Assembly: GCF_002355415.1 (NCBI RefSeq)
Contig: NZ_AP014936.1
Coordinates: forward strand, 2,480,001-2,544,000
Reading direction: 5' to 3'
DNA: 64,000 nt
Origin: Sulfurifustis variabilis
GTDB lineage: Bacteria > Pseudomonadota > Gammaproteobacteria > Acidiferrobacterales > Sulfurifustaceae
Shown piece by piece: positions 1-64,000 of the stretch (the first letter of the stretch is position 1; each line of letters opens with the position of its first letter). The translations under genes were made by a program, and so were the position numbers. The notes under the pieces are model-generated. The model ran no database searches. It saw only the letters and a program-made list of their open reading frames with translations, and was not told where the DNA came from.

Positions 1-256
1 CGTCCAGGACCGTTGCCCACGGAAACAGAAAGGCGATCTCGAGATCGAAAATGATGAAGAGGATCGCCACGAGGTAGTAGCGCACGTCGAACTTCATGCG
101 CGTGTCCTCGAACGCCTCGAAGCCGCACTCGTACGGGGACAGCTTTCTGGGATCCGGCTTGTGGGGACCGAGGAACCGGCCGAGACTGATCATGACGACG
201 CCGAGGCCGAGGGCGACCAGCATGAAGATCAGGATCGGCACGTAGTTCTGCAGCAT
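1..256 (-). CDS. nuoA: NADH-quinone oxidoreductase subunit A (partial, N-terminal 85 residues)
   Basis: The reading frame starts at the ATG at 256-254 and runs off the left edge of the window. NuoA is a small three-helix membrane subunit of respiratory complex I. The visible protein starts [19 protein letters not shown], a first membrane helix. It contains the family motif [13 protein letters not shown] in the loop with the conserved acidic residues and cysteine, then [20 protein letters not shown], the second helix. A sigma-70-like promoter lies upstream at 304-333, so this is probably the first gene of a leftward nuo operon. The position next to secG and tRNA-Leu is a known proteobacterial arrangement. 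Confidence 0.95.
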
Positions 257-303
257 CGAGCCCCGCGCTCGTGGTTCAACCGGTGAATCGCAAAATGCCC
301 GCG

Positions 304-333
304 AGTCTAGGCCGCCGGTTTTCCAAAAGTCAA
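304..333 (-). promoter_or_regulatory. Probable sigma-70 promoter of the nuo operon
   Basis: Read on the minus strand, TTGACT (333-328) and TAGACT (309-304) are separated by 18 bases, and nuoA starts about 48 bases downstream. The assignment rests only on match to consensus and position. Confidence 0.55.
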
Positions 334-343
334 GACAACAAAG

Positions 344-380
344 GGCTTTAATGCTTGCGGCATCAAGGCTTTAACGCTTG
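344..380. repeat. Imperfect tandem 14-bp repeat upstream of the nuo promoter
   Basis: GGCTTTAATGCTTG at 344-357 recurs as GGCTTTAACGCTTG at 367-380 with one mismatch and a 23-bp period. It lies between the tRNA-Leu gene and the nuo promoter, just upstream of the -35 element. It could be a regulator binding site, but no regulator is identified. Confidence 0.4.
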
Positions 381-461
381 TGACCCTATAAGCGCAGCCT
401 ATGAGCGATCGCCGCGGAGACGAGACTCGCACCAACCCACGCGCGCGAGCTTCAGGACTGC

Positions 462-546
462 TGGTGCCGAAGGTGGGACTCGAACCCACACGGCTTGCGC
501 CACCGCCCCCTCAAGACGGCGTGTCTACCAATTTCACCACTTCGGC
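462..546 (-). tRNA. leuU: tRNA-Leu (anticodon GAG)
   Basis: On the minus strand an 85-nt class II tRNA starts GCCGAAGTGGTG and ends with an encoded CCA at 464-462. The anticodon stem CCGTC/GGCGG encloses loop TTGAGGG, so the anticodon is GAG. The T-arm reads GTGGGTTCGAGTCCCAC. The long variable arm and the closing acceptor stem GCCGAAG/CTTCGGC both fit tRNA-Leu. Its place between secG and the next operon matches the conserved secG-leuU order. Confidence 0.95.
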
Positions 547-589
547 GGTGAGAGAAAATTAAAACACGTTTGCCCGCGGGCGCGAAGAA

Positions 590-943
590 CTACTTCGGAA
601 CGTCGGGCACCGACGGCGCTGCGGGCGGCGGTTGCGGCACCGACGGCGTGCCGGCAGGCGGAGCCGCGGGCGCGGACGGCGCGATCTCGCGCGTCACGCT
701 GGCGGGCTCCGAAGGGCTCGACGCGAGATACGCGAGCGCAAGATTCGCGACGAAGAAAACGGTGGCCAGAACCGCCGTCGTGCGCGTGAGAAAGTTCGCG
801 GTGCCGCGGCTGCCGAACAACGTGGCCGACGCGCCGCTGCCGAACGCCGCACCCATGTCCGCGCCCTTGCCCTGCTGCAACAGCACGAGCACGATCAGCC
901 CGAGGCCGGCGAGGATGTCGATGACGATGATCAGCTCGCGCAT
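590..943 (-). CDS. secG: Preprotein translocase subunit SecG
   Basis: SecG is the small accessory subunit of the SecYEG channel in the inner membrane. The 117-residue protein starts MRELIIVIDILAGLGLIVL at the ATG at 943, preceded by a TAGGAG ribosome site. It has two membrane helices (about residues 2-20 and 53-73). Between them is the cytoplasmic loop LLQQGKGADMGAAFG, typical of SecG. The C-terminus is a long proline/alanine-rich tail, common in high-GC proteobacteria. It follows tpiA by 8 bases and is probably co-transcribed with it. Confidence 0.95.
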   Translation of the reverse strand: MRELIIVIDILAGLGLIVLVLLQQGKGADMGAAFGSGASATLFGSRGTANFLTRTTAVLATVFFVANLALAYLASSPSEPASVTREIAPSAPAAPPAGTPSVPQPPPAAPSVPDVPK

Positions 944-951
944 GCTCGCTC

Positions 952-1707
952 CTAGGCGGCGTGGCAGATGGCGAGGAACTCGTCGGCCTTGAGCGACGCG
1001 CCGCCGATGAGCCCGCCGTCGATGTCCGGCTGCCGGAAGAGCTCCGCGGCGTTGCCGCCTTTCACGCTGCCGCCGTACAGAATGCGGATTTTCCCGCCGA
1101 TGCCGGCGTTCCGCGACCTGATCCTGCCCCGGATGAACGCATGCACCTCCTGCGCCTGGTCGGGGGTCGCCGTGCGCCCGGTACCGATCGCCCAGACGGG
1201 CTCGTAGGCGATGACGGCGCGGGCCAGTCCGTCGACGCCGTGCTTGCCCATGACGGCATCGAGCTGACGCGCGACGACGGTCTCGGTGCGGTTCGACTCG
1301 CGCTCCTCGAGCGTCTCGCCGACGCACAGAATCGGGGTAAGACCGGCAGCCTGCGCCGCGCCGAACTTGTCCGCGACGATTTCGTCGCTCTCACCGTAAT
1401 AGGCGCGCCGCTCGGAATGGCCGACGATCACGTAGGTGCAGCCCAGATCCCGGAGCATGGGGCCGGACACCTCGCCCGTGTAGGCCCCCGACGCATGCGG
1501 GTCGAGATTTTGACCGCCCCAACCCACCTTCGTGCCTCCGAGCTTCTCGGCCACGAGCGGGATCAGGACGAAAGGCGGGCAGACGAGCACTTCGGCCGCG
1601 GCATTCGGTCGCAAACCGCGCACGATGCCGTCGACCAGCGCGGCCGCTTCGGCGCGTGTACCGTGCATTTTCCAGTTGCCTGCGACCAGCGGCCGGCGTT
1701 CCGACAT
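952..1707 (-). CDS. tpiA: Triosephosphate isomerase
   Basis: This enzyme interconverts glyceraldehyde-3-phosphate and dihydroxyacetone phosphate in glycolysis and gluconeogenesis. The 251-residue length is normal for the family. Catalytic residues are visible: the lysine in GNWKMHG near the N-terminus, the histidine in VIVGHSERR, and the glutamate in AYEPVWAIGTG. The phosphate-binding stretch ILYGGSVKGGNA is near the C-terminus. The ATG at 1707 follows a GGGAGGGT ribosome site. It lies between glmM and secG in the leftward housekeeping array. Confidence 0.97.
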   Translation of the reverse strand: MSERRPLVAGNWKMHGTRAEAAALVDGIVRGLRPNAAAEVLVCPPFVLIPLVAEKLGGTKVGWGGQNLDPHASGAYTGEVSGPMLRDLGCTYVIVGHSERRAYYGESDEIVADKFGAAQAAGLTPILCVGETLEERESNRTETVVARQLDAVMGKHGVDGLARAVIAYEPVWAIGTGRTATPDQAQEVHAFIRGRIRSRNAGIGGKIRILYGGSVKGGNAAELFRQPDIDGGLIGGASLKADEFLAICHAA

Positions 1708-1828
1708 CGACCCTCCCGGGAGCCCCGAAAAACGGGCGCGATGTTACCGGCCGGGGGGGCAGAAAGCAATGAGCGAGGTGCGGCGCGAACGGCACCGCGG
1801 GCGGGAATCGAGCGCGAGGACCGCCCGC

Positions 1829-3184
1829 CTACGCCGCCTGCTCGGCCGCCCGCCGCACGGTGTCGGCGAGCTGATGGGACAGTCGCTCGACCAGACGCAT
1901 GTCGGCGCCCTCGACCATCACGCGAATGACCGGCTCGGTGCCCGAAGCGCGCAGAACCACGCGGCCGCGGCCGGCAAGCTCGCGCTCGACCTCCTTGACC
2001 GCGCCCTGCACGAGTGTCGAGGCGTTGAGGTCGAACCGCCGCGTGGTGCGCACGTTCACCATGTGCTGCGGGTAGACGTCCATGCCCGAGCGCAGCTCCG
2101 CCAGCGGCTTGCCCGCGCGCACCGCCGCCGACAGGACCTGCAGCGCCGCGATGATTCCGTCGCCGGTCGTCAACATGTCGAGGCAGATGATGTGCCCCGA
2201 CGTCTCGCCGCCCAGGTCCCAGCCGTTTTCCACCAGCGCGCCCATGACGTAGCGATCGCCGACCGCCGCGCGTACGAAGGGGATTCCGAGCTGACGGCAG
2301 GCAAGCTCCAGGCCGAAGTTGCTCATGAGCGTGCCGACGAGACCGCCCCGGAACTGCCCGTTCCTGAGCCGGTCGAGCGCGATGACGTAGAGCAGCTGAT
2401 CGCCGTCCACGACCGCACCGGTGGCGTCGACCATCACGACGCGGTCTCCGTCGCCGTCCAGGGCGACCCCGACGTCGGCCTTCGCCTCGAGCACGGCGCG
2501 GGCAAGCGTTTCCGGATGCGTCGAGCCGCAGTCGCGATTGATGTTGAAGCCGTCCGGCTCGGTGGCGATCGCGATGACCTCCGCCCCGAGCTCGCTGAAG
2601 ACGTGCGGCGCGACGTTGTAGGCGGCGCCGTTCGCGCAATCGACCACGATCTTCAGCCCGTCGAGCGAAAGGCGGTGCGGGAACGTGCTCTTGCAGAACT
2701 CGATGTACCGTCCGCCGGCATCGTCGTAGCGCTTTGCCTTGCCGAGCTTGGCAGAGGACACCGTCTTGAGCGGCTCCTGCATCGCCTCTTCGATCGCGAG
2801 CTCGACGTCGTCGGGAAGCTTCGTTCCCTCCGAGGAGAAGAACTTGATGCCGTTGTCGTCGTACGGGTTGTGGGACGCCGAGATGACGATCCCGGCGCGT
2901 GCGCGCGATGTGCGCGTAAGGTAAGCGATGCCGGGCGTCGGCATGGGTCCGAGCAGACGGATGTCGATGCCGGCTGCCGAGAGGCCCGACTCGAGGGCCG
3001 ATTCGAGGAGGTACCCGGACACCCGCGTGTCCTTGCCGATCACGATCTTTCCCGGATCGTTGCCCTTGCGGCCGAGCACCCTCCCTGCCGCCCACCCGAG
3101 CTTGAGGACGAGCTCCGGCGTGATCGGTTCCTCGCCCACGCGGCCGCGGATGCCGTCGGTGCCGAAGTACTTGCGCTTCTTCAT
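1829..3184 (-). CDS. glmM: Phosphoglucosamine mutase
   Basis: GlmM converts glucosamine-6-phosphate to glucosamine-1-phosphate for UDP-GlcNAc, peptidoglycan and LPS synthesis in the cytosol. The 451-residue protein opens with [13 protein letters not shown]. It carries the phosphoserine active-site loop [13 protein letters not shown] near residue 100 and the metal-binding loop ALDGDGDRV near residue 240. The C-terminal phosphate-binding loop [12 protein letters not shown] is also present. Its start overlaps the folP stop by four bases (ATGA), indicating translational coupling. The ftsH-folP-glmM order is standard in gammaproteobacteria. Confidence 0.97.
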
Positions 3185-4032
3185 GTCGCTACTGCCCCGT
3201 CGTTGTTCTGTGGATAGACCGCCTCGAGCATCCGCACCGCCTGGACGGTCGGCGCGACATCGTGCACCCGGAGGACGCGCGCGCCGTTCGACACGGCCAT
3301 GAGCGCCAGCGCGATGCCGGGATACAGCCGCTTTTCGACGGGCAGGCCCAGCAACTTGCCGATCATCGACTTGCGGGAGAGCCCGACCAGGAGCGGGACA
3401 CCCAGTCGCCGCAGTTCCCCGAGGTTTCGCAGTAAGTCTAGATTATGCTCGACCGTCTTGCCGAAGCCGAAGCCCGGGTCGACGAGCACGCGCGTGCGGG
3501 GGATGCCCGCGCGCTCGGCCGCCTCGATGCGGGAGACCAGGAACTCCCGGACCTCCCGGACGACGTCCGCGTAGCGCGGGTCGACCTGCATGGTGGCGGG
3601 TTCGCCCTGCATGTGCATCAGGCACACGGGTACCCGGAGGTCGGCCGCCGCCTGGAGTGCGCCGGGGAGCCGAAGTGCCCGCACATCATTTATGGCACCG
3701 GCCCCGGCCGCCACCGCCGCGCGCATGACCTCCGGCTTCGACGTGTCTACCGAGATCGGCACGGGGAGCTCCCTCGCGCACGCCTCGATCACCGGCACCA
3801 CGCGCTCGATCTCTTCCTGCGCCGACACCTGGCGGGCACCGGGCCGTGTCGACTCCCCGCCGATGTCCAGGATATCGGCACCCTCTTCGACCATTTGACT
3901 CGCCCGGGCAAGGGCCGCGTCCGGGCCAAAAAAAACACCCCCGTCCGAGAAGGAATCGGGGGTGACGTTCAGTATGCCCATGACCGCGGTGCGGGAGAGG
4001 TCGAGCGCCCGCCCCCCGCAGTCGAGGATCAT
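3181..4032 (-). CDS. folP: Dihydropteroate synthase
   Basis: FolP condenses p-aminobenzoate with 6-hydroxymethyl-dihydropterin diphosphate to make dihydropteroate; it is the sulfonamide target. The 283-residue protein has the two signature blocks: [14 protein letters not shown] near residue 20 and [13 protein letters not shown] near residue 55. The pterin-binding [10 protein letters not shown] is near residue 180, and the C-terminal RVHDVAPT completes the barrel. It sits 4 bases downstream of ftsH and overlaps glmM by four bases, so the three genes are probably one transcript. Confidence 0.97.
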
Positions 4033-4036
4033 GCGC

Positions 4037-5953
<1,917 letters not shown>

Positions 5954-6089
5954 AGCCGACCTCTACGAGAGAAACAACGAGTTTCCGAAAAGAGCGCGCG
6001 TCCGCCTATTCTGCTACGCGCCCACCGCCGGAACAATGACGCTGCCCGCCGCGCATCCGCGACATCGCGCCGCACCCCGGCGTGGAACA

Positions 6090-6710
6090 TCAGGGGCGAC
6101 GGCCCCGACCCAGCAGATAAACCTCTCGGCTCTCGCCGCGTGAGGCCTTCGGCTTGCGCGTCAGGACTCGTTCGAAACGCCTCAGCATCTGCTGGTGCAG
6201 CTCCTTAAACCCCTCGCCCTGAAAGGTTTTCAGCAGCAGGTCACCCCCGGCACGCAGGGCTTGGTCCGCAAAATCCAGTGCGAGTTCCGACAGCCCCATG
6301 CTGCGCGCCTGGTCGGCCGCCGCTATCCCGCTGATATTGGGGGCCATGTCGCTGATTACAAGGTCGACGCGCTGCCCGCCGAGCCGCTCCTTCAGCGAGT
6401 CTAGCACCGCGGCGTCTGCGAAATCGCCCTGGATGAACTCGACACCGGGAATCTCGGCCATCGGCAGCAGATCGAGGGCGACCACGCGGCCGCCCGGCAG
6501 GACACGTCGCACGGCGTACTCGGACCATCCACCCGGTGCCGCACCCAAATCGACGACGACCATCCCCGCCCGGAACAGGCGGTCGCGCCGGTCGATCTCC
6601 TCGAGCTTGTAGATCGCCCGCGAGCGCGCGCCTTCCTTCCGGGCCCGCTTGACGAACGGGTCCTTGTGCTGGCGATCGAGCCAGGCGCGGCTGCTCTTGG
6701 TGCGCGGCAT
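6090..6710 (-). CDS. rlmE: 23S rRNA (uridine-2'-O)-methyltransferase RlmE (FtsJ/RrmJ)
   Basis: RlmE methylates the 2'-OH of U2552 in 23S rRNA using S-adenosylmethionine, a late step in large-subunit assembly. The ATG at 6710 gives a 206-residue protein starting MPRTKSSRAWLDRQHKDPFV, the usual family start. An upstream in-frame ATG at 6758 would add 16 residues with no family match. The SAM-binding motif is VVDLGAAPGGWSEYAV. The catalytic K-D-K-E set is represented by YKLEEID, SDMAPN, LLKTFQGEG and SREVYL. A 136-base gap separates it from ftsH. Confidence 0.95.
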   Translation of the reverse strand: MPRTKSSRAWLDRQHKDPFVKRARKEGARSRAIYKLEEIDRRDRLFRAGMVVVDLGAAPGGWSEYAVRRVLPGGRVVALDLLPMAEIPGVEFIQGDFADAAVLDSLKERLGGQRVDLVISDMAPNISGIAAADQARSMGLSELALDFADQALRAGGDLLLKTFQGEGFKELHQQMLRRFERVLTRKPKASRGESREVYLLGRGRRP

Positions 6711-6845
6711 CAGGCGACCAGGGCCCGGGAAGAGAGGCTCGGACAAACGCGGATGCACGCCGTTGGCGAACAGGCCGAGCGGATCGGGACCAAGGATATG
6801 CCTCGCTTCCTGTCTCCGGCCCTCGTGAGGCGGCCGGGCCCGTGC

Positions 6846-7318
6846 TCACACGTACCGGATATCGAGGATCTCGTACTGGCGTTGCCCGCCGGGCACCTGC
6901 ACGTCGACGACATCGCCCTGCTCCTTGCCGATCAGCGCCCGGGCGATCGGCGAGCTCACCGATATCTTCCCCGCCGTGATGTCGGCTTCGTGGTCGCCGA
7001 CGATCTGGTAGGTCACCTGCTGGCCGTTGTGCTCGTCCATGAGGTCGAGCGTGGCGCCGAAGACGACCTTGCCGTTCGCCCGGACGGTGGTCGGGTCGAT
7101 CACCTGGGCGTGGGCCAGCTTGTGCTCGAGCTCCTTGATCCGGCCTTCGATGAAGCCCTGCTGCTCCTTGGCCGCGTGGTATTCCGCGTTCTCCGAGAGG
7201 TCCCCGTGCGCCCGCGCCTCCGCGATCGCCTGGATGATGCGCGGGCGCTCGACGCTCTTGAGCCGGTTGAGCTCGGCCTTCAGCTTTTCCGCGCCGGCAA
7301 CGGTCATCGGGACCTTGT

Positions 7319-7322
<4 letters not shown>
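6846..7322 (-). CDS. greA: Transcription elongation factor GreA
   Basis: GreA inserts a coiled coil into the RNA polymerase secondary channel and stimulates cleavage of backtracked transcripts. The 158-residue length is canonical. The N-terminal coiled coil includes [25 protein letters not shown], whose acidic tip carries the catalytic D and E. The C-terminal FKBP-like domain includes [18 protein letters not shown]. Its start codon overlaps the carB stop by four bases, so it is translationally coupled to carAB, a frequent arrangement. Confidence 0.97.
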
Positions 7323-10546
<3,224 letters not shown>

Positions 10547-10565
10547 GCCGGTGATCTTCGTCTGC

Positions 10566-11747
10566 TTAAAGTGATGCGCGGGAGGCGGTCGCGGTCTCGG
10601 CGACCGCCGGCACGGCGGCGCGGCTCTCCATGAGCCGCATGAAACGGTCGAACAGTGGCAGGATGTCGTGCGGGCCGGGGCTCGCCTCGGGGTGACCCTG
10701 AAAGCAGAAGGCCGGCGCATCGGTGCGCTCGAGACCCTGGATCGAGCCGTCGAAGAGCGAGCGGTGCGTCACGCGCAGGTTCGCCGGCAGGCTGGACTCG
10801 TCGACCGCGAACCCGTGGTTCTGGCTCGTGATCATCACGCGCCCGGTATCGATGTCGAGCACCGGGTGGTTTGCGCCGTGATGTCCGAACTTCATCTTTA
10901 TGGTACGCGCGCCCGAAGCGAGCCCGAGGAGCTGGTGCCCGAGACAGATCCCGAAGACCGGAACGCCGGTATCGACGATCGCGCGGATCGCCTCCACGGC
11001 GTAGGCGCACGGCTCAGGGTCGCCGGGTCCGTTGGACAGGAACACGCCGTCCGGCGCGAGCCGCAGCACGTCCGCCGCCGGCGTGGTCGCCGGGACGATC
11101 GTGAGCCGGCAGCCGCGCTCCACGAGCATGCGCAGGATGTTGCGCTTGACGCCGTAATCGTATGCGACGACGTGGAACCGCGGCGCCGCCGCGCGAACGA
11201 AACCTTCGCCCAGCGCCCAGCCGCCCGCCTCCCACGCGTAGGGTTTCTTCGTGGAAACGACTTTCGCGAGATCCATGCCCTTCAAGCCGGGAAAGGCCCG
11301 CGCTCGCTCGACAGCCGCTTTCCTGTCGAGCTTCTGGCTCTTGCCCGCCGCGAGCAGGCATCCGTTCTGGGCGCCCTTGTCCCGAAGCAGCCGCGTCAGG
11401 CGTCGTGTGTCGATGCCGGCGATGGCGACGAGGCGATGGCGCAGGAGAAAGTCGGTCAAGGACTCGGTCGCGCGGAAGTTGCTCGCGCGCGGAGGCAGGT
11501 CGCGGATGATGAGGCCCGCCGCGTAAGCCCGCTCGGCCTCCATGTCCTCCGGGTTCGCCCCGGTGTTGCCGATGTGGGGGTACGTCAGGGTGACGAGCTG
11601 CTTGTAGTAAGAAGGGTCCGTCAGTATCTCCTGATACCCCGTCATCGCGGTGTTGAACACCACTTCCCCGACGGCCTCCCCGGGAATGCCGATGGACTCC
11701 CCGTAGAACAGGGAACCATCTTCCAGGGCCAACAGGGCGGACGGCAT
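10566..11747 (-). CDS. carA: Carbamoyl-phosphate synthase small (glutaminase) subunit
   Basis: CarA hydrolyses glutamine and channels ammonia to CarB. The ATG at 11747 yields 393 residues starting [20 protein letters not shown], matching the family N-terminus. An in-frame ATG at 11807 would add 20 residues with no family match. The class I amidotransferase triad is visible: Cys in [14 protein letters not shown], then His and Glu in [14 protein letters not shown]. An intrinsic terminator-like hairpin lies between the apparent promoter and this start, suggesting attenuation. Confidence 0.96.
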
Positions 11748-11773
11748 CAGCGATAGATCCGGAGCGTGCGCGC

Positions 11774-11801
11774 AAAAACGGGAGCAGTCCCCCGCTCCCG
11801 T
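11774..11801 (-). terminator. Intrinsic terminator-like hairpin in the carAB leader (putative attenuator)
   Basis: On the minus strand ACGGGAGC and GCTCCCGT form a perfect 8-bp stem around an 8-base loop, followed directly by TTTTT. It lies about 25 bases after the predicted transcription start and about 27 bases before the carA ATG. It could attenuate carAB, or it could terminate read-through from the outer-membrane gene upstream. Confidence 0.65.
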
Positions 11802-11830
11802 AGTCATTTCTTAGCTCGGCTAGGCATCGC

Positions 11831-11859
11831 ATTCTACGTGCCGGAGAGCTTCAGATCAA
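11831..11859 (-). promoter_or_regulatory. Probable sigma-70 promoter of carAB
   Basis: On the minus strand TTGATC (11859-11854) and TAGAAT (11836-11831) are spaced by exactly 17 bases. Transcription would start near 11824, giving a leader of about 77 bases that contains the terminator-like hairpin. Confidence 0.65.
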
Positions 11860-12052
11860 CGCACGCCCGCTTGCCCTGGCGCAGTCCTGGGAAGGCGGGC
11901 GTCGAGATGCGGGTGGGCTTCCTGGTCCGCTTCGCCGCCTGCTTCCTGGCCGACGCTATCGGCAGAAGAAGCGGTATCCGCTTCGGGTCGCGCCGCCCGG
12001 GACGAAGACCGGGCCGGGTTCGCGGGTCCGGTCGCCGTTGCCAGGCCGCTGT

Positions 12053-12589
12053 TCAGAAGCGGAACTCGATGCTGACCGAGCCGCCGGTGATCGACTCGTC
12101 GGTGGCAAAGTCCTCCACGCCGACGAACTGCTCGATCTCGCCTCGAACCGCGACGTTGGCGTTGAACGCATAGGAAATCCCCAGCGCCCAGGCGAGCCCG
12201 CTGCTGCTTTCCGTCGCGATCGTCGTTCCGGAAACGATCAGATCCGTGTCGAAAGAGTACGCGCCGATCTTGCCGAAGAATCCGAAGCCGCCGCTGGGCG
12301 GCTCGCCGCGGTACCCGACATAGGCGGCGAGACCACCCGCCTCGAACCCGGCCGGCGCCCCGTCCGCGTCGGTCTCCCCCAGGTTTACGGTAGCGGCCTC
12401 GACGAACACGCCGCTCTCGGCGTAATACCCGGCGAAGATCTTGTAGCCGCTGGAATTGTCGAGATCGCTATAGTCGTAAGAACTGTTGCTCACCCCCGCT
12501 CCGACAAAGAATCCCGCCTCGGCGGTGGTCGTGAGCAGAATACCGATCAGGAACGCCAGCGCCGCGTTTGCCGCGTTTCTTCTATTCAC
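12053..12589 (-). CDS. Small outer-membrane beta-barrel protein (OmpA-like/porin-like)
   Basis: The 178-residue protein has a signal peptide with a probable cleavage after TTTAEA near residue 25. It continues as alternating hydrophobic and polar strands rich in Gly, Tyr and Phe, such as GFFVGAGVSNSSYDYSDL and GGLAAYVGYRG. It ends in SVSIEFRF, with the C-terminal phenylalanine recognised by the BAM machinery. The length suits an 8-stranded barrel of the OmpA/OmpW type. Function is unknown. It lies in the block separating carA from dapB. Confidence 0.7.
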   Translation of the reverse strand: MNRRNAANAALAFLIGILLTTTAEAGFFVGAGVSNSSYDYSDLDNSSGYKIFAGYYAESGVFVEAATVNLGETDADGAPAGFEAGGLAAYVGYRGEPPSGGFGFFGKIGAYSFDTDLIVSGTTIATESSSGLAWALGISYAFNANVAVRGEIEQFVGVEDFATDESITGGSVSIEFRF

Positions 12590-12758
12590 GGAATGCCTCC
12601 CTCTGTTATTTATATTGGTTACCGTCGTCGTAACGAGCTTGTACCCGCCTATCGTCCCCCTTTCCGGGAGCCCCTGACGAGTCCGGGGTTATATACCGTG
12701 CTTTTACCCCGTCGGCAACGACGCCGGCGACTTCAACGGTTCCGGTTTTCGGCGTCGG

Positions 12759-13775
12759 CTAACCGCGTGTCGCGCGGCCGCGCAGGACTGCCGCTGCAGC
12801 GGCGCCGACACCCAATGCCACGAGGCTCGCGGCGACCGGGTGCAGGCGCGCGCGGGTGTAGACGCTTCGCTCGAATACGTGCTGGTCGGCGTAGCGGCTG
12901 CGCTCGTGACCGTCCTCGCGCGGTTCGTAAAGGTTGTTCTCTTCGCGAGGAGCGGAAGGCTCGTCGGTCTGTTGAAGATACGTCATCGTCCGCTCCATGA
13001 CCTTGTCCGTCAGGCGCGGAAACAACATTCCGAGGGTTGAGATCAGGCGGCCCCCGCCACCCACCACGATGTCCCGAACCGGGTGCTCGGCCGCATGCAG
13101 GATCGCGTCGGCCACCAGGTCGGGGGCGTAGATCGGCGGCGGGTTCTTCGGCGCCACGGGCAGGTAGTTCTTGGCGTGGCGCATGTAGGGGGTATCGATG
13201 GCGCTCGGCTTGATCAGCGTGACGGAAACCGGCGCACCGTCCCGCTCGAGCTCCATGCGCAGCGCGACCGTGAATGCCTTGACCGCGCTCTTCGACGCCG
13301 AGTAGATCCCCTGGACGGGTATCGCGCGGTCCGACAGCACGCTGCCGATGTTGACGATCGCGCCACCCCGTTCCCGCAGGTGGTCCGCGGCGATGCGCGA
13401 GCCGTAGACCACACCCCAGTAGTTGGTATCGAACAGCCGGCGCTGATCCTCGATCGTGACGTCCTCGACGTCGCCGTAGATCGACACCGCCGCCCCGTTC
13501 ACCCAGGTGTCGAAGCCGCCGTACCGGCGTATGGCGGCATCGGCGATGCGGCGCACGTCCTCTTCCCGACCCACGTCCGCGACGACGTGGATCGCCTCGC
13601 CGCCCTTCGCGCGGATCTCGTCGCAGAGATCCTTCAGCACCTGTTCGTTGCGCGCGGCAAGCACCAGGCGCGCTCCGCGCCGTGCTGCGGCTCGCGCGGT
13701 CACGAGACCGATCCCGCTCGATGCCCCCGTGATCACCATCACCTGCCGGTCGAGCGCCTTCAGCTTCGCGCGCAT
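12759..13775 (-). CDS. Short-chain dehydrogenase/reductase with C-terminal membrane tail
   Basis: This NAD(P)-dependent oxidoreductase has the Rossmann motif TGASSGIG near residue 16 and the active-site YSASK about 140 residues later. The structural NAG motif appears as NGA. The ATG at 13775 has an excellent AAGGAGGGTGAC ribosome site, giving 338 residues, longer than a classical SDR of about 250. The extra C-terminus is charged and then hydrophobic (VAASLVALGVGAAAAAVL), suggesting tail anchoring. The substrate cannot be inferred. It belongs with neither carAB nor dapB by known pathway. Confidence 0.85.
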   Translation of the reverse strand: MRAKLKALDRQVMVITGASSGIGLVTARAAARRGARLVLAARNEQVLKDLCDEIRAKGGEAIHVVADVGREEDVRRIADAAIRRYGGFDTWVNGAAVSIYGDVEDVTIEDQRRLFDTNYWGVVYGSRIAADHLRERGGAIVNIGSVLSDRAIPVQGIYSASKSAVKAFTVALRMELERDGAPVSVTLIKPSAIDTPYMRHAKNYLPVAPKNPPPIYAPDLVADAILHAAEHPVRDIVVGGGGRLISTLGMLFPRLTDKVMERTMTYLQQTDEPSAPREENNLYEPREDGHERSRYADQHVFERSVYTRARLHPVAASLVALGVGAAAAAVLRGRATRG

Positions 13776-13878
13776 GTCACCCTCCTTGTGAACGTGGCGA
13801 ACTTCCGGTTGGACCACCGCCGGTTCGGTTCATTCGAATCCGGGAGCAAGACCCTCCGGTCGACGCCACTAAGCGCCG

Positions 13879-14523
13879 TTACGGCAGCGACGCGAGATAG
13901 GCTACGAGCGCGGCGATGTCCTCGTCGGAGAGGATTCCGGCGATGCCCGCCATGACGCTGGCCTTCGCCTCGCCTGCGCCGGTTTGAAACGCATACAGGC
14001 GATGGCGCAGGTATTCCGGGCGCTGACCGGCGAGGCGTGCGTGGCGCTCCCCGCCCCGCGCGTCGCTTCCGTGGCAGGCGACGCAATGTTCGCGGAACCG
14101 CGCCTCGCCACGCATCCGCAGGGCGGGATCGGCAGCGACCGGGCGCGGGCGCTGACGGGCGAAGTAGAGGGCGACGGCCGCCCGGTCGTCGGGCGCGAAC
14201 TGGCGGGCAAGCGGCGTCATGATGAAGTCCGAGCGCTGCCCGCTGGCGAACCGCTCGATCTGCGCGAGGAGATAGTAGGCGTTTTGTCCGGCGAGATTGG
14301 GCACGAGCGGCATGACGCTGTTTCCGTCCTCGCCGTGGCAGCGCATGCAGAACGCCGCCCGCTCGCGCGCGGCCCGAAGGAACGACTCGTCGATTGTTTC
14401 CGGCGATGCGGACAGGAGCGCCGCGAGGCGCGCCCGGGCCTCGGACGACGGTCGATCGGCACCGGACGGTGCGCTGACGAGCAGGAGCGCGAGCACTAAC
14501 CAGCGTATCGGCATCGAGGGCAT
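13879..14523 (-). CDS. Periplasmic dihaem cytochrome c (c4-like)
   Basis: The 214-residue protein has an N-terminal signal sequence (about residues 5-22) and two CXXCH haem c sites: CMRCH at residues 59-63 and CVACH near residue 147. Each sits in a cytochrome c domain followed by conserved Met/Pro stretches (PLVPNLAGQ and HARLAGQRPEYL). This two-domain pattern is typical of cytochrome c4-type electron carriers that pass electrons to terminal oxidases. It lies leftward of dapB with a gap of about 110 bases. Confidence 0.88.
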   Translation of the reverse strand: MPSMPIRWLVLALLLVSAPSGADRPSSEARARLAALLSASPETIDESFLRAARERAAFCMRCHGEDGNSVMPLVPNLAGQNAYYLLAQIERFASGQRSDFIMTPLARQFAPDDRAAVALYFARQRPRPVAADPALRMRGEARFREHCVACHGSDARGGERHARLAGQRPEYLRHRLYAFQTGAGEAKASVMAGIAGILSDEDIAALVAYLASLP

Positions 14524-14633
14524 CGGGAAGGTCCATGACTGATCCGGCCCGATATCGATGCAACGGCCGTGCCGTACGGGTCGGAGCCCGCGCCGCGAAG
14601 CTGATCTGGATCAACTCGCCGGCGGAAAACCGC

Positions 14634-15425
14634 TCAGCGCAGTCCGAGCACGTCCTGCATGTCGTAGAGTCCCGGATCGCGGGTGGCGATCCAGCGCGCC
14701 GCGCGGACGGCGCCCTCGGCGAAGGTGGCGCGCGACTCCGCGCGATGCGTGATCTCGACCCGCTCGCCGCGCCCGACGAAGAGCGCCGTGTGCTCCCCGA
14801 CGATCTCGCCGGCCCGCACCACGGCGAACCCGATCGCGCCATCCGGTCGCGCGCCCGCACGCGCCGGAGGAAGCATGAGTTCCTGGAGCGAACGACCGCG
14901 TGCCTGCGCGATGACCTCGCCCATGCGCAACGCGGTCCCGGAGGGAGCATCCACCTTGTGGCGATGGTGGGCCTCGACAATCTCGACGTCCGTCCCCTCG
15001 CCGAGCGTCCGAGCGGCGATCTCGAGCAGCTTGAAGCAGAGGTTGACCCCGACGCTCATGTTGGGGGCGAACACGACGGGAATGGTTCTGCCCGCCTCCG
15101 CGATACGCGCGCGCCCGGCCTCGTCGAATCCGGTGGTACCGATCACGATGCGACGCGCGTGGCGTACGCAAACGTCCAGGTGTCCGAGCGTCGGCTCGGG
15201 GCGGGTGAAGTCGATGAGGACGTCGAACGCGGCCGGATCGAGCCGATCGCTCACGAGGACACCGAGCCGGACCGCGCCGGCCAGCTCGCCGGCGTCGCGA
15301 CCGAGCGCCGGCGATTCCGAACGCTCCAGGGCCGCAGTCACCGACATGTCGTCGGCGCGGGTTGCCGCCTCCACGAGTGCCCGGCCCATGCGACCCGCCG
15401 CACCCGCAATCGCCAACCGGACCAT
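14634..15425 (-). CDS. dapB: 4-hydroxy-tetrahydrodipicolinate reductase
   Basis: DapB reduces the product of DapA with NAD(P)H in the lysine and diaminopimelate pathway. The 263-residue length is standard. The nucleotide-binding motif [10 protein letters not shown] is at the N-terminus. The signature [15 protein letters not shown] near residue 155 carries the catalytic histidine and lysine. dapB often sits between dnaJ and carA; here mgtC-like and carA-side genes have been inserted on either side. Confidence 0.97.
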
Positions 15426-15528
15426 CGCGATTTCCCCGTGATGAGTAGGCGGGCAAGGATAAAGGATTTAGCGGGGCCGGACCACGCGCCGCGCTGCTCG
15501 CTGCCGGGCGAAGCGTACAATCCCGGAC

Positions 15529-16224
15529 ATGACGGGCAAGGAAGCCGAGATATTGCTGCATCTGCTCGCCGCGCTGCTTGCCGGCGGCCTGATCGGGCTC
15601 GAGCGCACCTACCACGGCAGGCCCGCCGGATTTCGCACGCACACCCTGGTCTGCATGGCTTCGGCCGTGCTCATGCTCTTGACGGTCTACCAGGTGGAGC
15701 TGTTGCCGCAGCTGCCGCTCGAGTCGGTACGCGTCGACCCTACGCGCATGGGCCAGGGAATCATGACCGGCATCGGATTTCTCGGCGCCGGCGTCATCAT
15801 GAAGGAAGGCCTCACGATACGCGGTCTGACGACCGCGGCCTCGATCTGGATGACCGCCTCCATCGGCATCCTGATCGGCGTGGGGTTCTACTTCCCGGCC
15901 CTCGTCGCGACCGTCCTCACGCTGATCACCCTGTCCCTCTTTCGCTGGGTCGAGGCCGCGGCGCCGGCGCTGTCGTTCGCGCGCCTGCGCCTGCGCTTTT
16001 CGCGGGACGACTACATGACGGAGGACGCCCTGGCAACGATCATCGGGCGGCACGGGATCACGACGAGCGGCTTCAGCTACCGGCTCGCCGACGACGGACG
16101 CTATTTCGAGTACGAGATGACCATCCGCGCGCGCACCCCGAAGGCGTTCCAGCAACTGGCGGAAACCCTCGCGGCGATGAACCAGGTGCTCGAGTTCTCC
16201 ATCGTGCCGACGGGAGAGAAGTGA
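15529..16224 (+). CDS. MgtC/SapB family membrane protein
   Basis: The 231-residue protein starts MTGKEAEILLHLLAALLAGGLIGLERTYHG. It has about four N-terminal membrane helices with the family motif GLIGLER and the block GIGFLGAGVIMKEG, followed by GLTTAASIW. The last 80 residues form a soluble ACT-like domain. Family members modulate ion homeostasis and magnesium-limited growth; the exact role here is unknown. It is the only rightward gene in this housekeeping block, converging on dnaJ with 35 bases between stops. Confidence 0.88.
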   Translation: MTGKEAEILLHLLAALLAGGLIGLERTYHGRPAGFRTHTLVCMASAVLMLLTVYQVELLPQLPLESVRVDPTRMGQGIMTGIGFLGAGVIMKEGLTIRGLTTAASIWMTASIGILIGVGFYFPALVATVLTLITLSLFRWVEAAAPALSFARLRLRFSRDDYMTEDALATIIGRHGITTSGFSYRLADDGRYFEYEMTIRARTPKAFQQLAETLAAMNQVLEFSIVPTGEK

Positions 16225-16259
16225 CGCGACGGGCGACCGGTCGCACGCCGTCCGTCACG

Positions 16260-17390
16260 TCACGCGGTGAAGAAATTCTTGATCTTGTCCACCCAGGACG
16301 TCGCGCGCGGGCTGTGCGCGGCGCCACCGGCCTTCAACGACTCGTCGAACCGCTCGAGCAGCGCGCGCTGCTCGGCGGTCAGATTCACCGGGGTCTCGAT
16401 GCTCACCCGCACGTAGAGGTCGCCCACGCGGCCGGTGCGCACGCCGCGCACGCCTTTGCCGCGCAGCCGGAAGGTCTTCTCGCTCTGCGTGCCGGGCGGC
16501 ACCTTGATCGTCGCCCGGCCGTCCAGGGTGGGCGCCTCCAGCTCGCCCCCGAGCACCGCGGCGGCGAAGCTGATCGGCATCTCGCAGTAGAGATCGTCGT
16601 GCTCGCGCTTGAAGATCGGGTGCGGCTTGAGGCGGACCTGCACGAAGAGATCGCCCGCGGGACCTCCGTTCTCGCCGGGCTCGCCTTCGCCCGTGAGGCG
16701 GATGAGGTCGCCGTCGTCCACGCCGGCCGGCACGCGCACCGACAGCGTCTTCTGCTGCTGCACGCGCCCTTCGCCGCGGCAGGCGGGACACGGATCGGCG
16801 ATGATGCGCCCCGCCCCGCGACAGCTCGGGCATGTCTGCTGGATGGAGAAGAAACCCTGCTGCATGCGCACCTGCCCGTGCCCGGCGCAGGTACGGCACG
16901 CCGTCGGCGAGGTGCCCGCGCGCGCCCCGGAGCCGTCACACGTGTCGCAGCGCACGAGCGTCGGGACGCGGATCTTCACTTCCGTGCCGCGGACGGCGTC
17001 CTCGAGGGAGAGGTCGAGCGAGTAGCGCGTGTCGGCGCCGCGGTAGGCCTGGTGGGCGCGGCGCCCCTGCCCGAAGATGTCGCCGAACACGTCGCCGAAG
17101 ATGTCGGCGAAGTGCGAGGCGCCCGCGGCGCCGTAGAAACCGCCCGCGCCGGCGGCCGCCGCCGGGTCGACGCCGGCGTGGCCGAACTGGTCGTAGGCGG
17201 CGCGCTTCTGGGGATCGCAGAGAATCTCGTAGGCCTCTTTGGCCTCCTTGAAGCGCGCCTCCGTGGTCTTGTCGCCCGGATTGCGGTCCGGGTGGTACTT
17301 CATCGCGAGCCGCCGGAAGGCCTTGGTGATCTCCGCCTCCGACGCGTTGCGCGCCACGCCGAGGGTCTCGTAATAGTCTTGCTTCGCCAT
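16260..17390 (-). CDS. dnaJ: Chaperone protein DnaJ
   Basis: DnaJ delivers unfolded clients to DnaK and stimulates its ATPase. The 376-residue protein has an N-terminal J domain with the HPD motif in [11 protein letters not shown], then a glycine-rich linker. Four zinc-binding repeats follow: [24 protein letters not shown] and CPACRGEG. The C-terminal substrate-binding domains complete a type I DnaJ. It lies 118 bases downstream of dnaK, with a hairpin in between. Confidence 0.97.
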
Positions 17391-17430
17391 TGCCGATCAG
17401 CGCTCTCTTCGCCGCGGGTTGACACGAAAC

Positions 17431-17455
17431 AGGCGCAGAGTGACCTCCTGCGCCT
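17431..17455 (-). promoter_or_regulatory. Hairpin in the dnaK-dnaJ intergenic region
   Basis: A perfect 8-bp stem AGGCGCAG/CTGCGCCT with a 9-base loop lies between dnaK and dnaJ. There is no clean run of T after it, so it is more likely an mRNA stability or processing element than a terminator. Confidence 0.4.
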
Positions 17456-17508
17456 GTCCCGCCGGGCCGGTTGTCGGCTGATCCCGCGGCACCAGCCGAA
17501 AGCGGGTG

Positions 17509-19449
17509 TTACTTCTTGGCCTTGTTCTCCTTGACCTCCTCGAACTCGGCGTCGACCACGTTGTCCTTGTCGGCCCCCGCGCCGGCGCCGGACTCCGCGC
17601 CCGCACCGCCGGCGGCGCCCGCCTCCTGCGTCGCCTTGTACATCTGCTCGGCGAGCTTGTGGGAGGCCTCCATGAGCGCGTCGGTCTTCTTCTGGATCGC
17701 GTCCCTGTCGTCGCCGCGTGCGGTCTCCTCGAGCTCCTTGATAGCGGCCTCGATGCGATCCTTGTCTTCCGCGCCGAGCTTGTCGCCCAGCTCCTTCATC
17801 GACTTGCGGACGTTGTGGATCATCGCGTCCGCCTGGTTGCGCGCCTCGGCGAGCTCGCGCGCCTTGCGGTCCTCTTCGGCGTGCGCCTCGGCGTCCTTGA
17901 CCATGCGCTGGATCTCGGCCTCCGTCAGGCCCGAGCCCGCCTTGATCTCGATCTTGTTCTCCTTGCCGGTCGCCTTGTCCTTCGCGGAGACGTGCAGGAT
18001 GCCGTTCGCGTCGATGTCGAACGTGACCTCGATCTGCGGGACGCCGCGCGGCGCCGGGGGAATGCCGGTCAGGTCGAAGCGCCCGAGCGACTTGTTGCCG
18101 CTCGCCATTTCGCGCTCGCCCTGGAGCACGTGCACCGTGACCGCCCCCTGGTTGTCCTCCGCGGTCGAGAAGACCTGCGAGGCGCGGGTCGGGATGGTCG
18201 TGTTTTTCTGGATGATCTTGGTCATCACGCCGCCCAGCGTCTCGATGCCGAGCGAAAGCGGCGTGACGTCGAGGAGCAGCACGTCCTTGACGTCGCCCGA
18301 CAGCACCGCGCCCTGGATCGCCGCACCGATCGCCACCGCCTCGTCCGGGTTCACGTCCTTGCGCGGCTCGCGCCCGAAGAAGTCCTTGACGACCTCCTGC
18401 ACCTTCGGCATGCGCGTCTGTCCGCCGACCAGGATCACGTCGTTGATGTCGGCCGCCTTGAGCCCCGCGTCCTTGAGCGCGGTCTTGCACGGCTCGATGG
18501 TCTTGACGATGAGGTCCTCGACGAGCGACTCGAGCTTCGCGCGCGTGAGCTTGATGTTGAGGTGCTTCGGACCCGAGGCGTCCGCCGTGATGTACGGCAG
18601 GTTGATCTCGGTCTGCTGCGTGGAGGACAGCTCGATCTTCGCCTTTTCGGCGGCGTCCTTCAGGCGCTGCAGCGCGAGCGGGTCCTTGTGCAGGTCCACG
18701 CCGTGGTCCTTTTTGAACTCGTCCACGAGGTAATCGATGATGCGCTTGTCGAAATCCTCGCCGCCGAGGAAGGTGTCCCCGTTCGTCGACAGCACCTCGA
18801 ACTGGTGCTCGCCGTCGACCTCGGCGATCTCGATGATCGATATGTCGAACGTGCCGCCGCCGAGGTCGTACACCGCGATCTTGGAGTCGCCCGGCTTCTT
18901 GTCCATGCCGAAGGCGAGCGCCGCGGCCGTCGGCTCGTTGATGATGCGCTTGACCTCAAGGCCCGCGATGCGCCCGGCGTCCTTGGTCGCCTGGCGCTGG
19001 GAGTCGTTGAAGTAGGCCGGTACGGTGATCACCGCCTCCTTCACCTCGTGCCCGAGATAGTCCTCGGCGGTCTTCTTCATCTTTTGCAGCACGCGCGCGG
19101 AGACCTCCGGCGGCGCCATCTTCTTGCCGCGCGCCTCCACCCACGCGTCGCCGTTCGGGGCCCGCACGATCTTGTACGGCACCATCTTGACGTCCCGCTG
19201 GACGACCTCGTCCTCGTACTTGCGCCCGATCAGGCGCTTGATGGCGTAGAGGGTGTTGGCCGGGTTGGTGATGGCCTGGCGCTTCGCGGCCTGGCCGACG
19301 ATGACCTCGCCGTCCTCCGTGAATGCCACGACGGACGGGGTGGTGCGGTCGCCCTCGCTGTTCTCGATCACCCGCACCTTGCTGCCTTCCATGATGGCAA
19401 CACAGGAGTTGGTGGTGCCCAGGTCAATGCCGATTATTTTGCTGGCCAT
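17509..19449 (-). CDS. dnaK: Chaperone protein DnaK (Hsp70)
   Basis: DnaK is the ATP-dependent Hsp70 chaperone. The ATG at 19449 gives 646 residues starting [20 protein letters not shown], the family hallmark; an upstream in-frame ATG adds no homologous sequence. The ATPase domain includes [12 protein letters not shown] and [11 protein letters not shown]. The substrate-binding domain includes [17 protein letters not shown]. The protein ends [16 protein letters not shown], the usual acidic tail. It is in the order hrcA-grpE-dnaK-dnaJ. Confidence 0.98.
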
Positions 19450-19517
19450 CGTTGATTTCCTCGAATCCGTAGAGTCCGCGTCGGTTACGCGTCGTAATGG
19501 GGCCGCTGCCCCGCATT

Positions 19518-20135
19518 TCAAGCGTTTCCGGGCGCCTGCCCGCCTTCCGGCGCCCGGGCCACCACGACCAGGGCCGGCCTCAGGACGCGGTCGTGAAGCA
19601 GGTAGCCTTTCTGCATGACGTTCACGACGTGGTTGGCCGGAACCTCGCCGCTCTCGACCACGCTGATGGCGTGGTGCTTCGAGGGGTCGAACTTCTCGCC
19701 CCTGGGGTCGATGACGGCGAGCGAAAACTTGCGAAAGACGTCGTCCATGAGGCGCAGGGTCAGGTCCAGGCCCTCGTGCATTTTCTGCAGGGCGGTCTGG
19801 TTCTCGGCCTGGATGTCGACCGACCGGGCGAGCTCCAGGCTGTCCCGCACCCCGAGGAGCTCGGTCGCGAAGCGCTCGAGGCCGTACTTGTGCGCGTTCT
19901 GGACGTCGATCTCGGCCCGCCGGCGTACATTTTCGATCTCCGCGCGGGCGCGCAGGAACCGGTCTTGCGCCTCGGTCGCCTCCGCCCGGGCGGCCGCGAG
20001 CTGCGACTTCAGGTCGCCCGCGCCCGACTCGCCCGCATCCGCTTCGTCGCCGGGCGGGGACGGCCGCTCGGTCTTCGTATCCGCTCGAGGACCGTCGTCC
20101 TTCGCGTGCAACGTGCGCTCCTGGTCTTCGGCCAT
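19518..20135 (-). CDS. grpE: Nucleotide exchange factor GrpE
   Basis: GrpE releases ADP from DnaK. The 205-residue protein has a charged, poorly conserved N-terminus, then a long coiled coil with the core [21 protein letters not shown]-terminal beta domain has the motifs MDDVFRKF and HHAISVVE. It lies 68 bases upstream of dnaK and 44 bases downstream of hrcA, consistent with a single heat-shock transcript. Confidence 0.95.
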
Positions 20136-20179
20136 GGCTACCCCTGAGTCAAAAAACCCGATTCGTCGCGTGTATGGGG

Positions 20180-21253
20180 TTAGGAACGGGAGCTTTCAAG
20201 GCGCGGCGGCTGCCCGGCGCCCGTCTGAAGCGTAAGGGCCGAACTCAGGAGCCGGGCCGTGAGATCCACGATCGGGATGATGTGCTCGTACGGCATGCGG
20301 GTCGGGCCGATCACCCCGAGCGTACCGACGACCTGCTTGTCCACGCTGTAGGGGGCCGTGACCACGCTGCAGTCCTCGAGCACTTCGTAACCGGACTCGG
20401 CCCCGATGAAGATCTTGATACCGTTCACGCGCATGCTCCGATCGAGCAGATGCAGGAGGTCGCGCTTGGTATTGAAGGCGTCGAACAGCCGGCGCAGCTT
20501 CTTGACGTCACCGAGATCGGGCACGTCCATGAGATTCGACTCCCCGCTCAGCAGCAGCTCATCGCCCTCCTTCGGCTCGGACGCGAATGCCTGGCGCGCC
20601 ATCTCGACGGCAAGGCGAATGATCCGCTGCATGTCGTCGCTCGCCTGCTGCATCTCGGAGACCAGCGCCCGCTTGACGTTCGCGAGGAGCATGCCCGCGT
20701 AGCTTTCGTTGAAATAGTTGGCCGCCTGTGTCAGCTCCGCCGGGGAATAATCCCGGTCGGTGGTGATGATGCGGTTGTCCACGTGGCCGTCCTGGGTCAC
20801 GAGAATGACCAGGATGCGCCGCCCGGAAAGGGCGAGGAAGTCGATGTGCCGAAACGCCGCCTGCTCGTCGCGCCGGGGGACCATCACGACGCCGGTCAGC
20901 CGGCTGATCTCCGACAACAGGTGCGAGGCGGTCTCGATCAGTTCGTGGGGATCGTGCGCCGAGGCGAGCTCTCCTTCGAGCAGGCGCACCTCGCGCACGT
21001 CGAGCGGCCGCACCTTAAGAAGGGTGTCGACGAAGAACCGGTAGCCCAGCTGGGTCGGCACGCGCCCCGCCGACGTGTGCGGCGACCGCACGAGCCCCAT
21101 CTCCTCGAGATCGACCATGACGTTTCGTACCGTCGCCGGGCTGATATCGAGGCCGGCCTGCCGGGCCAGCGTGCGCGACCCCACGGGCTGGCCGTCGGCG
21201 ATATATCGCTCGATCAGGGTCTTGAGGAGGAGCTCGGCGCGCGGGTTGAGCAT
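20180..21253 (-). CDS. hrcA: Heat-inducible transcription repressor HrcA
   Basis: HrcA represses heat-shock genes by binding CIRCE operators and depends on GroEL for activity. The chosen ATG at 21253 gives 357 residues starting MLNPRAELLLKTLIERYIAD. An ATG at 21277 would add eight residues. The N-terminal winged helix includes RTLARQAGLDISPATVRNVM and SPHTSAGRVPT, both family signatures. A CIRCE element overlaps its promoter 31-57 bases upstream, so it should be autoregulated along with grpE, dnaK and dnaJ. Confidence 0.95.
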   Translation of the reverse strand: MLNPRAELLLKTLIERYIADGQPVGSRTLARQAGLDISPATVRNVMVDLEEMGLVRSPHTSAGRVPTQLGYRFFVDTLLKVRPLDVREVRLLEGELASAHDPHELIETASHLLSEISRLTGVVMVPRRDEQAAFRHIDFLALSGRRILVILVTQDGHVDNRIITTDRDYSPAELTQAANYFNESYAGMLLANVKRALVSEMQQASDDMQRIIRLAVEMARQAFASEPKEGDELLLSGESNLMDVPDLGDVKKLRRLFDAFNTKRDLLHLLDRSMRVNGIKIFIGAESGYEVLEDCSVVTAPYSVDKQVVGTLGVIGPTRMPYEHIIPIVDLTARLLSSALTLQTGAGQPPRLESSRS

Positions 21254-21281
21254 CGTTTGCACTACTCTCCGACTCACCGGA

Positions 21282-21310
21282 ATCTAGCACTCTCGTACAT
21301 AGAGTGCCAA
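21282..21310 (-). promoter_or_regulatory. CIRCE operator overlapping the hrcA promoter
   Basis: The inverted repeat CTAGCACTC-N9-GAGTGCCAA at 21284-21310 differs from the CIRCE consensus TTAGCACTC-N9-GAGTGCTAA at one position in each arm. On the minus strand TTGGCA (21310-21305) and CTAGAT (21287-21282), 17 bases apart, form a promoter. HrcA bound here would cover the -35, the spacer and most of the -10. Confidence 0.9.
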
Positions 21311-21422
21311 GCGCCCTTCGTTCATCGGCCCTCGATCTGTCGTCCTCACCCGGATCTCCCGCGATCACTGGTTCACCCTTGGAGCCCGTGCTAGTTTATC
21401 CCGCCCCGTTCCCGGGCATTGC

Positions 21423-22301
21423 ATGAAAAAGCCCATAACCAAGGTCGGCCTCTTCGGGAAGTACCAGCACGATACGGTGGGCGAGCACGTCGCCCGCCTG
21501 GCCCGCTTCCTCCGAGCCCGGGGTCTCACGATCCTGATCGACGAAAATACGGCCCGGGTCCTGCCCGAGGCCGTCGCGCCCTCCCGGCCGCTCGACGCGA
21601 TCGGCCGGGAGATCGACCTCGGTATCGTCATCGGGGGCGACGGGACCCTCCTGCACGTCGCCCGGGTGCTGTCCGCCGCCGGCGTTCCGATTATCGGGGT
21701 CAATCAGGGTCGCCTCGGCTTTCTCACCGATATTCCGCTCGCCGAGATGGAGCGCGAGATCGGGCGCATTCTGGACGGCGATTACCAGGCCGAGCAGCGC
21801 CTCCTGCTCGCCGCCGAAATCATGCGCAAGGGCCGTATTGCCCACACCGCCCGCGCGTTCAACGACGTCATCATCAGCAAGGGCGAGCTCGCGCGCCTGA
21901 TCGAGTGGGAGACCTATATCGGCGGCGAGTTCGTAAACAGCGCGCGCGGCGACGGCATCATCGTCGCGAGCCCGACCGGGTCCACCGCCTACGCCATGTC
22001 CGCCGGCGGCCCGATCCTCCAGCCCACGTTGCCCGCGCTCGCGCTCGTTCCGATCTGCCCGCATACCCTCTCGAACCGGCCGATCGTGGTTTCGAGCGAC
22101 TCGATCATCGAGATCGTGATGATCGGACTGGCCGGCAGCCACGCGCACGTCACGTTCGACGGGCAGCTCCACCACACGCTCGAAGACAACGATCGCATCT
22201 ACGTCCGGCGCGCCGATCATCCGGTCGAGCTCATACATCCCTCCGGCCGCAGCCACTACGACACGCTGCGCGAGAAACTGCATTGGGGAGCGAAGTACTG
22301 A
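21423..22301 (+). CDS. nadK: NAD kinase
   Basis: NadK phosphorylates NAD to NADP. The 292-residue protein begins MKKPITKVGLFGKYQHDTVG. It contains the nucleotide-binding GGDGTLLHVAR near residue 70, the NAD-site motif GVNQGRLGFLTD, and the conserved SPTGSTAYAMSAGGPI. Its stop codon overlaps the recN start by one base (TGATG). It is divergent from hrcA, and nadK next to hrcA and recN is a common proteobacterial order. Confidence 0.97.
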   Translation: MKKPITKVGLFGKYQHDTVGEHVARLARFLRARGLTILIDENTARVLPEAVAPSRPLDAIGREIDLGIVIGGDGTLLHVARVLSAAGVPIIGVNQGRLGFLTDIPLAEMEREIGRILDGDYQAEQRLLLAAEIMRKGRIAHTARAFNDVIISKGELARLIEWETYIGGEFVNSARGDGIIVASPTGSTAYAMSAGGPILQPTLPALALVPICPHTLSNRPIVVSSDSIIEIVMIGLAGSHAHVTFDGQLHHTLEDNDRIYVRRADHPVELIHPSGRSHYDTLREKLHWGAKY

Positions 22302-23974
22302 TGCTCGGGTCCCTCTACGTCCGCGACATCGCGATCGTCAAAGGCCTCGATCTCGAGTTCGGGGACGGTCTGACGGTCCTGACCGGCGAGACCGGGGCCG
22401 GCAAGTCGATCCTGATCGACGCCCTCGCGCTCGTGCTCGGCGGTCGTGCGGACGCGGGTATCGTTCGCCCCGGCGCCGGCCGCGCGGAGGTGTCGGCCAG
22501 CTTCGCCCTCGCGCCGGGCAGCGAGGCGGCGGCATGGCTCGAGGCCCACGAGCTCGCCGCCGGCGGCGACTGCGTGCTGCGCCGCGTCATCGAGCGAGAC
22601 CGCCCGTCGAAGGGTTTCATCAACGGCCGGCCCGTGCCGATACAGATGCTGCGCGAGCTCGGCGAGCACCTCGTCGACATACACGGGCAGCACGAACACC
22701 AGTCGCTGCTGCGCCGCGACGCGCAACGCCAGATCCTGGACGACTACGCCGGGCTCGCCGACGCGCTCGCGCAGGTGCGCGAACGTTACGACGAGATCCG
22801 CGCTCTCGAGGCGCGGCTTCAGGCGCTGAAGCAGCAGTCCGCCGATCGCGGGGCGCGCCTGGAGCTCCTGCAGCACCAGGTGAAGGAGCTCGAGGCCCTG
22901 GCGCTCAAGCCTGACGAAATCCCGGAGATCGAGGAGGAGCATTCCCGGCTCGCTAACGGCGCGGAGCTCCTGGAAGGCGCGCAGTCGGCGGTGCAGGCGC
23001 TCTACGAGGACGACGAATCCTCCGTGTCGCAGCTCCTCGCGAAGGTCACCGGCCGGCTGGAGGGCCTCGCGCACTTCGACGCGCGCCTCGGCGAGGCCGT
23101 CGCGCTGCTCAACGAGGCGGGGATTCGCGTCGACGAGGCGGCTTCGCGCCTGCACCACTATCTCGACGGCCTGGAACTGGATCCCGGCCGGCTGCAATGG
23201 CTCGAGGCGCGACTCGGCGCGATACACGATCTGGCGCGCAAGCACCGTCTGCGTCCGGAGGAGCTGCCCGCGCTTCTCGATCGCCTGCGCACCGAGCTGG
23301 CGGACGTCGAGGACATCGACGGCAACCTCGCGCGCCTGGAGAGCTCCCTGGGGGAGGCGCGCAAGGCCTACGCCGACGTCGCCCGACGCGTGTCGCGCGG
23401 GCGCAAGCAGGCGGCGACCAGGCTCGCCCGCGCGATCACCGAGCGCATGCAGGAGCTCGGGATGGGCGGCGGGCGCTTCGAGATCGAGCTCGCGCCGCTT
23501 CCCGACGGCGAGATTGCCGCGCACGGGGTCGAGCGCATCGAGTTCCTGGTGACCGCCAATCCCGGGCTCCCGCTCAAGCCCCTCGCCAAGGTCGCCTCCG
23601 GCGGCGAGCTCTCCCGCATCAGCCTCGCGCTGCAGGTCGTCACCGCGCGCCTCGGGCGCATCCCGACCCTCGTGTTCGACGAAGTGGATGTGGGCGTCGG
23701 CGGGCGCGTGGCGGAGATCGTGGGACGCGAGCTGCGGACGCTCGGCGCGAACCGCCAGGTGCTCTGTATCACCCATCTTCCCCAGGTCGCAGCGCTGGGG
23801 CAGCATCATCTCCAGGCCGCGAAGCTGCCGCAGGACGGGTCGACCGTCGTCGAGGTCAAACGGCTCAAGAACGCCGAACGGGTGCAGGAGATCGCGCGCA
23901 TGCTCGGCGGCCTCGAGATCAGCAAGAAGACGATCGCTCACGCGCAGGACATGCTCGCCCGTGCCGCCTCCTGA
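22301..23974 (+). CDS. recN: DNA repair protein RecN
   Basis: RecN is an SMC-like ATPase acting in double-strand break repair. The ATG at 22301 gives 557 residues starting MLGSLYVRDIAIVKGLDLEF. The head domain has Walker A LTGETGAGKSILIDAL. Long coiled-coil arms occupy about residues 150-380. The ABC signature KVASGGELSRISLAL and Walker B TLVFDEVDVGVGG are near the C-terminus. It is translationally coupled to nadK. Confidence 0.97.
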   Translation: MLGSLYVRDIAIVKGLDLEFGDGLTVLTGETGAGKSILIDALALVLGGRADAGIVRPGAGRAEVSASFALAPGSEAAAWLEAHELAAGGDCVLRRVIERDRPSKGFINGRPVPIQMLRELGEHLVDIHGQHEHQSLLRRDAQRQILDDYAGLADALAQVRERYDEIRALEARLQALKQQSADRGARLELLQHQVKELEALALKPDEIPEIEEEHSRLANGAELLEGAQSAVQALYEDDESSVSQLLAKVTGRLEGLAHFDARLGEAVALLNEAGIRVDEAASRLHHYLDGLELDPGRLQWLEARLGAIHDLARKHRLRPEELPALLDRLRTELADVEDIDGNLARLESSLGEARKAYADVARRVSRGRKQAATRLARAITERMQELGMGGGRFEIELAPLPDGEIAAHGVERIEFLVTANPGLPLKPLAKVASGGELSRISLALQVVTARLGRIPTLVFDEVDVGVGGRVAEIVGRELRTLGANRQVLCITHLPQVAALGQHHLQAAKLPQDGSTVVEVKRLKNAERVQEIARMLGGLEISKKTIAHAQDMLARAAS

Positions 23975-24455
23975 GCCGAACGCCCGCCCCGGTCCCACGC
24001 CGACGGTGCGTCCGGCGGCCATCGGCGACGTGCCGGAGATCCATCATCTGCTCGAGCAGTACGCGCAGCAGGGAAACCTCCTGCCGCGGACCATGAACGA
24101 GCTCTACCGGCACTTGCGCGACTTCTTCGTCGTGGAGATCGACGGGCGCGTCGCCGCGTGCGGCGCGCTGGAGATCTTCACCGAGTCGCTGGGCGAGATT
24201 CGTTCTCTCGTCGTCCACGACGATTACAAGGGCCGGGGATTCGGCCGGTTGCTCGTGGGGCGCCTGATCGAGGAGGCGCGCGCGATCGGGCTCAGGCGCC
24301 TCATGGCGCTGACGTACGTACCGGGTTTCTTCCACAAGCTCGGCTTCAAGACGGTCCCCAAGGACACCCTGCCGGAAAAGGTCTGGGGCATCTGCGTGAA
24401 GTGCTACAAGTACAACCACTGCGACGAGATCGCGGTGCTCATCGAGCTGCGCTAG
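23961..24455 (+). CDS. GNAT-family N-acetyltransferase (ArgA-like domain)
   Basis: A single GNAT domain carries the acetyl-CoA loop VVHDDYKGRGFGRLLVGRL near residue 85. The pattern AAIGDVPEIHHLLEQYA then EIRSLVV and FFHKLGFKTVPKDTLPEKVW resembles the acetyltransferase domain of N-acetylglutamate synthases. No amino-acid kinase domain is attached. The GTG at 23961 overlaps recN by 14 bases; a GTG at 24006 is an alternative giving 149 residues. It ends with several cysteines (GICVKCYKYNHC). The substrate is unproven. Confidence 0.8.
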   Translation: MPPPEPNARPGPTPTVRPAAIGDVPEIHHLLEQYAQQGNLLPRTMNELYRHLRDFFVVEIDGRVAACGALEIFTESLGEIRSLVVHDDYKGRGFGRLLVGRLIEEARAIGLRRLMALTYVPGFFHKLGFKTVPKDTLPEKVWGICVKCYKYNHCDEIAVLIELR

Positions 24456-24516
24456 CCTTGCCGCACCCGACCGGGCGTCGCTATCCTTGCGCGGTTTCGT
24501 CGCGACGTCCGACCTG

Positions 24517-24828
24517 ATGCGCTCCCTGCGCGGTACCCGACAGCCGCTGTCCGCCCTCCTGCTCGCGGCCCTCCTGCTCGCCGCCGCGCTCGCGGTCTAC
24601 GCGCACCTGATCGACCACGAGCTGACCGGGGCGGACACCCCGTGCGCCGTCTGCCTGCACGGCGCCCAGCTCGACAAGCCGGCGACCGCGGCCGCCGCCG
24701 TGTTCTTCGCGCCGGTCGCCCCCTCGCGCCTGGAGCCCTCGACCTCCACGACCCTCCGCACTTCGGTAACGGTGGGGTCGTCCACCGCGCGCGGCCCCCC
24801 GCACGGCTCCGTTTCTCTCGTCAGTTGA
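24517..24828 (+). CDS. Small membrane protein with a CxxC motif, metal-uptake cluster
   Basis: The 103-residue protein starts MRSLRGTRQPLSALLLAAL at ATG 24517; a TTG at 24487 is an alternative. One membrane helix (about residues 10-30) is followed by HLIDHELTGADTPCAVCLHG, a short His/Cys-rich stretch that could bind metal. The rest is low complexity. It resembles the small DUF2946-like proteins found near metal transport genes, but I cannot confirm the family. It lies 75 bases upstream of the porin gene. Confidence 0.55.
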   Translation: MRSLRGTRQPLSALLLAALLLAAALAVYAHLIDHELTGADTPCAVCLHGAQLDKPATAAAAVFFAPVAPSRLEPSTSTTLRTSVTVGSSTARGPPHGSVSLVS

Positions 24829-24903
24829 GCCCTCCCGGCGGTACGCCGGCGAGTTTGTTTCGACGACCGGGCGAGCCCGGGGCAGAGATTTTCGGAGGAA
24901 ACC

Positions 24904-26142
24904 ATGCGACCTCATCCGCTTGCGGCAGTCCTGGCGATGACGGCGTCCGTTGCGATCGCGGCGGAGGCGCCGCACGGGCAAGACGAACGGTTGCGCGAGC
25001 TGGAACGACGCCTGGAACGCCTCGAACGGAGCGGGGCAACGCGTGACAACGCGGGTCCCGGCCGGATCACCGCGAACGCGTTCAACCCCGCGATCAGCCT
25101 GATTCTCGACGGCCGCCTGACCGGATTCGGACGCGATCCGGACACGTACGCGCTGCCGGGCTTCGCGCTCGCCGAGGAGACCGGGCCCGGCGAAGACGGG
25201 CTTTCGCTCGCCGAATCGGAGCTCGCGATCAGCGCGAACATCGACGACAAGTTCTACGGCTTCTTCACGGCCGCGCTGACACCCGAAAACGAGATCGAGA
25301 TCGAAGAGGCCTACTTCGAGACCCTGGCACTGGGCGGCGGCGTCACGATCAAGGCCGGTCGGTTCCTGTCGCACATCGGCTATCTCAACCCGATCCACGC
25401 GCACGCCTGGGATTTCGCGGATCAGCCGCTCGTCTACCGCGCGCTCCTCGGCAATCAGTACGGCGACGACGGCGCGCAGCTGCGCTGGGTGGCGCCGACG
25501 ACGCTGTACCTCGAGCTCGGCGCCGAGCTTTTTCGCGGCGATGCGTTCCCGGCGGGCGGCGCGGCGAACGACGGCAAGGGAACGCGCGCGTTCTTCGCGC
25601 GGGTCGGCGGCGACGCGGGCGTGAGCCACGCCTGGCGGGCCGGCGCGTCGTTCATGAAGGCCGAGGCCGACGAGCGGGAAACCGGCGACGGTGATCTGTT
25701 CAGCGGCGAGAGCGAGCTTCTCGGCGTCGATGTCGTGTGGAAGTGGGCACCCGACGGCAACGCGCGCGAGCGCAATCTCAAGCTGCAGACGGAGTACTTC
25801 GTGCGGGACGAATCGGGCGAGTTCAACGCGCAGGATTACGACGGCGAGCAGCGCGGCTGGTACGCGCAGGCCGTGTATCAGTTCATGCCGCGCTGGCGCA
25901 TCGGCCTGCGGCACGACCGCCTGAAGGCCGATGCGGTCGATGCGGCACTCGCGGGCAGCGTGCTCGATCCGGACGGCCACGCGCCGCGGCGCACCAGCGC
26001 GATGATCGATTTCGCCAACAGCGAGTTCGCGCGCCTGAGGCTGCAGTACAACCGCGACGAATCGCGCGCCGACGGGCGTGACGATCAGTGGTACCTGCAG
26101 TACGTCATGAGCCTGGGCGCGCACGGCGCGCACACGTTCTGA
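24904..26142 (+). CDS. Outer-membrane porin-like protein of a metal-uptake cluster
   Basis: The 412-residue protein has a signal peptide (residues 1-20) and a short coiled coil [16 protein letters not shown]. It then has a beta-rich region with alternating strands such as FYGFFTAALTPENEIEIEEA and a barrel-like C-terminus ending in HGAHTF. The ATG has a strong GGAGGAAACC ribosome site. The layout matches porin-like proteins found with zinc-type ABC binding proteins. It probably lets a metal complex cross the outer membrane; this role is inferred from neighbours. Confidence 0.7.
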   Translation: MRPHPLAAVLAMTASVAIAAEAPHGQDERLRELERRLERLERSGATRDNAGPGRITANAFNPAISLILDGRLTGFGRDPDTYALPGFALAEETGPGEDGLSLAESELAISANIDDKFYGFFTAALTPENEIEIEEAYFETLALGGGVTIKAGRFLSHIGYLNPIHAHAWDFADQPLVYRALLGNQYGDDGAQLRWVAPTTLYLELGAELFRGDAFPAGGAANDGKGTRAFFARVGGDAGVSHAWRAGASFMKAEADERETGDGDLFSGESELLGVDVVWKWAPDGNARERNLKLQTEYFVRDESGEFNAQDYDGEQRGWYAQAVYQFMPRWRIGLRHDRLKADAVDAALAGSVLDPDGHAPRRTSAMIDFANSEFARLRLQYNRDESRADGRDDQWYLQYVMSLGAHGAHTF

Positions 26143-26225
26143 ATGCAGATTCTCACCACACCCCCCTTTGGCAAGGGCGAGGGCAACGGTGGAATAGCTT
26201 CAACGAACCGGACATCGACACGACC

Positions 26226-27122
26226 ATGAAGCGCCTGATACTCGCACTCCTGCTGCTTGCCCCGCTCGCGCCGGCGCACGCCGCGCTCAACGTTTTCGCC
26301 TGCGAACCGGAGTGGGCGGCGCTCGTCGCCGAGCTGGCCGGGGAGCGCGCGAAGGTGTATTCCGCGACCACCGCCCGGCAGGATCCGCACCGCATCGAGG
26401 CGCGCCCGAGCCTGATCGCGCGGGTGCGCCGCGCCGATCTCGTCGTGTGCACCGGCGCGGAGCTCGAGATCGGTTGGCTGCCCCTGCTGCTGCGTCAGGC
26501 CGGCAACGCCCGGGTCCAGCCCGGCCAAGCCGGCTACTTCGAGGCGGCGGCCGTGGTCGAGCGCCTCGACGTGCCGACGACGGTCGACCGCGCCATGGGC
26601 GACGTGCACGCCAGCGGCAACCCGCACGTGCACACGGACCCGCGGCGCATCGCGCGCATCGCCGAGCACCTGAGCGCGCGCCTCGCCGGGCTCGACCCGG
26701 CGAACGCGCAGGCGTACCGCGACCGCCTCGCGGACTTCTCGCGCCGCTGGTCGGAGGCGCTCGATCGCTGGAGCGCGCGTGCCGCGCCGCTGCGCGGCGT
26801 GCGCGTCGTGGCGCATCACAAGGACTGGGTCTATCTCTACGAGTGGCTGGGGATGGAATCCGCGGGGTATCTCGAGGTGAAACCCGGCATCCCGCCAAGC
26901 GCGGCGCATCTCGCCGCGCTCAAGGTCGAGCTGGCCGCGCAGCCGGCACGCCTGGTTCTGCGCACCCCCTACCAGGATCCGCGTGCGTCCGAGTGGCTGG
27001 CGCAGCAGACCGGCGTCGTGCCGGTCGAGCTGCCTTACACCGCAGGCGGAACACCGGGGACCGCCGACCTCTTCGGTCTCGTCGAGGTCACCGTGGAACG
27101 GCTGCTGGCCGGGCTGCAATGA
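26226..27122 (+). CDS. Metal ABC transporter substrate-binding protein (ZnuA-like)
   Basis: This is a cluster A-I periplasmic binding protein of 298 residues with a signal peptide (MKRLILALLLLAPLAPAHA). Potential metal-coordinating histidines are in ARQDPHRIEARPS, GNPHVHTDPRR and VVAHHKDWVYLYEW, matching the three histidine positions of ZnuA-type proteins. There is no long His-rich loop. The stop overlaps the permease start (ATGA). Zinc is the likely ligand, with manganese or iron possible. Confidence 0.88.
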   Translation: MKRLILALLLLAPLAPAHAALNVFACEPEWAALVAELAGERAKVYSATTARQDPHRIEARPSLIARVRRADLVVCTGAELEIGWLPLLLRQAGNARVQPGQAGYFEAAAVVERLDVPTTVDRAMGDVHASGNPHVHTDPRRIARIAEHLSARLAGLDPANAQAYRDRLADFSRRWSEALDRWSARAAPLRGVRVVAHHKDWVYLYEWLGMESAGYLEVKPGIPPSAAHLAALKVELAAQPARLVLRTPYQDPRASEWLAQQTGVVPVELPYTAGGTPGTADLFGLVEVTVERLLAGLQ

Positions 27123-27901
27123 GCACCGAGGCCCTCGATCCGGTCATCCTGGTCCCGGCGCTGCTGGCCGGCCTCCTGGTCCTCGCGACGCACGTGCCGC
27201 TCGGACGCCAGGTGCTGGCGCGGGGGATCATCTTCATCGACCTCGCCGTCGCGCAGGTGGCGGGGCTCGGCGTGATAGCGGCGTATGCCCTCGACATGCA
27301 GCCGGGCGCGTTCGGGGTGCAGCTCGCGGCAGTGGTCGCGGCGCTTGCCGCTGCCGCATTGCTGCGCTACGCGGAGTCACGCTGGCCCGAGATCCTCGAG
27401 GCACTGATCGGCGGACTGTTCGTGGTCGCCGCGAGCATTGCGGTGCTGCTGCTCGCCGGCAACCCGCACGGCGGGGAGCATTTGCGCGACCTGCTCACCG
27501 GCCAGATCCTTTGGGTCTCACCCTCGGCGCTGGTGGTGGCCGCCGCGGTGTATGCCGTTGTGCTGGCGGCGTGGTTCGGCCTGCGCGCCCGGCAGGGCGG
27601 TACGGCGTTCTACGTCCTCTTCGCGGTCACCGTCACGGTGTCGGTGCAGCTCGTCGGGGTCTATCTCGTCTTCGCGAGCCTGATCCTGCCGGCGCTCGCG
27701 GTGCGCCGCCTCGGTACGGGCGCCGGGCTGGTCTGCGGCTATGCGATCGGAGGCATCGGCTACGCGCTCGGCATCGTACTCTCGGCGCTGCTCGATCTGC
27801 CCACGGGCGCGGTCGTAGTCTGCACGCTCGCGCTGGTGGCGGGGCTCGGCGGATTCATCCGCGCGCGGGCCGGGCGAGCGCCCGACGGCGAGGCCGCATA
27901 G
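27119..27901 (+). CDS. Metal ABC transporter permease (ZnuB-like)
   Basis: The 260-residue protein is highly hydrophobic with about seven to eight helices. It has the ABC-3 family pattern FIDLAVAQVAGLGVIAAYAL near the N-terminus and VGVYLVFASLILPALAVRR near residue 185, the likely coupling region. It overlaps the binding-protein gene by four bases. No ATP-binding gene follows, so the ATPase must be encoded elsewhere or be missing. Confidence 0.88.
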   Translation: MSTEALDPVILVPALLAGLLVLATHVPLGRQVLARGIIFIDLAVAQVAGLGVIAAYALDMQPGAFGVQLAAVVAALAAAALLRYAESRWPEILEALIGGLFVVAASIAVLLLAGNPHGGEHLRDLLTGQILWVSPSALVVAAAVYAVVLAAWFGLRARQGGTAFYVLFAVTVTVSVQLVGVYLVFASLILPALAVRRLGTGAGLVCGYAIGGIGYALGIVLSALLDLPTGAVVVCTLALVAGLGGFIRARAGRAPDGEAA

Positions 27902-28245
27902 CTATTCGAAGCGCGAGGCGCGCACGGTGTAGTGCAGGTCGGGGGGCGGTGCCGGCTCCTCCCATGTCACGTGGCCGGTGCCGTCCGCGCCCACGTCGAT
28001 CGCGAGCCCGCGGATCGTGTTCGAGCCGTCCAATGCGGCCAATCGGAGCATCGCTGCGCCCCACGCGAGCAGCCTGCCCTCCGGGACGACGCCCCACAGG
28101 CCGTAGAGCATGGCCGCGCCAACGATGACATTGATGACGAGAATGCCGGGGAGGTAGCGATAGACGATCTTGATCTGCTCGCCGAGGACCTGCCGTGCGC
28201 GCTGCTTGAGGTCGGCGGCCGGACCGCCGACGGAGGTGCGTCCAC
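27902..28245 (-). pseudogene. Decayed remnant of a membrane signalling protein N-terminus
   Basis: One minus-strand frame reads DLKQRARQVLGEQIKIVYRY and then a membrane helix (LPGILVINVIVGAAMLYGLWG). This resembles the N-terminus of some GGDEF/EAL or kinase proteins. That frame has no ATG, GTG or TTG upstream of 28111. A GTG at 28245 with a strong GGGGGAGGAG ribosome site is in a different frame, suggesting a frameshift near 28215. The frame ends at 27902, directly abutting the permease stop, without any catalytic domain. A genuine 69-residue product from ATG 28111 is the alternative. Confidence 0.45.
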
Positions 28246-28281
28246 CGGATCTCCTCCCCCGACTGAACTCAGGTGCGGGTT

Positions 28282-28316
28282 GGCCGGCATCGGGGCGCCG
28301 GCCGGCCGTTTTTCTT
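28282..28316 (+). terminator. Possible intrinsic terminator facing the metal-uptake genes
   Basis: GGCCGG (28282-28287) can pair with CCGGCC (28298-28303), followed after GGCCG by TTTTTCTT. It would stop rightward transcripts before they enter fur antisense. The stem is short and the gap to the T-run is imperfect. Confidence 0.35.
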
Positions 28317-28325
28317 CCTACGCCT

Positions 28326-28784
28326 TCAAGGCTTCTTCGAGCAGCGGCCGTTCTTCTTCATGCCTTCGCAGACGCCGTAGAGATAGAGCGCATGGTCATC
28401 GATCACGAACCCGGCGTCGGCGGCGACCCGGCGCTGGCGCTGCTCGATCTCGCCGTCGTAGAACTCGAACACCTGACCGCATTCCATGCATACCATGTGG
28501 TCGTGGTGTCCGCCGCGGTTGACCTCGAACACCGAGCGCCCGCCCTCGAAGTTGTGACGGATGACGAGGCCCGCCGCCTGAAACTGCGTGAGCACACGGT
28601 ATACCGTCGCGAGACCGACCTCCTCGCCCGACTGGATCAGCCGCTTGTACACCTCCTCGGCCGTCAGGTGCGGGTGCTCGGTCGACTCGAGGATCTGCAG
28701 GATCTTGAGCCGGGGCACGGTTGCCTTGAGCCCGGCCTTCTTGAGATCGGCGCTGCCTTCCGATGGGTGGGGGCCCTGGGCCAT
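28326..28784 (-). CDS. fur: Ferric uptake regulator Fur
   Basis: Fur is the Fe(II)-responsive repressor of iron acquisition. The 152-residue protein has the N-terminal winged helix (LKATVPRLKILQILE and GLATVYRVLTQFQAAGLV) and the metal-site block GGHHDHMVCMECGQVFEF. A C-terminal CEGMKKNGRC supplies a second cysteine pair. The divergent position from bamE is the classic fur/omlA arrangement, which favours Fur over Zur even though a zinc-type transporter is nearby. Confidence 0.93.
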   Translation of the reverse strand: MAQGPHPSEGSADLKKAGLKATVPRLKILQILESTEHPHLTAEEVYKRLIQSGEEVGLATVYRVLTQFQAAGLVIRHNFEGGRSVFEVNRGGHHDHMVCMECGQVFEFYDGEIEQRQRRVAADAGFVIDDHALYLYGVCEGMKKNGRCSKKP

Positions 28785-28802
28785 GAATGACGCTCTCCGC
28801 GC

Positions 28803-28833
28803 TTGAAAGAAGGTTGGCCGGATGAGGTATGAT
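28803..28833 (+). promoter_or_regulatory. Possible bamE promoter
   Basis: TTGAAA (28803-28808) and TATGAT (28828-28833) are separated by 19 bases, slightly long, and lie about 40 bases upstream of the bamE ATG. Confidence 0.4.
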
Positions 28834-28871
28834 GCCGCAGTTTAATTCACCGCCCCACCGTACATCAAAGA

Positions 28872-29318
28872 ATGCTCAGGTCTCTAGGTCTCGCAGCGGT
28901 ACTCGGCACCGGGCTGCTCGCAGGCTGCATCGGCGTCTACAAAACGGACATCCAGCAGGGCAACGTCGTGACACCCGACATGGTGGAGAAGCTGAAGACC
29001 GGGATGACCCGCAGCCAGGTACGCTTCGTGCTCGGGACTCCGCTCGTAACGGACACGTTTCATCCGGATCGCTGGGACTACGTCTTCTACCAGAAGCGCG
29101 GCGCCGACGCGCCGTTCGAGCCGAGTCAGTTCACCGTGATCTTCCAGGGCGACGCGCTGCTGCGCGTCGAAGGCGCCCCCACGGACGACATCGCGCCGCC
29201 CGCCGCGGCGCCCTCCGGCGTCCTGACGCGCGACGAGCCGGGCGGCACCGGCGCCGGCGCGCGCCTCAACGGCGTTTCGACCGCGAACGACCCGCTCGCT
29301 CCCGGCGCGCTGCCTTAG
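28872..29318 (+). CDS. bamE: Outer membrane protein assembly factor BamE (SmpA/OmlA)
   Basis: BamE is a lipoprotein of the outer-membrane barrel assembly machine. The 148-residue protein has a lipobox LLAGC with the lipidated Cys at 19. It then has the core [39 protein letters not shown] and [11 protein letters not shown], all diagnostic. The C-terminal 35 residues are low complexity. Its 3' end overlaps the convergent ratB gene by 53 bases. Confidence 0.95.
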
Positions 29319-29562
29319 CGTCGGCGACGAGCGGCCGGTAGATCTCGACCCGGTCCCCCTCCTCCACGGAATCGCCGAGCTGCGCGGCGAGACCGAAGAT
29401 GCCGACGCGCGCTTTCGCGAGATCGATCTCCGGAAAACGCTCGAGCAGGCCCGAGGCGCGGATGGCGTCGAGGACGGTCCCGCCCGCCGGCAGCACCACG
29501 CGTTCCACCGCCTGCACCTCCGGCCGCGCGTACGCGACCTCGACCCGTATGGCCGCGCTCAC
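29266..29562 (-). CDS. ratB: RnfH-family ubiquitin-like protein (RatB)
   Basis: This 98-residue protein of the RnfH/RatB family starts at a GTG at 29562 ([20 protein letters not shown]), overlapping the ratA stop by four bases. The beta-grasp core includes [20 protein letters not shown] and a final block [19 protein letters not shown]. It ends in a basic tail. The cellular role is unclear; despite the name, toxin-antitoxin function is disputed. It is usually paired with ratA, as here. Confidence 0.9.
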
Positions 29563-29996
29563 CGGCGCCCGTGCAGCTCGATCGCGCGCTTGTGGAAGGC
29601 GTCGACCAGCTGGGTCGCGATCGTCGTGAACACCGGCGTGAGCGCCACCGCGAGCAGCCGGTTCTCGACCTCGAACTCGAGATCGACCGAGATCTTCGAG
29701 GAGCGCTCGTCGAGCGGCTGAAACCGCCAGTAGCCGTGCAGGTAGCGAAACGGCCCCTCGACCAGCCGTATCTCCATCATCTTGTTCTTCTGGAGCAGGT
29801 TGCGCGTGGTGAAGGTCTTGTGGATGCCGCCGTACGCGATGGTGATTGCGGCGAGCACCTCGTCTTCGGTCCGGGACAGGACGCGGGCGTCGCCGCACCA
29901 GGGCAGGAAGCGCGGGTACGCCGGAATGTCGGCGACGAGCGCGTACATCTCCGCGTCGCTGTAGGGGACGAGGGCCGAACGCCTGATCGAGCTCAC
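29559..29996 (-). CDS. ratA: START/COQ10-family protein RatA
   Basis: The 145-residue protein belongs to the START-like polyketide cyclase/COQ10 family. Its N-terminal signature is [28 protein letters not shown]. The later blocks [20 protein letters not shown] and [21 protein letters not shown] complete the fold. Relatives are linked to ubiquinone handling and to ribosome-associated toxicity in E. coli. It overlaps both the transporter gene upstream and ratB downstream by four bases. Confidence 0.92.
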
Positions 29997-31474
29997 GCGT
30001 ACAGTTTAGGGAGGATGAAGAAAAGGACCAACAGCAGAGCCGGGATCACCAGCCGGACGAGCCACAGCCACATGTCGAACACGCAAGGCGAACGCATGCC
30101 GAGCTCGGTGCGCACGCGCTCGGCACCCAGCATCCAGCCGGCGAATACCGCGACCAGCAGGCCCGTGAGCGGCAGCATTCCGTACGCGGTGACGATCTGC
30201 AGCAGGTCGAACGCGCCCAGCCGCTTCTCGACGCCGAGGAACCTGAACGAGAACTGCCAGTGGTTGAACGAGAGGATGACGACGAGGCCGAGGGCCCAGG
30301 CGATGATCCCGCAAAGCACGACCGCGCGACGGCGCTCCAGGCCGAAGCGCTCGTGCAGCCACACGAGGGCCGGCTCGACCAGGCCCATGGCCGTGAGCAG
30401 CGCGACGACGACCAGCAGACCGAAAAAGATGCTCGCGAACCACCGCCCGAGCGGCAGATGATCGAACGCGAGCGGGATCGCCTGGAACACGAGACCCGGC
30501 CCGGCGGCGGGCTCGACGCCGCCCGCGAACAGCACGGCGAAGACGATCACGGCCCCGGCGACGGAGGCGAAGGTGTCGAGGCCGACCACCGTGAGCGCGA
30601 CCCGGGGCACCGAGGCCTCGCTCTTCAGGTAGGCCCCGTACACGAGCATGAGACCCATGCCGAGTGAAAGACTGAAGAACAGGTGCGCCAGCGCCGCGAG
30701 CCAGACCATGGGCGACAGCCGGGTGAAGTCGGGAACGAAAAGAAACGCCGCGGCGTCGTCGAAGCCGCCGAGCGCCGCGCTGTACGTCAGCAGGACGAGC
30801 AGGAGCACGAAGAGCAGCGGAACCAGGAGCTTGACCGCCGGCTCGAGCCCCCGGCGCACGCCGCGCGCGGCGACGAGCATGGTGGCGACGACGAACGCGC
30901 TGTGCCAGAAGAGCTGCTTCTCCGGGTCGTTTACCATGTTGGCGAAAACGCTGGCGACGCCGTCGGCGGTGAGGCCGTCGAACACGCCGAGCACCGAGCG
31001 CACGAAATAGCCGAGCGCCCATCCGGCGATGACGCTCAGGTAGGTGAAGATCAGAAACCCGCCGAGCACCCCGATGCCGCCCACGACCACCCAGCGGACC
31101 CCTGCGCGCGTCGAGCGTCCGAGGTCCCGAAACACGGCGACCGGCGATCCGCGCCCCATCCGGCCGAGCAGCACTTCGGAGATGAGCAGCGGCACGCCGA
31201 CGGCGAAGGCGAGGATCAGGTAGACCAGGATGAAGGCCCCGCCCCCGTTCTGGCTCACGAGATAGGGGAACTGCCAGAAGTTGCTGAAGCCGATGGTCGC
31301 ACCCGTCGCCGCGAGCACGAACACGAAGGAATCGGACCAGCGCTCGGCGACCGGGCGCGAGAGCCCTGCGACCGGAGCGGGGGAAGCGGGTTTGTCCGGC
31401 GTGGACGGGCGGGGCTCGGTCACGGCGGGACGCGCGCGGGCAGCAGCAGTCTTGCGGCGACCGGCCCTTTGCAC
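29993..31474 (-). CDS. Sodium-dependent transporter, neurotransmitter:sodium symporter (NSS) family
   Basis: The 493-residue inner-membrane protein has about 11-12 helices. The helix 1 signature [27 protein letters not shown] includes the unwound sodium and substrate site typical of LeuT-like bacterial members. A cytosolic N-terminus of about 45 residues is rich in Pro, Ala and Arg. The start is GTG at 31474. It probably imports an amino acid or related compound with sodium. Its stop overlaps ratA by four bases, an unusual operon partner. Confidence 0.9.
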
Positions 31475-31578
31475 GAGTGAAACGCCCCCCTGGTAATAGT
31501 TCTTGCTGCCCGAAGGATAGTCGCGGGTCGACCCGCCTGCCCACCTCCGCCCGTCGGTCCCAATCGCCCCGGCTCACT

Positions 31579-31584
31579 TATAAT
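31579..31584 (+). promoter_or_regulatory. Consensus -10 box (TATAAT) upstream of smpB
   Basis: A perfect TATAAT lies 32 bases before the smpB ATG. No good -35 is seen at 17 bases, so the full promoter is uncertain. Confidence 0.45.
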
Positions 31585-31616
31585 AGATGCATCCGGCGTC
31601 GCGCCGACTTCTCACC

Positions 31617-32090
31617 ATGCCCAAACCGAAAAAAACCGCCGCCGGCTCGCAGATCGCACAGAACCGCCGCGCGCGCCATGACTACTTCATCGAGCAGAAG
31701 TACGAGGCCGGCCTCGCGCTTCAGGGCTGGGAGGTGAAGAGCCTGCGTGCCGGCCGCGCACAGCTGAAGGAGGGCTACGTGCGGCTCGAGGGCGGCGAGG
31801 CGTGGCTCGTCGGGACGCACTTCTCCCCGCTCACATCGGCCTCGACCCATGTCCGGCCCGACCCGAGCCGGGCCCGCAAGCTGCTGCTGCACCGCGAGGA
31901 GCTGGGCAAGCTCTTCGGCGCGGTCGAGCGCCGCGGTTACACGCTCGTGCCGCTTTCGCTCTACTGGAAGCACGGGCGCGCGAAGCTCGAGATCGGGCTT
32001 GCCCGCGGCAAGCAGCTCCACGACAAGCGCGCCGATCTGAAGGCCCGCGAAAGCGCGCGCGAGGTCGAGCGCGCCATGAAGGCCCGCTGA
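31617..32090 (+). CDS. smpB: SsrA-binding protein SmpB
   Basis: SmpB binds tmRNA and brings it to stalled ribosomes. The ATG at 31617 gives 157 residues starting [19 protein letters not shown], the normal family start. The core includes [20 protein letters not shown] and [14 protein letters not shown]. The C-terminal basic tail ([20 protein letters not shown]) acts in the decoding centre. It lies 50 bases upstream of the tmRNA gene, its partner. Confidence 0.97.
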
Positions 32091-32102
32091 CGGCGAACGC
32101 CC

Positions 32103-32131
32103 TTGTTTTGCCTGCCACCAGACCCTACTAT
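32103..32131 (+). promoter_or_regulatory. Probable ssrA promoter
   Basis: TTGTTT (32103-32108) and TACTAT (32126-32131) are separated by 17 bases and end 9 bases before the mature tmRNA 5' end. Confidence 0.6.
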
Positions 32132-32231
32132 GCCTTGCATGGGGGCGATCGGCTTCGACGTGGGTCGCGAAACCTCTGGAGCATGCCGAGGTGCAGAGTT
32201 CCTCGTAAATCCAGCTGCAACCAACATAGTT

Positions 32232-32264
32232 GCCAACGACGACAACTACGCCCTAGCGGCTTAA
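32232..32264 (+). CDS. tmRNA-encoded proteolysis tag ANDDNYALAA
   Basis: The resume codon GCC is followed by codons for NDDNYALAA and TAA. It differs from the E. coli tag ANDENYALAA by one residue. The terminal ALAA is the signal for ClpXP, and FtsH encoded in this window can also recognise it. Confidence 0.93.
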   Translation, partial: ANDDNYALAA

Positions 32265-32479
32265 TCCCCGCTAGCCTCTCGCCCAGCGTTTCTCCCGTGG
32301 GCCGGGACCGAGGGGTCGATTACACGGGATCGCGCTTCATCGTGTCTGTTGGTGGGGCGCTAAACCAATAGCAGGCTAAGCCTGTCGACGATCCCGTCTG
32401 TCGGAGAGCGGCAGGTCAAATCAAAGACAGACTACGCATGTAGAACCGGAGCTGTAGGGCTTGCGGACGCGGGTTCGAT

Positions 32480-32740
32480 TAACACCATGGTCGCCTCTGC
32501 TCGAGAGGGCAGAGTGAAAACGGGGCTCATTCGGCGAACCCTGCGCCACCGAGAGGTGGTATGGCAACGCCGAGGGGTAGCGAGGGGCCAACCCGAGCTG
32601 CCCTGTAGAGACTTATAGACCGGCTGAGTCGCCAAAGCGGCGGAGCCGGCACTAGGATCCGGCAACGGATAACACGCCCCGCATCCCGGAAACGGGATGA
32701 AGGCATAGTCCAGCCCGTATCGAAAGATACGGAACAGCTG
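32480..32740 (+). mobile_element. Group I self-splicing intron in the tmRNA T-loop
   Basis: The 261-nt insert begins after a U and ends in G (32740), the group I rule. P1 can form between exon CGAU (32476-32479) and GUCG (32490-32493) with a U.G pair at the splice site. Other elements: P2 CTCTGC/GCAGAG (32495-32514); P3 CGGGGC (32521-32526) with GCCCCG (32676-32681); P8 CATCCCG-GAAA-CGGGATG (32682-32699); and P9 CCGTATC-GAAA-GATACGG (32715-32732). The core motif ATAGTCC (32705-32711) is P7, pairing with ACTA at 32651-32654. No open frame lies inside. Confidence 0.9.
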
Positions 32741-32764
32741 TCCCGCCGCCTCCACCATACGAGA

Positions 32765-32802
32765 GAACCCCTTGACCCTTACGGGCAAGGGGTTCATTTT
32801 TT
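32765..32802 (+). terminator. Intrinsic terminator of ssrA
   Basis: GAACCCCTTG (32765-32774) pairs with CAAGGGGTTC (32786-32795), followed by ATTTTTT. It begins 8 bases after the tmRNA CCA. Confidence 0.92.
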
Positions 32803-32828
32803 GTGCCTCAAAAACCAGGGAGGACCTG

Positions 32829-33271
32829 ATGGCCGCGTACCGCAGAGTGCGCAGCCTGACGCCAGAGGAGGCGGCTTACATTGCCGGCGTCATTGACGGC
32901 GAGGGAACGATTTCGCTCTCCCGCCGACACGTGACCGACAACCGGCAGCTCGTGATCCGCATCAGCAATACTGAACGCGACTCGCTCGATTATATTCTGC
33001 AGATGGTTGGCGCAGGATTACCAGGAAGCGAACCGCCAAATCGAACCATACCCCGAGCGTCACCTACGCGATCGATAACCGTCAGGCGCTTTCCTTGCTT
33101 GAACAGATCGCCCCCTACTTACGCACTTACAAGGCGAAACGGGCGGAACTCGTACTACGAGACTGCCTCCGGCTGACGCCGCGAAATGGCAAGTACACTC
33201 CGCCCCTGCTCCGCCAGCGCGAGCATTTCATCGAGCGGTTTCTGCAACTCCGGCCGACGTTCGCTGCTTAG
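32829..33271 (+). pseudogene. Frameshifted LAGLIDADG homing endonuclease
   Basis: The ATG at 32829 follows a strong GGGAGG ribosome site. The first 63 residues include the single LAGLIDADG motif as AAYIAGVIDGEGTISLS. After MVGAG (near 33015) the frame is lost, and the uninterrupted version closes at 33176 with unrelated sequence. One base later the correct frame resumes (ITRKRTAKSNHTPSVTYAID, then LLEQIAPYLRTYKAKRAEL) and ends at 33271. Restoring one base near 33015-33017 gives a 147-residue single-motif endonuclease, which would act as a homodimer. It lies outside the intron, after the ssrA terminator. Confidence 0.88.
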
Positions 33272-33362
33272 CGACCTAAGAGATCGACAGCGGGATCCGG
33301 GTAGTCGTTAAGATGGTGGGAAGAGTGTTGCGCGGCACGTAGGGCACGCTCATTGTCATCCC

Positions 33363-35048
33363 ATGACGGCGTTACTAGTATGGCTTCGCGCGCGCATGCC
33401 GGCAGCCTCCATGGGTGACCTTCGCCTCCAGAGCACAGCTCGTTTTTCCGATCCCGTGAACGACGCCGGCCACCGACGGCTGCACCGGGCTTTTCGCGTC
33501 TTTGCGCTCGCGGTGGCGGTTCTGGTTACCGGAACCGGATTGATCGCCCTCGTCGGGTGGATGCTGGATCAACCGCTGCTCTCCAGCGCGCTGCCCGGTC
33601 AGCCGCGGCTCAAGGCGAACGCCGCATTCGCGCTCGTGCTGTGCGGCTCGGCCCTGGGCCTGCTGACCGTCGGGCGACCGGCTGCCGCACAGCGGGCGGG
33701 ACGTCTGCTCGCGGCGCTGGCCATCCTCGTGGGCGGGGCGACGCTCGTGCAATACCTCGCAAACGTCGACCTGGGCATAGACGAGCTGGTGTTCCGCGAT
33801 CTCGAGTCCCGGCGCTTCCCGGGCCGCATGTCGGCCGGCACCGCCGTCGATCTCGTGCTCATCGGTCTCGCGCTGCTCCTGCTCGATATCCGGCTGCGCA
33901 ACGGTCATCGGCCCGCCGACTGGCTGGCGCTGGTTGCCGGCGCGATCGCCCTCCTCGGCGTGGTCGCGCACCTGTACGACGCCCTCGCCCTCTACGAAGT
34001 GGTCTTCTACAGCGACGTCTCGCTGCACTCCGCGCTCGCGCTGCTGCTGCTCGCCCTCGGAATACTGGCCGCCCGTCCGGACGAGGGCCTGCTGCTCGTG
34101 ACGCTGCGCGAGGACGCGAGCGGGGTCGTGGCGCGCCGACTGCTGCCGACCGCCATCGGCCTGCCCATGCTCGTCGGCTGGCTGATCGCGTGGGCCGGCC
34201 GGGAACAGTACTACCGCCCGCAGTTCGGACTCGCGCTGTTCGCCCTCGCGAACATCGCCATGCTCACGCTGATCACCGCCTTGATCGCGCGGGCCCTGCA
34301 CCGCAGCGAGGACGACCGTCGCCGGGCGGAGGAACAGGCGCGGGCGAACCAGGAGGAGCTGCAGCGGCTGTACCATCAGCATGCGCTCGGAGCGCTCGCC
34401 TCGATTTTCGCGCACGAGATCAACCAGCCGCTGACGGCCATCGCCGGTTACAGCCGCACGAACCTGCGGCTGCTCGAGAGCGGAAGAACGGGCGATCAGT
34501 TGAGGCTCAATCTGGAACGGACCGTGCAGCAGGCGGACCGCGCGGCGGGCGTCATCCGCCAGATCCGCGGATTCCTTCGGGCGGGCGAGCTGCGGACGGA
34601 TCGCGTGGGCCTGACCGGCCTCATCCGCGATGTTCTGGCACAGACCGCCGCCGACGCCGCGGCGGAAAACATCGATCTGCGGCTTCGGGCCGACGAGGCG
34701 CCTGACGTGCTGGTCGATCGGACGGCGATCGAGAAGGTGCTGGTCAACCTGCTTCGCAACAGCATCGAAGCGATTCGCCTCGCCGGGTCGCCGGGCGGAC
34801 GGATCGAGATTTCCGCGGGCGAGGATGGCCCCGGGATGGCGCGGGTCACCGTGCGCGACAACGGGCCGGGCCTCGACGCGCAGTCGCGCGCGCACCTGTT
34901 CGAGCCGTTTCGTACGACCAAACCCGATGGTCTGGGCGTGGGGCTCGCGGTCAGCCGCACCATCATCGAGGCGCACGGCGGCAGGCTCTGGGCCGACGAC
35001 CCGGAGCGGGGCGCCGTCCTGCACTTCACCTTGATGCGCGCCACATGA
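33363..35048 (+). CDS. Membrane sensor histidine kinase with multi-helix input domain
   Basis: The 561-residue protein has a polytopic N-terminus of about eight helices (residues 45-320) and then a short coiled coil. The HisKA box IFAHEINQPLTAIAGY has the phospho-accepting His at 351. The ATPase domain has N-box LVNLLRNSIEAI and G-boxes DNGPGLD and GLGVGLAVSRTIIEAHGG. The EINQPL sequence is typical of FixL/DctB-type kinases. The signal is unknown. Its stop overlaps the regulator gene by four bases. Confidence 0.9.
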   Translation: MTALLVWLRARMPAASMGDLRLQSTARFSDPVNDAGHRRLHRAFRVFALAVAVLVTGTGLIALVGWMLDQPLLSSALPGQPRLKANAAFALVLCGSALGLLTVGRPAAAQRAGRLLAALAILVGGATLVQYLANVDLGIDELVFRDLESRRFPGRMSAGTAVDLVLIGLALLLLDIRLRNGHRPADWLALVAGAIALLGVVAHLYDALALYEVVFYSDVSLHSALALLLLALGILAARPDEGLLLVTLREDASGVVARRLLPTAIGLPMLVGWLIAWAGREQYYRPQFGLALFALANIAMLTLITALIARALHRSEDDRRRAEEQARANQEELQRLYHQHALGALASIFAHEINQPLTAIAGYSRTNLRLLESGRTGDQLRLNLERTVQQADRAAGVIRQIRGFLRAGELRTDRVGLTGLIRDVLAQTAADAAAENIDLRLRADEAPDVLVDRTAIEKVLVNLLRNSIEAIRLAGSPGGRIEISAGEDGPGMARVTVRDNGPGLDAQSRAHLFEPFRTTKPDGLGVGLAVSRTIIEAHGGRLWADDPERGAVLHFTLMRAT

Positions 35049-35689
35049 ACCCGATCGTCTTCCTGGTCGACGACGACGCGGCGGTGCGGGACGCCCTGCG
35101 CGGACTCCTCGAGGTCGAAGGTTTCGCCGTCGAGGCCTACGACAGCGCGACGGCGTTTCTCCAGCGCTATCGGCCGGAGCAACCCGGCTGCCTGATCCTC
35201 GACGTGCGGATGCCCGGCATGAGCGGCGCGGAGCTGCAGGCCGAGCTGGGAGCGCGCCGCATACGGATGCCCATCATCTTCCTCACCGGGCACGGCACGA
35301 TCCCCCTGTCCGTCCGCGCGGTAAAAGCGGGGGCAGTCGATTTCCTGGAGAAGCCCGTCAACCTCGACACGCTGCTCGCTCGCATAAGGGAAGCGATCGT
35401 CGTCGATACCCGCGAGCGGGCGGTCGGAGCCGTCCAGGCACAGGCGCGCTCGAAGCTCGCCCGGCTGTCCGCGCGCGAGCGGGAGATCGCCGTGCACGTG
35501 CTCGGCGGGCGCAGCAGCAAGGAGATCGCCCGCGCCCTGGGCATCAGTTCCCGTACCGTCGAGGTCCACCGCGGCCGCATGATGCTGAAGCTCGGCGCCC
35601 TCTCCGTGCTCGAGCTGGCCGCCATCGTACAGGCGAGCGGGCTCGACCTGTCCTCCCCCGACCCGGGCGTTTCCGAAACCGTTTCCTGA
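35045..35689 (+). CDS. FixJ/NarL-type response regulator
   Basis: The 214-residue protein has a receiver domain with VFLVDDD, the phosphorylation site Asp53 in LILDVRMPGMSG and the lysine in FLEKPVN. A LuxR-type helix-turn-helix follows (LSAREREIAVHVLGGRSSKE then GISSRTVEVHRG). It is translationally coupled to the kinase just upstream. The repeats at 35709-35734 downstream of the gene are a candidate target for it. Confidence 0.92.
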   Translation: MNPIVFLVDDDAAVRDALRGLLEVEGFAVEAYDSATAFLQRYRPEQPGCLILDVRMPGMSGAELQAELGARRIRMPIIFLTGHGTIPLSVRAVKAGAVDFLEKPVNLDTLLARIREAIVVDTRERAVGAVQAQARSKLARLSAREREIAVHVLGGRSSKEIARALGISSRTVEVHRGRMMLKLGALSVLELAAIVQASGLDLSSPDPGVSETVS

Positions 35690-35708
35690 CCCTGCCGGCT
35701 CGTCGACG

Positions 35709-35734
35709 TACGTATCGCTACGTACGTATGCGTA
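35709..35734. promoter_or_regulatory. Helically phased TACGTA repeats (candidate operator)
   Basis: TACGTA occurs at 35709-35714, 35719-35724 and 35723-35728, with TGCGTA at 35729-35734. Three of them are on an exact 10-bp period. The array lies between a FixJ-type regulator and the transporter gene at 35897, so it may control that gene. Confidence 0.5.
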
Positions 35735-35896
35735 CCTATTTCGCACCCGGATCGCCTTACTGGAAGATCGTCGGGCAACCGGAAAGGACATTCCGGGCAG
35801 GGCGATTAGAACACGGGAAACAATCAGATAGGCGACTCATGCCGACGCGCTTCCGCGCGACGGCATTCTCACCAACCGGAGGAGGAGTACATAGAT

Positions 35897-37486
35897 ATGG
35901 TCTACACGAAGAAAACGCCGTGGTTGTTCATCATCGGCGTCATCATGGTGGGCTACGCGTGGCTGGTGCAACAAGGAATGCTGAACGGCGTGCTGCAAAA
36001 CCTGCAGACCACGAAGCTCGCCGGCGAGATGGTGACGATGGGCTACATCTTCGGCGCCATCGCCGTGGTGGTCGGGCTCTGGCAGATGCTCGCCTCCCCC
36101 AGGGAAGGCAACTTCGATTACTACCTCTCGACCATCGCCGGTGCGATGTTCATCCTGCTGCTGGTCTTCGTCGTCAAATACTATGCCGAGCCTCTCTTCA
36201 AGATGTGGGGCAAAATGTCCAAGGACGCGATCGGCTGGGACTTCGCGTCCACGCTCGGCTTCAACTACATCCTGCTCGGCATCATCGCCGGCATGGTCGT
36301 GGTAAACCTGTTCAAGGTGCCGTCATGGGCCGAGAACGGCGTGCGGCTGTCGCGCCTGGGGTTGAAGAGCGGCGTCATCCTGCTGGGCGCCCTGTACTCG
36401 GCCGCGGAACTCACCCAGCTTGGCGGGCTGTCGATTATTCTCATCGGGTTCTTCGTGCTCGGCTCGGTCGGCATGGTGCTGTGGCTCGGGCGGCTGCGGC
36501 GCGTCTCGAACTCCCTGGGCGGTGTGCTCTCCGCCGGTGTCGGCGTGTGCGGCGTCTCGGCGGCGGTGGCATCGGCCCCCGTGGTGCAGGCCAAGTCCTC
36601 CGAGATCGCCTACACCATCGGCACGATCCTGCTCTGGGGCGTGCTCATGATGTTCATCTTCCCGCCGGTGGGTCGGGCCCTGGGCCTGGGCTACATCCAG
36701 TTCGGCGCGTGGGCGGGCACGGGCATCCTCAACTCCGCGCAGGTCGCGGCCGCGGCGCTGATCTTCCAGCCGAACGGCATCGAGACCCTGAAGGTCGCCG
36801 AGATCTTCAACATCACCCGCATCCTGTTCCTGCCGATCATCGTGATGTGGCTCGCGGTGTGGTACGTGAAGCGCGAGGTAACGGGTGACCGCGTGAACCT
36901 GGGCCAGGTGATCGTCGGCAAGTTCCCGGTGTTCGTGCTCGGCTTCATCCTGCTCTTCGCCCTCTCGACCACGGGTATCTTCGCCCCGGCGCAGCATTAT
37001 CAGGGCAAGTACTTCGACAACTCCGAGAAGGTCATGGTCAAGACCGACAAGGTCACGGGCAAGACCACGAGCAAGATGGTGACCGACGAGCAGGCGGCGC
37101 TGCTGCAGGCCGAGCTGCCCAAGGTCCAGCGCGAGGACCAGCGGGCGGCCCTGGAGCGGCTGATCGCGGAGCGCAAGGTGGCTTCCATCGACCACGACAC
37201 CACTCTTCGCGGCCTGGTCAACGCGAAGGTGCTGTCGAAGGACGCCAACAAGGTTCTCTCCGACTCGCACAAGGCGGTCTACCACACGGCCAAGCGCATC
37301 GCCTGGTTCCGGGATCTGATCGTCTGGTTCTTCGCCTTCGGCCTCACCGGCCTCGGCATGCAGATCACGTTCAGCTCGATCGCCCAGGCGGGCGGGCAGC
37401 CGCTCTTCATCGGCACCGTCGTCGGCCTCACCAAGGCGATCGGCTCGCTCGTCGTGATCCTGCTCTTCGTCCACGAAAAGATCTGA
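35897..37486 (+). CDS. YeiH/UPF0324-family transporter (putative sulfate exporter)
   Basis: The 529-residue polytopic protein has the family core GGVLSAGVGVCGVSAAVASAPV (residues about 212-233) and ILNSAQVAAAALIFQPNG. These match the putative sulfate-exporter family, normally about 340 residues. This version has extra N-terminal helices and an insert of about 100 charged residues (about 375-470, starting QHYQGKYFDNSEKVMVKTDK) before the last helices. It has a strong GGAGGAGGAG ribosome site. Sulfur-compound export would fit a sulfur oxidiser, but the substrate is inferred only. Confidence 0.8.
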   Translation: MVYTKKTPWLFIIGVIMVGYAWLVQQGMLNGVLQNLQTTKLAGEMVTMGYIFGAIAVVVGLWQMLASPREGNFDYYLSTIAGAMFILLLVFVVKYYAEPLFKMWGKMSKDAIGWDFASTLGFNYILLGIIAGMVVVNLFKVPSWAENGVRLSRLGLKSGVILLGALYSAAELTQLGGLSIILIGFFVLGSVGMVLWLGRLRRVSNSLGGVLSAGVGVCGVSAAVASAPVVQAKSSEIAYTIGTILLWGVLMMFIFPPVGRALGLGYIQFGAWAGTGILNSAQVAAAALIFQPNGIETLKVAEIFNITRILFLPIIVMWLAVWYVKREVTGDRVNLGQVIVGKFPVFVLGFILLFALSTTGIFAPAQHYQGKYFDNSEKVMVKTDKVTGKTTSKMVTDEQAALLQAELPKVQREDQRAALERLIAERKVASIDHDTTLRGLVNAKVLSKDANKVLSDSHKAVYHTAKRIAWFRDLIVWFFAFGLTGLGMQITFSSIAQAGGQPLFIGTVVGLTKAIGSLVVILLFVHEKI

Positions 37487-37496
37487 GGAAACTGCC

Positions 37497-37628
37497 ATGG
37501 CTGACAAACCCAAGTTCGAGCGCGGCACGGCGCTCTCCATCTTCAAGAGCGACCGCGCCGAGGACTTCATGGCGCTGATCGTGGCGCTCATCATCGTCGC
37601 GATTGTTGTGGCTTTCGTTCCGAGGTAG
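37497..37628 (+). CDS. 43-residue single-helix membrane protein downstream of the YeiH-like gene
   Basis: The ATG at 37497, ten bases after the transporter stop and following GAGGAAACTGCC, opens a frame for MADKPKFERGTALSIFKS then DRAEDFMALIVALIIVAIVVAFVPR. One clean membrane helix occupies residues 26-42 after a charged N-terminus. A strong terminator follows at once, so it is the last gene of a two-gene operon. It may be a small subunit or regulator of the transporter. Confidence 0.75.
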   Translation: MADKPKFERGTALSIFKSDRAEDFMALIVALIIVAIVVAFVPR

Positions 37629-37647
37629 CGACTCCTCCGAACGAATT

Positions 37648-37681
37648 GCCCCGGGGCTCGTGTGGCCCCGGGGCTTTTTTT
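37648..37681 (+). terminator. Intrinsic terminator of the YeiH-like operon
   Basis: GCCCCGGGGC (37648-37657) pairs with a second copy (37665-37674) around a 7-base loop, followed by TTTTTTT. Confidence 0.93.
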
Positions 37682-37801
37682 CGCCCGCGATCCGTTCCTG
37701 CCTGGAGGGCCGGCGCGGAACTCGCGCGCGGCGTCCCGCCGCGGCCATAGGTGGCCGCTTCGGGGTAGTACCCGCGAACCAAGGCAGTTAGTCTCGGGCC
37801 C

Positions 37802-39757
37802 ATGCATCCCCTCGATGCCGGTCTGCTGATTGCCTTCATCGTCTACTGCCTGGCGGCCGGCCTGCGCTCGCGGCGGCATGCGTCGCGCAGCCTCGAGCAG
37901 TACTTTCTCGCCGGGCGCACCCTCAAGGGCTGGCAGGCCGGAATCAGCATGGCGGCGACGCAGTTCGCGGCCGACACGCCTCTGCTCGTCACGGGACTCG
38001 TGGCGACGGCGGGAATCTTCGCGCTGTGGCGGCTCTGGATCTACGCGCTCGCCTTTCTCATGCTCGGCTTCGTGTTCGCCGCGGCGTGGCGCCGGTCGGG
38101 CGTACTGACCGATGCGGAGCTGACGGAGGTGCGCTACGGGACGCGGGCGGCGCTCTGGTTGCGGGCGATCAAGGCGCTGTACTTCGGGACCGTGTTCAAC
38201 TGCACGGTGCTCGCGATGGTACTGCTCGCGGCGACGCAGATCGCCGAGCCGTTTCTGCTGTGGCACGACTGGCTGCCGGCCGCCGTCTTCGATCCCCTCG
38301 CCGGCTTCATGGAGCGGGTCGGCGTCCCGCTCACCGTGCTCGAACCCGGTAGCGCCGACGTCTGGGAGCGGTCGGCGGCGAACCTGCTCTCGCTCGGCGC
38401 CATCGTCGCGGTCACCGCGCTCTATTCCGCAACCGGCGGCTTGCGAGGCGTGGTCGCGACCGACGTCGTGCAGTTCGCCGTCGCCATGATCGCGACCGCC
38501 GCGTTCGCGTGGCTCGTCGTGGACCGCGCGGGCGGCATGGAGGAGGTGGTATCGCATCTCAAACGGTTGTTTCCCGAGGACGGGTCGGCCGGGCTTTCGG
38601 CGAGCGAGCTGCTCGCCTTCACGCCCGACAGGGCGAAGGACACCTCGGCGTTGCTGCTGCTCGTCGTCGGCCTGCAATGGCTCGTGCAGATGAACGCGGA
38701 CGGCACCGGCTACCTCGCGCAGCGATCGATGGCCTGCGCCACCGATCGCGATGCGCGCGTCGCGGCGGTGGTGTTCACCTTCGCTCAGGTGCTGTTGCGC
38801 AGCCTCCTGTGGCTTCCCCTGGCGCTCGGCCTCCTCGTCCTCTTTCCGCCGGACCTCGGCGCGCCGCTCGCGGAGCAGGCGGGCGTCCGCGAACGCACCT
38901 ACGTGGAGGGCATCGCGGAGGTGCTGCCGGCAGGGCTTCGCGGTCTCATGCTCGTCGGCATGTTCGCGGCGCTCGCCTCGACACTCGACACGCACCTCAA
39001 CTGGGGCGCGTCGTACTGGACCAACGACCTCTACAAGCGTCTGCTCTGGGAACAGTGGCTCAAGCGACGCCCGTCCGAGCGCGGGCTCGTGTGGGTGGCC
39101 CGCGGCGCGAATCTCCTCATTCTCGCGATCGCGGTCGCCATCCTGCCGTGGCTCTCGTCGATTCAGACCGCCTGGCGAGCCAGCCTTCTTCTCGGCGCCG
39201 GCATGGGCGTCATGCTCGTGCTGCGATGGATCTGGTGGCGCATCAACGCCTGGGGCGAACTTGCCACGATCGTCGTCTCCACGCTCCTCGCGCCGGCATT
39301 GCTCTACGCGTTCACCGACGAGCAGGACGCGCTGCGCCTCCTGCTCATGGCGACGGCGGCCACGGGCGCCGGCGTCGCGACCTCGCTCGTGACGGGCCCG
39401 GAGGATCGCGTTCGCCTGATCGCGTTCTACCGGCGCGCGCATCCGCCCGGGTTCTGGGGACCGGTCGCCGACGCGGCCGGCGAGGCCCGCGCCGACGGGC
39501 CTCGGCGCCTGGCTCGCGCCGCGTTCGCCGCCGTGGCGGCCGCCTTTTCGGTCTTCTGTCTCCTGACGGGAATCGGGGCGTGGCTCGTCGAGAGCCCGCC
39601 GCCGGCGGGGATCGGGTCCCGGACGCTCTGGATCTCCGCGCTGATCGTCGTGGGTGTCGGACTCGTGCCGGTGTGGGTGCGTCTCGGTTTCCGGGCGCCG
39701 GCGATCGCGGCTGCCGCCACGACCGCCCGCGAATCGGGACCTCAGTCGATCACGTAG
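37802..39757 (+). CDS. Sodium:solute symporter family transporter
   Basis: The 651-residue inner-membrane protein has about 13-14 helices. It starts MHPLDAGLLIAFIVYCLAAG and carries the family block SLEQYFLAGRTLKGWQAGIS. Another SSS feature is LMLVGMFAALASTLDTHLNWGASY, the region of the sodium site. It is longer than most members (about 500) because of an extended C-terminus. The substrate is unknown. Its 3' end overlaps the convergent mutase gene by 16 bases. Confidence 0.85.
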   Translation: MHPLDAGLLIAFIVYCLAAGLRSRRHASRSLEQYFLAGRTLKGWQAGISMAATQFAADTPLLVTGLVATAGIFALWRLWIYALAFLMLGFVFAAAWRRSGVLTDAELTEVRYGTRAALWLRAIKALYFGTVFNCTVLAMVLLAATQIAEPFLLWHDWLPAAVFDPLAGFMERVGVPLTVLEPGSADVWERSAANLLSLGAIVAVTALYSATGGLRGVVATDVVQFAVAMIATAAFAWLVVDRAGGMEEVVSHLKRLFPEDGSAGLSASELLAFTPDRAKDTSALLLLVVGLQWLVQMNADGTGYLAQRSMACATDRDARVAAVVFTFAQVLLRSLLWLPLALGLLVLFPPDLGAPLAEQAGVRERTYVEGIAEVLPAGLRGLMLVGMFAALASTLDTHLNWGASYWTNDLYKRLLWEQWLKRRPSERGLVWVARGANLLILAIAVAILPWLSSIQTAWRASLLLGAGMGVMLVLRWIWWRINAWGELATIVVSTLLAPALLYAFTDEQDALRLLLMATAATGAGVATSLVTGPEDRVRLIAFYRRAHPPGFWGPVADAAGEARADGPRRLARAAFAAVAAAFSVFCLLTGIGAWLVESPPPAGIGSRTLWISALIVVGVGLVPVWVRLGFRAPAIAAAATTARESGPQSIT

Positions 39758-40413
39758 AGGGCGTAATCGGTGCCGAGCGGGTTCTCGTGCGTCAGCTCCT
39801 CGACGATGTCCATCTTCTCGAAGTAGCGGCGCACCGCGCGCATGGAGTTGCCGTGGAGCGAGAGCGCCACGTTGATGCGCTCGCGCTTGATGCGGGCGAC
39901 GAGCTCGTCCAGGAACGGCCAGACGCGTTCCTCCACCATCTGGATGCTCTCGCCGTTCGGCGGGGGGACATCGTAGCCGCGACGCCAGAGGACGGCCTTC
40001 TCCGGATCCATGCGCATCGCGTCCTCCTTGCTCTTGCCCATGAGATCCCCGTAGTTGCGTTCCTTGATGCGCCAGTCCTCCTCGAAGCGCACTCCCGGCA
40101 CCTGCTCCAGCGCCAGCCGGGCCGTCTCCTTCGAGCGCACGAGATCGGAGGTCACGGCGAGGTCGATCTTGAGCGCCTTGAGTTTCGGGGCGAGGACGCG
40201 CGCCTGGTCGCGGCCCCGCGCGGTCAACGGCGAGTCGCGCCAGCCGGAAAAGATGCGGTTCACGTTGTCCTCGGATTCGCCGTGCCGGAAAACGACCACG
40301 AAGTTCTGACCGGACGCGGGCTCGGCCTTCGGCAGCTCCTTCTTGTGCTTCCCGGGATCCTTGATCGACTCCTCCGCCGCCTGGCGGATCTTCTGCCACA
40401 AGGCCTCGTCCAT
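39742..40413 (-). CDS. 2,3-bisphosphoglycerate-dependent phosphoglycerate mutase-like protein
   Basis: The 223-residue protein has the histidine phosphatase motif VVFRHGESEDNVNRIFSGW, the acid/base region IKERNYGDLMGKS and the second histidine in LHGNSMRAVRRY. These match cofactor-dependent phosphoglycerate mutases, which interconvert 3- and 2-phosphoglycerate. An unusual hydrophilic extension of about 35 residues precedes the catalytic RHG. A general phosphatase role is possible. Confidence 0.82.
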   Translation of the reverse strand: MDEALWQKIRQAAEESIKDPGKHKKELPKAEPASGQNFVVVFRHGESEDNVNRIFSGWRDSPLTARGRDQARVLAPKLKALKIDLAVTSDLVRSKETARLALEQVPGVRFEEDWRIKERNYGDLMGKSKEDAMRMDPEKAVLWRRGYDVPPPNGESIQMVEERVWPFLDELVARIKRERINVALSLHGNSMRAVRRYFEKMDIVEELTHENPLGTDYALYVID

Positions 40414-40508
40414 TGCTTCTCCGTTGATGGGCCGTGCTTTCGCCCCATCTTAACCCGCCCGATCCCTGCCGGCACCCGAGGTGGACGCACCAATACCCCG
40501 GCGCTAGC

Positions 40509-42662
40509 ATGACTAAGCCTACTCGCAGAAAGGCTCCGGCCGCGCGACGCATGAAACGTCATTCGCACCCGTCGAAGGCGCTCGGCAAGACGGGCCGCGC
40601 CTCCGGCGCGTCAAAGGGTCCCGCGCGACCGACGCACGCCTCCCACGGGGGCACCGAAACCACGACCGACCCGATGGGCTCGGCGCTCGAGAAGCTCGAG
40701 GCGGCCCAGACCCGTCTCGCCGCCCGCAACCAGGCGCTCCTCGCCGAGCGCCGGCGCCTCCTCGAGGAACGCCGGCACGACGAGACGGCGAAACGATCGA
40801 ACGAGGAGCTCCTCCGCCTGCTCGCGGACAACCTGCCCGCCGCCGTTTCCTACGTCGATTCGGCGGAACGCTACCGGTTCAACAACCGGGTCTACGAGGA
40901 ATGGTTCGGCTGCTCGCCGGGCGACATCTACGGGAAGACCGTCGCGGACGTGATCGGGCAGGAAGCCTACGATACCGTCGTGCGCGAGCCGTTGCGCCGG
41001 GCGCTGGCCGGCGAGCGCGTGAGCTACGAGCGCAGGGTGCCGTATCTCCACGGCGGCCCGCGCTTCGTCGACGCGGTATACGTACCCCACCGCGACGAGC
41101 ACGGGCGGGTCCTGGGCGTTTTCGTGCGCCTTCGCGACATCAGCGAGCAGCGCGCCGCGCGGGAGGCCGTCGAGCAGGCCAATCGGCTTCTGGACGGCGT
41201 GGTGAACAACACGCATCTGCTCATGGCCTGTCTGGATACGGACTTCCGGTTTCTCTGGGTGAACCGGGCGTACGCGGAGGCGGACGGACGCGATCCGGCC
41301 GACTTCGCCGGCAAGAACCACTTCGCGCTCTACCCGGACGCCGACAACGAACGGGTGTTCCGCGAGGTGGTGGAAACGGGGACGCCGCGCTTCTTTCATG
41401 CGAAGCCGTTCGAGTACCGCAACAACCCGGAGCGCGGCGTCGGCTTCTGGGACTGGGCGCTGATTCCCGTCAAGCACCCCGGCGGTCGCGTCGAACGGCT
41501 CGTGCTCACGCTGCTCGACGTGACCGCGCGGGTACAGGCCGAGCAGGACCTGCGGAGCGAGCGCAACTTCGGCTCGGCCATCCTGGACACGGTCGGCGCG
41601 CTGATCGTCGTGCTCGACCGCGACGGTCGCATCGCACGCTTCAATCACCAGTGCGAGCTCACGACCGGCTACACCTTGGAAGAGGTGCGCGGGCGCCGTC
41701 TGGCCGACTTCCTGATCCTGCCCGAGGAAAGCGCGACCGTGAACGAGGTGTTCACGAGGCTCGCGGCCGGGCAGTTCCCGAACCAGCACGAGAACTACTG
41801 GATCACGCGGGACGGGCGCCGACGCTGGATCCACTGGGCGAATACGGCCCTCCTGGGCGAAGGCGGGGAAGTGGAATTCGTCATCGCCACCGGCCTCGAC
41901 ATGACGGAGCTGCGCGAAGCGTCCGAGCGGGCGCGCAGCCGCGAGCAGGAGCTCGCGCACGCCGCGCGCGCCGGCATGATCAGCGAGCTGGCCTCGGGCC
42001 TTGCGCACGAGGTCAACCAGCCGCTCACGGCGATCGCGAGCTACGCGCAGGAGTGCGTGCGGCGCCTGCGCGCCGGCGAGGCGGACGACGGCACGCTCCT
42101 CGGGGCGGTCGAGCAGATGGCAACACAGGCACAGCGGGCGAGCGACATCATCCGCACGATGCGCGAGTTCGTATCGAAGCGGACGACCACCCCCGCCCGC
42201 ATCGACATCAACACGATCGTCTCGCAAGCCGCGACGCTCGCGGCCTCGGAGGCGCGCCGCGCCGGAATCGTTCTCCGCCTCGAGCTGGCGCCGGCCATGC
42301 CGGCGCTGTGGGCGGACGCCATCCAGATCGAGCAGGTCGTCCTGAACCTGCTGCGCAACGGGATCGACGCGCTTCAGGCTGCGCCGCCCGGACGCCGCTC
42401 GCTCGCCGTGCGCACCGTCGTGAACGGCGGCCGCGATGTCGAGGTCGCCGTGATCGACACCGGGCCGGGCCTCCGCATCGATCAGCTTCCCCGCCTCTTC
42501 GAGCGCTTCTACACGACGAAGAAGGAAGGAATGGGGATGGGCCTCGCGCTTTCGCGCTCGATCATCGATGGGCACCGGGGCCGCCTCTGGGCGGAGAACA
42601 ACCCGGGCGGCGGCGCCACGTTCCGCTTCACGCTGCCGATCGAGCCACAGACCGATGGATAG
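40509..42662 (+). CDS. Soluble PAS-domain sensor histidine kinase
   Basis: The 717-residue protein has no clear membrane helix. A basic N-terminus and coiled coil (about 55-110) precede three PAS-like domains (about 110-220, 230-350 and 350-475). Examples are LLRLLADNLPAAVSYVDSAE and GALIVVLDRDGRIARFNHQC. The HisKA box GLAHEVNQPLTAIASY carries His500. The ATPase domain ends with GMGMGLALSRSIIDGHRG. Its stop overlaps the next gene by eight bases. It probably senses a cytosolic cue, perhaps redox; no haem or flavin site is certain. Confidence 0.9.
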   Translation: MTKPTRRKAPAARRMKRHSHPSKALGKTGRASGASKGPARPTHASHGGTETTTDPMGSALEKLEAAQTRLAARNQALLAERRRLLEERRHDETAKRSNEELLRLLADNLPAAVSYVDSAERYRFNNRVYEEWFGCSPGDIYGKTVADVIGQEAYDTVVREPLRRALAGERVSYERRVPYLHGGPRFVDAVYVPHRDEHGRVLGVFVRLRDISEQRAAREAVEQANRLLDGVVNNTHLLMACLDTDFRFLWVNRAYAEADGRDPADFAGKNHFALYPDADNERVFREVVETGTPRFFHAKPFEYRNNPERGVGFWDWALIPVKHPGGRVERLVLTLLDVTARVQAEQDLRSERNFGSAILDTVGALIVVLDRDGRIARFNHQCELTTGYTLEEVRGRRLADFLILPEESATVNEVFTRLAAGQFPNQHENYWITRDGRRRWIHWANTALLGEGGEVEFVIATGLDMTELREASERARSREQELAHAARAGMISELASGLAHEVNQPLTAIASYAQECVRRLRAGEADDGTLLGAVEQMATQAQRASDIIRTMREFVSKRTTTPARIDINTIVSQAATLAASEARRAGIVLRLELAPAMPALWADAIQIEQVVLNLLRNGIDALQAAPPGRRSLAVRTVVNGGRDVEVAVIDTGPGLRIDQLPRLFERFYTTKKEGMGMGLALSRSIIDGHRGRLWAENNPGGGATFRFTLPIEPQTDG

Positions 42663-43266
42663 AAATGCCGTCGTCTATCTGGTCGACGACGACCAGGCCG
42701 TACGCGACTCGCTGAAGTGGGTGATCGAATCGGCAGGCTTCACGGTGGAAACCTACGCTTCCTCGCAGGCATTCCTCGACGCGTATCGTCACGATCGGCC
42801 CGGGTGCCTCGTCCTGGACGTGCGCATGCCCGGCATCAGCGGCTTGAACCTCCAGACCCGCCTGGCCGACAAGCATTCCATCCTGCCCATCATCTTCATC
42901 TCGGCGCACGCCACGGTGCCGGACGCCGTTCGCGCCATGCGCGCCGGGGCGGTCGATTTTCTGATCAAGCCGTTCAACAATCAGGACCTGCTGGACCGGA
43001 TCGAGCAGTGCGTCGCCGAGGCGGTGCGGCGAAGGGAGGAACGGCGGCAGCGCGAAGAGGTCGCACGCCGTCTCGCCACCCTGACGCCGCGCGAGCGCGA
43101 GGTGCTGGACGGCGTCGTGGCCGGAAGGACGAACCGCGCGATTGCCGCCGAGATGAAGGTCAGCGTCAAAACCGTCGATGCCCACCGGGCGAAGGTGATG
43201 GACAAGATGCAGGCGAGCTCCCTTGCGGAGCTCGTGCACCTGATGCATCTCCCCCCTCCCCCGTAG
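42655..43266 (+). CDS. FixJ/TtrR-type response regulator
   Basis: The 203-residue protein has a receiver domain (VVYLVDDDQAVRDSLKWVIE, phospho-Asp55 in LVLDVRMPGISG, Lys in DFLIKPFNN). A LuxR-type DNA-binding domain follows (LTPREREVLDGVVAGRTNRA and VSVKTVDAHRAKVMDKMQ). It is closely related to the regulator at 47256. It overlaps the kinase gene by eight bases. A shared promoter element lies 18 bases downstream of its stop. Confidence 0.92.
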   Translation: MDRNAVVYLVDDDQAVRDSLKWVIESAGFTVETYASSQAFLDAYRHDRPGCLVLDVRMPGISGLNLQTRLADKHSILPIIFISAHATVPDAVRAMRAGAVDFLIKPFNNQDLLDRIEQCVAEAVRRREERRQREEVARRLATLTPREREVLDGVVAGRTNRAIAAEMKVSVKTVDAHRAKVMDKMQASSLAELVHLMHLPPPP

Positions 43267-43283
43267 AAATACCAATGACGGCT

Positions 43284-43326
43284 GGTACTGTTCCCAATTC
43301 AGCCGTGGTGCCCCAGGACCTAGACT
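43284..43326 (+). promoter_or_regulatory. Shared regulator element and -10 box upstream of the fnr operon
   Basis: GGTA-N4-TCCCAATTC (43284-43300) is followed after 20 bases by TAGACT (43321-43326). The same arrangement occurs at 47888-47930. It also sits inside an inverted repeat ACGGCT/AGCCGT. It is a likely binding site for the adjacent FixJ/TtrR-type regulators. Confidence 0.6.
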
Positions 43327-43330
43327 TTTG

Positions 43331-43669
43331 ATGTCGGATACGCTGCCACGCGTTCCCAGGGATCGGCATTCAGGACCCGCGCATGCCCGTTCCCGCTCGA
43401 TGACGGATCTCCTCCAGGGCCGCCCGCAAGCCGCCGGGCGGGGCCGTGCCCGCAGCGCCCGTCCGCGAACGGTGGAACCACCGAGTCGGAAACACCACGG
43501 TGTCCTCGATCCGGAGCAGATCAGAAGCGTCCTCGCGATCCACCTCGCCGGGCATGCGCTGCCGCCCGCGGTTCTCGATTACGTGCTCTGGGAGGTATGC
43601 CGTTTGATAGACGACGGTCGGATCGGGCCCTCGTCGCCCGACGGACTTCGAACAGGGAGAACATCATGA
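43331..43669 (+). CDS. Small hypothetical protein translationally coupled to fnr
   Basis: The frame from ATG 43331 gives 112 residues; ATG 43400 is an alternative (89 residues). The latter is more likely if TAGACT at 43321 is the -10 box, because 43331 would then be nearly leaderless. The N-terminus is Arg/Pro/Ser-rich and looks disordered. The C-terminal half looks folded (LDPEQIRSVLAIHLAGHALP then VLDYVLWEVCRLIDDGRIG). The stop overlaps the fnr start (ATGA). I do not recognise the family. Confidence 0.55.
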   Translation: MSDTLPRVPRDRHSGPAHARSRSMTDLLQGRPQAAGRGRARSARPRTVEPPSRKHHGVLDPEQIRSVLAIHLAGHALPPAVLDYVLWEVCRLIDDGRIGPSSPDGLRTGRTS

Positions 43670-44430
43670 AGAAAGCGAATGAAGGAGCCGATGTCATCGC
43701 GCTGTCGCAGAAGCGGGTGAACTGTCACGGGTGCGATGCCGGGGAGCTCTGCCTCCCGAACGGCCTGAAGGAGGACGACCTGCTCGCCCTCGAACACGTG
43801 GTGCGCCGGCGGCGCAGCCTGGCGAAAGGGCAGACACTCTACCGCATGGGCGATCCCCTGCTCTCGCTCTATGCGGTGCGCCGCGGCAGCGTGAAGACGA
43901 ACCTGCTCACGCAGGACGGCCGCGTGCAGGTCACCGCGTTCTATCTTCCCGGGGAGCTGATCGGCGTCGATGCGATCGACGAGGGACGATTCCCCTGCGA
44001 TGCGGTCGCGCTCGAAGAGACCGAGCTCTGCGAGATCCCCTGGGCGGATCTCAATCACCTCGCCGGGCGGACCCCCGCGCTCAACCAGCAGCTCGTCCGC
44101 CTCATGAGCCGGGAGATCGTGCGCGACGAGGAGCTGCTCATGATGCTCGGTCATCTCGGCGCGGAGGCGCGCCTCGCAGCGTGTCTCCTGAATTTCAACG
44201 CGCGCTACAAGCGACTCGGCGCGCTCGAAGACCGCTTCACGCTGTCGATGTCGCGTCAGGATCTCGGCGATTACCTCGGGCTGGCGCTGGAGACGGTCAG
44301 CCGCTTCTTCACGCGGCTGCACGACGAAGGCCTGCTCGAAGTCCAGGGCCGTGACGTGCGGGTGCTCGACGCATCCCGGTTGCGGGCGATGGTGTCTCAA
44401 CCCAACGGGCGCCGCGGGCTGCGCGCCTGA
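43666..44430 (+). CDS. fnr: FNR-type oxygen-sensing transcriptional regulator
   Basis: FNR carries an oxygen-labile [4Fe-4S] cluster and activates anaerobic genes. The 254-residue protein has the ligand cysteines at 20, 23 and 29 (NCHGCDAGELC) and 122 (ELCEIPW), the same numbering as E. coli FNR. The cyclic-nucleotide-like beta roll is followed by a dimer helix. The helix-turn-helix LGDYLGLALETVSRFFTRLH has recognition residues E-SR typical of TTGAT-binding FNR/ANR. It overlaps the small gene upstream by four bases. Confidence 0.95.
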   Translation: MKKANEGADVIALSQKRVNCHGCDAGELCLPNGLKEDDLLALEHVVRRRRSLAKGQTLYRMGDPLLSLYAVRRGSVKTNLLTQDGRVQVTAFYLPGELIGVDAIDEGRFPCDAVALEETELCEIPWADLNHLAGRTPALNQQLVRLMSREIVRDEELLMMLGHLGAEARLAACLLNFNARYKRLGALEDRFTLSMSRQDLGDYLGLALETVSRFFTRLHDEGLLEVQGRDVRVLDASRLRAMVSQPNGRRGLRA

Positions 44431-44664
44431 ACGCCCTTACCCCACCCTGAGGCCCGGTCCGTCCGGAAGTCCGCCGGGCACGCTCGCGCTACCGTCCGTC
44501 GGGGTTCGCTGCGGGTTTACCCGTGTCCGGTCTGGTGAAAACCCGCATACAGGGACGCAAAAGCACCACGTATAAAAGGTGTTCCCGTCACCCATCCCGC
44601 TCCCCGGCCGGCCCCGCCGGGTCCTCGTTTCGGGTCGACGGCGCGCTGAAGAGGAGGAGAAGGC

Positions 44665-45039
44665 ATGGGAATGGAACACCGCTGGAGCGACCGACGTCCG
44701 GCCGATCTGCCCGTCACCCTCGCATACCGCCCGCTGGGATTGATTCGAGGGCGCCTGCAGGATCTGAGCGGCGGCGGGGCCTACATCCGCACCCGGATCG
44801 CGCTCTTGCCCAACACGCCTGTGGAGCTCGTCGTGCCGAACGACGAACAGGACGCTACCCGCCTCCTCAGGCTTCCGGCGATCGTAACCCGCTCCGGTCC
44901 GGAAGGGGCCGGGCTCATGTTCACCCAGCTCACCGCCACCCAGTACGAAGCGCTGCTCGCGCGCGCCCGCGCCGCGCTCGCCCCCCGTCCGGCCGTGGCC
45001 GATCGGAGCCGGACGCGCCGCCGCTCGGGCGAGCCTTGA
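44665..45039 (+). CDS. PilZ-domain protein (paralogue 1)
   Basis: The 124-residue protein begins MGMEHRWSDRRPADLPVTLA after an excellent AGGAGGAGAAGG ribosome site. It has the c-di-GMP binding pattern: RxxxR in RWSDRR and DxSxxG in QDLSGGGAYI. PilZ proteins alter motility, polysaccharide or transcription in response to c-di-GMP. It stands alone between fnr and the third kinase. It resembles the PilZ gene at 48085 in its first ten residues. Confidence 0.85.
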   Translation: MGMEHRWSDRRPADLPVTLAYRPLGLIRGRLQDLSGGGAYIRTRIALLPNTPVELVVPNDEQDATRLLRLPAIVTRSGPEGAGLMFTQLTATQYEALLARARAALAPRPAVADRSRTRRRSGEP

Positions 45040-45106
45040 GGCAAGCGGTTTTGGCCTCCGGCCCGACGGATTAGACTAAGGATCTACCCTCTGGGAACGG
45101 TCAGGG

Positions 45107-47266
45107 ATGCAGCGCGCGACTCGGGCAACCCGGCTCCTGCTGGCGAGCAGTGCGCTCGCCGCCGGGCTCGCGCAAGCCGCGCCACCGGTGCATATCGGCG
45201 TGCTCGCCACGCCGGCGGAAGCCGACACGGCCGCCCGGTGGGCCCCCACCGCGAACTACCTCTCGGAACGCATTCCGGATAATCGCTTCGTCGTCGTGCC
45301 GCTCGACCTGGAAGGATTGCGCCTCGCGGTCGAACGCGAAACGGTCGCCTTCGTCCTGACCCACCCGGGTCATTACGTCGACCTCGACGACCTCTACGAC
45401 CTCACGCCCATCGTCACCCGGCGGATGCGGATGCACGAGGAAGCCCGCTCGCAGTTCGGTGCCGTCCTGCTCACGCGCGCCGATCATCCGGCCGTGCGCA
45501 CCCTGGCGGACCTGCGCGGACGCTCCCTGCTCGCCGCGGGCGACCAGACCTTCGGCAGCTTCCATCTCGTCTGGCGCGAGCTCGAGGCGGCCAACGTGCA
45601 CCCCTTCCGCGATCTCGGACGCCTCGAGCTGCGCGAAGGTACTCCTGAGGCGATCGTCGACGCGGTACGCGACGGCGCGGTCGATGCCGGCGTGGTCCCG
45701 ACCGGCGTTCTCGAGAACCTGGTCGCGTCCGGGAAGGCGTCGCTCGATGCGTTTCGCGTCGTGAATCCCGTGCAGGTTCCCGACTTCCCTCTCCTCACGA
45801 GCACCCGCCTTTATCCCGAGTGGCCCCTGGCCGCCACGCGGAATACGCCCGAAACGCTCGCCCGCGCGGTCGCCGTCGCCCTGCTCGAGATGCCCGAAAC
45901 CCATGCCGCGGCGCGCGCCGCCGGTCACGCCGGCTGGACCGTTCCGCCGTCGTACCAACCGGTGCACGCGCTCTACGAGGCGCTGCACCTCGGCCATCAT
46001 CGCATGGCCGACAGCAGCTTGACCGAGCTGATGCGCGAACACTGGTACGGATTCGTCGCGGGCGCATTCGTCCTGCTGCTCATGGCGGGCGTCACGGCAT
46101 ATGTGCTGAAGCTCAACCATCAGCTCAAGGACGAGATCCGCTGGCGCAGGCGGATGCAGGAAGAAATGCAGAAGTTCGCGAGCGCCGTGGAGCAGACGGC
46201 GGACGCCGTGCTGATCACCGACCCGAAAGGTCGGATCGAGTACGTGAATCCGGCCTTCAGCCGGATCACCGGCTACACCATCGAGGAGGTGCTCGGACGC
46301 ACTCCGAGGATCATGAAGTCGGGCACGCTGGATGCCGGGTTCTATGCCCGCCTTTGGAAAACGATCCTGAACGGCGAGACGTTTCGCGCCGAGTTTCTGA
46401 ACCGCCGCCGGGACGGTTCGCTTTACTGGGAGGCGAAGGCGATCACGCCGCTCAAGGATCCGGGCGGACGGATCACGCACTTCGTCGCGACCGGCCGGGA
46501 CATCACCGAGCAGAAACGCTCGGAGGAGGAGGCGCAACTTCGCCAGGAGCAGCTTGCCCACACGGCGCGCGTGAATCTCATCGGCGAGATGGCCTCGGGT
46601 CTCGCCCACGAGATCGCGCAACCGCTCACCGCGATCATCAACTACGCCCAGGGCACGGTCCGACGACTTCGACAGGGCGAGCAGGACAGGGAGCCGCTCC
46701 AGCACGCGCTCGAGCAGATCGTGGCGCAGGCGCAGCGCGGCGCGGAAGTGGTCCAGCACCTGCGCCGGTTCGTCTCGCGGCGCGCGCCCCAGCGCGCGAT
46801 GAACGACATCAACGCCATCGTCTCCCAGGCGGCCGCGCTGGCCGAGCCGGAGGCGCGCAAGAAAGGCATCGTGCTTTCGCTCGAGCTGGCGGCGAACCTC
46901 CCCGGCGTGTGCGTGGACGGCATCCAGATCGAGCAGGTGATCCTGAACCTCCTGCGCAATGGCGCCGAGGCGCTGGCCAGCGCCGACGGCGGGCGGCGCG
47001 AGCTCGTCGTGCGCACGGCGGTCGGCGACGGCGGCGAGGTGGAGGTGTCCGTCAGCGACACCGGCCCGGGGCTCCCGCCGCGCCTCGCGGCGAAACTCTT
47101 CGAACCCTTTTTCACCACCAAACCCGACGGCGTCGGCCTCGGGCTCGCGGTCTCCCGGACGATCATCGAGACGCACGGCGGCAGGCTGTGGGTGACGCCG
47201 AATCTCGACCGCGGGGTGACCTTCCGTTTCACGATTCCACTCGAGGCACAGACGCATGAAAGATGA
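45107..47266 (+). CDS. TtrS-like sensor histidine kinase with periplasmic binding domain and PAS
   Basis: The 719-residue protein has a signal peptide (about 1-25) and a PhnD/TtrS-like substrate-binding domain (VHIGVLATPAEADTAARWAP through about residue 290). A membrane helix (about 308-330), a PAS domain (about 355-470) and HisKA box GLAHEIAQPLTAIINY with His501 follow. The ATPase domain is at the C-terminus. TtrS senses tetrathionate; that ligand is plausible in a sulfur oxidiser but unproven. PAS between membrane and kinase is an addition over classical TtrS. Its stop overlaps the next gene by 11 bases. Confidence 0.85.
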   Translation: MQRATRATRLLLASSALAAGLAQAAPPVHIGVLATPAEADTAARWAPTANYLSERIPDNRFVVVPLDLEGLRLAVERETVAFVLTHPGHYVDLDDLYDLTPIVTRRMRMHEEARSQFGAVLLTRADHPAVRTLADLRGRSLLAAGDQTFGSFHLVWRELEAANVHPFRDLGRLELREGTPEAIVDAVRDGAVDAGVVPTGVLENLVASGKASLDAFRVVNPVQVPDFPLLTSTRLYPEWPLAATRNTPETLARAVAVALLEMPETHAAARAAGHAGWTVPPSYQPVHALYEALHLGHHRMADSSLTELMREHWYGFVAGAFVLLLMAGVTAYVLKLNHQLKDEIRWRRRMQEEMQKFASAVEQTADAVLITDPKGRIEYVNPAFSRITGYTIEEVLGRTPRIMKSGTLDAGFYARLWKTILNGETFRAEFLNRRRDGSLYWEAKAITPLKDPGGRITHFVATGRDITEQKRSEEEAQLRQEQLAHTARVNLIGEMASGLAHEIAQPLTAIINYAQGTVRRLRQGEQDREPLQHALEQIVAQAQRGAEVVQHLRRFVSRRAPQRAMNDINAIVSQAAALAEPEARKKGIVLSLELAANLPGVCVDGIQIEQVILNLLRNGAEALASADGGRRELVVRTAVGDGGEVEVSVSDTGPGLPPRLAAKLFEPFFTTKPDGVGLGLAVSRTIIETHGGRLWVTPNLDRGVTFRFTIPLEAQTHER

Positions 47267-47879
47267 TGCCACCGTCTTCGTGGTCGACGACGATGCGGGC
47301 GTTCGGGACTCGCTGCGCTGGGTAATCGAATCGGCCGGGCTCAAGGTCGAGACCTTCGCGTGCGCCCGGGACTTTCTCGACGCCTACGATCCGTCGCGCC
47401 CCGGCTGCCTCGTCCTCGACATCCGGATGCCGGGCATGAGCGGCATGGACCTGCAGAAGGAGCTGGTCGCACGCCGCATCGACATCGGCATCATCTTCAT
47501 CACCGGGCACGCCACGGTCGCGACGGCGGTACATGCCATGCGCGCCGGCGCGGTCGATTTCATCACCAAGCCGTTCAGCGACCAGGCCCTGCTCGACCGC
47601 GTCACCGAGTGCATCGAGCGCGCCCGGCGCCGCTACCGCCAGCGGCTGGAGCGGGCCGATGTCGCGGCGCGTTTTGCCCTCCTTACGCCGCGCGAGCACG
47701 AGATCATGAACGACGTGGTGTCCGGGAAGTCGAACAAGGTGATCGCGGCGGAACGCAACATCAGCCAGAAAACGGTCGAGGCTCACCGCGCAAAGATGAT
47801 GCAAAAGCTGCAGGCCCGCAGCCTGGCCGAACTGATGAGGATGGTTTTGCCACAAGAAGACCTTAGGGAAAAACCCTGA
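47256..47879 (+). CDS. TtrR/FixJ-type response regulator
   Basis: The 207-residue protein has a receiver domain (VFVVDDDAGVRDSLRWVIES, phospho-Asp55 in LVLDIRMPGMSG, Lys in DFITKPFSD). A LuxR-type domain follows (LTPREHEIMNDVVSGKSNKV then NISQKTVEAHRAKMMQKLQA). It is strongly similar to the regulator at 42655, especially residues 18-60. It overlaps the TtrS-like kinase by 11 bases and is its evident partner. Confidence 0.92.
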   Translation: MKDDATVFVVDDDAGVRDSLRWVIESAGLKVETFACARDFLDAYDPSRPGCLVLDIRMPGMSGMDLQKELVARRIDIGIIFITGHATVATAVHAMRAGAVDFITKPFSDQALLDRVTECIERARRRYRQRLERADVAARFALLTPREHEIMNDVVSGKSNKVIAAERNISQKTVEAHRAKMMQKLQARSLAELMRMVLPQEDLREKP

Positions 47880-47887
47880 CTAAGTTT

Positions 47888-47930
47888 GGTATATCTCCCA
47901 ATTCCGTGGCTTTTCCGGTTCCAGTATAAA
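47888..47930 (+). promoter_or_regulatory. Shared regulator element and -10 box upstream of PilZ-rrf2
   Basis: GGTA-N4-TCCCAATTC (47888-47904) is followed after 20 bases by TATAAA (47925-47930). This is the same layout as at 43284-43326. It lies 9 bases after the regulator stop and about 155 bases before the PilZ gene. Confidence 0.6.
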
Positions 47931-48084
47931 ACCCACGTTGCCGCGCACGATTTAGGCCGCGGCGCCTCCCGAACCAGGCAGCAGGGGCAGAACCGCCCCG
48001 GTATCAGGGGCGACCCGCCCCGGGGATGCGCTCGCGCTTGCGACAGGGCGACCACGGACAACGGAAGAGACGGAGGAAGCATAC

Positions 48085-48549
48085 ATGGGCATGGAAAGGC
48101 GCTGGGGAGCACGCAAACCGGTGGAAGTCGATGTGGTCATCGACAACCAGCCGCTGTGCCTGCTGCACGGTCGCATCGGGAACATCAGCATCGGGGGACT
48201 CTTCGTCGAGACGGCCGCGGCGAGCCTCCACGCCAACGCCAAGGTCGAGCTCGTACTGCTCCTCCAGGAGCAGGGCGGAACCCGCGTTTACCGCATGCCG
48301 GCGCTCGTCGTGCGGGTTGCGGGAAACGGGGCGGGCTTCATGTTCGACCAGTACGACGTCAACGCCTTTCGTACCCTCGTCGCCCTCGTGCTCGACCGCC
48401 AGAAGCGGGCGGCCGCCCTGGCGCCGCTGGAAGCCGACAACGATGTCTTGCCGGGACGCCCTAGCGGCCCGGACCGGGGCGACGCGGAGGCGATCGCCGC
48501 CGGGTCTGTCGCAGACGAACCGCCGCATCGCGGCGAGTCCACCAACTAA
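48085..48549 (+). CDS. PilZ-domain protein (paralogue 2)
   Basis: The 154-residue protein begins MGMERRWGARKPVEVDVVID after a GGAGGAAG ribosome site. PilZ residues are RxxxR in RWGARK and NxSxGG in GNISIGGLFVE. It is longer than paralogue 1, with a hydrophilic C-terminal tail. It is 19 bases upstream of the Rrf2 gene and probably in the same transcript, which starts at the shared promoter element. Confidence 0.85.
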   Translation: MGMERRWGARKPVEVDVVIDNQPLCLLHGRIGNISIGGLFVETAAASLHANAKVELVLLLQEQGGTRVYRMPALVVRVAGNGAGFMFDQYDVNAFRTLVALVLDRQKRAAALAPLEADNDVLPGRPSGPDRGDAEAIAAGSVADEPPHRGESTN

Positions 48550-48568
48550 CAAAGGAAGAGGTGCCGTT

Positions 48569-49045
48569 ATGAGAATGTCCACGAAAGCCCAATCCGCCGT
48601 GACCGCCACCCTGAGCCTCGCGCTGCACTACAAGGACGGTCCGCTCAACGTCGCCGATCTGTCCGAAGAACAGGGGATATCGGTGTCCTATCTCGAACAG
48701 CTTTTTGCGTACCTGCGCCGCGGTGGCCTGGTGCAGGGCGTACGCGGCCCGGGCGGCGGCTACATCCTCACGCGGCCAGCGAGCGACATCAGTCTCGCCG
48801 ACATCGTGGCGGCGGTCGACGGCCCGGCCGAGATCGAGGCGAAGCGCCCGGCGCTCGGTCAGACACACAGCCCGACCGCGGAGATGTGGGACGACCTGAG
48901 CAAGGTGTTCTACGACTTCCTCAAAGGCATCACGCTCGAGGACGTGGTGCGCCGCCAGACGACGCAGCACGCAGGTGCGGGCGAAAGCACGGTGTCCGCA
49001 CAGCCCGAGGCGCGCGCCCACGGCGACAGCGCAAGGCGCATTTGA
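48569..49045 (+). CDS. Rrf2/IscR-like regulator lacking cluster cysteines
   Basis: The 158-residue protein has the Rrf2 winged helix: MSTKAQSAVTATLSLALHYK, then EEQGISVSYLEQLFAYLRRG and RGPGGGYILTRPA. IscR proteins bind a [2Fe-2S] cluster through three cysteines in the following loop. Here the loop reads AEIEAKRPALGQTHS and the whole protein has no cysteine. The C-terminal WDDLSKVFYDFLKGITLEDV matches IscR well. It is not next to isc genes. It may act like permanently apo IscR. Confidence 0.88.
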   Translation: MRMSTKAQSAVTATLSLALHYKDGPLNVADLSEEQGISVSYLEQLFAYLRRGGLVQGVRGPGGGYILTRPASDISLADIVAAVDGPAEIEAKRPALGQTHSPTAEMWDDLSKVFYDFLKGITLEDVVRRQTTQHAGAGESTVSAQPEARAHGDSARRI

Positions 49046-49209
49046 TCCCCGCCCGGCCGGCGGCCTCGCCTTCCACGGCGATCGCCGCCTGCCGGTGGCT
49101 GTTCAACCTGCCCTCCGCGGAGCCCGGCTCGAAACGCCGACGGCCTTCGCAGCGAGCAACTCGGGCGATACTCCTCCAGGCGCCCGTCATGCGCTGACTT
49201 CCGGGAACG

Positions 49210-49521
49210 CTACGGTCCGTAGCGCCGCGCCCGCGTGTGCACCCGGAGGTGCGTGGCCGCCTTCGCCAGAAGGTGCGCGCTCACCGGTGCGGTGAGAAAC
49301 AGGAACAGCGTAATCAGCAGCTCGTGGAGACTGAGCCGTCCGGTCTGCGCGCTGAAATGCACGGCCGAGGCGACCAGGATCGATCCGACCCCCAGCGTCG
49401 TGGCCTTCGTCGGCCCGTGCAGGCGCATGTAGAAATCGGGCAGGCGCGCGAGCCCGAGGGATCCGATGAGCGCGAAGACCGCGCCGATCACCAGGAACAC
49501 CGAGACGATCCACTCCGTCAT
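49210..49521 (-). CDS. mnhG: Na+/H+ antiporter subunit G
   Basis: The 103-residue protein has three membrane helices and the family sequence GSLGLARLPDFYMRLHGPTK. It is the last subunit of an Mrp/Mnh multi-subunit sodium/proton antiporter encoded leftward from 54941. A gap of nine bases separates it from mnhF. No clear terminator follows. Confidence 0.93.
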   Translation of the reverse strand: MTEWIVSVFLVIGAVFALIGSLGLARLPDFYMRLHGPTKATTLGVGSILVASAVHFSAQTGRLSLHELLITLFLFLTAPVSAHLLAKAATHLRVHTRARRYGP

Positions 49522-49530
49522 CTTTTCCTC

Positions 49531-49800
49531 CTACTCGATGATGTCGCCGCGCAGAATGTATTTGCAGAGCGCGACGGTCCCGACGAAACCGGTCATCGCG
49601 ATCAGCAGGGCGGCCTCGAAGTACACCGCCGTCCCGAGATAAATGCCGTCGACCATGAGCAGCGCGATCGCGTTGACGTACAGCGTATCGAGGGCGACGA
49701 TGCGGTCGGTGAGGTCCGGACCGCGCAGCGCGCGCCACAGGTTCAGCAGCGCCGCTATGGCGAGCAGCGCGAACGCGATCGCAAGGGCGGCTTTCATCAT
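49531..49800 (-). CDS. mnhF: Na+/H+ antiporter subunit F
   Basis: The 89-residue protein starts MMKAALAIAFALLAIAALLN with three helices. It has the family stretch RALRGPDLTDRIVALDTLYV. Its ATG at 49800 overlaps the mnhE stop by four bases. Confidence 0.92.
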   Translation of the reverse strand: MMKAALAIAFALLAIAALLNLWRALRGPDLTDRIVALDTLYVNAIALLMVDGIYLGTAVYFEAALLIAMTGFVGTVALCKYILRGDIIE

Positions 49801-50282
49801 TCGAAGATTTCCTTGAGCGGCATCTCGTAGCGCGAGCGGATCCCCCGGATGAGCGCCTCCTCGTCGTCGAGATTGAGAGAATGGACGATAAGCGCGCGCC
49901 GGTCGGGCGTCACATCGGCGCTGACCGTGCCGGGCGTCAGCGTGATGATGCTCGCCAGAATCGTGATCGCGTACTCGTTCTCGAGCGCCAGCGGGTAGCG
50001 GACGAACGCCGGGTTGAGCCGGTGCATGGGCCCCAGGATCAGGCGCGCGACCACGAGGTTCGCGACCAGGATGTCGAAGGACAGCCGCAGCAACAGCCAC
50101 GCCAGCAGGAGCGGGCGGCGTACGGGTTGAGACTCCGGCCAGAAAGGACGCGCGAAGCCCGGCACGGCGACGGCGAACAGCGCGGCGAGCAGGACTTGTC
50201 CGGGCGTGAGCGTGTTCATGAGCAGCAGCCACAGCACGAACAGGCTGGCGCTGAGGAGCGGATGCGGGACGAGCCGCCTCAC
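49797..50282 (-). CDS. mnhE: Na+/H+ antiporter subunit E
   Basis: The 161-residue protein starts at a GTG (50282) overlapping the mnhD stop by four bases. Two to three helices are followed by the conserved soluble portion: TILASIITLTPGTVSADVTP then LIVHSLNLDDEEALIRGIRS. Both are characteristic of MnhE. Confidence 0.92.
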   Translation of the reverse strand: MRRLVPHPLLSASLFVLWLLLMNTLTPGQVLLAALFAVAVPGFARPFWPESQPVRRPLLLAWLLLRLSFDILVANLVVARLILGPMHRLNPAFVRYPLALENEYAITILASIITLTPGTVSADVTPDRRALIVHSLNLDDEEALIRGIRSRYEMPLKEIFE

Positions 50283-51799
50283 GGCGCCACCCCGGCTGGA
50301 GCCCCGAGAACGGCGGCGACATAGCCGCCCGGTGAAAGGAGCTGCCCCGCGAGCGCCTGCGCGTACTCGAGCGCCGGCTGCGCGAAGCCGGTGAGGAGCG
50401 CGCTGGCCCCGATCAGCGCGACGACCGGAACGAGCTCGACGCGCGCGGCCGGCGCCCGATCCGCCGCCGGCTCCCCCTGCCCGCGCCAGAAGAGCATGCT
50501 CCCCGCCCGCGCGAGCGCGACGACACTGAGGATCGCCGTCCCGAGCACGACGCCCCAGAGGGCGTAGCCCGATGCGTTCGGCGGCGCGGCCTGCAGGAGC
50601 AGCAGCTTGCCGATGAATCCGCTCAGGGGCGGAACACCGGCGATGCTGACGGCCACGAGAAAGAAGAGCACGCCGTAGAACGCCGGGCCCGCGAGCGGCG
50701 GACCCGGCGACAACCGATCGCCGTGGAAGCCGCGCTCGCGCGCGATGAGATCGGCGAGGAGGAAGAGCGCGGCCGCGCTGACGGTGCTGTGGACCATATA
50801 GTAGATGCCCGCGCCGATCGCGGATTCGCCAAAGAGCCCGATCCCCGCGAGCATCGTGCCCACCGACGCAATGAGGAGATACGCAGCGAGCCGGCGCAGC
50901 TCGGTGGCCGCGAGCGCGCCGACGGTTCCGACGACGGCCGTCGCCAGCGCGAAGGCGAACAGCCAGGGGTCCACCAGGTGAGCGGCGACGCCCGCGCCGG
51001 CGCCGAAGACCAGGGTATACACCCGCGCGATCGCATACACGCCCACCTTGGTCATGACGGTGAACAGCGCCGCCACGGGCGCCGGCGCGGCGCCGTAGGC
51101 CCCCGGCAGCCAGAAATACAGCGGCAGCAGCGCCGCCTTGGCGGCGAAGACGACGAACAGGAGCAGCCCGGCCGCGCGGATCAGCCCCGCCTGGTCCGGC
51201 CCGGCCGAGCCGATCACCCGCGCAAGGTGCGCCATGTTGAGCGTCCCGACCGTGCCGTAAAGCACCGCGACCGCGACGAGAAAGAGCGCGGACGCGGCCA
51301 GGTTGTACACGACGTAATGAAAGCCGAAGCGCAGTCGTGCCTCGTTCGCGCGCTCGAGCAGCAGCCCGTAAGACGCGATGAGCAGTACTTCGAAGAACAC
51401 GAAGAGGTTGAACAGGTCGCCCGTCAAAAACGCGCCGTTCAGGCCCATGAGCTGAAGCTGGAACAGCACGTGAAATCGGAGGTGCGCCCCGTCGCTTCCC
51501 TGCGCGGCGTAGACGAGGCACCCCAGCGCGAGCGCCGCGGTCAGCAGTACCATCAGGGCGCTCAGCCGATCGAGCACGAGCACGATGCCGAACGGCGGCG
51601 GCCAGGCGCCGAGCGCGTAGACCTCGAACCCCCCGCCGGCCGAGCGCCCGACAAGCTCCACGGCGATGGCGACGAGCGCCGCGGTCGCGAGGAGCGAGAG
51701 CACTCTCACACGGGCGATGCCCAGCCGTCCGAGAAGCAGCAGGGCGACGCCGGTGGCGAGCGGCAGCAGGACAGGCAGGATGACGACGTGCGCGGTCAA
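50279..51799 (-). CDS. mnhD: Na+/H+ antiporter subunit D
   Basis: The 506-residue polytopic protein is homologous to complex I proton-pumping subunits. Signatures include NLFVFFEVLLIASYGLLLER and the region PLYFWLPGAYGAAPAPVAAL with the conserved lysine/proline positions. It has about 14 helices. It overlaps mnhC by four bases. Confidence 0.94.
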   Translation of the reverse strand: MTAHVVILPVLLPLATGVALLLLGRLGIARVRVLSLLATAALVAIAVELVGRSAGGGFEVYALGAWPPPFGIVLVLDRLSALMVLLTAALALGCLVYAAQGSDGAHLRFHVLFQLQLMGLNGAFLTGDLFNLFVFFEVLLIASYGLLLERANEARLRFGFHYVVYNLAASALFLVAVAVLYGTVGTLNMAHLARVIGSAGPDQAGLIRAAGLLLFVVFAAKAALLPLYFWLPGAYGAAPAPVAALFTVMTKVGVYAIARVYTLVFGAGAGVAAHLVDPWLFAFALATAVVGTVGALAATELRRLAAYLLIASVGTMLAGIGLFGESAIGAGIYYMVHSTVSAAALFLLADLIARERGFHGDRLSPGPPLAGPAFYGVLFFLVAVSIAGVPPLSGFIGKLLLLQAAPPNASGYALWGVVLGTAILSVVALARAGSMLFWRGQGEPAADRAPAARVELVPVVALIGASALLTGFAQPALEYAQALAGQLLSPGGYVAAVLGAPAGVAP

Positions 51800-52137
51800 C
51801 GCCCGCTCCCCCCCGGCTCCCGACCGTCGACGTGGTCGCTCTCGAGCGTGAGGTTCGCGCGCAGCGCGAGAACCAGCACGAACGCCGTCATGCCGAAGCT
51901 GATGACGATCGCCGTAAGCACGAGCGCCTGGGGCAGCGGATCGGCGTAGGCCGTCACCCCAGGCGTGACGATCGGCGGCGCCGCGGTCTGGAGGCGGCCC
52001 ATGGTGAAGATCAACAGGTTCACCGCGTGGGAGAGCAGCGTGAGCCCGAGCGCCACGCTGAATGTGCGCGCGCGCAGAAGGAGATAGACCCCGCAGGCGA
52101 CGAGGATGCCGATGCCCGCCGCCATCACGAGTTCCAT
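51796..52137 (-). CDS. mnhC: Na+/H+ antiporter subunit C
   Basis: The 113-residue, three-helix protein is homologous to NuoK. It starts [20 protein letters not shown] and contains [19 protein letters not shown] with an internal polar site. The start overlaps the mnhAB 3' end by 13 bases. Confidence 0.93.
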
Positions 52138-54941
52138 GTTGCCTCCCGGCTCGCCCGGACCTCCGCGGTCTCGACGTGCACCCGTCCCAGGCGCTCGAGG
52201 ATCAGCATGACCGCGCCGACGACGGTGCAAAAGACGCCGACGTCGAAGAGCATCGCGCTCGCGAGCTCGATGTCCCCGATCACCGGAAGGTGCAGGTGAC
52301 CGTGCGCGCTCGTGAGAAACGGCCTTTCGAAGAACCAGCTGCCGAAACCGGTGAGCGCAGCCAGCCCCAGTCCGAGCCCGACCAGGGGCAAGTAGGACAG
52401 GCGCATGCGCTGCTCGGTCCAACCCACGCCGCTCGCCAGGTACTGCAGGATCAGGGCCACGCCGGCGACCAGCCCCGCGATGAAGCCGCCGCCGGGCAGG
52501 TTGTGTCCGCGCAGAAGAAGATACAGCGAGACGAGCAGCGCGAGCGGCAGCAGCGGGCGCGAGGCCATGGCGAGGATCAGCGGATGACGGTCCTCCGCCC
52601 ACTCACGGCCGTCGTGCCCGGGACGGTCCGCGACCCGCAAGCGATCCACCATCGCCCAGATGCCGAGGGCCGCGATGGCGAGCACGGTGATCTCGCCGAG
52701 CGTATCGAAGCCGCGGAAGTCGACAAGAATCACGTTCACCACGTTCGTGCCCCCGCCGCCCGGCACGCTCTCGCGCAGGAAGTAGCCGGAAATGGTGTCG
52801 GCGGGCCGCGTCAGCACCGCCGCCACGAGCGCGAACGCGCCGAGCCCCGCGAGCGCGGCGAGCAGCCCGTCTCGCAGGCGGCGCCCCGGCGCGGAGTCGA
52901 CCGGCCCGCGGGCGGGAAGGAAGTAGAGCGCCAGCAGGAGCAGCAGGGTCGTCACGAACTCGACCGACAGCTGCGTGAGCGCGAGGTCGGGCGCGGAGAA
53001 GCGCACGAAGGCGAGCGCGACCACCAGGCCGACGACGCCGACGAGCACCAGCGCGATCAGGCGCTCGCGGTGCAGCCATGCCGCGCCGAGCGCGGAGGCG
53101 ACGAGGACCGCCGCGGCGACGAGGCTCACGCCGTCCACGGGCGTGAGGGCGAGGGTACCGAAACCGGCGCCGCCGGACACGAATCCCGCGAGCCCGGCGG
53201 CGAACGCCGTTGCGACGAAGAGCGCGAGGTAACGCTGCAGCGAGCCGTTTTCCAGCACCGCCGTGAGACGTGCGGACACCCCGACGGCCGCGTCGACGAC
53301 CCGCTCGTAAACCCGCCCCGCGTTCACCCGGGGCAGCAGCTCGTCGTGCAGGCGGAACAGGTGCCGCCGCTGCGTGTAGAGCAGCACGCCGCCGGCGAGC
53401 GCGATCGCGCTCATGAGGAGCGGCAGGTTGAAGCCGTGCCACATCGCGAGACTGTACGGCGGCAGCGGACCCTGCAGCACCGCGCCGCTCGCCAGGGCGA
53501 GCAGCGGGCCGACGGCCAGCGCTGGGGCGAGGCCCACCAGCAGGCAAGCGGCCACCAGCACCTCCACCGGGATCTTCATCCACCGCGGCGGTTCATGCGG
53601 AGTGCGGGGCAGCGGTTCGGGAATGGGGTTGAAGAAGACGTCGTGGATGAAACGCGCGGAATACGCGACCGAAAAGAGGCTCGCGAGCGTCGCGAAGGCG
53701 GGAAGGAGCCAGCTCGACCGCCCGAGCGCTTCGAGGTGCAGCGTCTCGGCGAAGAACATCTCCTTGCTCAGGAATCCATTCAGGAGCGGGACGCCGGCCA
53801 TCGCCGCGGCCGCCACCATGGCGAGCACGGCGGTGTGCGGCATATGGCGGAACAGGCTGTGGACGCGGCGCATGTCGCGCGAACCCACCTCGTGATCGAT
53901 GATGCCGGCGGCCATGAAGAGCGAGGCCTTGAAGGTCGCATGGTTCAGGATATGAAACACGCCGGCGACGGCGCTCAGGCGCGTATCGAGGCCGAACAGC
54001 AACGTGATCAGTCCGAGGTGGCTTACCGTCGAATAGGCGAGCAGGCCCTTGATGTCGTGCTTGAAGAGCGCCGTGTAGGCGGCAAAGAGCAGCGTCGCGA
54101 GGCCCGCCCCGCTCACCAGGTAGAACCACGCGTCCGTTCCGGAGAGCGCCGGGTGCAGGCGCGCGAGCAGGAACACGCCCGCCTTCACCATCGTGGCCGA
54201 ATGAAGGTACGCGCTCACGGGTGTCGGAGCCGCCATGGCGGCCGGCAGCCAGAAGTGCAGCGGAAACTGCGCGGACTTGGTGAAGGCCCCGAGCAGCACG
54301 AGGATGAGCGCAGGAAGATAGAGCTCGCTCGCGCGGATGATCGGGCCCGAGGCGAGCACTTCGCCGAGATCGTAGCTGCCCACGATCTGTCCGAGGAGCA
54401 ATACGCCGCCGAGGAGCGCCAGGCCGCCGGCGCCCGTCACGGTGAGCGCCATGCGCGCCCCCTGCCTTGCCTCCGGCTCGGCGTGCCAGTAGCCGATCAA
54501 CAGGAACGAGGAAAGACTCGTGAGCTCCCAGAAGACGACGAGGAGGATCAGGTTGTCGGCGAGCACGATGCCGAGCATCGACCCCATGAAGAGCAGCAGC
54601 AGCAGGTAGAAGCGGCCGAGTCGATCCCGCCTGGGCAGGTAGTAGCGGGCGTACAAAATGATGAGCAGCCCGATGCCGAGGATGAGCAGCGCGAACAGGA
54701 AGCCGAGGCCGTCGAGGCGGAACGCGACGGACAGGCCGGCGGCCTCGATCCAGCCGGCGCGCGCCTTGATCAGATCGCCGGCGAAGACGTCCGGAGCGAG
54801 CCGCAGGAGCAAGGTGAACGCCAGTGCGGTCACCGCCGCCGCAACCCAGGGCGGCGCGCGACGGCCCAGGCGCGCGGCCCAAAGGGGCAACACGCTGCCC
54901 CCGAGGGGGACGAAGACGATCAGGAACAGCTCCAGTGACAT
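52125..54941 (-). CDS. mnhA: Na+/H+ antiporter subunit A/B fusion
   Basis: The 938-residue protein starts [20 protein letters not shown] at ATG 54941. The first two-thirds are the MnhA antiporter core (NuoL-like), with [20 protein letters not shown] and [20 protein letters not shown]. The C-terminal portion carries the MnhB domain: [20 protein letters not shown] is diagnostic. Fusion of A and B is usual in the six-gene version of this operon. The complex exports sodium using the proton gradient. Confidence 0.94.
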
Positions 54942-55073
54942 CCCGTCGAGCACCGTTCGGTTCTTGTGGATCCGCGGACCGCGACGCGCGAACGCCTCCC
55001 CGGGCCGGCGGCCCGGCCACGAGCCGCGCCACGATTCTACCCCAGGGGTATTGTTTGCGATCCGTAACGGGAA

Positions 55074-55103
55074 TTGACGCCGAGGACGGCTCCTTGCTAG
55101 GTT
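55074..55103 (+). promoter_or_regulatory. Possible promoter of xseB-ispA-dxs
   Basis: TTGACG (55074-55079) and TAGGTT (55098-55103) are separated by 18 bases and lie about 25 bases before the xseB ATG. Confidence 0.45.
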
Positions 55104-55127
55104 TGACCGAGCTTCCCCGTCGAACCC

Positions 55128-55385
55128 ATGTCCCGGAAATCCCCCTCCGCCCTTCCCGACTTCGAGTCCGCGCTCGCCGAGCTCGAACGCATCGTCGAGC
55201 GCATGGAAAGCGGCGAGCAGACGCTCGAGGAAGCGCTCGCGGCGTTCCAGCGGGGCGTGGAGCTCACGCGCGCCTGCCAGAAGGGATTGAAGGAGGCGGA
55301 GCAGCGCGTGGAGAAACTGGTCCGCGAGGGGAACGAATTCCGGACGGAGCCGCTCGCGGACGACGACGCCCCGCCGGGCGACTGA
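55128..55385 (+). CDS. xseB: Exodeoxyribonuclease VII small subunit
   Basis: The 85-residue protein has the XseB core: [20 protein letters not shown] then [20 protein letters not shown]. With XseA (not in this window) it degrades single-stranded DNA from both ends. It is followed by ispA after 10 bases, a widespread xseB-ispA-dxs order. Confidence 0.95.
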
Positions 55386-55395
55386 AAGCCGCGCT

Positions 55396-56274
55396 TTGAC
55401 CGCCTTCGACGATACGCTGCAGCGGCTGCAGGCGCGCGCCGAGCAGGCCCTGGCCGCCTGCCTCCCGCCGGTTGCGCCGCCCGCCGCGCGTCTCAAGGAA
55501 GCCATGCGCTACGCGGCGCTGAACGGCGGAAAGCGCGTCCGCGCCTGCCTGGTCTACGCGACCGGGACGGCGCTGGGGATTCCGCTCGACAGGCTGGACC
55601 CCGCCGCGTGCGCGGTCGAGCTGGTCCACACGTACTCGCTCATCCACGACGACTTGCCCTGCATGGACGACGATGACCTGCGTCGGGGCAAGCCGAGCTG
55701 CCATCGCGCCTTCGACGAGGCGACCGCCCTGCTCGCCGGCGACGCGCTTCAGGCACTGGCCTTCGAGATCCTCGCCAGGTGCGAAAGCGCGCGGCGCGCT
55801 CGCATGACCGAACGCCTTGCGGAAGCGATCGGCGCCCAGGGCATGGCCGCGGGCCAGGCGATCGATCTGGCGGCCGTCGGCCGCACCCTGTCCGAAGGGG
55901 AGCTCGAGGACATGCACCGGCGCAAGACCGGTGCCCTCATACAGGCCGCCGTGATGCTCGCGGCCGAGTCCGCCGAGCCGCTCCCCGCCGGCTGGGCGGC
56001 GGCGCTTTCGGAGTACGGCGCCCATGTCGGTCTCGCGTTCCAGATCATCGACGACGTGCTCGATGAGGAAGGCGAGGCCCGCACCCTCGGCAAGACACCG
56101 GGGGTCGACCGCGCCCGGGGAAAGCCCACGTACCCCTCGGTCCTCGGCCTCCCGGCCGCCAAGCAACGGGCACGGTCGCTGCGCGATCGCGCGCTCGAAA
56201 GCCTCTCGCCCTTGGGGGATAATGGACGGCTCCTTGCCGACCTGGCGAGATACATCGTCGAACGCTCCCAATGA
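55396..56274 (+). CDS. ispA: Farnesyl diphosphate (polyprenyl) synthase
   Basis: This enzyme condenses dimethylallyl and isopentenyl diphosphates to C15 farnesyl diphosphate. The 292-residue protein begins at a TTG (55396). It contains [15 protein letters not shown], the first aspartate motif [15 protein letters not shown] and the second [11 protein letters not shown]. The KTG in [12 protein letters not shown] is also conserved. Its stop overlaps the dxs start by four bases. Confidence 0.95.
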
Positions 56275-58160
56275 CCTCCTCTTCCGAAGCGCCCGGCCTG
56301 CTCGACCGCATCGACGGCCCGGAAGACCTGCGGCGTCTCGAGGAGCCGGAGCTCGCCCCCCTCGCCGGGGAGCTGCGGCGCTTCCTGATCGAGACCGTCT
56401 CCCGCACCGGGGGCCATCTCGCGGCCGGCCTGGGCACGGTCGAGCTCACGCTCGCGCTGCATTACGTCTACGACACGCCGCGGGACCGCCTCGTCTGGGA
56501 CGTGGGCCATCAGGCCTATCCGCACAAGGTGCTGACCGGCCGGCGCGCGCGGATGCCGACCCTCCGTCAGAAAGACGGCCTCGCCCCGTTCCTGAAGCGC
56601 GACGAAAGCGAGTACGACACCTTCGGTGCCGGGCATTCGAGCACATCGATCAGCGCCGCGCTGGGCATGGCGGTGGCTGCGCGTCGCCAGGGGCTCGATC
56701 ACAAGATCGTGGCGATCATCGGCGACGGCGCGCTGTCGGCCGGCATGGCGTTCGAGGCGCTGAACAATGCCGGCGACATGGACGCCGACCTGCTCGTGAT
56801 CCTGAACGACAACGACATGTCGATCTCGCCGAACGTCGGCGCCATGTCGAATTATCTGGCCCGCATCCTCTCGGGCAAGGTCTACACGAGCATGCGCGAG
56901 GGCTCGAAGACCGTGCTGTCCACGATCCCGCCGATGTGGGAGCTCGCGAAACGCGCCGAGGAGCACATGAAGGGCATGGTGATGCCCTCGACGCTCTTCG
57001 AGGAGCTCGGCTTCAACTACTTCGGCCCGATCGACGGTCACGACCTGCACACGCTGGTGACCACCCTGCGCAACCTGCGCAAGCTCAAGGGTCCGCGCTT
57101 CCTGCACGTCGTCACGCGCAAAGGGAAGGGCTACGAGCCGGCCGAGGCCGATCCGTGCGGTTACCACGGCGTGACGCCCTTCGATCCGGCGACCGGCAAG
57201 GTCGAGAAGAAGCCGGCGGGCAAGACCTACACGCAGGTCTTCTCGGACTGGCTGTGCGACATGGCCGAGCGCGACGAGCGGCTCGTCGGCATCACGCCCG
57301 CCATGCGCGAGGGCTCCGGGCTCGTCGAGTTCGCCCGACGCTTCCCGGACCGCTACTTCGACGTCGGCATCGCCGAGCAGCACGCGCTCACCTTCGCCGC
57401 CGGCCTCGCCTGCGACGGCATGAAACCCGTCGTCGCGATCTACTCGACGTTTCTGCAGCGCGCGTACGACCAGCTCATCCACGACATCGCGCTCCAGAAC
57501 CTGAACGTGCTGCTCGCGATCGACCGCGCGGGGATCGTGGGCGCGGACGGCGCCACCCACAACGGCGCCTTCGACCTCACGTTCCTGCGCTGCGTGCCGA
57601 ATCTGGTCGTCATGGCGCCCGCGGACGAGAACGAGTGCCGCACCATGCTGGCCACCGGTTTCCTCCACACCGGCCCGGCCGCCGTGCGCTACCCGCGGGG
57701 CACCGGCCCCGGTATCAAGGTCGGGCGGGGAATGGGCGTGCTGCCGATCGGCAAGGCCGAGGTGCGGCGCGAGGGCCGTGACGTCGCGATCCTCGCGTTC
57801 GGAAGCCTGCTCGCGCCGGCGCTCGCGGCGGGCGAGTCGCTCAACGCGACGGTCGTCAACATGCGTTTCGTGAAGCCGCTCGACGAGGCGCTCGTGCTCT
57901 CCCTCGCGCGCACGCACGAGCTGCTCGTCACCGTCGAGGAGAACGCGGTCGCCGGCGGCGCGGGCAGCGCCGTTAACGAGTGCCTTGCGCGCGCGGCGCT
58001 CGCTCCCGCGGTGCTGAACCTCGGCCTGCCCGACCGCTTCGTCGAGCACGGCGATCCCAAGCAGCTGCTCGCCGAATGCGGTCTGGATGCCGAAGGCATC
58101 CAGCGCGCGATCCTGCGCCGACGCCCCCGCGGGGTTGCCGGTATTCTGGAATCCGCCTAA
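56271..58160 (+). CDS. dxs: 1-deoxy-D-xylulose-5-phosphate synthase
   Basis: Dxs makes DXP from pyruvate and glyceraldehyde-3-phosphate with thiamine diphosphate, the entry to the MEP isoprenoid pathway. The 629-residue length is standard. Thiamine-binding and catalytic features include [34 protein letters not shown] and [15 protein letters not shown]. The [20 protein letters not shown] segment is a family signature. It is coupled to ispA, so isoprenoid supply and chain elongation are co-expressed. Confidence 0.97.
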
Positions 58161-58200
58161 ACTCGACCGCCCTGCTCAACATTTCCCGCAGACCAGCGCC

Positions 58201-59019
58201 ATGAAGCTCAAGACCAAAGCGGAACCGATTCCCATCGCCGACGTGCAGTCCACGCCGGATACCCGGCGCCTGCCGATCGACAAGGTGGGCATCAAGGACA
58301 TCCGCCACCCGGTGCGGGTCAAGGACAAGACGCAGGGCGAGCAGCACACGATCGCGAACTTCAACATGTACGTGGAACTGCCCCACAACTTCAAGGGCAC
58401 CCACATGTCGCGGTTCGTGGAGATCCTGAACCAGCACGACATCGAGATCTCGGTCGAGTCGTTCAAGGAGATGCTCTCGGAAATGAGCGAGCGTCTCGAG
58501 GCCCGCCGCGGGCACATCGAGATGAGCTTCCCCTACTTCATCAACAAGTCGGCCCCGGTCTCCGGCGTGAAGAGCCTGATGGACTACCAGGTGACCTTCA
58601 TCGGCGAGATCGAGGACGGCCGGCACGTGATGACGATCAAGGTGATCGTCCCGGTCACGAGCCTGTGCCCGTGCTCGAAGGAGATCTCCGACCGCGGCGC
58701 GCACAACCAGCGGTCGCACGTGACGCTCACGGTGCGCACCAACAGCTTCGTGTGGATCGAGGAACTGATCGAGCTGGTGGAAAGCCAGGCGAGCTGCGAG
58801 CTCTACGGGCTGCTCAAGCGCCCGGACGAGAAGTACGTCACCGAGCGGGCCTACGACAACCCCAAGTTCGTCGAGGACATGGTGCGCGACGTCGCCGCGA
58901 TGCTGAACCAGGACGAGCGGGTCGACGCCTTCTGCGTGGAATCCGAGAACTTCGAGTCGATCCACAATCACTCGGCCTACGCGATGATCAAGCGGGACAA
59001 GCTCGAGCCCGCCGACTGA
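58201..59019 (+). CDS. folE2: GTP cyclohydrolase FolE2
   Basis: FolE2 (type IB, metal-promiscuous) converts GTP to dihydroneopterin triphosphate for folate. The ATG at 58201 gives 272 residues; the frame extends upstream but lacks family sequence. The metal cysteine motif is [12 protein letters not shown], followed by [10 protein letters not shown]. The block [16 protein letters not shown] is C-terminal. FolE2 is often induced under zinc limitation, but no Zur site is evident here. Confidence 0.95.
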
Positions 59020-59029
59020 CTACCCGCTT

Positions 59030-60592
59030 CTAGCGTGGGTCTGCGAGGACCCCGTGGCGGGCGAATTCCGCCAGCAGGTGCCCGCAGTTCTCCGCTACCG
59101 CCCGCCGCAGCGCTTCCTCGTCGGGAAGGGGCGCCCCGACGCTCAGCCGCCCTTCCACGATGTCGCCCGTCATCCGGTCCACGAGCTCGGCTCGCGTCCT
59201 CGAACCATCGAGGTACGTGACGAGCCGCACCGCAAAGGCGTCGAGGCCGAGCGGCATGTGCCGCACGGTGGCGAGGTGCCCGAGACCGGCGTCCGCCTGC
59301 GCAAGCGCCAACGCGGTCGCCCTCGGCCGGTCGGCGCGCGGACGCGCGAAGCGCTCGGGCGCCATCCTCAATCCCGTGAACTGGCGCAGATAGAGCCCGA
59401 CCAGCTCGCCGAGGAGATGATCGGTCTCTCCCGCGCTCGGCGCGCCCGCCGCACGATGCCGCGCCTCGCGCGCCAGCGTCCCGAAGTCGACGGCGTCCGG
59501 GTAACCTTCGGCGAGCACCGCGAGCGCCGCGCGGGTCAGCGGATGCCGGACGAGGCAGGTTCCTCCGTCGAGCGTGCCGTGGGCCTGTCCGCCGTCGTGA
59601 ACGACCGGCTCGCGCGGGAGCAGCCGCGCGTAGAACGCGCAGTCCCGGAAACGCTCGAGATCCAGCTCGCGCGCGAGGGCGCGCTCGTCGCGGCAGAGCA
59701 GGGTCTGACAGAAGGTGCGCCGCCGCAGGAAGTCCATGTACTGCTCCTGCTCGAGCAGGTCGTCGAAGCGGTCGATGAGCGCCGCCCCCGCCTTCCCCAG
59801 CGAATCGGCGAACATCGTGTGCAGCTCGACCTCGCACAGGTACTGCAGCCCGTGAGCCGCCGCCTGCGACATGAACGTACTGAACAGGACCGGCTCGTTC
59901 ACCTCGGCGAGATACTCGTGATACAGATAGCTCGGATGCTTGACGCGCAGTCGCGCGATTTCCCCGCTCAGCCGACTTGCCGCCGGGTCCGTCTCGTCGC
60001 GCAACGCGGTGTCGAGCCGATCGAGCGTGGCGCAGGCAAGTGCGAGCCGCTCTTCGGGCCCGACCGCCTCGCGCACCCCGTAGAGCAGCATGTCGCGCAG
60101 CATCGCCCGCTCGCGCCAGCCGGGGAGCGTGTTGTAACTCACGTAGGCGATCCCGTGCGGCGACAGCACTTCGCCGCAAAGCGCAAGCAGCTTCTCCCGC
60201 ACGGCGGCCGGCGTCCAGGAGTACAGGCCGTGCGCGATGACGTAGTCGAAACGGCCGAGGTCGCCGAGGTCGAGGATGTCGGCCCGTTCGATACGCGCGT
60301 TGCCGAGGCCGAGCCTGTCGATGAGCGCGGTTCCGGCGGCAGCCTGCGAGGCAGAGAGCTCGATGCCGAGGAACTCGCTCCCCGGCAGCCGGTACGCCAT
60401 CGGAATCAGGTTCCCGCCCGCGGCGCAGCCGAGCTCGAGCACGCGACAACGCTCGGGGTCGGCAGGCGCCATGCCAAAGAGAATGCCCTGCACGGCGAGG
60501 TTCGCCGGATGGGTCTCGCTGATCGGGAGGCTCTCGTAAGGAACGAGGTCGTAGCTCCGTGCGAGCTCGCGGGCGTCGTCGGGCAGGGACAT
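59030..60592 (-). CDS. SAM-dependent methyltransferase with C-terminal regulatory domain
   Basis: The ATG at 60592, preceded by GAGGAGAAGGC, gives a 520-residue protein starting MSLPDDARELARSYDLVPYE. Motif I is VLELGCAAGGNLIPMA near residue 48, and motif II-like AHGLYSWTP follows. The central part (about 220-310) includes HEYLAEVNEPVLFSTFMSQA, typical of the methyltransferase regulatory-domain family. The last 200 residues have a DNA-binding-like or PqqD-like pattern but are unassigned. The substrate is unknown. Confidence 0.85.
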   Translation of the reverse strand: MSLPDDARELARSYDLVPYESLPISETHPANLAVQGILFGMAPADPERCRVLELGCAAGGNLIPMAYRLPGSEFLGIELSASQAAAGTALIDRLGLGNARIERADILDLGDLGRFDYVIAHGLYSWTPAAVREKLLALCGEVLSPHGIAYVSYNTLPGWRERAMLRDMLLYGVREAVGPEERLALACATLDRLDTALRDETDPAASRLSGEIARLRVKHPSYLYHEYLAEVNEPVLFSTFMSQAAAHGLQYLCEVELHTMFADSLGKAGAALIDRFDDLLEQEQYMDFLRRRTFCQTLLCRDERALARELDLERFRDCAFYARLLPREPVVHDGGQAHGTLDGGTCLVRHPLTRAALAVLAEGYPDAVDFGTLAREARHRAAGAPSAGETDHLLGELVGLYLRQFTGLRMAPERFARPRADRPRATALALAQADAGLGHLATVRHMPLGLDAFAVRLVTYLDGSRTRAELVDRMTGDIVEGRLSVGAPLPDEEALRRAVAENCGHLLAEFARHGVLADPR

Positions 60593-60696
60593 GCCTTCTC
60601 CTCGCTGCTTAATGGACCTCGACGGGCGAGGCCCGGAGGCATTAGAGCACAGGGACAGGCGGTGCAGGAGGGTCGGGCGCGACTGCGGCCGGGGGA

Positions 60697-61380
60697 TCAG
60701 TAACGCTGAGTGAGCTCCAGGCGCTGGCCGTCGCGCTTCATGTCGAGGCGGCTCAGGAAGGACATGCCGAGCAGAGCCTCCCGGGGAAAGGTGCCTTCCA
60801 GCACGCCGGCGTCCACGCCGTACATCGTGATCGGCCCGAGCTGGACCGAATCGAGCTTGACGGCGTACATCCGCACCACCCCGCTCGCCGTGCTCGCGTA
60901 GCCGGCCTGCCCGCGCTTGCGGTAATCGATGCCGAGTCGCGACGCCTCCGCCCCGGACAGCGCGATCGTCGTCGCCCCGGTGTCCACCAGAAAGCGCACG
61001 GGCATCCCGTTGATCGTTCCGTCGGCGTGGAAATGGCCGTCCGGCTCGGCAAAGAGCGTCACGGACTCGCGCCCTGTCGGGGCAAAGCTTCCGAGCACGA
61101 CCCCGAGCGTAAGGGTCTGTCGCTTTCCCGCGAGCTCGATCTCGGCGCGTTCCGTCCGTGTGTCGGTTTCGATCAGTTTCACGCCCTCCGGACTTTCCTC
61201 CCCGGCGCTCAGCACGCGTCGGGCTCCGTCGATCACGAGGATCGCCTTGTCCTTGAAGAGGGCCTGCAACGTCACGCGTTCCACCGCCCCAACATGGGGC
61301 GCGGCGAGCAGAAACGCGATCGCGGCGGCGAGCCGCACGCGATTCCGCCAGAACGTGCCCGACGCTACAATTTTCCGCAT
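60697..61380 (-). CDS. Retropepsin-like aspartic protease, clan AA family
   Basis: The 227-residue protein has a signal peptide or anchor (about residues 15-33) and a single pepsin-type active site VRFLVDTGATTIALSG. The second strand pair TLGVVLGSF precedes it, and ALLGMSFLSRLDM near the C-terminus completes the fold. A single motif implies a homodimer. The substrate is unknown. Its start codon overlaps that of the divergent amidotransferase gene. Confidence 0.85.
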   Translation of the reverse strand: MRKIVASGTFWRNRVRLAAAIAFLLAAPHVGAVERVTLQALFKDKAILVIDGARRVLSAGEESPEGVKLIETDTRTERAEIELAGKRQTLTLGVVLGSFAPTGRESVTLFAEPDGHFHADGTINGMPVRFLVDTGATTIALSGAEASRLGIDYRKRGQAGYASTASGVVRMYAVKLDSVQLGPITMYGVDAGVLEGTFPREALLGMSFLSRLDMKRDGQRLELTQRY

Positions 61381-62077
61381 GAAGCCCGTCGCGATCTTCC
61401 GTCATGCGGCCCACGAAGGCCCCGGTTACCTCGCCGAGTTCCTCGACCGCCGCGCAATCCCCCGCGTCCTGGTGCGCATCGACCAGAACGACGCCGTGCC
61501 TTCCAGTGTAGACCGGTTCTCCGGGCTCGTATTCATGGGCGGCCCGATGAGCGTCAACGACAGCCTGCCCTGGATCCCGAAGGCGCTCGCGCTCATCGGC
61601 CGGGCGGTCGAGGCCGACGTGCCGGTACTCGGGCACTGTCTCGGCGGACAGCTCATGGCCAGGGCGCTCGGCGCGACAGTCACCCGCAATCCCGTCAGAG
61701 AGATCGGGTGGTTTCCGGTGACGGCGGTCGACGGCCCCGCGGCGCTCGAGTGGCTCGACGGCCTCCCGCGCGAGTTTCCCATGTTTCACTGGCACGGCGA
61801 GACCTTCGCGCTTCCACAGGGAGCCGTGCGTCTGCTCGCTTCCGCGGCCTGCTCCAACCAGGCGTTCGTCCGAGGCCCGCACCTCGGGCTCCAATGCCAC
61901 GTCGAGATGACCCCGTCGATGATCGCCGACTGGGTGCGGGAATCGGACGGGGAGCTCGAGTCGGCGGCTACCGTGCAAAGCGGCGAGGAAATGCTTCGCG
62001 ATGCACCGGCGCGCACGCAGGCCCTGCACCGGGTGGCGGACGTGCTTTACGGCCGCTGGGTGCAGGGCCTTGCCTGA
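61379..62077 (+). CDS. Class I glutamine amidotransferase-like protein
   Basis: The 232-residue protein has the nucleophile motif PVLGHCLGGQLMAR. Histidine and glutamate candidates are in GLQCHVEMTPSM, with FHWHGETFALP between. The family covers stand-alone GMP-synthase-like amidotransferases and gamma-glutamyl hydrolases of uncertain substrate. The ATG at 61379 shares bases with the protease ATG on the other strand. Confidence 0.88.
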   Translation: MKPVAIFRHAAHEGPGYLAEFLDRRAIPRVLVRIDQNDAVPSSVDRFSGLVFMGGPMSVNDSLPWIPKALALIGRAVEADVPVLGHCLGGQLMARALGATVTRNPVREIGWFPVTAVDGPAALEWLDGLPREFPMFHWHGETFALPQGAVRLLASAACSNQAFVRGPHLGLQCHVEMTPSMIADWVRESDGELESAATVQSGEEMLRDAPARTQALHRVADVLYGRWVQGLA

Positions 62078-62107
62078 GCAGCCCCGCGTCGAGCGCGGGG
62101 CGGGCAC

Positions 62108-63502
62108 GTGAACGCGATTCTCCTCGGCGTCCTCGGCTATGTCCTGGTCCAGCTCCTGATCGGGGTGGCGCTTTCGCGCCGCATCAAGAACGAGGCCGAC
62201 TACCTCCTCGCCGGCCGCAGCCTCGGGCTCGGCATCGGGACCTTCACCATATTCGCGACCTGGTTCGGCGCCGAAACCGTCGTCGGTGCGGCGGGATCGA
62301 TCTACGCGGAGGGGCTTTCCGGCGGCGCCGCCGACCCGTTCGGCTACGGCGCGTGCCTGATCCTGATGGGACTCTTCTTCGCCGCGCCGCTGTGGCGCCG
62401 GGGACTCACCACGTTCGCCGACCTGTTCCGGCAGCGCTACTCGGCGAACGTCGAGCGCCTGGCCGTGATCCTGCTCGTGCCGACATCGATCATGTGGGGC
62501 GCGGCGCAGATCCGCGCCTTCGGCCAGGTGATCGCCGCCGTCTCCACGTTCGACGTGGAGATCGCGATCACGGTGGCCGCCGGGGTCGTCATCGTCTACA
62601 CGGTCTACGGCGGCCTGCTGGCCGACGCCTACACCGACGTGATCCAGGGGCTCGCGCTCGTTGCGGGCCTGATCGTGCTCTTTGTCGTGATCCTGGACGA
62701 GACGGGCGGGATGACGCAGGCGGCGAGCACGATCGAGCCCCGGCGGCTCAACCCGTTCGCCGGCGCCTCGGCCCTTGCCGTGGTCGAGCAGTGGGCCATC
62801 CCGATCTGCGGCTCGGTGCTCTCGCAGGAGCTCGTCGCGCGCGTGCTCGCCACGCGCTCCCCGCAAGTCGCCCGCCGCGCGGCGCTGCTCGGCGGCGGAA
62901 TTTATCTCTCGGTCGGCATGATCCCCGTGTTCATCGGGCTCGTCGGGGTGTCGCTCCTGCCCGGCCTCGACGAACCCGAGCAGCTGCTCGCAAGGCTCGC
63001 GCAGCAGTATCTCCATACCGCGCTCTACGTCATGTTCGCGGGCGCGATCATTTCCGCGATTCTGTCGACGGTGGACAGCGCGCTCCTCGCGGCCTCGGCC
63101 CTGATGTCCCACAACCTCGTGGTGCCGCTCGCGCCGGCGATCAGCGAGGCGGCGAAGGTGCGCGTGGCGCGGGCCGGCGTCATGGTCTTCGGTCTGATCG
63201 CCTACGTGCTCGCCCTCTACGCCGAAGGCGTGTATGCGCTCGTCGAGGAGGCCTCCGCGTTCGGCAGCGCCGGCGTATTCGTCGCCGCGCTCTTCGCCCT
63301 GTTCACCCCGTTCGGAGGCGCGAAGAGCGCGACGGCCGCGCTGCTCGCCGGCGTCGCGAGCTGGGTGCTCGGCGCCTACGTGCTCGAGCTCGACGTCCCG
63401 TATCTCGTCTCGCTTGCCGCGGCGCTGTTGAGCTACGTCACGGTCGCCGTGCTCGAGGGAGCAGGGGCGAAACGGCCGGAGAGCGAAACGAAAGAGGCCT
63501 GA
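62108..63502 (+). CDS. Sodium:solute symporter family transporter (second copy)
   Basis: The 464-residue protein starts at a GTG (62108) with about 13 helices. Family stretches include EADYLLAGRSLGLGIGTFTI, ATWFGAETVVGAAG and AGAIISAILSTVDSALLAAS, the sodium-site helix. It is shorter and distinct from the symporter at 37802. It lies 30 bases after the amidotransferase gene and 8 bases before the kinase gene; a sugar or related substrate is possible from the neighbour. Confidence 0.88.
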   Translation: MNAILLGVLGYVLVQLLIGVALSRRIKNEADYLLAGRSLGLGIGTFTIFATWFGAETVVGAAGSIYAEGLSGGAADPFGYGACLILMGLFFAAPLWRRGLTTFADLFRQRYSANVERLAVILLVPTSIMWGAAQIRAFGQVIAAVSTFDVEIAITVAAGVVIVYTVYGGLLADAYTDVIQGLALVAGLIVLFVVILDETGGMTQAASTIEPRRLNPFAGASALAVVEQWAIPICGSVLSQELVARVLATRSPQVARRAALLGGGIYLSVGMIPVFIGLVGVSLLPGLDEPEQLLARLAQQYLHTALYVMFAGAIISAILSTVDSALLAASALMSHNLVVPLAPAISEAAKVRVARAGVMVFGLIAYVLALYAEGVYALVEEASAFGSAGVFVAALFALFTPFGGAKSATAALLAGVASWVLGAYVLELDVPYLVSLAAALLSYVTVAVLEGAGAKRPESETKEA

Positions 63503-63510
63503 AGAGACGC

Positions 63511-64000
63511 ATGTACCGTATCGGCATCGACCTCGGCGGAACGAAAACCGAAGGCATCGTCCTCGACGACGCCGGCCGCGAGCTCGCCCGGGAGCGGCGG
63601 CCCACGCCCGCGGCGGCGGGATACGATGCCATTCTCGGTGACGTCGTCTCGCTCGTGCGCGATCTGGAGGCCCGGTGCGGCCCGTGCTCGGTCGGCGTCG
63701 GCACGCCCGGGGCGATCTCGGCGCAGACCGGGCGTCTCAAGAATTCGAACACCATCTGCCTGAACGGTCAGCCCATTCTGGCCGACCTCGAGCGCCTGCT
63801 CGCCCGGCCGGTGCGCGTCGCGAACGACGCCAACTGCTTCGCGCTCTCCGAGGCGCTCGACGGAGCCGCGCGCGGAGCGCGCGTCGTCTTCGGCGTGATC
63901 CTCGGCACGGGGGTCGGGGGTGGCATCGTGATCGACGGCCGTCCGATCGAAGGCCTGCAGCGCATCGCCGGCGAGTGGGGGCACAACGTGCTCGAGCCCG
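63511..64000 (+). CDS. ROK-family sugar kinase (partial, N-terminal 163 residues)
   Basis: The frame starts MYRIGIDLGGTKTEGIVLDD, with the ATP-binding DLGGTK. It continues with VGVGTPGAIS and the sugar-site VANDANCFALSEALDGAARG. The second phosphate loop GVILGTGVGGGIVIDG is followed by GEWGHNVLEP at the window edge. This matches ROK kinases of the fructokinase or N-acetylglucosamine kinase type. The C-terminus with the zinc motif lies outside the window. Confidence 0.93.
   Translation, partial: MYRIGIDLGGTKTEGIVLDDAGRELARERRPTPAAAGYDAILGDVVSLVRDLEARCGPCSVGVGTPGAISAQTGRLKNSNTICLNGQPILADLERLLARPVRVANDANCFALSEALDGAARGARVVFGVILGTGVGGGIVIDGRPIEGLQRIAGEWGHNVLEP

Follow-up and report, generated by a model that had tools for sequence, protein, structure and literature searches.

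A tmRNA gene of Sulfurifustis variabilis with a group I intron in its T-loop, and an adjoining LAGLIDADG endonuclease gene that may have served to spread it

The window analysed here, a stretch of 64,000 nucleotides from the genome of Sulfurifustis variabilis (a single contig of 3,958,814 bases), holds a tmRNA gene at 32141-32757 with smpB upstream of it (Table 1). The original prediction, that the T-loop of this gene is interrupted by 261 nt while acceptor stem, tag frame and CCA are all present, was confirmed. RF00023 aligned to 32148-32481, the 3' T-stem and the 3' strand of the acceptor stem being missing from the match, and ARAGORN made no tmRNA call either in the window or in the unspliced gene. 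When the insert was left out and 32141-32479 was joined to 32741-32757, the same program returned a standard tmRNA of 356 nt with the tag ANDDNYALAA, together with an overlapping reading, labelled "permuted," which continues round the end of the sequence tested. A DNA search of the whole genome detected one tmRNA copy, the other RF00023 matches listed staying at or below 30.2 bits, under the cut-off. In the portion of the genome paper available, the number of RNA genes is put at 49, that of tRNAs at 46 and that of rRNA operons at one (PMC5024460). If the operon is counted as three genes, none of the 49 is left for tmRNA, so the gene is probably missing from the published annotation.

Table 1. 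Features of the tmRNA locus, in positions of the window.
Feature	Position	Strand	Basis and remarks
smpB, protein partner of tmRNA	31587..32090	+	Pfam SmpB, 3.2e-59
tmRNA 5' exon	32141..32479	+	Acceptor 5' strand from 32141 to T-loop U32479; RF00023, 187.4 bits; ARAGORN, exons joined
Tag frame ANDDNYALAA and stop	32232..32264	+	ARAGORN, exons joined; coordinates from the sequence
Group I intron (predicted), 261 nt, T-loop position 7	32480..32740	+	RF00028, alignment, helix pair counts
P1	32476-32481 with 32488-32493	+	U32479.G32490 marks 5' splice site; 104/108 cells paired; double changes in 1/6 pairs
P2, loop GAGA	32495..32514	+	135/144 cells paired; double changes in 7/8 pairs
P3	32521-32526 with 32676-32681	+	108/108 cells paired; double changes in 3/6 pairs
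P7 core, inside AUAGUCC	32610-32613 with 32707-32710	+	72/72 cells paired; invariant, double changes in 0/4 pairs
P8, loop GAAA	32682..32699	+	Fold and alignment; poorly aligned among relatives
P9, loop GAAA	32715..32732	+	123/126 cells paired; double changes in 5/7 pairs
tmRNA 3' exon including CCA	32741..32757	+	ARAGORN, exons joined
Terminator-like hairpin, T-rich tail	32767..32799	+	Stem 32774-32794 by scan, outer limits by eye; between tmRNA and HEG
LAGLIDADG HEG, frameshifted	32829..33271	+	N-terminal part (from ATG 32829) and C-terminal part (to TAG 33269-33271) in different frames

The borders of the insert are those of a group I intron, as had been predicted: U32479 stands before it and is paired with G32490 as a U.G pair in P1, the last nucleotide is G32740, and U32741 follows. 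The loop is thereby split as UUCGAU^U, and this is T-loop position 7 by our reading of the numbering in the available part of PMC11915505, a published position for such introns. To assess the helices, standard pairs were counted in a sequence alignment of the window intron with 17 related introns (18 in total; Table 1). P4 and P6, for their part, had standard pairs in 89/90 and 125/144 cells and double changes in 1/5 and 5/8 pairs, respectively. Double changes were found above all in P2, P3, P6 and P9. P7, located in the predicted ATAGTCC motif, is standard throughout and invariant, and thus gives no covariation support. Among the helices that the original prediction had named, P2, P3 and P9 covary, but P8 is badly aligned, its 79/119 paired cells being equalled by one slid version, and it lends no covariation support. 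The GAAA loops were found in P8 and P9 but not in P2, the loop of which is GAGA.

The general Rfam model agreed with this assignment in part. RF00028 matched 32470-32732 with 37.6 bits (E of 1e-7 in 1.2 kb), below the gathering score of 50, so that the check proposed with the original prediction gave a match but not one above the threshold. At E values up to 0.001 the model matched 4 of 17 intron-bearing relatives with 30.6 to 39.2 bits, all below 50, and it therefore recognises this group of introns poorly. The predicted fold of 32460-32757 was better than those of shuffled sequences by 5.6 standard deviations (z of -5.6). Taken together, boundaries, helices, covariation and the existence of relatives with and without the intron make the interpretation of the insert as a group I intron in the T-loop well supported at the level of sequence. 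Separately, three of the relatives (L045, L047 and L048, in G014, G016 and G045) carry in the P8 region an insert of about 80 nt with inverted GGGGTCAGAGTCGA-type ends, which is MITE-like.

Introns of this kind are well known. The original prediction had placed them in a few lineages and considered them rare; this is out of date, since 883 unique intron-form tmRNAs from 21 phyla have been described, all with the intron in the T-loop and most at position 7 (PMC11915505, in the portion available). The intron of the window is an ordinary member of this set and is not new: of group I, it splits the T-loop at the main position and has no homing endonuclease gene (HEG) inside it. HEGs were found inside 36 of the 883 introns (4.1%) (PMC11915505). 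With introns in 21 phyla and yet so few HEGs within them, the mode of their spread is in question. The difference from the published set is that a HEG lies outside the intron here, whereas the available sections of that paper count HEGs inside introns and make no mention of HEGs beside the gene. Among the titles, abstract openings and passages seen in searches of open-licence papers, none described a HEG next to tmRNA. The endonuclease gene at 32829-33271, absent from the original prediction, is the more interesting part of the locus.

This gene, of the I-CreI/I-MsoI type, lies 71 nt beyond the tmRNA gene, outside the intron and after the terminator-like hairpin, and its ATG is preceded, as judged by eye, by GGGAGGA. 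The assignment to this type comes from motif and fold. PF14528 was above the cut-off in two intact relatives, the broken copy of the window remaining below it (20.9 versus 22.5), and G006 and G014 each have an intact copy of 155 codons at the corresponding position, that of G016 having one stop. An AlphaFold model of the relative L042 (pLDDT of 91.8) had I-CreI, I-MsoI and I-CvuI as its best PDB matches, in agreement with a sequence search (I-MsoI, 8.5e-9). The likeness to these three enzymes extends to fold (TM of about 0.7), length and the single LAGLIDADG motif, the difference being an identity of only 21 to 27% in the structural alignments. I-CreI, I-MsoI and I-CvuI reside within rRNA introns, and I-CreI is a homodimer that acts on a pseudo-palindrome; by analogy, the protein encoded here would act in the same way. 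That the T-arm forms an inverted repeat, as any tRNA-like arm does, proves nothing in this respect. D23 and E25, acidic residues of the motif, did not vary among 12 HEG copies, and a dN/dS of 0.07 for the closest intact pair indicates purifying selection on that pair, many other pairs being saturated at synonymous sites. Relatives of the gene carry the label "HNH endonuclease" in PHROG 5046 and in phage records, NC_041927 and JX100814 among them.

The association of HEG and intron was studied in 369 genomes of Gammaproteobacteria, with a HEG profile (E up to 1e-6) and with R1, a covariance model of the 3' part of the intron plus the 3' exon (E up to 1e-5). HEGs were detected in 18 genomes and introns in 22; 16 genomes, spread over 15 families, had both, 6 the intron only, 2 the HEG only and 345 neither. 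The HEG was thus present in 16 of the 22 genomes with a detected intron, compared with 2 of the 347 others (Fisher P of 2.7e-21, uncorrected for relatedness), a contrast that may be overstated because R1 was trained on 14 introns, namely that of the window and 13 lying beside HEGs from the HEG search, and was run with stricter filters, so that HEG-less introns may be missed. Seen from the other side, the intron was found in 16 of the 18 genomes with a HEG versus 6 of the 351 others. The six HEG-less introns that R1 did find scored 81.7 to 93.9 bits. A strict pattern for an uninterrupted T-arm was matched in 209 of the 369 genomes, including both with the HEG only and none of the 22 with introns, which leaves 138 genomes with neither an intron match nor such a T-arm. 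In the worst case, with all 138 counted as carrying HEG-less introns, the association still had a P value of 5.8e-5, again uncorrected for relatedness.

A second comparison was independent of the HEG, as introns were searched by BLAST with that of the window in the 20 genomes of its family. The intron was present in 6 of them, and the HEG in 4 of these 6 versus 0 of the other 14. Nine of the latter had uninterrupted tmRNA matches of 352 to 355 nt (RF00023), and a tenth, G005, had an uninterrupted T-arm on a gene cut by the contig end. With resolved genomes only, leaving out the remaining 4 of the 14, the figures are 4/6 and 0/10 (P of 0.008, uncorrected for relatedness). In one further order, also represented by 20 genomes, introns were found in 5, HEGs in 5 and both in 4. 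The HEG was not detected in plasmids (one query, E of 1e-5), and among 398 Pseudomonadota genomes drawn it was found only in that of the window. A narrow-pattern scan of genome contigs, the sole search that reached bacteria outside Pseudomonadota, gave three near relatives.

The position of the gene was similar from locus to locus. cmscan found tmRNA in 18 of 20 HEG loci, the two without it being a second HEG piece (L052, in G045) and a locus at a contig edge (L066, in G091), where the HEG starts right at the end of the contig, next to tmRNA. The HEG match started 49 to 176 nt beyond the tmRNA CCA on the same strand at 19 loci, and 47 nt beyond it in G249. Introns with no HEG match were found in 6 of the 22 intron genomes of the class survey, and also in G008 and G810; one of those six genomes, G215, scored as having the intron only, carries a HEG remnant of 55 residues. 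Second or split HEG pieces about 2 to 8 kb apart were observed near tmRNA in G070 (L068 and L070), G112 (L065 and L069) and G045 (L048 and L052), which suggests that elements were inserted or that duplications occurred there. In G002 (L014), the 3' end of tmRNA is repeated about 194 nt farther on, as if a small element had integrated at tmRNA.

The state of the HEG was then compared with that of the neighbouring gene. Among 26 bacterial copies, 13 had intact frames, all 13 beside intron-bearing genes; the other 13 were broken or partial, 11 of them beside intron-bearing genes and 2 beside intronless ones (L063 and L068). The difference (13/0 versus 11/2) was not significant (two-sided P of 0.48). 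In this count, L065 to L068, L090, L177 and L178 were scored as broken by how far the match extended, their whole frames being unread, L059 for having no in-frame start codon near the N terminus, and L057 was taken as intact although its frame continues into about 110 further residues. In L057 (1492-1920, in G314) these residues come from downstream sequence. A co-phylogeny of intron and HEG was also considered and rejected, as their distances showed no correlation (Mantel r of 0.14, P of 0.12, 11 loci). The T-loop UUCGAUU was likewise discarded as a marker of co-conversion: some intronless members of the family have UUCAAUU instead, but among the uninterrupted matches listed in the class the majority have UUCGAUU as well, and a sequence so common in intronless Gammaproteobacteria cannot serve as such a marker.

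Relatives of the HEG were also found beside tmRNA genes in phages. From a viral scan the best 80 of 347 HEG relatives were kept, and cmscan at the gathering threshold detected tmRNA in 5 of these 80 loci, all among the best 11, and in none of the remaining 69. This concentration has a P value of 1.9e-5, which is indicative, since the cut at the best 11 was chosen afterwards. In two of the five, L095 (48.6 bits, just above the cut-off of 47) and L096, the tmRNA is permuted and the HEG diverges from its 5' end; L097 has a standard tmRNA with the HEG 13 nt downstream, and L102 a permuted one with the HEG frame upstream and overlapping. In the fifth, L105, the HEG (2983-3393) lies antisense within the T-loop intron of a phage intron-form tmRNA, and a Pistol ribozyme match was observed nearby, at 4342-4409. 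In L096, L097 and L102 an open HEG frame stands beside an uninterrupted T-arm, directly against the side of the tmRNA gene, standard or permuted, in which this arm lies (T-arm located by motif in L096 and L102, by eye in L097). No T-arm matching the search motif was found in L095 or in Sphingobium phage Lacusarx. The latter is the best match among 42 phage records with HEG matches, and its HEG overlaps the annotated ssrA; four other annotated records list no tmRNA near the HEG, by annotation only, and a fifth has no annotation. Weak R1 matches in viral HEG loci (L119, 30.6 bits; L144, 20.8 bits) and two more at E values of 0.26 and 0.64 were not counted as tmRNA.

In a tree of 45 HEGs that included 29 of the 80 viral loci and 4 of the 6 phage records opened, bootstrap values were unsettled and many forks stayed open, but one branch, with support of 98/98, separated 12 bacterial HEGs, 6 tmRNA-linked phage HEGs and two unlinked ones (L098 and 023Pt) from 25 others. 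What is new at this locus is not the intron but its neighbour, a member of an outboard HEG lineage that goes with tmRNA both in Gammaproteobacteria and in some phages and for which a bench test is worthwhile.

The arrangement of a free-standing HEG adjoining an intron-bearing gene is that of collaborative homing, and we put the probability of this reading at about 70%. According to it, the group I intron would have to splice from the tmRNA precursor to restore the T-loop, and it has no HEG of its own, a free-standing LAGLIDADG enzyme being encoded past the tmRNA terminator. This enzyme would cleave intronless tmRNA genes in the T-arm or close to it; as the break is repaired from the donor, intron, 3' exon and HEG would be copied as one, and the intron of the new copy would then shield the tmRNA gene from cutting. 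The HEG would in this way mobilise a HEG-less intron along with itself. In S. variabilis the HEG would since have been frameshifted, which would leave the intron as a stranded passenger. The absence of intact bacterial HEGs beside intronless genes (0 of 13) is consistent with protection by the intron, but the open phage frames oppose the simple version: with uninterrupted T-arms beside them, either the intron is not always needed for self-protection or the target differs or is altered. The phages may thus have a different target or may be protected by a change of sequence.

Two known systems are similar. In cyanophage S-PM2, the free-standing HEG of F-CphI adjoins psbA, a gene with a group I intron, and the intron blocks self-cleavage by F-CphI (PMC6083498). 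The differences are that this system concerns a phage protein gene and another nuclease family, with cleavage shown, whereas the putative cleavage considered here concerns a LAGLIDADG enzyme and a non-coding RNA gene in bacterial chromosomes. In phage T4, mobE mobilises in trans the intron of I-TevIII, the own HEG of which is defunct (PMC2988022); it too is free-standing, but of the HNH family and in phage protein genes. Collaborative homing has been reviewed (PMC3984707 and PMC2988022), and the cases in the available parts of these reviews and of PMC6083498 are from phages.

Another route to the same layout is HEG turnover, in which a HEG first resides inside the intron, like those of the 36 published cases, later copies lie outside, and the internal one is lost, as proposed for other loci (PMC10448857, in the part available). 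The phage relative within a tmRNA intron (L105) is in line with this route, but no trace of a HEG was noticed, in passing, in the 18 introns during their alignment. We regard turnover as possible, although doubtful; it concerns the origin of the arrangement and is compatible with collaborative homing.

A HEG that targets the 3' flank or acceptor end of tmRNA instead of the T-loop and moves alone, the intron being carried by co-conversion, is unlikely. The open HEG frames that adjoin uninterrupted tmRNA genes in phages, the broken HEGs at the two bacterial intronless loci and the uncorrelated distances of HEG and intron would all fit such a course. Against it stand the bias in the class survey of HEG genomes to the intron, the lack of intact bacterial HEGs beside intronless genes, and the placement of the HEG at the T-arm side in L096, L097 and L102, whether the tmRNA is standard or permuted.

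We consider it very improbable that the HEG is incidental cargo of genomic islands integrating at tmRNA, even though tmRNA genes are favoured integration sites of such islands (PMC11915505) and the second HEG pieces in G070, G112 and G045 look as if inserted or duplicated. The similar spacing and identical orientation at 19 loci, the bias of the HEG to intron-bearing genes and the phage tmRNA genes as neighbours all argue against it. Maturases exist among LAGLIDADG proteins, and this, together with the association of HEG and intron, could be taken to mean that the protein aids the splicing of the adjoining intron. Such a role is scarcely credible, as the HEG is broken or partial at 11 intron-bearing loci and was not found in seven intron-bearing genomes (G008, G011, G088, G146, G239, G358 and G810), in all of which tmRNA would still need splicing, some phage relatives adjoin uninterrupted tmRNA, and neither D23 nor E25 varies among the 12 copies. 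Finally, that the tmRNA gene is dead and its insert unspliced is hardly conceivable, because, although a scan gave no sigma-70-like promoter match from 32050 onward, acceptor stem and tag are intact, smpB adjoins, the intron helices covary in relatives and no second copy was found in the genome.

Collaborative homing may be one part of a wider picture, which we hold to be only somewhat better than an even bet: an I-CreI-like HEG lineage dedicated to tmRNA would home to the conserved T-arm, whether the tmRNA gene is standard, intron-bearing or permuted and whether it belongs to a bacterium or a phage, and would spread HEG-less tmRNA introns in trans. Phage-borne tmRNA genes would be tied to the same lineage. 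A HEG placed outside the gene would provide a directly testable answer to the question of how tmRNA introns spread in Gammaproteobacteria, and a search inside introns alone can overlook the mobility gene. If this is true, collaborative homing would take place in cellular chromosomes too, with a gene for a non-coding RNA as its site, and the process would extend from phages to the chromosomes of bacteria.
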